Assembly: GCA_945835885.1 (NCBI GenBank)
Contig: CAMAJR010000009.1
Coordinates: 1-33,712 of the forward strand
Reading direction: 5' to 3'
DNA length: 33,712 bases
Source: an uncultured Alphaproteobacteria bacterium
GTDB lineage: Bacteria > Pseudomonadota > Alphaproteobacteria > RF32 > CAG-239
Both the position numbers and the translations under genes were made by a program. The notes beneath the pieces were generated by a model that worked only from the letters and a program-made list of their open reading frames with translations, made no database searches and was not told where the DNA came from. Position 1 is the stretch's first letter. Every line of letters begins with the position of its first letter. Shown piece after piece: positions 1 to 33,712 of the stretch.

Positions 1-3000
1 TGCTCTTGTCGTCTGTTGTCAAGCGCGTCAAATCACCCTCAACACCTTTGGCGCGCTGTTCTTCTATGTCAACATCGGCTGCTCTGTTTAACGTTTCTTG
101 ATACAAACCTTCATCCAAAGCCGTCAAGTTCTCGGCTACCGTCGTTCTGCGTTCCGCTACGCCGACACTTGGAACAGTCAGACCCGAAATGTAGTGCGTT
201 GAGCCGCCGGAAACCGTGCCGTTATTGTTCTTTGAACTTTGGTCTACTTCGCCGATAGAACGGTCTAACGCCATCAAGTTATCGGCTACCGTGTTACCTG
301 CCCCAAACGCTGAGGCCGTTCTTTGAACCAAGTTACCGTTATTGTCGCCAAGTGAACCCAACTTCGTGGTAATTTCACCGCTGATTGCACCGTCTACCGC
401 GTTAATGGCTGCAACTAAACTTCTGGCACCTGTGGCATTGCCTGTCAAGCTATTAAGGTTACCCTCAACACCTGTCGCACGAGTTGCTTCTGCAGTTAAA
501 GCAGCATCTACCGCGTTAATGGCTGCAACTAAGTTTCCAGCATTTTCAGCAACACCCTCTAAGTCTTGAAGGTCACCTTCAACGACTTTCGCACGGGCGA
601 TTTCAACGTCGATTGCCCCTTGCAAGCCGCTTTCTATACCTTTCGCACGAGTTACTTCTGCATCAATCGCATCATCCAATGCTTTCAAGTTTGTGCCGAC
701 CGTGTTGGCAATCTTAGCATATTTGCCATCTCCCGTCATTGTAATATTCGTTTGAATATCATCAATATCTTTTTCGGCATCAATCAACGCGCTATCCAAT
801 GCTTTCAGGTTGCTGGAAACGGTTGACGGAGTTGCCGCTGTCGGGGCATACGCCTTCAAGTGTGTGCCTTGCGGTAAATCAGACAATACACCGATGGTAT
901 CATTAACCGTCTTGGCATTCGTGCCTAAGAAGTTAATCGCTTCTTTAATATTTCTGTCATTCTGACCGCCGTCAGCCAAGATGTTGGTGTTAACATTACC
1001 GGTTGCCGTGAAGTCTGCGACTTCGGCATTTGCCTTAATATCACGATCAACGCTGGCTTTTGTTGCAACCTTTGTGCTGTTGGCGTTACCGCTTACGGTA
1101 TCAACTGTTGTCAAAGCGTTGTTATCGCTGAGCTTCAAGCTCGGTGTGGTAATGCCGTCACCTTTGATAAAGGTTGATTTTTTAGCTTCGCCGGTCTGAC
1201 CATTGTCAACAACAACACCATTGGCATTGCTAAATGTCTTGGCTCCCGTAATGGTTTCTGCACCGGCAATATGAACAACACTGCCGTCAACATTGCCAAT
1301 TCCTGTATTCAAGGTGTTCAAAGCAGCTTCAAGCGTTGTAACCGTATCTTTGTTCATCAAACCGTCTGTGCCGACTTTATAATAACCGTCTTTTGCCTTG
1401 CTATATACGGTCTTAGCCAAAGCACGCGTCGTTGCAAATGTGTTGCTTGCACCGCCCGGCGCATCAGCCGTGCCGAGGTCAATTGTGTCAGACGAAGTGC
1501 CGGTCATTGTAATAACTTCTCCACCCAACTTAATGCCGTTTGCAAAAGTCTTTATACCGGTAATTGTGTCGTTTGTGCTGTTGGTTACAACATCATTAAC
1601 ATATACGTCTTTTCCGTTAACATTGATAGCACCTTTGTTTGTTCCTGTGGCAATCAAAATATCAACCGCACCGCTCTCATCTTCTGTCAAAGCAACGTGG
1701 TTAACTTTAACGGCTTTAACCGCATCGGTAGCGGCCGAATTTAATTCGTTGATAGCACCGACCAAACTGCCTTTTTCGGTTGTGTTCAAAGCACTCATTG
1801 TGCCGATGTTGTTTTGGATGGTCTTTGTTCCTGTTCCTAAGTAGTTAACTGCCTTAGAAATGCTGTTGACAGCCGTTGTTTCCGCTCCAGCCAAAACGTT
1901 GGTGTCGTATGTGCCGGTCGCAGCAAAGTCTGCATCTTTGGCTTGTGCTTTAATATCACGAGCAACACTGGCTTTGGTGGCAACGATTGCACTGTTGGTG
2001 TTACCGCTTACGGTATCAACACCGGTTACTTCCGAACCGCTCAAGGTCAAACTCGGGGTTGTAATGGTGCCATTGTTTTGAATTGTCAAAGCAGAAGCAT
2101 TGATGCCTGCATTGGCTGTCAGCAAACCGGTCATTGTATCGCCAGCTTTATGAACCGCACTGCTGTCGGCATTCTTCAAAGCAACATTCAAATCATTCAA
2201 AGCCGTGCCGAGTGTAATCGGGGCAACGCTCGGAGCAATTTGACCGTCATTACCCGTGAACTTGAATGATGCATCTTTTGCGTTGTTATAAACCGTATCA
2301 GCCAAGGCCTTGGTCGTTACAACCGTGTTGACGTCGCCGTTGACTTCATCACCGTTCAACAAAGCAATCTTTTGTGTTGCAACATTATTCAATACCGGTG
2401 CACTGTCAGAAGTGCCGAGTTTAATACCGCTATTGAATCTGTCAACACCGGTAATGGTTTGACCACCGTCGGTTACCATCGCATTCTTAATCGCAACTTC
2501 TGCACCGCCGATGGTAATCTTGCCGCTGTTGTCACTTGTGACGGCAACTGCTATATTGTTACCGCTCAACGCAGTCGCATCATTAAATTTAATGCTTTGA
2601 ACCGCACTGCCTGCCGTGCCTTTGATTTCGGCAATTGCACCGGTCAAAGTTGTCGCGGTTGTGCCCATATTTGTATCACCAATCTTCGCGTTGATTGTTG
2701 CAATACCTGTCTTATTGGTAGAGGCCTGAACACCCAATTCGTTAAGAGCACCTTTAATCGTGGTTGCGTTTTCGTTGTTCTTAAGAATATTGGTGTCAGC
2801 CGTTCCTGTTGCCGTAAAGTCGGCATTTTGAGCTTGTGTTTTAATATTAGCAGCAACGCTGGCTTTGGTCGCAACGACTGTCTTGTCTGCGGCTGTTGTG
2901 CCGTCAGAATCAACACTTGTCAAGTCAGAACCGTTCAAAGTCAGAGTCGGGGTAACAACGCCGGCACTAGCCGTAATTGCGCTTGAAAATGTCTTAGCCC

Positions 3001-6000
3001 CCGTAATGGTTTCTGTACCGGCAATATGAACAACACTGTCATCAACACCCTTCAACTCGGCATTCAAACTATTCAACGCCGTACCGATTGTCGTATCGCC
3101 TGCCGCAACTTTGCCGCCGGCTGCGAGTGTAACATCGCCGTCTTTGGCTTGTGCTTTAATATCACGATCAACACTGGCTTTGGTGGCAACGATTTGGCTG
3201 TTGGCTTTTGTCGTATCGTTTGTTCCAACATAGTCAACCTTTGTTAAGAGGTATGACGGAGATTCGCCTGTGCCTGTGCCGAGTTTTAAACCGTTTGTAA
3301 ACGATTTGATGCCGCTGATAACTTGCGGTGCGGCAGATGTTCCGCCATCGGTCGTAACTACATTATGAACTGCGATTTCTGTCGGTGTTGCCGTGCTGTT
3401 TCCGTCCCAAACTTTAATTGTGCCGCTGGTATCGCCTTCGGCAATCTTAAGACTTACGGCGCCATCCGATTCGACTAAAGCCGTATCATTCAGTTTAACT
3501 GCACGAACTGCATCACCGGACTTGTTATAAGCGTCTTTCAAAACGTCAACGACTGTTTTGCCGGTTGTGCCTAAAGCAACATTCAAATCAGCTTTTGTTG
3601 CTGCACCGAGCATCGTGTTAACTGATTGTGCGTTAGTTCCTAACGTATTGATTGCACCGGCAATTGTGCCGTTGTAGCCATACAACAGGTTGTCGCTTGA
3701 TGTGCCCGTCGGTGTGAACATAGCCGTTTGTGCATTGTTATAAATTGTGCCGGCCATTGATTTTGTGGTTACAAGCGTATTGCTGTCGCCGTTGATATCA
3801 CCGCCGGATTTCTTCAATGCCAAGGACTCGTCTGTGGCTTTGGTTATGGTCAAATCACTCTCGCCCGTGCCGAATTTAATACCGGCGCCGGCAACTAATT
3901 TGCCGCTCATTGTATCGCCTGCTTTATGAACCGCACTGTCATCAACACTCTTTAACGCAGTATTCAAAGCGTTTAAGCCGCCGGCAACCGTCACCGGATT
4001 TGCCGTAACTTTACCGCCCGCGTCAAATGTAAAGTCAGCATCTTTTGCTTTAGCTTTAACATCACGCTCTACACTGGCTTTTGTGGCAACGATTTTGCTC
4101 TTTGCCACTTCGGAAGCTACTGTATCCGCATTTTCCAGAACGGCAGATGAACCGAGATGAATGCCGTTTGCAAAAGTCTTTATACCGGTAATTGTGTCGT
4201 CTGTGCTGTTGGTTACCACATCATTAACCGATACTGACACACCGTTAACCTTGAATGCACCTTTGACATCGCCTTCATCAAATTGTAGCGTCGGCGTGTT
4301 CTTGGTAATTGCCGTGCCTGCCGTACCGCCTGATTTAACCGCAATTGTTTGAACTGCGCTGTCTGCCAAAGCACCTTGTGCAGCCGTTGCAAACTCGGCA
4401 ACGTTATGTGTTACGATATCTCCGTAAGTATTAAGTTTATCGTTAATTTGGTCTGCTTGTGTGCCTAAAGTATTAACCGCTTTGGCAATTGTGCTTGCAT
4501 CAACAGACGCATATTTCAAAACATTGTCATCAGCCGTTCCGGTTGCCGTAAAGGTAGCATTTTGTGCTTGGTCTTTAATATTCTTTGCAACGCTGGCTTT
4601 GGTCGCAACAATCTGGTTATCCGTGTTTGAACTGACGCCGTCGGTATCCGCGCTGGTCAAAGTCCGAACATCATCACCCGTGCCGAGTTTCAAACCGGCT
4701 TTAAATGTCTTAACACCGGTAATATCTTCCGCACCGGCTTTGTGAACGACCAATCCGTCGTTGGTGCTGATGCTGTTTGCCAATGTTTTTAATTCTTTAC
4801 CGATTGTGCCGTTATCATAATTGGTCGAGCTTGCATAGTCGGCGCTTGCCGCATTTGCTTTAACATCTCTTTCAACGCTGGCTTGTGTTGCAACCATCTT
4901 GTTCTTTGCCTGAATATTCAAGTCTGTGCTGTCAATTGTCACAGCGCTTGTCAGTTCTTTACCGGCTAAGGTCAAACTCGGTGTTGAAACACCGGCGCTG
5001 GCCTTCAGGGTTGTTGTATTAACACCGCCGTTTGCGGCAATCGCATTTGCAAATGTGTTGTAGCCGCTGAAAATTTGCGGAGTTGTTTCCGTGCCACCGT
5101 CTGTCGTCACAACATTCTTAATTTTGATTTCGGTCGGAGTCGCAGATGCTGCGTTACCATCCCAAATTTTGAATGCACCGCTGGTGTCGCCTTCGGCAAT
5201 TCTGAGGTCTGTCGCGCCGTTGGTTTCGGTCAAAGCAACATTATTCACTTTTACCGTCTTAACCGAATCAATCGCTTTAGCGTTGACTTCGGCAATCGCA
5301 CCGGTCAAAGTCGTTGCGGTTGTGCCCATATTTCCTGTGCCGATGGTATCTTTAATGCCGTCGGTTTGCGTGCCTAAATAGTTAATCGCCTTTCCGATGG
5401 TGTTCACGCTGGCCGCGTCTGCATCACGCAAAACATTGGTGCCGACTTCACCGCTCGGTGTGAACGAAGCGGTCTGTGCATTGCTATAAACCGTATCAGC
5501 CAAGGCCTTGGTCGTCACAACCGTGTTAGCGTCACCATTAACTTCGTCACCGTTCAACAAGGCAATTTTTTGAGTTGCCGCACCGATCAAAGTCGGCGTT
5601 CCTGCGTCTGTGCCGAGTTTCAAACCGGCTGTAAATGTCTTAACACCGGTAATATCTTCCGCACCGGCTTTGTGAACGGCCAATCCGTCGTTGGTGCTGA
5701 TGTTTTCTGCCAATGTTTTTAATTCTTTACCGATTGTGCCGTCAGCATAATTGGTTGAACTTGCATAATTGGCACTTGCCGCATTTGCTTTAATATCACG
5801 GTCAACACTGGCTTTAGTGGCAACGACCTTGCTGTTGGTTATTGTTGTATCATTTGTGCCGTCGTAATCAACACTTGTCAATTCGTGGTTATCGGCAAAC
5901 TTCAAGCTGTCGGCCGTCAAACCGCTCGTAACAGCCAAACCGCCGTTTGCCGTCAATTTCTTTGTAAATGTTTTGGCACCGGTAATCGAATCGTCTGTGC

Positions 6001-9000
6001 TGTTGGTCACAACATCATTCAATGTAATTGTTTGATTACCGAGTGTTAATTTGCCTGAAGCATTACTTGAGAACGCAATATCAACATTGCCGTCTGTTTC
6101 TGTCAGCTTTGTTGTGCTACCGCCGACGGTAATGCTTTGAACAGCGCCTTCTGCCGTATCTTTGGTGGCTTGGAGAACTTGAACCAAAGACTTGTTTTCT
6201 GTGCCTAATGCCGTATTTAAATCTGCTTTTGTGGTGGCACCAATCATATCATCAATTACTTTGGTTTGGTTGCCTAAGCTGTTAATCGCACCGGCAATCG
6301 TGCCGCTACTCAAATAATTGTTGGCACCGGTCGCCGTAAAGTCGGCATTTTGCGCTTGTGTCTTAATATTAGAAGCAACACTGGCCTTGGTTGCCACAAC
6401 TTTTTGGTCGGCCAAAACCGTTCCTTCTTGGTCAATACTGGTCACTTCATTACCGGACAATGTCAATGTCGGAGTTGTAACGTTTGTTGCCGTCAAACCG
6501 GTTGTGGTGATACCGCCGTTTGCAGTCATGGCACCGCTGAACGTTTTAGCGCCGACAATCGTTTCATCGCCGGTTTTGTGAACAACATTCGAATCGTTGG
6601 TGCTGATGGCGCTTGCCAATGTTTGCAATTCTTTACCGATGGTATCGGTGCCGTATGTGCCGGTGGACAAGTAGCTACCGTTTGCCGAATTATCATAAAT
6701 GGTCTTGGCTACGGTCTTGGTGGTTGCCAAAGCATTTGACGAACCGCCGTTGCCGCTGCTCAAATCGATTGCCGTTGTGCCGGCATCGATAGATTCAGCT
6801 GTCGGATATGCCGTTGTTGAGCCGCCGATCTTAAAGCCGTTCGAGAACGATTTTACGCCGGTAATTGTTTCGGCCTTCGAGCCGGTTGTGTGAACAACAT
6901 CATTGCTCAAAGAGCTGTTTATGGCGTCTAATTCGGATTTAATTGTTGTTGTTGTCGAGCCCTTTGTGTATGCGGCATTTTGTGCATTATTATATAATGT
7001 CGATACCAAAGATTTTGTGGTTGCCAATGTGGTTGCCGAACCGCCGTTGCCGTTTGTGCCCAAAGATGTCTGGCTTGCACCGGTATCAATAAGGTTTACC
7101 GAATTGCCGTTAAGTGTAAAGTTACCGTTGTTACCTACGGTCAAACCGCCATTGAACGTATTAAGTTTGCTATACGTTTTAGCACCGCTGATTGCTTGAT
7201 CACCGTCGGTTGTTACAACATTGTGAACGGCAACATCAGTATTATTTACCTTAATTGTGCCGGAAGCAGTGCCTTCTTCAATTAAAATATTTACGGCATT
7301 ATCTTGCGATGCTAATGTGCTGCCGTTGACTTTAACCGTTGTTAATGCCGCATTTTTCACGTTATTAATTGCAGTAACAACATCCGGCGCGCTATCCGGT
7401 AAAGCGGCGGTATCACCGATTGCCGTATCCAAATCATTTATGGCACTCTCATTATCCAAGGCTTTTTTGCCTACTGCATCAAGAGCTGATTTAATTGTTG
7501 TTGAACCGCCATACAAACCGGTAGCATTGCTTGCCGGCGCATATTTTGAATTTTGTGCATATTCATCAACTGTTTTCGTCAAAGCACTAACGGTTGCCAA
7601 TGTATTTGCTTTATCAGCGCTTGTGTTCTTTGCAATAGCAGCATCTTGTGAAATATCGGTAACCAACAATCCGGTTGCACCGATTTTTAAACTGTTTGTC
7701 GTAATGCCGTTTGTAGCGGTTACGGCGCCGGAGAAAGTGTTGGCGCCGCTAAATGTATTGGCACCGGTTTGTGTGGCAACACCGTTCACAGCCACATCTT
7801 GTCCACCCACGGCGATTGTGCCGGCCGTTGCGCCGGTTGCAACTTCTATCGTAACGTTTTTACTTGTATCCGGTGTTAATGATGTTGTTGTCGAACCGAC
7901 TTTGAGTTTAACACCTTGAATAGCACTTCCTGCCGCTGTTTCCGCTGCTTTTAAGGCGCTACCGATGGTGCCGTTGGCATAAGTTGCGGAACTTGCGTAA
8001 TCACCGCTTGCCGCACTTGATTTAATCGCCGTGCCGACAGTTTTGGTAGAAGCCAAAGCTGATTCCGAACCGCCGCCGGCCGTGATTGCCGTGGTGCCGT
8101 TATCAGAACTCGTAATCGTTGTGCCTGTGCTACCGAATTTAACACCGCTGAATGTGTTGGTTCCGCTAAAGGTGTTGTTAGCGCTTAATTTTGAAACACC
8201 ATAGACCGTAACCGGCAAATCATTTACTTTAAATGTGCCTTCGTCTGTTCCCGTTGAAAAACTCAAAGCTGTTCCATTTGCGTTAGACAATGTCTTTGTG
8301 CTACTGCCGGCATTAACCGTAATCGATTGCAAAGCAGAGTTAGCTGTGCCTCTGACTTCATTGATTGCGCCTTTCAAGGTTTGATCGGTTGTTTGCAATA
8401 CTGCTGTGCCGATTGTGCCGTTGATTGTAGCAATACCCTGTTGATTGGTGTATGCTTGTTTGCCCAAAACATTGATAGCTGCACCAATTGTGCTGCTACC
8501 GGTCAGCACGCTGTCTGTTGCACTGCCGGTTGATGTAAATGTCGCCGATTGAGCTTTATCTGCAACAGTTGTTGCCAACGACTTTGTGGTCGCCAATGTT
8601 GACGTATCACCTTCCGTGGCCCCATATACCGTTGCACCTGAAGTGCCGGTTACCGCTTGAGAACCGCCTAATGTCAAACTGTTTGCAGTGACACCGTTTG
8701 TAAAGGCGGTTGCACGGCTGATGGTTTGCGTGCCGGTTCCCGTAGTTGTCACAACATCTTTAACCGCAACATTTGTGCCGTTGACAGAAATTGCACCTGC
8801 CTGATTGGAACTGCTGGCGATTGTTAAAGTAACCATATTACCGGCTTCTTTGGTTAAAGCAGCCGGTGTTGCACCGTTAACACCCAATTTTAAACCGGTC
8901 AAAGCATTTGTGGTCAGAGTATTTAAGTTTGTGTTTAATGTATTTAACGCGCCGCCGATGGTTGTTGATGTGTCACCTAATGTATATACCGCATCTTTGG

Positions 9001-9595
9001 CGTTATTATAAACTGTTTTAGCAACCGCGCTGGTTGTCGCAATTGCGTTGGCAGAACCGGCTGTTCCACCGGCCACTACTATAGCATCTGCAACAGAACT
9101 GGTTAACGCCGGACCGCTTTCACCGAGTGCGATACCGCCCTTAAATCTGTCCAATGCCTTAATGGTTTGATTACCTTCCGTTGTCAACACGTCCTTCAAT
9201 ATAATATCTTGACCGCCTATGGTTATCACCCCCGCAGAAGAACTTGTAACCGCCAAATTGGTAATACCATTTGAAGAACTGACACTATTACCATTGATTT
9301 GGAAACCGGTCAAAGCATTAATATTAACCGAGCCATTCGTTCGCACCAAAGAGCTACCATTAAGTTTGACATCTTTTATTACATCTCCTAAATCGACTGT
9401 TGTTCCCTCTGGCGCAACAACCGCCCCATTCATCTTAATGTTTTCTACAGCTGCCTCAGCATCCGATGCCGTTATAGCGGCAACAACCGGCGCACCGAGC
9501 GCGAACAACCCCACATTAATCAGCCAGCATTTCTTCAACACGCTTCGATATTGACGTGTTAATAGACCAATTGCGGTTTTAGTATATTTCATCAT
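1..9595 (-). CDS. Giant secreted repetitive surface protein / adhesin-like, 3' end (C-terminus) truncated by window edge
   Basis: Minus-strand frame starting ATG at 9595 (SD-like GAAGGGAA upstream): MMKYTKTAIGLLTRQYRSVLKKCWLINVGLFALGAPVVAAITASDAEAAVENIKMNG..., an extended signal-peptide-like N-terminus. Manual translation at several points, including positions 1-130, gives in-frame modular sequence (..TVVATKASVAANIKTQAQNADFTATGTADTNIL..; ..DTITGIKTFANGIKLG..; ..ALDEGLYQETLNRAADVDIEEQRAKGVEGDL..). The same motifs recur throughout. I spot-checked rather than translated every codon. Confidence 0.88.
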   Translation of the reverse strand, partial: MMKYTKTAIGLLTRQYRSVLKKCWLINVGLFALGAPVVAAITASDAEAAVENIKMNGAVVAPEGTTVDLGDVIKDVKLNGSSLVRTNGSVNINALTGFQINGNSVSSSNGITNLAVTSSSAGVITIGGQDIILKDVLTTEGNQTIKALDRFKGGIALGESGPALTSSVADAIVVAGGTAGSANAIATTSAVAKTVYNNAKDAVYTLGDTSTTIGGALNTLNTNLNTLTTNALTGLKLGVNGATPAALTKEAGNMVTLTIASSSNQAGAISVNGTNVAVKDVVTTTGTGTQTISRATAFTNGVTANSLTLGGSQAVTGTSGATVYGATEGDTSTLATTKSLATTVADKAQSATFTSTGSATDSVLTGSSTIGAAINVLGKQAYTNQQGIATINGTIGTAVLQTTDQTLKGAINEVRGTANSALQSITVNAGSSTKTLSNANGTALSFSTGTDEGTFKVNDLPVTVYGVSKLSANNTFSGTNTFSGVKFGSTGTTITSSDNGTTAITAGGGSESALASTKTVGTAIKSSAASGDYASSATYANGTIGSALKAAETAAGSAIQGVKLKVGSTTTSLTPDTSKNVTIEVATGATAGTIAVGGQDVAVNGVATQTGANTFSGANTFSGAVTATNGITTNSLKIGATGLLVTDISQDAAIAKNTSADKANTLATVSALTKTVDEYAQNSKYAPASNATGLYGGSTTIKSALDAVGKKALDNESAINDLDTAIGDTAALPDSAPDVVTAINNVKNAALTTVKVNGSTLASQDNAVNILIEEGTASGTIKVNNTDVAVHNVVTTDGDQAISGAKTYSKLNTFNGGLTVGNNGNFTLNGNSVNLIDTGASQTSLGTNGNGGSATTLATTKSLVSTLYNNAQNAAYTKGSTTTTIKSELDAINSSLSNDVVHTTGSKAETITGVKSFSNGFKIGGSTTAYPTAESIDAGTTAIDLSSGNGGSSNALATTKTVAKTIYDNSANGSYLSTGTYGTDTIGKELQTLASAISTNDSNVVHKTGDETIVGAKTFSGAMTANGGITTTGLTATNVTTPTLTLSGNEVTSIDQEGTVLADQKVVATKASVASNIKTQAQNADFTATGANNYLSSGTIAGAINSLGNQTKVIDDMIGATTKADLNTALGTENKSLVQVLQATKDTAEGAVQSITVGGSTTKLTETDGNVDIAFSSNASGKLTLGNQTITLNDVVTNSTDDSITGAKTFTKKLTANGGLAVTSGLTADSLKFADNHELTSVDYDGTNDTTITNSKVVATKASVDRDIKANAASANYASSTNYADGTIGKELKTLAENISTNDGLAVHKAGAEDITGVKTFTAGLKLGTDAGTPTLIGAATQKIALLNGDEVNGDANTVVTTKALADTVYSNAQTASFTPSGEVGTNVLRDADAASVNTIGKAINYLGTQTDGIKDTIGTGNMGTTATTLTGAIAEVNAKAIDSVKTVKVNNVALTETNGATDLRIAEGDTSGAFKIWDGNAASATPTEIKIKNVVTTDGGTETTPQIFSGYNTFANAIAANGGVNTTTLKASAGVSTPSLTLAGKELTSAVTIDSTDLNIQAKNKMVATQASVERDVKANAASADYASSTNYDNGTIGKELKTLANSISTNDGLVVHKAGAEDITGVKTFKAGLKLGTGDDVRTLTSADTDGVSSNTDNQIVATKASVAKNIKDQAQNATFTATGTADDNVLKYASVDASTIAKAVNTLGTQADQINDKLNTYGDIVTHNVAEFATAAQGALADSAVQTIAVKSGGTAGTAITKNTPTLQFDEGDVKGAFKVNGVSVSVNDVVTNSTDDTITGIKTFANGIHLGSSAVLENADTVASEVAKSKIVATKASVERDVKAKAKDADFTFDAGGKVTANPVTVAGGLNALNTALKSVDDSAVHKAGDTMSGKLVAGAGIKFGTGESDLTITKATDESLALKKSGGDINGDSNTLVTTKSMAGTIYNNAQTAMFTPTGTSSDNLLYGYNGTIAGAINTLGTNAQSVNTMLGAATKADLNVALGTTGKTVVDVLKDAYNKSGDAVRAVKLNDTALVESDGAVSLKIAEGDTSGTIKVWDGNSTATPTEIAVHNVVTTDGGTSAAPQVISGIKSFTNGLKLGTGTGESPSYLLTKVDYVGTNDTTKANSQIVATKASVDRDIKAQAKDGDVTLAAGGKVAAGDTTIGTALNSLNAELKGVDDSVVHIAGTETITGAKTFSSAITASAGVVTPTLTLNGSDLTSVDSDGTTAADKTVVATKASVAANIKTQAQNADFTATGTADTNILKNNENATTIKGALNELGVQASTNKTGIATINAKIGDTNMGTTATTLTGAIAEIKGTAGSAVQSIKFNDATALSGNNIAVAVTSDNSGKITIGGAEVAIKNAMVTDGGQTITGVDRFNSGIKLGTSDSAPVLNNVATQKIALLNGDEVNGDVNTVVTTKALADTVYNNAKDASFKFTGNDGQIAPSVAPITLGTALNDLNVALKNADSSAVHKAGDTMTGLLTANAGINASALTIQNNGTITTPSLTLSGSEVTGVDTVSGNTNSAIVATKASVARDIKAQAKDADFAATGTYDTNVLAGAETTAVNSISKAVNYLGTGTKTIQNNIGTMSALNTTEKGSLVGAINELNSAATDAVKAVKVNHVALTEDESGAVDILIATGTNKGAINVNGKDVYVNDVVTNSTNDTITGIKTFANGIKLGGEVITMTGTSSDTIDLGTADAPGGASNTFATTRALAKTVYSKAKDGYYKVGTDGLMNKDTVTTLEAALNTLNTGIGNVDGSVVHIAGAETITGAKTFSNANGVVVDNGQTGEAKKSTFIKGDGITTPSLKLSDNNALTTVDTVSGNANSTKVATKASVDRDIKANAEVADFTATGNVNTNILADGGQNDRNIKEAINFLGTNAKTVNDTIGVLSDLPQGTHLKAYAPTAATPSTVSSNLKALDSALIDAEKDIDDIQTNITMTGDGKYAKIANTVGTNLKALDDAIDAEVTRAKGIESGLQGAIDVEIARAKVVEGDLQDLEGVAENAGNLVAAINAVDAALTAEATRATGVEGNLNSLTGNATGARSLVAAINAVDGAISGEITTKLGSLGDNNGNLVQRTASAFGAGNTVADNLMALDRSIGEVDQSSKNNNGTVSGGSTHYISGLTVPSVGVAERRTTVAENLTALDEGLYQETLNRAADVDIEEQRAKGVEGDLTRLTTDDKS

Positions 9596-9631
9596 GGTAT
9601 GATTCCCTTCATAATAACCTGTTGATAACTT

Positions 9632-9666
9632 AAGGCACAAAACCTATAAATACTCCAAGGCACAAA
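9632..9666 (-). repeat. Tandem direct repeat AAGGCACAAA x2 (minus: TTTGTGCCTT) in the leader of the giant gene
   Basis: AAGGCACAAA at 9632-9641 and 9657-9666, 25 bp apart, between the predicted promoter and the start codon. Confidence 0.6.
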
Positions 9667-9727
9667 TGTCTGTGGATAGATTCCGGGCAGACTCTTGCCT
9701 TCGTGTAGTCGGTAGTTTAAAGTAAAA

Positions 9728-9756
9728 ATTATAGAAAGTCAACATTCTCATTTCAA
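9728..9756 (-). promoter_or_regulatory. Sigma70-like promoter of the giant surface-protein gene
   Basis: Minus strand TTGAAA (9756-9751), 17-nt spacer, TATAAT (9733-9728). Predicted start near 9721 leaves a leader of about 125 nt before the ATG at 9595. Confidence 0.6.
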
Positions 9757-10189
9757 GAAAAATTAATTCGTTTTTTCAATATGTTATACTAAAAAATCCG
9801 GCGTTTTTCTTAAAAAAATATTAATATCATACAGTCTTTTTTGCACATTTTTTTGTATGAAATTTGGTTCTGAGGCGGAAAAATTACAAACTTTGCGTCC
9901 TCTTTAATAATATTATTTGTTTTTTTCAAGCATAATAGACAGAAATAAACACCAGACACGTTTTTATGTATAATTTTATGCATTTACATACCAATTTATC
10001 CAAAATTGTTAATAACTTTGAATGTATTGCTTTTTCCGCTGTGTTTATGTTCAAAAATAAATATTTATACACAAGTTTTTATCGAGTCTTAATTTTGGCA
10101 TTTTTGTAGAAGAATCGGATATATCGTAATGCACTCATTTATTGAATCGGTATAGCATAATGTGATAATGCCGTCGATTTCAAACGATG

Positions 10190-10221
10190 AAATTAAAAAG
10201 GGCGGATTATGCCACCGCCCT
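10190..10221 (-). terminator. Rho-independent terminator of the giant prepilin-like gene
   Basis: Minus strand GGGCGG-TGGCATAAT-CCGCCC followed by TTTTT, just downstream of the stop at 10268. Confidence 0.7.
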
Positions 10222-10267
10222 CTTGTGTTGTGTTACAATAATGTTGCTGTTATATCAACAAGCATCT

Positions 10268-13200
10268 CTACCACAGTTCGTCGTATTTTAAAGCAGGGTC
10301 ATTCAACACCTTACGTTCGTCCGCGTGCGGTGCCGAATAATCTGTGTTCCAGTCATCTATCGTATATTGGATATTGCCGGCATTTTCAGTAGATCCATCG
10401 TCATCCCAATTAACCGTACCTGTTACTGAGTCATTATCTGTTTCTGAGACAACTTTGTTATCGATGAAGCAATAAGTGGTTGAATAACTGGTCAACGTAT
10501 TCTTCAACACCGGGAACAGATTCCAATAACCGTCGATTTCCGCATCGCCGTCATCATTATAGTCATCTTTTTTGGTGACGCCTAACACGTTCGCAACATT
10601 ACCGTATAACTCTACCGGATATATAAAGCCCGTCAGAACAGCCCAACCGTTAACATAGCCTGTATTCTCGTGTGTTGCTAATTCCTTAAATGCCGTTTTC
10701 AGCCATGTGCTCTTTTGAAACGAAATCGGACGTTGGTTCGGGTCGTTGGTAACCAAGAAATATGCGCCTTCATCCGTCTCACTCACACTCTGATTTTTTG
10801 CCAGTTTCGGTTCCGGTTTGCCGGAGGAGTTATATTTAGTGACATATTTATCGGCGACAACATCCGCCCTCAAAGCCAATCCCTTATTATCTTTGATGGC
10901 ATTTCTGTCTGCACCGGTGGACCGTGTGTTATAACCAAAGTGGTCAATATATAAGGTTTGGTCGCGCAAATCAACGTGCGAATTTTCGTGAAATACCGCT
11001 TCATCCGACTTTAACGTATCACGGTCAACACCGACACGCGCGACACCACCGATGAGGAACAATCTGTTTTCTTCATCACCGTCATCTTCCGGTCCTTTGC
11101 TATTTTGATAAAATTGCACAAGATCCGGTTCCCATTTACCGCCGTCATTTTCGGCACTTCCTCTGGTTGTTTGAAGTTGTGCCGGAACCGAACCTTTTTC
11201 TATCGAGCCCTGTTCCAAATCTCTGATTCTGCCGAATACCGGTTGATTTTCCAAAAATTCGGCCTTGCTGGTATAGTTAGTTTCCACAACACCGTCATCA
11301 CTTTGCACGTAAGCGCCGGGATTAGTAGCATCGACTTTCAGACCGAGCATCGCCGCCTGCGACACATCCAGACCAGCGCGATCGGCACCAGCCGGTTCCA
11401 AAGTTCCGACCGTTGCCATTTCAAAGCTGCCCGGAACAACCGTAATCGCTCTACCGTATCCCGGAGGACACGACGGTGCCGGAATAGACCCTAAATACGG
11501 CGATGCGTAAGGTGAAGTACCTTCACTTTCCGGTGTGCGATCTCCTTCATCACCGCTTAATTCTTTATAATCGGTTCCTTCACTATAGCTGTTGGTTGAG
11601 TAGTAAATTCTCTTGGTAATAAAGTCCGGCAAAATATCACTCAAACGCGCGCCAAAACGAGACGTCAGCTTAATATCCTTCATCACGGAAGTGTATGCCG
11701 GATTAACCATATATGTGTCGTATTTGTTGCTTACGCCACTTTGATAGTCGCTATCATTCAACGTATTGTTATACATAATACGCTCGCCTTTGATATTAAC
11801 ATTGTTTGCCACAAAACGTGACGCACGAACAGTGCCGGAAGAAGTATCGGCAGAAGCATTACCCTTTGGTTCTTCCCCACCAGTATAATCACTACGATTC
11901 GGCGCAATATCAATTAAGCCCTTTCGAATATATACCGTTCCTTGCGCCATGGTTCTTTTCCCGCCAGTTTTATTGTCCAATTCAAATGAATCAAATGAAT
12001 TATCGCTCCCACTCGTGTTTTCCCAACCTTTTGGGGCACCAACATACGCCTGACTACTGCCGTTTTCTAAGTCGATATACACAACACGTTTGGAATTATT
12101 GCCCGCCGTATCACTGTCTGACACAATGTTCACACCGGCATTGTATTGGTCGTCTATACCTTTATCCTCGCCTGAAGATTTTACCCCCATTGCCAAGAAC
12201 TTAACTGCTTTGTTTTCGTTGTTGCGAGATACTGCATCACTCGTAAACACTGTATCACCGTGGCCGGCTATTTTGAACTTACCGTTTGTATCGGTGTTAC
12301 TTGTTTTGTATGTTGTCGGGTCGTTATAATTACCACCGACCAAACCAGATTCTTCTGTATCATTACCGCGAATGGTGAAAACAGGATTTGCAGCGCTATC
12401 CGTTACTTGTAAGGTGGTGCCAATCATATCCACGTAACCGCCCTCTTCATACTTCACGCGGTACGGGCTATTTCCTCCCCCTTCTCCTGTTTCATCATCA
12501 GCCGATGTCGGACTGCCGATTGTGATTTCGTTCTTTTCTAAACGCTCACGCACGCCTTTTGTGCCGGTTGTCAGTTCAATCGAATGGCCTGTCGCCGCCT
12601 CACCATCAGTCCCCTGTGCAATTATCTTAACACCTGAATCGTTCATAATAAACTGCGTTTCATGCTTTGTCGGGTTTTCATTGGTATTCAAATCTTGGGC
12701 TGTCGAACCGAAGCGCATCGCAATCACATCATCATTGATTTCAACCTGCTTTAATGCCTTGGCGGGTGTCGTATTCCCCTCGCCGTCATCTGTTGCTTCC
12801 GCACCGTCGCGACTATGGATATGGACACCGTCTTCATCCACTTCCATCCATTTCAATCTGTCGTTGATGTTCGGTGAACCAACGGCAAGTTCCGCCACAC
12901 GGATTTTTTGCGTATCCAACTGCCCGGCTGCCAAAACACCGTTCACTGCCATATTGGAATCGACCACCACCGGGAACTGCGGCACCGCCGGTTGCCCAGT
13001 GTCATAACTTATTTTCGGAGCGTTTGATGCATCCTCAGTGGTATAGCCGTTATCGGTATCCGCACCCGAACCGTCGATTGTTTTATCGCCCGCTTTGGCA
13101 AGCAAGAGTTTGGTGCCGGTCGCTCCTCTGTCACCGACCCTAACCTCCTCCAAATCACTGTCCGACGCAATAATCAGCGGTGCATCTCCGCTGTCGCCTT

Positions 13201-14503
13201 TGCTGACAGGCATAATCTCAACTCGATTTCTACCCTCCGGCGCTTCCATTCCTTCCTGAACTTCTTCTTCGCTTTCGAGTTTTTCGGTCACAGCGGTAAT
13301 CAAATATTTGGTTGCTGTTCCCGTTGTTTCATCCTCATCAATTCCGCCGAGTTGAATTTTCGGACCGTGATAGGTCAGCTCATTTTCATCTGTGAACAAA
13401 CGCTTTCCGGCTGCTTCAAGCGAACCGGCAATATATGCGTTAATGCCATATTTACCTCTAGTGTCATCGGTTGCGTCGGCAATATACAAACCATAGCTTT
13501 CCAACCCCCTTTTCACGTCAGCATCGCCTTCTTCGCCTTCTGCGCCTTCACCGTTGCTTGTTTGATATTTTTCGTTAACATAAAGACTGTCACGGTCGCT
13601 GGCTTTTTCCCAACCTTTATCATTATCGGCATCAGAGCCGTCAGCACCGACAATCAACTGATTGATGTTACGAATACTGAAGTAACCGTCGGTTGTTTTA
13701 TCATCATAATCGTGACCTTTGTTTGCCAGTTCACCCATATAAATATCTGTGCGCATTGTGTTACGCCATTTTTCGATTTCACCGTTTTCTGCCGTGCGTT
13801 GCAGATATTTGGTCATGTCGCCACCCATACCTTCCGCACCGTTCACAACGTCTATTGATGATGTCACGATTGAATAATTGCCCGGTGTGCTGCCGGCAAT
13901 CGAACTCAATTCATCGCTGGTCAGATTCCAAGTGCCGCCGACGCCGCGTGCTTCACCTTCACGCACATAGCCGCCGTTTGAACCGATAAGCGAAGCAATT
14001 CGCACCGTACGCTCTTGTCCGATGGTTTCTTCTTCATCGCCGCCTCTTGCCGGAAACACCATAAATGCCGATAAATTATTGCCGGACCGCGCGACGGCAA
14101 ATGACGGTTGACCATAATTATATAAGTTGTCTTTGGCGCTGTAGCCGTAAGGAAGATACTTTTCAAGTTCATCCATTGCTTTAACCGTATCACTTCCGGC
14201 TTCATCGCTTCCCGGAACCGTTAATTCCAAATCATCCAATGAAACAATCGTCGGGTTATCACCCGCCGGTTCCGGAATTTTTTCCATCAACTCGGAATAA
14301 TTGGCCGCCAGCAAAGACTCGACACCATTCATATAAGTGCGAATAGCCGAGGCGGTATTGATGTCCTCAACTTCCATTGTGCGCTCCGCTGACTTTTTAT
14401 ACATTGTCGGCGTCACAACGGCTATCAAGCCGAGCATAGCCAAGGCCTCAATCATCAAGCCGCCTTGTTCTATTACGGATTTTTTGTTGTTAAACTTTTT
14501 CAT
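10268..14503 (-). CDS. Giant (1411 aa) prepilin-type protein with PilV/shufflon-N-like N-terminal domain; candidate pilus tip adhesin
   Basis: N-terminus MKKFNNKKSVIEQG|GLMIEALAMLGLIAVVTP.. has a prepilin peptidase motif (G at -1, E at +5, hydrophobic helix). It is followed by ..LEKYLPYGYSAKDNLYNYGQPSFAVARSGNNLSAFMVFPARGG..RTVRIASLIGSNGGYV.., which resembles PilV-type N-terminal domains. Long acidic Gly/Asn/Asp-rich central region; C-terminal ..PAPSCPPGYGRAITVVPGSF... Good SD (AGGAGA). Confidence 0.75.
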   Translation of the reverse strand: MKKFNNKKSVIEQGGLMIEALAMLGLIAVVTPTMYKKSAERTMEVEDINTASAIRTYMNGVESLLAANYSELMEKIPEPAGDNPTIVSLDDLELTVPGSDEAGSDTVKAMDELEKYLPYGYSAKDNLYNYGQPSFAVARSGNNLSAFMVFPARGGDEEETIGQERTVRIASLIGSNGGYVREGEARGVGGTWNLTSDELSSIAGSTPGNYSIVTSSIDVVNGAEGMGGDMTKYLQRTAENGEIEKWRNTMRTDIYMGELANKGHDYDDKTTDGYFSIRNINQLIVGADGSDADNDKGWEKASDRDSLYVNEKYQTSNGEGAEGEEGDADVKRGLESYGLYIADATDDTRGKYGINAYIAGSLEAAGKRLFTDENELTYHGPKIQLGGIDEDETTGTATKYLITAVTEKLESEEEVQEGMEAPEGRNRVEIMPVSKGDSGDAPLIIASDSDLEEVRVGDRGATGTKLLLAKAGDKTIDGSGADTDNGYTTEDASNAPKISYDTGQPAVPQFPVVVDSNMAVNGVLAAGQLDTQKIRVAELAVGSPNINDRLKWMEVDEDGVHIHSRDGAEATDDGEGNTTPAKALKQVEINDDVIAMRFGSTAQDLNTNENPTKHETQFIMNDSGVKIIAQGTDGEAATGHSIELTTGTKGVRERLEKNEITIGSPTSADDETGEGGGNSPYRVKYEEGGYVDMIGTTLQVTDSAANPVFTIRGNDTEESGLVGGNYNDPTTYKTSNTDTNGKFKIAGHGDTVFTSDAVSRNNENKAVKFLAMGVKSSGEDKGIDDQYNAGVNIVSDSDTAGNNSKRVVYIDLENGSSQAYVGAPKGWENTSGSDNSFDSFELDNKTGGKRTMAQGTVYIRKGLIDIAPNRSDYTGGEEPKGNASADTSSGTVRASRFVANNVNIKGERIMYNNTLNDSDYQSGVSNKYDTYMVNPAYTSVMKDIKLTSRFGARLSDILPDFITKRIYYSTNSYSEGTDYKELSGDEGDRTPESEGTSPYASPYLGSIPAPSCPPGYGRAITVVPGSFEMATVGTLEPAGADRAGLDVSQAAMLGLKVDATNPGAYVQSDDGVVETNYTSKAEFLENQPVFGRIRDLEQGSIEKGSVPAQLQTTRGSAENDGGKWEPDLVQFYQNSKGPEDDGDEENRLFLIGGVARVGVDRDTLKSDEAVFHENSHVDLRDQTLYIDHFGYNTRSTGADRNAIKDNKGLALRADVVADKYVTKYNSSGKPEPKLAKNQSVSETDEGAYFLVTNDPNQRPISFQKSTWLKTAFKELATHENTGYVNGWAVLTGFIYPVELYGNVANVLGVTKKDDYNDDGDAEIDGYWNLFPVLKNTLTSYSTTYCFIDNKVVSETDNDSVTGTVNWDDDGSTENAGNIQYTIDDWNTDYSAPHADERKVLNDPALKYDELW

Positions 14504-14550
14504 CGGCGTTCTCCTATTATATCATTCACTTACAATAATTTGTATATTGA

Positions 14551-15864
14551 TTAATCTTGCGGTTGATTAATCGGTTTATCTTTATGTTTATTTTGCCAGT
14601 CATTGTCTTTGGTCTTGCCTTCCGCAAACCCGACCATAAGATTATAACAATGGTATGCCGTATCAGTCGCCGGAATACGCTCATAAGCAAACATACACGG
14701 CGTTGAACTGCAATTTGCCTTAAATTCGTCTGTCTGCCAAAAAACAGAATTGTCAGGCAATTTTTCATATTCAATCACATAATCACTTTGAGTTTGGCGC
14801 TGATTTTCAAAAATCGGATTACCATATTCATCAAGCACCGCATTTCCGTCCTCATCTCGTTTTTGAACTCTTTCATAAGTTTTTATACCGACGGTCACAC
14901 CCGTTCGATCGCCTTTCGCACGTCTGGAATCCGCTTTTTGACGCACATTGCCGTGGCGCGCATTCATACCGTATAATTTACATTTCGGCTCACTTGAATT
15001 TCCGTCGCAAATTGTCCATCCGAAAACCGTATCGCTGTTAGAATCTTTTGCCAACATATTTACCAAAATCGGCAACGGAGAACGGTCTTTTTTAGAAAGC
15101 CATCTATCCGGAATTTGTGCAAAAGTCACTAAATAGCGCGTGCGTGAAGAAAGTCTTTTTTCGGTAGTGTGCGAACCATCATAGTCAGCATCTCGTTTCA
15201 TATCGCAACGCATAAAATTCTGCGCCGTTGCACGTTCGGCAACTTCATCCAAGCAATAAACAAAATGATTCACGCCCGTCGGAAAAACGGTGCGACCGCG
15301 TTGTGTGTCATATCCGTGCGGAACGTGTTTCATAAAGTGGTTATAGTTTTCAACCACATTATCTTCAAGATTATTACTGGTGTTCACAGTCCCCGGCGTT
15401 GTTGTCGATTCCGTTCCCGATTCGATTTCTGAGTCCGTCACAGGTTCAGAGGTCGGCGTGCCGTTACCGGCCGAACCCGCCGTAACCGGTCCCCAAAAAG
15501 TTTTCATTGTATCCGTGCCGACGGTAACGGTGCACGATTTTGCACATTTGTCTACGTTGTTCGCATAAAACATCGGATTAAAGCAGCTGACATTAACCGG
15601 ACCGCTTGCACTGGCACGCGTCACTTCATTGCCACACATACCGCAATTTTGAGATTCTTCTGCGGCATCCCAACATCCGGAATTGCGTTGATACATAATT
15701 TCGCATTCCATTGTTTTAAGCATAGCTTTATGCTCAATTTTAAAGCGATTGGACACGGTCGCCGCACGCACTTCGTTAAGTGCATGGTCTTTATCCGCAC
15801 GCGGCGATACATTATAAAAACTCAACGCTACCATAATCGTAGCCAATAATATCCATATATACAT
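14551..15864 (-). CDS. N-terminally membrane-anchored, cysteine-rich protein of unknown function, operonic with the prepilin-like gene
   Basis: 437-aa ORF; N-terminal hydrophobic segment MYIWILLATIMVALSFYNV; many Cys (CEIMYQRNSGCW, CGMCGN, CAKSC). Ends 47 nt upstream of the 14503 start on the same strand. Confidence 0.7.
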   Translation of the reverse strand: MYIWILLATIMVALSFYNVSPRADKDHALNEVRAATVSNRFKIEHKAMLKTMECEIMYQRNSGCWDAAEESQNCGMCGNEVTRASASGPVNVSCFNPMFYANNVDKCAKSCTVTVGTDTMKTFWGPVTAGSAGNGTPTSEPVTDSEIESGTESTTTPGTVNTSNNLEDNVVENYNHFMKHVPHGYDTQRGRTVFPTGVNHFVYCLDEVAERATAQNFMRCDMKRDADYDGSHTTEKRLSSRTRYLVTFAQIPDRWLSKKDRSPLPILVNMLAKDSNSDTVFGWTICDGNSSEPKCKLYGMNARHGNVRQKADSRRAKGDRTGVTVGIKTYERVQKRDEDGNAVLDEYGNPIFENQRQTQSDYVIEYEKLPDNSVFWQTDEFKANCSSTPCMFAYERIPATDTAYHCYNLMVGFAEGKTKDNDWQNKHKDKPINQPQD

Positions 15865-15974
15865 CGATTTATCCTTAATCGAGGTTCACATTGTTTGTCT
15901 TAGTGTAACATAAATCAATTTAAAATACTACCCGAGTTTTGTGAACTTTTTGTTAAAAAAAACTCATAAAACGC

Positions 15975-16007
15975 AAAAAAAGGCGGTATCCTTCCCGCCT
16001 TTTTAAG
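15975..16007. terminator. Bidirectional Rho-independent terminator
   Basis: AAAAAAAGGCGG-tatcctt-CCCGCCTTTTT; lies just downstream of the minus-strand gapR-like gene. Confidence 0.7.
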
Positions 16008-16027
16008 ATATGCAAATCGGCTTTAAT

Positions 16028-16291
16028 TTAGAAATCAAGCGCACGACGTAAAGTTGCCACCCAATTTTCCTGTTCATCACGGTCGGCCGCATTCATTTTG
16101 CGCAATTTCAGAACCGTGCGTAAGGCCTTAACGTCAAAACCGGCGCTTTTTGCCTCGGCATAAATATCGCGAATATCGCTTTGCAATTCTTTCTTTTCTT
16201 CTTCCAAGCGCTCTATCCGTTCAACAAGTGAGCGTAAGCGCGATGCATCAATTCCGCCGACTTCAACATTTACAATATTTTCATCTGCCAT
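16028..16291 (-). CDS. gapR: DUF2312 / GapR-like nucleoid-associated protein
   Basis: MADENIVNVEVGGIDASRLRSLVERIERLEEEKKELQSDIRDIYAEAKSAGFDVKALRTVLKLRKMNAADRDEQENWVATLRRALDF; ERIERLEEEK..DI.(E/D)(V/I)YAEAK..G(F/Y)D.K.LR.V signature. Start moved to 16291 (SD GAGGAG) from the longer tracked ORF. Confidence 0.85.
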   Translation of the reverse strand: MADENIVNVEVGGIDASRLRSLVERIERLEEEKKELQSDIRDIYAEAKSAGFDVKALRTVLKLRKMNAADRDEQENWVATLRRALDF

Positions 16292-16446
16292 AGTTTTTCT
16301 CCTCAAAATAAAATTACTGTCCGTTTTTGTAGCAAACAATTTTGTTTTTGACAAGTGATAATTTTTATTAAAGTTAAACTTGAAATTAATAACTTTTGAT
16401 TTATAACTGACAAAACAAAACAATTTTTTTTCGGAAAGGGAAAGTC

Positions 16447-17868
16447 ATGCCTATTGATACGCATACCAAAATTTTAGCCACAATCGGACCATCTACCGCA
16501 ACCAAGAAGATGATTGAAAAATTAGTCAAAGCCGGAGTCGATGCATTTCGTTTCAACTTTAGTCACGGCACACATGAAGAACACGCCGAGCGTTTGCAAA
16601 TTGTGCGTGATTTAAGCGAAAAATATAAGCGTCACCTGACCGTCATTGCCGATTTACAAGGTCCAAAACTGCGTGTCGGCACTTTTAAGACCGATAAAGT
16701 ATTACTCAAAAAAGGGCAAAAATTTACACTTGATATGCGTGATGTTGCCGGTGATGAAACGCGGGTTATGTTGCCGCATAAAGAAATTTTTGAAGCTCTT
16801 AAAATCGGCGATAAGCTCCTCTTAAACGACGGCAATATCGAGCTGGAAGTTATTTCTAACAAAAACTATGCGGCACAAACCGAGGTTAAAGTCGGCGGTT
16901 GGCTCTCTGCGCACAAAGGCGTGAACCTGCCAAACGTCAAACTGCCGATTAGCGCCATTACCGAAAAAGATAAAAAAGATTTGAAATTCGCGTTGGAACA
17001 AGGTGTTGACTGGGTGTGTCTGTCGTTTGTGCAAAGTATTGACGATGTGCGTATGGCACGCAAACTCATCGGCAAACGTGCGTGGATTATCTCCAAACTC
17101 GAAAAACCGAGCGCAATTGAAGAACTTGACGACATTATTAAAGAATCGGACGGAATTATGGTTGCGCGCGGCGATTTGGGCGTGGAATGCCCTATCCAAA
17201 CCGTGCCGGTGCTGCAAAAGCGTATTGTGAAAGCGTGTCGCAAATATGCTCGGCCGGTTATTGTGGCTACGCAAATGTTAGAGTCAATGATTGTGAATCC
17301 GACTCCGACCAGAGCGGAAGTTTCCGATGTGGCAACCGCGGTTTATGACGGCGCCGATGCGGTTATGCTCTCGGCCGAAACGGCAGCGGGAAGCTATCCG
17401 GCGGAAGCCGTCGAAATGATGCATCAAATCATCAAACAAGTAGAAGAAAACGACGGCTATTTTGCCCATTTGCAACAAGATTTAGACCTTTCTGACTGTG
17501 ATGACGTCGCCGATGCGATTACTTATGCGGCAGCCGAAATGTCACAAATTTTGCCGAATATTGCCGCTATTGTAACGTATACCAGCTCCGGTATCACGGC
17601 GCTGTCAATGGCGCGTGAACGTCCGACCGCACCGATTCTTTCTCTGACGGCTTCTCCGATTGTCGCACAGCGTTTAGGTATTGTATGGGGAGTTAAAGCA
17701 ACCGTTTGCGGTGAGTTCTTTAAAGACTTCAACCGAATCCGCGACAATGCACTGAATGCGGCCAAACAAAACAAAATAGGCAAAAAAGGCGACTATCTGA
17801 TTGTCACGGCCGGTTATCCGGTCGGACAAGCGGGAATGACAAACTTATTGCATACGTTGCAAATTTAG
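16447..17868 (+). CDS. pyk: Pyruvate kinase
   Basis: 473 aa; KILATIGPSTATKKMIEKLVKAGVDAFRFNFSHG, IISKLEKPSAIEELDDIIKESDGIMVARGDLGVE, VIVATQMLESMI. Confidence 0.97.
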   Translation: MPIDTHTKILATIGPSTATKKMIEKLVKAGVDAFRFNFSHGTHEEHAERLQIVRDLSEKYKRHLTVIADLQGPKLRVGTFKTDKVLLKKGQKFTLDMRDVAGDETRVMLPHKEIFEALKIGDKLLLNDGNIELEVISNKNYAAQTEVKVGGWLSAHKGVNLPNVKLPISAITEKDKKDLKFALEQGVDWVCLSFVQSIDDVRMARKLIGKRAWIISKLEKPSAIEELDDIIKESDGIMVARGDLGVECPIQTVPVLQKRIVKACRKYARPVIVATQMLESMIVNPTPTRAEVSDVATAVYDGADAVMLSAETAAGSYPAEAVEMMHQIIKQVEENDGYFAHLQQDLDLSDCDDVADAITYAAAEMSQILPNIAAIVTYTSSGITALSMARERPTAPILSLTASPIVAQRLGIVWGVKATVCGEFFKDFNRIRDNALNAAKQNKIGKKGDYLIVTAGYPVGQAGMTNLLHTLQI

Positions 17869-17873
17869 AGCGT

Positions 17874-18308
17874 TTATGCTCTGTCTTCCGGTTCCCACGG
17901 AAAATTTATCCATAAGCCCTGCGGCTCGATAATCGGAGCAAAATCCGGCTTTATAATCGGATTCTTGTTCACTAACGTATAAATCCGAGCGTGCGGATAC
18001 TTTTGTCGCAAATAGCGCAAAGTTTCGCCGCTGTCGCATATATCATCGATAATATAGGTTGTTTCCGAATCAGGAATAATATCGGTTGTGGTATCAACAA
18101 TTTCCGAACGTTCCTGTGTGTCATCATAAGAAGAAAGGCGTATAAACAGGATATTTTTATAATTCAAATAGTGTGACACCAAAGCTGCCGGCATCAGCCC
18201 GCCGCGCGAAACCGCCGCGATTGTATATCCCTGCGGGGTTTGTTTTGTTATTTGTTGCGATATCAGACGGCAAGCCGCCTCTACTTGTTCGGAAGAAATA
18301 ATTTTCAT
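17874..18308 (-). CDS. gpt: Xanthine/hypoxanthine phosphoribosyltransferase family protein
   Basis: MKIISSEQVEAACRLISQQ..IAAVSRGGLMPAALVSHYL..TYIIDDICDSGETLRYLRQKYP..PQGLWINFPWEPE. PRTase motif IIDDICDSGET and XGPRT-like tail. Start chosen at 18308 (SD GAGGGGA). Confidence 0.85.
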   Translation of the reverse strand: MKIISSEQVEAACRLISQQITKQTPQGYTIAAVSRGGLMPAALVSHYLNYKNILFIRLSSYDDTQERSEIVDTTTDIIPDSETTYIIDDICDSGETLRYLRQKYPHARIYTLVNKNPIIKPDFAPIIEPQGLWINFPWEPEDRA

Positions 18309-18383
18309 AACTGTCCCCTCGTGCAAAATTTTATTGCGGGCGTTATAACAAAAAACAAAAATATCGTCAATATATATTTATAA

Positions 18384-18411
18384 TTGACAAAAGAATTTTT
18401 ATGTGTTAAAA
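18384..18411 (+). promoter_or_regulatory. Probable promoter (TTGACA-16-TTAAAA)
   Basis: TTGACA 18384-18389, TTAAAA 18406-18411 preceded by TG; upstream of the 18465 ORF. Confidence 0.4.
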
Positions 18412-18464
18412 GCGAATTACTTTATCAGTAATTATCATATTATTAACCCCTAACAAAAACACTT

Positions 18465-18764
18465 ATGAAAAAGATGTTATTCAAACAGTCCGTTACGACT
18501 AAAAACAATGTTTATGATGTAACCTTTAATGTCAATGAGCACAACGAGGTGACCGTCAATGTTGAGAACAGTGCCAATCAGATGATGTGTAAAGACTTAG
18601 GTTTGGTTGACCTTTCCGGTCGCAAGACACACGTTCCGAGAACTATTCGCTACGCTTTGCAATCAAGCCCAGCTACCAAGCAACAAGAGCTGATGATTGC
18701 AAGATTCAAGCAGATTTGCACAGCTCGTTTGGCCTGGAGTATCTGTTGCTTCGCCGTTTTATAG
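18465..18764 (+). CDS. Small hypothetical protein (99 aa)
   Basis: ATG..TAG ORF flanked by a TTGACA promoter-like motif and a strong terminator; no recognisable domain and no SD. Confidence 0.55.
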   Translation: MKKMLFKQSVTTKNNVYDVTFNVNEHNEVTVNVENSANQMMCKDLGLVDLSGRKTHVPRTIRYALQSSPATKQQELMIARFKQICTARLAWSICCFAVL

Positions 18765-18784
18765 GTTGTTGACGACAATTAAAA

Positions 18785-18827
18785 AAAAACACCACAATCC
18801 TGTTACGGATTATGGTGTTTTTTTGTT
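18785..18827. terminator. Bidirectional Rho-independent terminator
   Basis: AAAAAAAACACCACAATCC-TGTTAC-GGATTATGGTGTTTTTTT; 13-bp stem with A and T tracts on either side. Confidence 0.85.
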
Positions 18828-18849
18828 TTGAAACAACGATTACCTTCTT

Positions 18850-19029
18850 TTAAAGGAACATCGCCGTCCTTAAAATAATCTCTTTTCGGATGCGGGCATC
18901 ATAGTGTTTGTCGATTACTTCATCTGCCCTGTGCATATTGGCTGCAAAAATTGCAACGGCAGACAAAAAGAACACTCCGAACAAAATGTATTCTCCGTAT
19001 TTAAACAATCCGAAGACCAAAACGCTCAT
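18850..19029 (-). CDS. Small membrane protein (start codon uncertain; frame stays open upstream to about 19152)
   Basis: Minus-strand frame ..NNVYLFCLLLASIAIGALVGYASSMSVLVFGLFKYGEYILFGVFFLSAVAIFAANMHRADEVIDKHYDARIRKEIILRTAMFL*; two hydrophobic helices. Not in the ORF track because from the internal ATG it is only 59 aa. Convergent with the 18465 gene across the bidirectional terminator. Confidence 0.5.
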   Translation of the reverse strand: MSVLVFGLFKYGEYILFGVFFLSAVAIFAANMHRADEVIDKHYDARIRKEIILRTAMFL

Positions 19030-19215
19030 CGAAGATGCATACCCGACTAATGCACCGATAGCAATCGACGCAAGCAGTAAGCAAAATAAATAGACGTTAT
19101 TGATAACTGAATCTTTTATACTCTTTTTTTGACAAAAATTAAGGAATATTTTTTATTTTACAAATCAAAATTCTTTGTTTAAGATGGCAACGATATTAAA
19201 TAACGAGAATGATTA

Positions 19216-20151
19216 ATGGCTTATCCTGAATATTATGACATACTCGGCGTTAAAACCGATGCTTCGCCGGACGAAATTAAAAAATCTTATATTCATCTGG
19301 TAAAAAAATATCATCCTGACACACATCAAGGTGATATAGAGTCTGAAAACAAGCTCAAACGCATCAATGAGGCCTATGATGTTCTGAAAGACCTTGCCAA
19401 ACGTGCCGAATATGACTACTTTGGTGTTAACGGACAAGAAGAAATACCGCCCGAAGAAGAACAGACGGCCGGATATCCGCAACCCTATACACCGCCCCAA
19501 ACATCGCACACATATTCCGCCTCCGTCAAGCCGTCAAAAATCCGTGTCGGATTGCGTTTTGTTATAGGAAAATTGTTTTGGCTCTCATTTTTGGCATTGT
19601 ATATTATTTTTTTGCACACGCATCGTGATACGAAAGACCCGAACAATGTGTTTAAGATGTTTTTAAACAGTTCACAAGCGATTGTCCAACAAACCAAACA
19701 ATTTGCGCAATCAGGAGGAGCATCTTTATTTAACTCACCGACTTTGAAACAGTTTATTATCAATACCCTGTTTAACGCCGTGCGCCAAAACAATATCCGT
19801 GCTGTTAGTTTTTGGCTCTCCGTTTTGCCGTCGCGTTCGGTATTTTTTTATGTTAATGCAACAGACAAACAAAATTACGGACGCACTCTTTTAATGGAAG
19901 CGCAAAGTCCTGAAATTATCGCCGTATTGTTAGATGCCGGTGCTATTGCCGACCGCGTCGACACTACGGGAGAAACAGCGTTGACATTAGCAATCAGACG
20001 CCACGATGCGACCGGCGTTGAATTGATGTTACAAGCCGACCCGAGCATTGCGGATTATGTATTACCTAACGGGATGACTCCGATGGATTTGGCACTCAAA
20101 AACAATGATACCATCATTATGACGCTTTTACAACAACGCCTCCGCCAATAA
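19216..20151 (+). CDS. J-domain (DnaJ-like) protein with transmembrane segment and C-terminal ankyrin repeats
   Basis: MAYPEYYDILGVKTDASPDEIKKSYIHLVKKYHPDTHQG.. contains HPD; hydrophobic LFWLSFLALYIIFL; C-terminal GRTLLMEAQSPEIIAVLLDAGAIADRVDTTGETALTLAIRRHDATGVELMLQADPSIADYVLPNGMTPMDLALKNND ankyrin-type repeats. Confidence 0.85.
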   Translation: MAYPEYYDILGVKTDASPDEIKKSYIHLVKKYHPDTHQGDIESENKLKRINEAYDVLKDLAKRAEYDYFGVNGQEEIPPEEEQTAGYPQPYTPPQTSHTYSASVKPSKIRVGLRFVIGKLFWLSFLALYIIFLHTHRDTKDPNNVFKMFLNSSQAIVQQTKQFAQSGGASLFNSPTLKQFIINTLFNAVRQNNIRAVSFWLSVLPSRSVFFYVNATDKQNYGRTLLMEAQSPEIIAVLLDAGAIADRVDTTGETALTLAIRRHDATGVELMLQADPSIADYVLPNGMTPMDLALKNNDTIIMTLLQQRLRQ

Positions 20152-20169
20152 ACAGGCACAGATATATTA

Positions 20170-20781
20170 TTATTTACGTTGTGTTTTTGATTTGCTTTTG
20201 CCGGAATTTTTATCAAATTTGAACATTTCGTTGCCAATCGGCGTATCTTCTTCTATATCAAACAACGAAACCGTAATTTCGATATTTTGCGGATCAATCA
20301 CTTTCCATTGTTTGAGGCGAAACGGCTCTTGGTCAAAAATCAACGTAATCGGCTTAACGCTCGGTGTTTTCGGCGTTTCTACCGTAACAGCCACCTGCCC
20401 GCTGTCTTTGTAAAAATCAACGACTTTCAAATCTCCGCTGTCAAAACTGATTTTTTTGGTTAAAATCATCGTTGCCGGAATATCTTTGTAATCAATGTTG
20501 GTAATTTGATCAAGCTCTTTATCATTGTAGATGATATAGTCACCGTTACCAACAATCAAAAGCGGCTCCGGTGCGGTATATTCCATACGGATTTTGCTCG
20601 GTTTTGATATATATATTTTTCCTTCGGCCGTACCGCCATTGCTTGCCATTTGCACGAATCCGGCCTTTAGTGATGACAAGTTATTCAAATAATTTTCGAT
20701 TTTGGTTAAATCCGCTTTATCGGCGTTTGCTGCAGAGCAAAACAAAAATGTTACGGCTAATACTGACAAAAACTTTTTCAT
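20170..20781 (-). CDS. lolA: Outer-membrane lipoprotein carrier protein LolA family
   Basis: Signal peptide MKKFLSVLAVTFLFCSAANA; LSSLKAGFVQMASNGGTAEGKIYISKPSKIRMEYTAPEPLLIVGNGDYIIYNDKELDQITNID. Confidence 0.9.
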   Translation of the reverse strand: MKKFLSVLAVTFLFCSAANADKADLTKIENYLNNLSSLKAGFVQMASNGGTAEGKIYISKPSKIRMEYTAPEPLLIVGNGDYIIYNDKELDQITNIDYKDIPATMILTKKISFDSGDLKVVDFYKDSGQVAVTVETPKTPSVKPITLIFDQEPFRLKQWKVIDPQNIEITVSLFDIEEDTPIGNEMFKFDKNSGKSKSKTQRK

Positions 20782-20797
20782 TTTACGTTCCTTTATT

Positions 20798-21334
20798 TTA
20801 CCATTTTTCCCAATGAACTTTTTGTGCCTGATAGCGGTCGGTTACCGTTGCGCTCGGCACGGCCGGCACCCCTATCGGAATAATCGCAACCGGTCTGATA
20901 TTTTCCGGTAAATCAAACATTTTACGCAATCCGTCGATTACCGAAGGCATCGGCGCCGCCCCGCAAAAACACGCGCCATACCCTAAATCGTGCGCTGCCA
21001 GCAATATGCCGAAAGCGGCTAAAGTGCCATCAATATCGGCGTAGCTCCATTTTTCCGTTTCTTTTTCACGATGAAACGAAACATCGGTATCGGCACAGAC
21101 CAAAACAACACAAGATGCCTCTTTGGCAAAAGCCGTCCACGGTTGAACACTCCGTAACGCCGCAATTTTTTCGGCATTCTCGATAATCATAAAGTGCCAC
21201 GGCTGATAGTTATGTGCCGACGGTGCATAAGAAGCTGCTTCCAAAATTTTTTCAATGTCAGAATGCGGTATTTTTTTTGTCGCATCAAAGCGACGCACCG
21301 AACGACGTGTTTTAAGTCCTTCTAAAATATCCAT
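20798..21334 (-). CDS. Nitroreductase family protein
   Basis: MDILEGLKTRRSVRRFDATKKIPHSDIEKILEAASYAPSAHNYQPWHFMIIEN.. classic nitroreductase N-terminus; LGYGACFCGAAPM. Confidence 0.93.
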   Translation of the reverse strand: MDILEGLKTRRSVRRFDATKKIPHSDIEKILEAASYAPSAHNYQPWHFMIIENAEKIAALRSVQPWTAFAKEASCVVLVCADTDVSFHREKETEKWSYADIDGTLAAFGILLAAHDLGYGACFCGAAPMPSVIDGLRKMFDLPENIRPVAIIPIGVPAVPSATVTDRYQAQKVHWEKW

Positions 21335-21346
21335 ATTCCTCTCCTC

Positions 21347-21946
21347 TTAATTAATCGTTCGCCTGAGCGAATCAATATGCGGCAACGCATAGTTTTCAAT
21401 AATAAATGCCAATGATTTGGCAACCGTTTTATCGCATTCGTTGACGGCATCAAGAACATTCTGCCGATTTTGTGCCGTTGCTGCGGTTTTAGCGACGGAT
21501 TGATAAAGCAAGGCCATACGACTCAGAGAATCGACAACTTCTGCAATATATGCCGGAATTTTCAAATTTTCTTCCCCGCCGAAAAAGCCCTCGACAAAGC
21601 CGAGTTCGACTTGTTCAAACCGTTTTTGGCAGATGCTTTGTATGTCGTCATCTTCGCTCAGAGCCGAAAGTTTCAACCGATTTTCTTCAACTTCTTGAAA
21701 CATTTCATCCCATAATCCCATAAAAAACTTAAAAAATAAGTCCGCTTCATTTTTTGTTTCAAGACGCGGTTCTTTACCTTCCGGCCACAATGACGAAATC
21801 ACGTCAGTCGGGCGTAATTGAGTATTCGGGCTGCATATTGCACCGGCAAAACGCAATTTTATAACTTCAAGCGGTGCCGAGCACGCATAATGTTCCAAAA
21901 ATTTCTTAAATTTATCATCACCTATATATTTATTTTCGCTTTTCAT
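21347..21946 (-). CDS. Conserved hypothetical protein (199 aa), likely co-transcribed with the nitroreductase gene
   Basis: Complete ORF MKSENKYIGDDKFKKFLEHYACSAPLEVIKLRFAG..; 12 nt upstream of the nitroreductase start; predicted helical, no confident family. Confidence 0.7.
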   Translation of the reverse strand: MKSENKYIGDDKFKKFLEHYACSAPLEVIKLRFAGAICSPNTQLRPTDVISSLWPEGKEPRLETKNEADLFFKFFMGLWDEMFQEVEENRLKLSALSEDDDIQSICQKRFEQVELGFVEGFFGGEENLKIPAYIAEVVDSLSRMALLYQSVAKTAATAQNRQNVLDAVNECDKTVAKSLAFIIENYALPHIDSLRRTIN

Positions 21947-21988
21947 TTTAAAAATCTTCGTTTATAATGTTCCACTGACAGTAATTTA

Positions 21989-22450
21989 ATGGAGTTTTTT
22001 AAATTGTCCAGTCTAAAAATTTATATTACAAGTATGTTAATGTTTTTTTTATGCGGTTGCAGTTTGTTCAAGCCGTATATTGACCGACGACGGAATCCGG
22101 GAGTTTCCGATGTAACACGTTTGTATACGGGACCGTCAAAACCGCAGATGCCCGTCATTTGCTATAATCCGCTTTTGACCGATGAGGCCGAATTGCAAAA
22201 AATGGCCGATGAGGAATGTATTAAAAACGAAACGGGTGATCACGCCGTCTTTTCACAAACAACATATTTGACCGGAAAATTGTTGTTGCCAAACCACGCT
22301 TATTATTTTTGCGTCAGAGGCAATGAACAAATCCCGACGGACGTGCAGGAACAAGCAATTCGTAACACCGAGAATGAAATGAATAATCGAGCCAAAGAGG
22401 AAGAAGAAAAATTAGAGGAAGAGGACGATGAATTTACTATTAGAGAATAA
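21989..22450 (+). CDS. Putative lipoprotein, overlapping argS
   Basis: Hydrophobic N-terminus ending in FFLCGC lipobox-like sequence (MLMFFLCGCSLFKPYIDRR); 23-nt overlap with argS. Confidence 0.7.
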   Translation: MEFFKLSSLKIYITSMLMFFLCGCSLFKPYIDRRRNPGVSDVTRLYTGPSKPQMPVICYNPLLTDEAELQKMADEECIKNETGDHAVFSQTTYLTGKLLLPNHAYYFCVRGNEQIPTDVQEQAIRNTENEMNNRAKEEEEKLEEEDDEFTIRE

Positions 22451-24176
22451 AATCAATCACACATTAAGCCAAATTTTCACGCAACTGGGCTTAGATGACA
22501 AATATGCGTTTGTAAAAGTTTCGGACAGACCGGACTTAAGCGATTTTCAATGCAACGGTGCCTTGGCTCTCGCCAAAGTCGCGCACAAAAATCCGCGCGA
22601 AATAGCCGCAATGATTGCCGCCGAATTGCAAAAATGTGATTTTTGCGAATCGGTATCGGTGGACGGACCGGGGTTCATCAATCTTAAGCTGAAAAATGAA
22701 GTTATTGCGCAAAATGCCGATAAAATGACTGATGACGAACGCTTAGGTTGCGGTATGGTTGAAAATCCGCATAAAGTTATTTTGGATTACGGCGGTCCGA
22801 ATGTGGCAAAAACTATGCACGTCGGGCATTTGCGCTCCGGTGTTATCGGCGAATCGGTCAGACGAATCGAAAAGTTTATCGGCAACGACGTTATCGGCGA
22901 TGTGCATTTGGGTGATTGGGGCACACCGATGGGACAGATTCTCTCGGAGATTATACATCAAGACGGCAATTTGGATAAGGTCACAAGCTATGATATTGCA
23001 CAAATTACCGATTTTTACAAAAAAGCCAATATTCGTTGCAAAGAAGACGAAGCGGCGCGCGAAAATGCGCGGATTATTACCGCAAAACTGCAAGACGGTA
23101 ATGAAGAATATCGCAAAGCTTGGCAATATTTACGCAGCGAATCGGTGAAAGCGGTAAAAGAAAATTATGCGCAACTTGATGTCAACTTCGATTTGTGGTG
23201 GGGCGAAAGCGATGCGCACCAAGCTTGTCAGGAAATCGTTAAAATTGCCCGTGAAAAAGGTATTTCCGAACGCGATAACGGCGCAGAAATTATTCGTTTG
23301 GAAGAAAGTAATAAACCGAAACCGCCGATTATTATGGTTAAATCCGACGGTGCTTTCGGATATCAGCTTACCGATATTGCCACGATTAAAATGCGAGTGG
23401 ACGACTTAAACGCGCAAGAAATCGTTTATTTTACAGACAGCCGGCAAACTCTGCATTTTGAACAAGTATTTGAGGCAACGCAAAAACTCGGTATTGCGCC
23501 TGATGTTGAGCTGCAACACATTGTGTTCGGCACAGTCAACGGTGCTGACGGCAAGCCGTTCAAAACCCGTGACGGCGGTGTGATGGACTTAAAAACACTG
23601 ATTGATATGTCTAAAGAAAAGGTGCGGCAATCGTTGCCTAAACCAAACGAAGTCGAAGGTTACGGTGAAGCGGAAATCGAAAAGCTGACACAGCAAATCG
23701 CCATTGCCGCCATAAAATTCCAAGACCTGAAAAACACAATTGCTTCCGGTTATGTGTTTGAACTTGATGATTTTGCCAAATTTGAAGGTAAAACCGGCCC
23801 GTATATTCAATATGCGATTGCCCGTATCAATTCGATGTTACGCAAAGCGCAGGCAAATGGTGCAACATACGCCGACATTGTTTTACAAGCGCCGGAAGAA
23901 CGTGCGTTGGCTCTTAAATTGGCACAGGTGCATAATGTCGTAATGCGGGCGCACACGGATAAAGAGCCGAGCATTATTGCCGAATATACGCATAATCTTG
24001 CGCAAACGTTCAGCACATTTTACAACGCTTGTCCGGTGATGAACGCCGAAACGCCGCAATTAGTCGGTTCGCGTCTAAAATTATCCAAACTGACGCGCGA
24101 TGTGCTTAAATTGATGCTGGACCTTTTAGGTATTGAGGCACCGGAAGTTATGCTGAAAGCCGAAAATAAAGAATAA
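22428..24176 (+). CDS. argS: Arginyl-tRNA synthetase
   Basis: 582 aa; VILDYGGPNVAKTMHVGHLRSGVIGESVRRIEKFIGNDVIGDVHLGDWGTPMGQI; KFEGKTGPYIQYAIARINSMLRKA. Confidence 0.97.
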   Translation: MNLLLENKINHTLSQIFTQLGLDDKYAFVKVSDRPDLSDFQCNGALALAKVAHKNPREIAAMIAAELQKCDFCESVSVDGPGFINLKLKNEVIAQNADKMTDDERLGCGMVENPHKVILDYGGPNVAKTMHVGHLRSGVIGESVRRIEKFIGNDVIGDVHLGDWGTPMGQILSEIIHQDGNLDKVTSYDIAQITDFYKKANIRCKEDEAARENARIITAKLQDGNEEYRKAWQYLRSESVKAVKENYAQLDVNFDLWWGESDAHQACQEIVKIAREKGISERDNGAEIIRLEESNKPKPPIIMVKSDGAFGYQLTDIATIKMRVDDLNAQEIVYFTDSRQTLHFEQVFEATQKLGIAPDVELQHIVFGTVNGADGKPFKTRDGGVMDLKTLIDMSKEKVRQSLPKPNEVEGYGEAEIEKLTQQIAIAAIKFQDLKNTIASGYVFELDDFAKFEGKTGPYIQYAIARINSMLRKAQANGATYADIVLQAPEERALALKLAQVHNVVMRAHTDKEPSIIAEYTHNLAQTFSTFYNACPVMNAETPQLVGSRLKLSKLTRDVLKLMLDLLGIEAPEVMLKAENKE

Positions 24177-24200
24177 ATCCAAAAGAAAAGGAGAATAAAA

Positions 24201-25532
24201 ATGGTGCAGATGACAATGAAAAATCCTGCCGCTAAAATATCGCCGAAACCGGCACACGATGAAAATTATTGGTTTATGGTGCTGCTGTATTTTGCTTCAT
24301 TTTTGGTCGGTTTAGGCATTATCGCAATGATTGCCGCAAATTGGCAACAAATTCCGAACAACATCAAACTGCTCGGCGCATTGGCGGCAATGGCGCTCAA
24401 TGCCGGCGTTTTGGGTTGGACGGTCAAAAATGATAAAAATGTTTTAAAGCAAGTTGTGGCTTGTGTGTTTGCATTTTTGATTATGGCGGTCATCGGGCTT
24501 ATCGGGCAAATTTATCATTTGTCGGCAAACATCGAAAACGCCCTGCTCTTATGGAGTTTGTGCAGTTGGCCGCTGTTGTTGGTCGCTCCGCGTTTGCTGT
24601 GGTTGTGGCTACCGCTTTTTTACGGCGGCGTGCGTTATTTTAGTGTCGGCTTTTTTGAAGATTTTTCTTTATTTTCTGCCGATTTTATATTTCGTAGACC
24701 GAAGTTTGAAGCACAAGACTGCGAATTTGTAACAAATATATTGCGCACATTAAGCTGTTTGGGGCTGTTTGTTGTGTATGAAATATGGCACTTAAAAGGT
24801 AATCCGCAAAACAAGACAATTAGTCGTCCGTTGTTTGTTTATAGCGGTTTAATGATGTATTTTCTGTTTATCGATATGGTCAGAATTGCTCGCGCCGTTG
24901 CCTTTTCGGTCAATGCCGACCCATCGCTGACGCCGCATTTGGCTCTTTCGCTTTTCGGCTCACACATTGCGCCGTGTTTGGTTATCGGTGCCGCTCTCTA
25001 TTTTTTGAACAAACATTATAAGCGCACCAGCTTTATGCCGATATTCTTGGGCGCAACTCTGATTGAATTTTTCTGGGTTTATATGATGGTGCGTGCCGGT
25101 ATGAACGACGCTTCATCATACAAAATGATGTTCAGTAATTTCTCTTACGAACTTGTTTCGCCGATTGTGTTTTTGTGGATTGTTATGCGCTACACAATTT
25201 TTCATAAAACCGCAGCGATATGGCGTCATTTGTCGTGTATAGCCATTATTATGTGGTTTTTTATCGTGTTTGGTGAAAATTTGCATTATGTTATTCCGTC
25301 TCTTGTTTTGTGCGCTTTGGCCGCGTGGTTGGCATACAGAGCAAACAGTCGGCGTTGGTTTAATGTCGCCGTAATAGCCGCCGTTTTGCGCATTTTGGTG
25401 TATTACTCCGATGTCAGTGATTTGATGCACGCCGGCCTTTATCTGATCGGTTCGGGGGTTGTGATTATTGCCGTTATTCTGTTGCTGATGAAATACGGTC
25501 ACTTGCTATGGGAGAAAAAAGATGAAAAATAA
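24201..25532 (+). CDS. DUF2157-like multi-TM membrane protein
   Basis: 443 aa; FLVGLGIIAMIAANWQQIPNNIKLLGALAAMALNAGVLGW.. resembles DUF2157/DUF4401 N-termini; multiple TM helices; overlaps a GDYXXLXY-like gene by 11 nt. Confidence 0.8.
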   Translation: MVQMTMKNPAAKISPKPAHDENYWFMVLLYFASFLVGLGIIAMIAANWQQIPNNIKLLGALAAMALNAGVLGWTVKNDKNVLKQVVACVFAFLIMAVIGLIGQIYHLSANIENALLLWSLCSWPLLLVAPRLLWLWLPLFYGGVRYFSVGFFEDFSLFSADFIFRRPKFEAQDCEFVTNILRTLSCLGLFVVYEIWHLKGNPQNKTISRPLFVYSGLMMYFLFIDMVRIARAVAFSVNADPSLTPHLALSLFGSHIAPCLVIGAALYFLNKHYKRTSFMPIFLGATLIEFFWVYMMVRAGMNDASSYKMMFSNFSYELVSPIVFLWIVMRYTIFHKTAAIWRHLSCIAIIMWFFIVFGENLHYVIPSLVLCALAAWLAYRANSRRWFNVAVIAAVLRILVYYSDVSDLMHAGLYLIGSGVVIIAVILLLMKYGHLLWEKKDEK

Positions 25533-25920
25533 TTTTGTTTTGACTTTGCTTTTTTTGCCGGTATTGGTTTTAGGCGGGGCAATGGCTTATTATGACTACG
25601 CCACACATTTTTCGCGGGTGGAAGTCGTGGTCGAGGGCTATGACCCGAAAGACTTTTTCTCCGGCTATTTTATGGAATTGCAGCCGAATTGGGATAAAAC
25701 CGATTGCACTCAATTTACCGAACAAAAATGTCCGACAAAAGCGTTTTTGCCGCATTACAGATATTACATCAATCGCGAACAGTCAGACAAATTGACGGCG
25801 GCCGTCAATGCCGGTGTCGTCAAATTAGTGTTTTCGTATGCCGACGGTCGCACGCCGTATATCGTCGATTTGCTTGTAGATGGCAAATCGTATTTGGATT
25901 TTGTGACAGCAGAAAAATAA
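25522..25920 (+). CDS. GDYXXLXY-like domain protein (DUF2157 partner)
   Basis: N-terminal TM; VEVVVEGYDPKDFFSGYFMELQPNWDK matches the D-P-x-D-x-F-x-G-x-Y/F-x-x-L core with a divergent GDY; DUF2157-GDYXXLXY gene pairing. Confidence 0.75.
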   Translation: MKNNFVLTLLFLPVLVLGGAMAYYDYATHFSRVEVVVEGYDPKDFFSGYFMELQPNWDKTDCTQFTEQKCPTKAFLPHYRYYINREQSDKLTAAVNAGVVKLVFSYADGRTPYIVDLLVDGKSYLDFVTAEK

Positions 25921-25969
25921 AATTTGCATTAAAAAAGGTCATAAACAGTCTATTCTTTTGTTTTTTACA

Positions 25970-26004
25970 GCGCGTCCGAATATTTTTCGGGCGTGTTTTT
26001 TTTA
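25970..26004 (+). terminator. Rho-independent terminator
   Basis: GCGTCCGAA-tattt-TTCGGGCGT followed by a long T tract. Confidence 0.75.
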
Positions 26005-26022
26005 AGATTTTACACAAAAAAC

Positions 26023-26051
26023 TGGACAAATTATTTTGTGTATGCTAATCT
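26023..26051 (+). promoter_or_regulatory. Probable promoter (TGGACA-17-TAATCT with extended TGn)
   Basis: TGGACA 26023-26028; TGC-TAATCT at 26043-26051; precedes the 26109 ORF. Confidence 0.5.
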
Positions 26052-26108
26052 TAATACATCTCTTGAGTTATTAGAAAATTATTGTTTTACTTTCAAAATC
26101 CATAGATT

Positions 26109-26411
26109 ATGAAAAAGATGGTTTTGATTTGCACGGTAATAACAGCGTTGTTACTGTGCAGTTGCGGTTCTGCCGAAATGTATGTTGCCACACCGGCACC
26201 GAGAGTCGGTCCCGTTGTTGTTGCTTCTACTCCGGTAACGTCTGCGGTTGGTGTTGTTACGCCCGTCGGCACGATTGTGTATTCAACGCCGCGCACATAC
26301 GTCACCTATCCTTACGGATATTATTCCTCGGGATATTACTATGTTGCGCCGACGTATCGCCGTCGTTTGCCGCCTCCGCCACCCCCGCGCAAGCGTCATC
26401 GCCGCTATTGA
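26109..26411 (+). CDS. Small Tyr/Pro-rich lipoprotein
   Basis: MKKMVLICTVITALLLCSCGSAEMYV.. lipobox LCSC; YPYGYYSSGYYYVAPTYRRRLPPPPPPRKRHRRY basic proline-rich tail. Confidence 0.7.
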   Translation: MKKMVLICTVITALLLCSCGSAEMYVATPAPRVGPVVVASTPVTSAVGVVTPVGTIVYSTPRTYVTYPYGYYSSGYYYVAPTYRRRLPPPPPPRKRHRRY

Positions 26412-26428
26412 GTTTATGTTTCAAAAAA

Positions 26429-26466
26429 GTGTCTTGAAAGCTTTGTCTTTCACGGCACTTTTTTTT
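26429..26466 (+). terminator. Rho-independent terminator
   Basis: GTGTCTTGAAAG-CTTTGT-CTTTCACGGCAC then TTTTTTTT (12-position stem with one mismatch). Confidence 0.8.
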
Positions 26467-26475
26467 ATTCAGCAA

Positions 26476-26706
26476 TTATTCAAACAAAATACGCATTTTT
26501 TTGCCATAAAATTCGGTCAAACGGCGAAAAGCCGAATATTGAATAAACTTGCCGATTTCCATCCCCTCAATCACACGTTCCGGCAAATTTGTTTGGGTTG
26601 CAACGGTGCGTAAATACATTCCGCGTTCTTTGCGCAAGCGCCATAATCCCTCGCCTATCTCGCGTAATGTTTGTTTATCCATATAATAACAATCTTTAGT
26701 TGACAT
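26476..26706 (-). CDS. Small XRE-like helix-turn-helix protein
   Basis: MSTKDCYYMDKQTLREIGEGLWRLRKERGMYLRTVATQTNLPERVIEGMEIGKFIQYSAFRRLTEFYGKKMRILFE; HTH_3-like layout. Start moved to 26706 (SD AAAGGAGTTC). Confidence 0.7.
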   Translation of the reverse strand: MSTKDCYYMDKQTLREIGEGLWRLRKERGMYLRTVATQTNLPERVIEGMEIGKFIQYSAFRRLTEFYGKKMRILFE

Positions 26707-26730
26707 TTTGAACTCCTTTTTTGCTATAAC

Positions 26731-26764
26731 CAAACAAAAACCACCTCAAATCTCTTCAAGGTGG
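26731..26764 (-). terminator. Rho-independent terminator / possible attenuator hairpin upstream of the XRE gene
   Basis: Minus strand CCACCTT-gaagagattt-GAGGTGG followed by TTTTTGTTTGG; 25 nt upstream of the XRE start codon. Confidence 0.75.
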
Positions 26765-26884
26765 GGAGTTCGAAACTGCAAACAATCAGTCCGGCGTATT
26801 CGGTATATTCCGCCGGCTCCCCATAGCAGAGGAGTTATTTTTGTTTGTGGAGTTTCGACACTCCGCCGACGACCTCTCGCCGAC
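26733..26884 (-). ncRNA. Candidate structured RNA (6S-like shape, or structured leader/attenuator of the XRE gene)
   Basis: Own promoter and terminator. Long helix pairing plus-strand 26765-26777 (GGAGTTCGAAACT) with 26851-26864 (AGTTTCGAcACTCC), extended by CAAACAA 26779-26785 with TTGTTTG 26841-26847. Apical hairpin CCGGCG/CGCCGG (26791-26796/26811-26816) and small hairpin CTCC/GGAG (26817-26820/26831-26834) in the asymmetric bubble. No ORF covers it. Confidence 0.6.
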
Positions 26885-26890
26885 AAAGTT

Positions 26891-26918
26891 ATAATATAAG
26901 AAGCCGAAAAAATTGCAA
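26891..26918 (-). promoter_or_regulatory. Promoter for the structured RNA/XRE leader
   Basis: Minus strand TTGCAA (26918-26913), 16-nt spacer, TATTAT (26896-26891). Confidence 0.5.
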
Positions 26919-26926
26919 GCACAATT

Positions 26927-27760
26927 TTATTTTTCTGCCGCCGTGCGCATCATTTTAATTTCTGCCGCATAACCCGACAAGTCGTTTGGTGTTTCTAAAA
27001 TCATCGGCAAATTCTTCACCGCCGAATGCCGCACGAATCTTTCTAATGCCGCCTGCCCGATTTCACCCTCACCTATTTTGGCGTGCCGGTCCTTGTTTGA
27101 GCCAAACGGCATCATACTGTCGTTGAGATGAACGGCTTTTAAATACGGCAACCCGATGATTTTATCAAACGCGGCAAACACGCCGTCGAGGTCGTTCACA
27201 ATATCATAACCGGCGGCAAAAACGTGACAGGTATCAAGGCACACCCCCATTTTTTGCTTGAGTTTCACACCGTCGATAATTGCCGCCAACTCCTCAAAAC
27301 TGCGCCCGACTTCCGAACCCTTGCCCGACATCGTTTCTAACAAAACGGTTGTCGTTTGTTCCGGTGTCAAAAGTTTATTCAGCAAATCAACAATCAATTC
27401 AATTCCCTCTTCGGCCCCCTGTCCGACGTGTGAACCGGGATGAAAATTGTAATAATTATTCGGCACAAACTCCATACGTTTTAAATCATCGGCAAAAACC
27501 ATCTCGGCAAACTCTCGTGTTTGCGGATTATCCGAACATATATTTAGCGTATAAGGTGCGTGCGCAATAATTTTCGCGAAAGAGTTTATTTTAGCAAAAT
27601 CATTAAATTTTTGCGCATCTGCCGCATCAATTTCTTTTGCCTTTCCGCCTTGGGGGTTGCGCGTAAAAAATTGAAACGTATCCGCACAGATGGAAGATGC
27701 TTCTTTGGCAATATGCATAAAACCTTTTGAGATAGAAAGATGACAACCGATGTGCAACAT
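26927..27760 (-). CDS. nfo: Deoxyribonuclease IV (AP endonuclease Nfo)
   Basis: MLHIGCHLSISKGFMHIAKEASSICADTFQFFTRNPQGGKAKEI..; NNYYNFHPGSHVGQG; MGVCLDTCHVFAAGYDI; AVHLNDSMMPFGSNKDRHAKIGEGEIG. Start moved to 27760 (SD AAAGGAAA). Confidence 0.95.
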   Translation of the reverse strand: MLHIGCHLSISKGFMHIAKEASSICADTFQFFTRNPQGGKAKEIDAADAQKFNDFAKINSFAKIIAHAPYTLNICSDNPQTREFAEMVFADDLKRMEFVPNNYYNFHPGSHVGQGAEEGIELIVDLLNKLLTPEQTTTVLLETMSGKGSEVGRSFEELAAIIDGVKLKQKMGVCLDTCHVFAAGYDIVNDLDGVFAAFDKIIGLPYLKAVHLNDSMMPFGSNKDRHAKIGEGEIGQAALERFVRHSAVKNLPMILETPNDLSGYAAEIKMMRTAAEK

Positions 27761-27830
27761 AATATTTCCTTTCAATTTTGTTTGCTCTATTTTAGAATAA
27801 AATAAAATTTTCGCAAGTGCAAAAAAACTC

Positions 27831-27858
27831 TTGTATTTTTGACAAAAAACATTATACT
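27831..27858 (+). promoter_or_regulatory. Probable promoter (TTGTAT-16-TATACT)
   Basis: TTGTAT 27831-27836, TATACT 27853-27858; start of the next ORF at 27887. Confidence 0.45.
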
Positions 27859-27886
27859 GAGAGCCGAAATTCAAAATTTTTATTAT

Positions 27887-28318
27887 ATGAATGATGAACT
27901 TAAAGCGTTTGTATGGCAAGTCTGCCAGTATCTGCAACCCAATTTTCTGACAAAATTATCCGATGATGAATTAATCGCTTTGTTTCAGCAAGTTTTCAGC
28001 TTGAGAATGATTATGCGGTATGTTGATTCCGAGCCGGTTGAACGTCAGGTTGTCGAAAATTGCGTTGATAGTATGATTGCAGAAATTCGCCGACGTAACC
28101 TCAAAGTCCGCTCAATGCCGATAGAGGTTATTATCGACAACGACGGAACATTCGTTAAAGGTCAAGAAGAGTTGCGCTATGCGTTTGAAAAGCTTGATTT
28201 TGACGATATGATGGAGTTTATCGATTCCATCCTCAAGTATCCGCTTAACGACGCGCAACGTGCAGCCCTTATCAATTTGGCACGCGAAAAGGTTTATGCC
28301 GATACAGACGCAGATTAA
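27887..28318 (+). CDS. Conserved hypothetical protein (143 aa)
   Basis: MNDELKAFVWQVCQYLQPNFLTKLSDDELIALFQQVFSLRMIMRYVDSEPV..; upstream TTG start in the track overlaps the promoter, so the ATG at 27887 is preferred; followed by a terminator. Confidence 0.7.
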   Translation: MNDELKAFVWQVCQYLQPNFLTKLSDDELIALFQQVFSLRMIMRYVDSEPVERQVVENCVDSMIAEIRRRNLKVRSMPIEVIIDNDGTFVKGQEELRYAFEKLDFDDMMEFIDSILKYPLNDAQRAALINLAREKVYADTDAD

Positions 28319-28324
28319 GACAAT

Positions 28325-28356
28325 GCCCTCCGCTTTTTAGGAGGGCTTGTTTTATT
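28325..28356 (+). terminator. Rho-independent terminator
   Basis: GCCCTCC-gcttttta-GGAGGGC-TTGTTTTATTT. Confidence 0.85.
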
Positions 28357-28385
28357 TATGAGGGCTTTTATTCAATTATCTTAAC

Positions 28386-28414
28386 TTGACAAAAATAATT
28401 TTTATTGCTACACT
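28386..28414 (+). promoter_or_regulatory. Promoter (TTGACA-17-TACACT)
   Basis: TTGACA 28386-28391, 17-nt spacer, TACACT 28409-28414; precedes the ACP-like ORF. Confidence 0.6.
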
Positions 28415-28460
28415 TACATTCTAATTACTTATAATATAGGTATAATTTAAATTTAATCGT

Positions 28461-28763
28461 ATGAATGGAAAAATAACATTAGATGACATTCGTAAAGTTC
28501 TTTGCGAAAATCTTGATTATGCTTTCTGCGATAAGAATAAGAATGTTAAAAAGCTCTCTGATGAAGAGCTCTTGAAAGTCAATATTGAGAAAGATTTGGT
28601 CTTAGACAGTTTAGACTTTATCGTTTTGACGATGACTTTAGAGCGCAACTGCAACGTTGTTATTCCTAATGATGCCTTTGATGCCTTTCAAAAAAAAGAC
28701 GGCACTATCGAAGCACTTCTTGAAGAATACAACCGTTTTTTAATAGCGTCGTTAAACTCTTAA
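28461..28763 (+). CDS. Acyl carrier protein-like protein, orphan
   Basis: ..NIEKDLVLDSLDFIVLTMTLERNCNVVIPNDAFDAFQ..: DSL phosphopantetheine-type site and ACP helix pattern; no FAS/PKS genes nearby. Confidence 0.7.
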   Translation: MNGKITLDDIRKVLCENLDYAFCDKNKNVKKLSDEELLKVNIEKDLVLDSLDFIVLTMTLERNCNVVIPNDAFDAFQKKDGTIEALLEEYNRFLIASLNS

Positions 28764-28766
28764 CAT

Positions 28767-28797
28767 CAAAAACGGCATCTAACAGATGCCGTTTTTG
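28767..28797. terminator. Bidirectional Rho-independent terminator
   Basis: AAAAACGGCATCT-AACA-GATGCCGTTTTT between convergent genes. Confidence 0.85.
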
Positions 28798-28815
28798 CAT
28801 TTTCATCAGATAAAT

Positions 28816-29877
28816 CTACGATTCGTGTTTTGATTTCAACTGTCCGCAAGCGGCTAAAATATCTTGACCGCGCGCCACACGAATCGGTGCCGCGAATCCG
28901 GCTTTTTCCAGTTCTTGCGCAAAGACCCGCACACGATTATTGGAACTCGGTCGAAAAGCACATCCCGGCCACGGATTAAACGGAATCAGATTAAAGCTGG
29001 CACGCAAACCGTATGTTTTCATCAATGCAGTCAATTCATGGGCACATTCGAGAGAATCATTGATACCGTCAAGCATTAAATATTCAAACGTAATATAACG
29101 GCTACCATCGCCCTCTTGATATTCACGACAGGCCGCAAGCACATCTTCCAGCGGATAGCGATTGTTAATCGGCATAATTTGCGAGCGCAACACATTATTC
29201 GGAGCGTGCAAAGAAATCGCTAACCGCACGCCGGTTTCCTTAAGTGCACGCACAATATTCGGCGCAATACCGGATGTGGACATTGTTACACGCCGCCGAG
29301 ATATGGCAATTCCGTCCCCGTCAGTTAAGATATTAAGTGCTTTTATCGTATTTTCAAGATTATGTAACGGTTCCCCCATTCCCATAACCACAATATTGGA
29401 AAGGTAACGTGTTTCATTCGTCGGACTCGGCCATTCGCCGTAAGTATCGCGAGCCACCATAAATTGGCTGACAATTTCGCCGGCCGTTAAGTTACGCGTC
29501 AATTTTTGACTTCCGGTATGGCAAAAACGACAACCGACAGCGCAACCGACCTGCGTTGAAATACATACGGCACCGCGGTCAGTTTCCGGAATATATACCA
29601 TCTCAACCCGTTGTCCGTCCGCAAATTCCAACAGCCATTTGCGGGTTTTATCGCTTGAAAGCTGTTCGGTCACCACTTTGGGGCGTGTAATCGTAAAATT
29701 TTCGGCAAGTTTAGCGCGCAAAACCTTTGAAAGGTTGCTCATTTTTTCGAAATCGGTTTCGCCGAAATAATAAAGCCATTGCCATAATTGCTTTGCTCGA
29801 AAGGGCTTTTCACCGATTTCGGTCAAAGCCCTTTGCAATTCTTCTTTACTCAATCCGATAAGTTCTGTTTTAGCCAT
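28816..29877 (-). CDS. rlmN: 23S rRNA (adenine(2503)-C(2))-methyltransferase RlmN
   Basis: GAVCISTQVGCAVGCRFCHTGSQKLTRNLTAGEI (radical SAM CxxxCxxC); NIVVMGMGEPLHN; RRVTMSTSGIAPNI; FNLIPFNPWPG. Confidence 0.97.
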   Translation of the reverse strand: MAKTELIGLSKEELQRALTEIGEKPFRAKQLWQWLYYFGETDFEKMSNLSKVLRAKLAENFTITRPKVVTEQLSSDKTRKWLLEFADGQRVEMVYIPETDRGAVCISTQVGCAVGCRFCHTGSQKLTRNLTAGEIVSQFMVARDTYGEWPSPTNETRYLSNIVVMGMGEPLHNLENTIKALNILTDGDGIAISRRRVTMSTSGIAPNIVRALKETGVRLAISLHAPNNVLRSQIMPINNRYPLEDVLAACREYQEGDGSRYITFEYLMLDGINDSLECAHELTALMKTYGLRASFNLIPFNPWPGCAFRPSSNNRVRVFAQELEKAGFAAPIRVARGQDILAACGQLKSKHES

Positions 29878-29879
29878 TG

Positions 29880-30386
29880 TTATTTCTTACACTTAGCGGA
29901 AATGGTCCGATACGCGTTGGAAAAACCTTTCAACGAATAAGTATCTTTGGTTTGTGTGCCTCGCGACGAACGGCCTTCGACAATCATTCGACTGCCGCGC
30001 TTCATTGCCGCTACGATTTTTTGATCTTCTGCACTGTTAATCATCCACCCCTTGTTGGCGTCAGTAAAAGTGTTATGAAATGCCTGATTCCCTATTTTAA
30101 CGGTGAACGGCGCTTTTTTCTGAAATTCATAACCGGCAACAAAACTTACTTCATCAAATGTTTTTTCACGCGGACGATGCGTCACGACTGCATAAATGTC
30201 ACCGCGTTTTTTATATTTACCTTCGTCCTTTTTCGGAGTTGAAGCTATGTAGCAAATCGTGTTACCGCCGTCATTATAGGTCCATGCGGTCCAATCACCG
30301 AATTCGCCCAAAAGTTGCGGCTGACCGGCAGCGTATGAAGCGGTTGTAAAAAATAAGCCGCAGATAACCAAAAAATATTTCAACAT
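29880..30386 (-). CDS. IalB (invasion associated locus B)-like secreted protein
   Basis: Signal peptide MLKYFLVICGLFFTTASYAA; GEFGDWTAWTYNDGGNTICYIASTPKK..AVVTHRPREKTFDEVSFVAGYEFQ..; 2 nt upstream of rlmN. Confidence 0.75.
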   Translation of the reverse strand: MLKYFLVICGLFFTTASYAAGQPQLLGEFGDWTAWTYNDGGNTICYIASTPKKDEGKYKKRGDIYAVVTHRPREKTFDEVSFVAGYEFQKKAPFTVKIGNQAFHNTFTDANKGWMINSAEDQKIVAAMKRGSRMIVEGRSSRGTQTKDTYSLKGFSNAYRTISAKCKK

Positions 30387-30483
30387 TCTTTTTTCCTTTA
30401 AATCAAAATTTGCTTGGATTATATGAAAAATGTGTATATAAATTATTAATAATCTATAAAAATGGCAAGAGGAATTTTGCGCT

Positions 30484-31707
30484 ATGTTTATACCTGAATA
30501 TCTTGATATGTCAAAAATCGTGCAATCGGCAAAGATTGTGCGCCTGTTTGAGGCCGTGGAAGAGCACGGCGGGACAGTGCGTTTTGTCGGTGGTGCCGTG
30601 CGTGATACCCTCGCCGGTTTAAGCGGATTCGATTTGGACTTGGCTACCGACTTGAGTCCGGACGAATTGGTCGAAGCGTGTCAGGATAACGGACTGAAAA
30701 CCGTGCCAGTCGGTATTAAAACAGCAACCATCGGTGTTGTTATGGACGATAAAATTTTGGAAGTTGCCTCACTCAAACGCAGCAAAATTAAAAATAACGG
30801 ACGACGCATTATGGAATTTACGGACGATTGGAGTGCCGATGCCTCTCAACGTGACTTAACGATTAACGCGGTTTATGCCGATTTACACGGAAACGTATTT
30901 GATTATTACGACGGTATTACCGACCTGAAAAACGGTGTCGTGCGCTTTATCGGTAACTCGGAAGACCGTATTAACGAAGACCCTTTGCGAATTATGCGCT
31001 TTTTTCGTTTTTATGCGCGGTTTGGTAAAGCACCGATAGATGCCGAATCGCTTAATGCTTGTATAAAACTGAAAGATACGTTGCGCGGAGTGGCAATCGA
31101 GCGCGTGCGTGATGAATTGTTTAAGATATTAACAACGCCGAATGCCGCCGCTGCTATGAAATTGATTTATGATAATGATATTTTAGCGTATTTTTTACCA
31201 AAATCGCACCATTTAGGCGCTTTGGATCGTTTAAGCAAATTGGTGGAAGATATGCGTTTTGAAGGAAATTTTTTGCGCCGGCTGTTTGTGCTGTATCAGC
31301 CAAGTCCGGCACAAGCCGAAAATATGGCAAACACATTGCGTTTTACGAAAAAACAAAAAGAAATTTTCGGACGATGGACTAAAATTGATATTAAACCCGA
31401 ATTTTTAAATACACCGAAATCACGTTTGCAGCTTATCTATCGCTACGGCAAACAATTTTGCACGGATAAAGTGTTACTTGGTGCGGCGATTTACGGATAC
31501 GAAAATATCAATATCAGTGCAATTTTGCACCAAATTGAAAATGCGGTTATGCCGATTTTTCCCTTACGCGGACGCGATATTGTTAATGCCGGAATCAGCG
31601 GAGACCGTAAAATCGGCAAAATTATGGATAAGTTAGAGCAACAATGGATTGATTCCGACTTTAAGATGACCAGAGATGAATTGTTGGCTTCCGTGCAAAA
31701 TCAGTAA
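30484..31707 (+). CDS. cca: CCA tRNA nucleotidyltransferase / poly(A) polymerase family
   Basis: VRFVGGAVRDTLAGLSGFDLDLATDLSPDELVEAC; RRDLTINA-like SQRDLTINAVYAD; FIGNSEDRINEDPLRIMRFFRFYARFG. Confidence 0.93.
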   Translation: MFIPEYLDMSKIVQSAKIVRLFEAVEEHGGTVRFVGGAVRDTLAGLSGFDLDLATDLSPDELVEACQDNGLKTVPVGIKTATIGVVMDDKILEVASLKRSKIKNNGRRIMEFTDDWSADASQRDLTINAVYADLHGNVFDYYDGITDLKNGVVRFIGNSEDRINEDPLRIMRFFRFYARFGKAPIDAESLNACIKLKDTLRGVAIERVRDELFKILTTPNAAAAMKLIYDNDILAYFLPKSHHLGALDRLSKLVEDMRFEGNFLRRLFVLYQPSPAQAENMANTLRFTKKQKEIFGRWTKIDIKPEFLNTPKSRLQLIYRYGKQFCTDKVLLGAAIYGYENINISAILHQIENAVMPIFPLRGRDIVNAGISGDRKIGKIMDKLEQQWIDSDFKMTRDELLASVQNQ

Positions 31708-32135
31708 TATAAACGAAGCGTATTTTTTGCGGCCTGGCAATTCTGTCCGCCGTTTATTTCAACACGTTTGGCACCGCCGTTAAAGTTGAGGTAATGGCAA
31801 AGTTCCCGATTAACACCGGAAAGCTCAACATAATATTCGGCAAGGGTCTCTGAACCGACATTCCATTCCAACCCTTTAAAGCCGCCAAAGTCCAAATCAG
31901 ATTTTTGAATACCTCTGTAATCACCGAAATATTTGGTCTGAATTTCTGCATTCAGGTCTTCTAAGCCCTGTTGGACTTGAACATTGGAAAGTGTGCGTTG
32001 CATTTTTTCAACACCGGCAACCGAAGATGATGTCATCGCCCCTTGAACCCCTAAAGAACCGAGAATATCAACAATTTGTGCCTTAGCTTCAACCGAAAAT
32101 GCCATACATATAATTGCAATTAAGTATTTTTTCAT
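31701..32135 (-). CDS. Secreted protein with type IVb pilin-like C-terminal head motif
   Basis: Sec signal MKKYLIAIICMAFSVEAKA|Q; C-terminus YYVELSGVNRELCHYLNFNGGAKRVEINGGQNCQAAKNTLRLYY resembles the C-terminal Cys-loop of PilS/TcpA-type pilins (VP..C..L...F..V.VNG...C....NTL...). Overlaps the cca stop tail-to-tail. Confidence 0.6.
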   Translation of the reverse strand: MKKYLIAIICMAFSVEAKAQIVDILGSLGVQGAMTSSSVAGVEKMQRTLSNVQVQQGLEDLNAEIQTKYFGDYRGIQKSDLDFGGFKGLEWNVGSETLAEYYVELSGVNRELCHYLNFNGGAKRVEINGGQNCQAAKNTLRLYY

Positions 32136-32145
32136 ATTGACCTCT

Positions 32146-32943
32146 TTATTTATGTTGGGTATACAACAATGCTGCCCCGATTATTCCGGCGTTTGTGCCG
32201 CATACGGCAGGTTTGACCGTTGCCGGATTGTGCGGTTGCAACCGTGCCAATGTTTCCGTAATTTTAGCATAATCCACAATTTGCGCCAAGCTGCCCGAAA
32301 GTGCGAAAACTTCGGTATCGAACAGCCCGTTCAGCAATTTTAAGCCGGAGAGCAGATTTTCTTCCCATTCATCATAGGCCTTGCGAGCATTTTCATCACC
32401 ACCGCGCGCCAGCTCATAAATCTTGAAGCAATCGGATTCGGAAACATCATATTTAACGCCGAGTCGTCTCAAATCGCGTCCCGAAAACGGAAAACTGACT
32501 TCGCCGGTTGCGCCGCATTTTCCGCGCAAAATATGGCCGTCTGCAATAATTCCACAACCGGTATCTGTGCCGAGTGTCAGCATAATTCCGTTGTTCACAC
32601 CGCGCAAATTACCGATTTTATATTCCGCCCACAAAGCCGCATTCGCATCATTTTCGACAACAACCGGCGCATTAAAAATCGCACCAAAATCAATCTGCTC
32701 ATATCCTGCCGGCAAATTATTCGGCTTGCCCTGAAGCTTGTTTTGAAACACGACTCCTGCGGTTGCCAACGCAAATCGGTCGTATTGGTATTGTTTCGCC
32801 GTTTGTTTGAAAATCTCCTCGATTTCCTGTGCAATTTGCGGTGTCGGCACGGATTGAACCGCTGACAAAATCTTGCCGTTTTCATCAACCACCGCGTGCG
32901 CGATTTTGCTGCCACCGACATCAAAAGAAAGTATCTTTGTCAT
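32146..32943 (-). CDS. ROK family sugar kinase / glucokinase-like
   Basis: MTKILSFDVGGSKIAHAVVDENGKIL; PVVVENDANAALWAEYKIG; GIMLTLGTDTGCGIIADGHILRGKCGATGEVSF. Start moved to 32943. Confidence 0.88.
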   Translation of the reverse strand: MTKILSFDVGGSKIAHAVVDENGKILSAVQSVPTPQIAQEIEEIFKQTAKQYQYDRFALATAGVVFQNKLQGKPNNLPAGYEQIDFGAIFNAPVVVENDANAALWAEYKIGNLRGVNNGIMLTLGTDTGCGIIADGHILRGKCGATGEVSFPFSGRDLRRLGVKYDVSESDCFKIYELARGGDENARKAYDEWEENLLSGLKLLNGLFDTEVFALSGSLAQIVDYAKITETLARLQPHNPATVKPAVCGTNAGIIGAALLYTQHK

Positions 32944-32972
32944 CATTACCCCTCTTATTGCCTTTATTAAAC

Positions 32973-33011
32973 AAAGAAAACGGTCTGCCGTCAAGACAAA
33001 CCGTTTTCTTT
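32973..33011 (-). terminator. Rho-independent terminator
   Basis: AAAGAAAACGGT..ACCGTTTTCTTT 12-bp inverted repeat downstream of the 33022 ORF. Confidence 0.7.
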
Positions 33012-33021
33012 ATACTCAGAT

Positions 33022-33372
33022 TTACACTTTATCGATTTCAATCACATCGTCAATGTAACACACCCTGAATTTCGAGATGGTGGCCCATTGTTTACTCAAA
33101 GGCACAACAACCGTAACACCATACTCAAAATCGTCCGGATAATCGCTGAAAACGCCGGTTGAGAGCGCTAAAAAGCCGATAATTTTTGCCGTTTCCTTAC
33201 TCTCAATGCGCCAACCGACCGCAACAACTCCTGTTCCAAATACGCAAGGCGTGCAAGTTACCTCTTGTTTGAAATACTGTCGTGCTGTTTGTTCAACATA
33301 CTCTTTTGCCAGCAGATTCCTATCAACCTGAATTTCTGTGCCGGCCATTGTCGTAAATGTAATCTTTTTCAT
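33022..33372 (-). CDS. Hypothetical protein (116 aa)
   Basis: MKKITFTTMAGTEIQVDRNLLAKEYVEQTARQYFKQEV..; followed by a terminator; no recognised domain. Confidence 0.6.
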   Translation of the reverse strand: MKKITFTTMAGTEIQVDRNLLAKEYVEQTARQYFKQEVTCTPCVFGTGVVAVGWRIESKETAKIIGFLALSTGVFSDYPDDFEYGVTVVVPLSKQWATISKFRVCYIDDVIEIDKV

Positions 33373-33449
33373 ATATTTTGAGTTTTGCAATAAATAATAA
33401 TTCGTTCCAAAAGAGCTCGCATACCTTTCCTGTCAGAATACGGAAGCTC

Positions 33450-33623
33450 TTATAATGCGGTTTTTCTTTTTTTTGCGACTACTGTGTAAATTGTGCTATA
33501 AAAGACAATTCCCGTTGCGTTTATATCGACACGCTCTGTGTCCGCATATCTCATTATTGGTATTCGCCGCTGTTCAAAAAAAGCCCAAATTTCAAAGAAC
33601 GCTTTTCTAAAGGATATGTTCAT
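33450..33623 (-). CDS. Small hypothetical protein (57 aa), below track cutoff
   Basis: MNISFRKAFFEIWAFFEQRRIPIMRYADTERVDINATGIVFYSTIYTVVAKKRKTAL*; SD-like GAAGGA upstream; hairpin AGAGCTTCC..GGAA..AGCTCTTTT follows. Confidence 0.45.
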   Translation of the reverse strand: MNISFRKAFFEIWAFFEQRRIPIMRYADTERVDINATGIVFYSTIYTVVAKKRKTAL

Positions 33624-33712
33624 AATAAAAAATCCTTCGTCATATACGTCAAATTTTTACAAATAGCAAGTTTTTTTGTGCTTTTTACGCCTGATATAAA
33701 TCGAGTATGAGT

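Follow-up and report, generated by a model that had tools for sequence, protein, structure and literature searches.

A 1411-residue giant PilV-like minor prepilin (pI 4.5, 152 kDa) is encoded on the minus strand at 10268..14503 of the window, the whole stretch of 33,712 nucleotides analysed here, which is contig C9 of an uncultured alphaproteobacterial genome (1.5 Mb in 91 contigs). Taken as a whole, the evidence makes it probable that this protein is a PilV-type minor pilin serving as the tip-initiating adhesin of an R64/TCP-class (type IVb) pilus encoded on the chromosome. The first-pass annotation had read it as a PilV-like, pilin-based giant protein and that interpretation is supported; the attributes of tip and adhesin are carried over by analogy from PilV, TcpB and CofB, and we regard tip-adhesin function as a well-grounded hypothesis. 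This gut/rumen alphaproteobacterium and its relatives, all poorly known, are likely to make a surface fibre whose very long custom tip serves attachment. To the first reading the sequences add an order-wide distribution of the gene, a conserved architecture and a link to a partner gene.

The gene and its N-terminal pilin domain

The reading frame is open throughout 10268-14503 on the minus strand, its translation begins MKKFNNKKSVIEQGGLMIEALAMLGLIAVV, and every stretch previously quoted from it (YLPYGYS, YNYGQPSFAV, LSAFMVFPARGG, RIASLIGSNGGYV, CPPGYGRAITVVPGSF) is found there. The ATG is preceded by a Shine-Dalgarno-like AGGAG (14511..14515, minus strand), and a terminator-like hairpin (10201..10216, minus strand; a consensus match only) lies shortly 3' of the gene. 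The pilV-like gene found a match in each of the 35 genomes sampled from the order (G000-G034), nearly always at one locus; the order is probably RF32 of GTDB. A scan of a named genome collection gave 180 loci with such a gene. Since orthologues of similar architecture recur in all these places, the 1411-aa frame is not a chance ORF. Outside the order, matches occur in G036 and, more weakly, in G055. Among named genomes, the gene's closest relatives are in Alphaproteobacteria from the rumen of sheep, roe deer, goat and yak and from other guts, Azospirillum sp. CAG:239 being one of them.

Distinct family members that include the N-terminus reach 1464 aa, most of them falling between 920 and 1460 aa. 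When the whole class was searched with the C-terminal half, more relatives came to light in other families, their open frames measuring 640-1133 aa. Judged from these family sizes across the order and from the shorter relatives in other families, the great length characterises the lineage, with shorter forms farther out. The size had been called unusual; it is indeed 2-3 times that of plasmid PilVs, but it is normal for the lineage and no oddity of a single genome.

The protein begins with a 14-residue type III (prepilin) leader (14462..14503, minus strand), for which cleavage is expected after G14, leaving Glu at +5 (E19). Both G14 and E19 of the motif G14|GLMIE are invariant in 82 aligned homologues and the genome encodes a prepilin peptidase, which upholds the earlier claim of a leader with E at +5. 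Residues 15-260 (13724..14461, minus strand) correspond to a PilV/Shufflon_N-type pilin domain, comprising an alpha-1 helix of ~60 residues and an alpha/beta head. The comparison set consisted of seven plasmid PilVs of 420-495 aa (R64 itself, AP005147, is absent from the plasmid collection). Against these, hhalign with a profile of 31 orthologues gave 98.8% (E 1.2e-16) and with one of 82 orthologues 99.6% (E 1.6e-24), the latter over residues 12-258 of the window protein; the reversed-profile control gave E 0.048.

In direct library searches the 1411-aa protein has no Pfam or NCBIfam match of its own and does not reach the gathering score of Shufflon_N (PF04917), a cut-off that is passed by the orthologues in G036 (5.7e-18), G033 (3.4e-12), G016 and G008. 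We file it, by homology, as a divergent relative of the Shufflon_N family that has no Pfam call of its own. By tblastn the G036 orthologue also matched plasmid pilV genes, at about 28-30% identity and a best E of 5e-12. Sequence searches of PADLOC, PHROGs and the PDB with the whole protein returned nothing useful, and the pilin motif searched as a DNA pattern gave no match. AlphaFold2 placed a helix at residues 7-67 and a confident alpha/beta head up to residue ~220, with pLDDT mostly >90 for residues 40-220. A PilV or pilin match at the N-terminus, on which the first reading hung, is present in the profile-profile comparison, and the PilV-like character of this region gains further weight from the orthologues above the Shufflon_N cut-off.

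Pilus machinery and the partner gene

The first reading depended equally on a prepilin peptidase and a type IV assembly machinery, and both are encoded in the genome. The prepilin peptidase (PF01478, 54.9 bits, over the Pfam cut-off) lies on contig C58 beside groEL/groES-like genes. An R64/TCP-type pil operon on contig C39 encodes TcpQ (60.8 bits), a PilN-family secretin (secretin 60 bits, PilN family 256 bits), PilO2 (71.6 bits), an extension ATPase (T2SSE, 215.9 bits), a platform protein (T2SSF, 85.2 bits) and a PilS-like protein. Across the genome there are eight PilS-family hits, seven of them over the cut-off and most with a GRSMIEMLG-type prepilin motif. The genome search that had been suggested for PilD, a PilB/PilT-type ATPase and PilS has in this way found the peptidase, the pil-operon ATPase and PilS-like pilins.

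Orthologues of the pil-operon ATPase (at least 59% identity, >700 bits) occur in 33 of the 35 order members as well as in G036 and G055; the 21 other sampled genomes have none, their best score being 207 bits. As for the two remaining order members, G027 has the pilV-like gene and neither ATPase nor platform protein was found in it; in G019, which gave no ATPase hit, the platform-protein hit is next to masked sequence, and the ATPase may lie hidden there. PilO2 proved too patchy as a co-occurrence marker (22/58 genomes), and the ATPase took its place.

VirB2- and VirB4-like genes lie next to the pil operon on contig C39 and diverge from it. This arrangement, together with the selection of recipients by plasmid PilVs (PMC9045228, PMC5297154), would suit a conjugation or transfer apparatus in which the pilus and its VirB-type neighbours belong to a single mating system and the giant protein selects the recipient. 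We consider this quite improbable, given the order-wide conservation and the fact that no mobile element was seen around the pilV-like gene. Conserved VirB systems in host-associated Alphaproteobacteria, moreover, are not necessarily conjugative.

The pilV-like gene itself sits outside the pil operon, and immediately upstream of it is a gene for a leaderless membrane protein. The giant protein itself, at 152 kDa, would also burden a pilus portal heavily. These features could point to a prepilin-processed stalk that is anchored in the membrane or envelope outside any pilus, as a pseudopilin-anchored surface protein. Against this reading, the protein retains the whole PilV head domain and Glu5, and its gene co-occurs with the pilus ATPase; we give the anchored stalk little credence and favour a minor pilin that is assembled into the type IVb pilus.

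The partner gene (14551..15864, minus strand) encodes 437 aa, with a leaderless N-terminal TM helix (MYIWILLATIMVALSFYNVSPR) and a Cys-containing domain, and has a promoter-like site upstream (15917..15945, minus strand; consensus match only). Partner gene (15864-14551) and pilV-like gene (14503-10268) together resemble a self-contained operon. A leaderless one-TM partner gene lies immediately upstream on the same strand in 82 of the 83 distinct loci with enough upstream sequence (median gap 21 nt), the only exception being the outgroup G036; the other neighbours of the pilV-like gene, unlike the partner, change between genomes. In another family the partner is found 3' of the pilV-like gene instead of 5', so that linkage is kept despite the swapped order.

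Proteins of the partner family have 219-497 aa and conserved cysteines, and the partner has no Pfam match. Its identification as PilM was negative in an earlier, smaller comparison (1.6%). The deeper comparison gave 55% probability and E 1.2e-4 over the first 56 columns, covering the TM region and the next helix, with controls (five block-shuffled, two reversed) at E 0.03-0.5. This is suggestive of a PilM-like role, and the match could be accounted for by a shared TM-helix pattern. The partner also aligned with the PilV domain around the LPxGY region (29%, E 5.9e-4).

Stalk, hub and C-terminal domain

Beyond the pilin domain the protein alternates between conserved and variable regions. The conservation profile has blocks at residues 14-60, 115-260 (PilV domain), 505-560, 855-1040 and 1241-1411. 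Residues 261-850 (11954..13723, minus strand) form a variable acidic stalk, in which the variable stretches 261-500 and 561-850 flank the conserved block at 505-560 (12824-12991, minus strand). The hub that follows (855-1040; 11384..11941, minus strand) includes NPAYTSVMKDIKLTSRFGARLSDILPDFI and then CPPGY and is the most invariant part of the family. It is separated by a variable insertion (1041-1240; 10784..11383, minus strand), with a family occupancy mostly <0.5, from a conserved C-terminal beta domain (1241-1411; 10271..10783, minus strand), whose end, LNDPxLKYxExW or a close variant, is shared by most family members. C1012 and C1345 are the only two cysteines of the protein and both are invariant in alignments of 31 and 81 sequences, so a disulfide that spans the insertion is likely. 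Residues past 260 had no sequence match in the plasmid PilVs, and a search of plasmids with the C-terminal half gave no real match.

A pilin helix plus elongated stalk had been suggested as the outcome to look for in a structure model; the helix and head are confident, but the stalk and tip models are of low confidence (mean pLDDT 65 and 57, respectively), and the C-terminal model is confident in two beta-rich parts only. The best PDB hits of the N-terminal model in fold searches are phage T4 gp34 fibres (E 0.025-0.057). Tail-fibre and S74-type proteins make up most of its viral hits, at low TM scores, and the top one is an uncharacterised phage protein (2.9e-5). The low-confidence C-terminal model has chains of TcpB and CofB within its top eleven PDB hits, at a non-significant E of 2-6. 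Neither model gave a significant PDB match, and assignment by fold to tail fibres or to TcpB/CofB was not adopted; the resemblances are kept as hints, no more, that point to an extended trimeric beta fibre.

TcpB and CofB are pilus-initiating proteins that form a trimeric tip (PMC9565799, PMC10191384), and TcpB exports TcpF as secreted cargo (PMC9565799). Their appearance among the fold hits, and the fact that the closest solved T4b tip proteins act in this manner (PMC9565799), raise a different function, in which the tip trimer would hold a secreted effector and export it by pilus extension, with no target binding of its own. Large signal-bearing surface proteins are encoded downstream of the pilV-like gene in several genomes, a further point for a carrier. 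No cargo gene is fixed, however, since the downstream neighbours vary between genomes; the fold hits lack significance, and the variable insertion of the C-terminal domain suits direct recognition equally well. We judge a cargo carrier unlikely and prefer an adhesin.

Variation by a shufflon finds no support at this locus. An invertible sfx-like array was not found at the 3' end of the pilV-like gene; the inverted pairs that occur are only low-identity or short ones; the matches to a working sfx consensus lie outside the gene's 3' part; and there is no recombinase gene between the pilV-like gene and its neighbours. The annotation had likewise seen neither shufflon recombinase nor inverted repeats, and the inverted-pair and sfx searches agree with it.

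We propose that the giant protein is a long, probably trimeric, adhesin of fixed specificity at the pilus tip. Its 14-aa leader would be processed by the prepilin peptidase, and its PilV-like alpha-1 helix and head would insert into the filament like those of other PilV/TcpB pilins; the fit of the leader to the peptidase, the PilV-like character of helix and head (up to residue ~260) and the supply of the assembly machine by the same genome are the steps that sequence supports. Three copies would start each pilus and then stay at its tip. The acidic stalk of ~600 residues may form an extended trimeric beta fibre that holds the hub and C-terminal domain off the shaft of the pilus. With a C1012-C1345 disulfide to close it and the insertion to split it, the C-terminal domain would contact a receptor on the gut surface or on another cell. 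The partner could be a leaderless membrane-anchored helper in tip assembly with a role like that of PilM, and variation would arise, in place of a shufflon, as stalk and insertion diverge from species to species.

A more specific form of the model is tentative. Throughout a large group of gut and rumen Alphaproteobacteria, the PilV tip pilin may have grown into a phage-tail-fibre-like trimeric spike of up to ~1460 residues, an attachment organ of fixed specificity, with the leaderless pilin-like partner as an obligate member of the tip-initiation complex. If true, the architecture would be a previously undescribed one for a type IVb tip.

Relation to known pilus systems

A targeted open-literature search with narrow terms found no paper on the pili of this lineage. 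The analysis predicts an order-wide surface organelle in common, uncultured animal-gut bacteria and identifies the protein that is likely to be its tip, along with a conserved partner. It suggests that a part of plasmid conjugation has a chromosomal, vertically kept counterpart in which species-level divergence takes the place of shufflon switching. The giant protein is also a test case for the size of load that a type IVb pilus tip can bring through its secretin.

The modular type IV pilins PilB and PilC of S. sanguinis likewise place a large adhesive module after the pilin module (PMC10191384), but they belong to another pilus class, and the giant protein has no recognisable grafted domain. 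TcpB (V. cholerae TCP) and CofB (ETEC CFA/III) may work in a similar way, as large modular T4b minor pilins in which a pilin domain is joined to beta-rich domains; the giant protein is ~3 times their size, and any likeness would be one of fold (non-significant E 2-6, low-confidence model). PilM of plasmid thin-pilus systems resembles the partner in having a leaderless N-terminal TM helix and a further domain. Plasmid pilM adjoins pilV in some plasmids, and is 3' of pilV in some, but PilM is smaller (142-148 aa) than the partner proteins (219-497 aa, conserved cysteines).

The related plasmid PilV (IncI/R64-type; PF04917) shares with the giant protein the Glu5 prepilin leader, the N-terminal domain of ~250 residues and the class of assembly machine. 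The giant protein differs in being chromosomal, 2-3 times longer and unrelated in its C-terminal region, with no shufflon found; its gene stands apart from the pil operon and is paired with its own partner. The PilV of TP114 is a variable adhesin with a constant part of 345 aa and a variable end of 69-113 aa (PMC9045228), whereas in the giant protein ~1150 residues replace the region past the PilV domain.

Linkage and the neighbouring giant gene

The pilV-like gene and the partner gene, which encodes a leaderless protein with one transmembrane segment, remain linked when their order changes. At four loci in another family of the class (L195, L196, L197 and L202), the pilV-like gene comes first and the partner gene follows, the reverse of the usual order.

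Downstream of the pilV-like gene on the minus strand lies a gene truncated by the contig end (window 2-9595), whose product exceeds 3200 residues and has BppL_N as its sole Pfam match above cut-off. Its N-terminal signal, MMKYTKTAIGLLTRQYRSVLKKCWLINVGLFALGAP, is specific to the lineage. Of the 23 genomes sampled from the genus, 22 carry large open frames that begin with this signal, with several such frames per genome, reaching up to about 5000 residues. The plus strand of the window also encodes a 311-residue protein (19216-20151) with an N-terminal DnaJ domain and C-terminal ankyrin repeats.

Prepilins and pilus machinery across genomes

Neither a pilus ATPase nor a platform protein was detected in G027, a genome of the same order with a completeness score of 100%, which nonetheless carries a pilV-like gene. 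G055, from another family of the class, holds a large expansion of predicted prepilins related to the N-terminus of the pilV-like protein; this single genome yielded 44 first-look candidates and 10 scored matches to that prepilin N-terminus.

PilS-family and secretion genes in the window's own genome

The Gly/Glu5 prepilin motif is missing from two members of the PilS family (L039:621-1271, minus strand; L085:1327-2097, plus strand), one of which is encoded at the pil operon's end. Type IV secretion genes resembling VirB2 and VirB4 lie divergent from that operon on contig C39 (L039). Elsewhere in the genome, VirB10- and VirB11-like genes are found on contig C5 and PilT/DotB-like ATPases on contigs C6 and C12.
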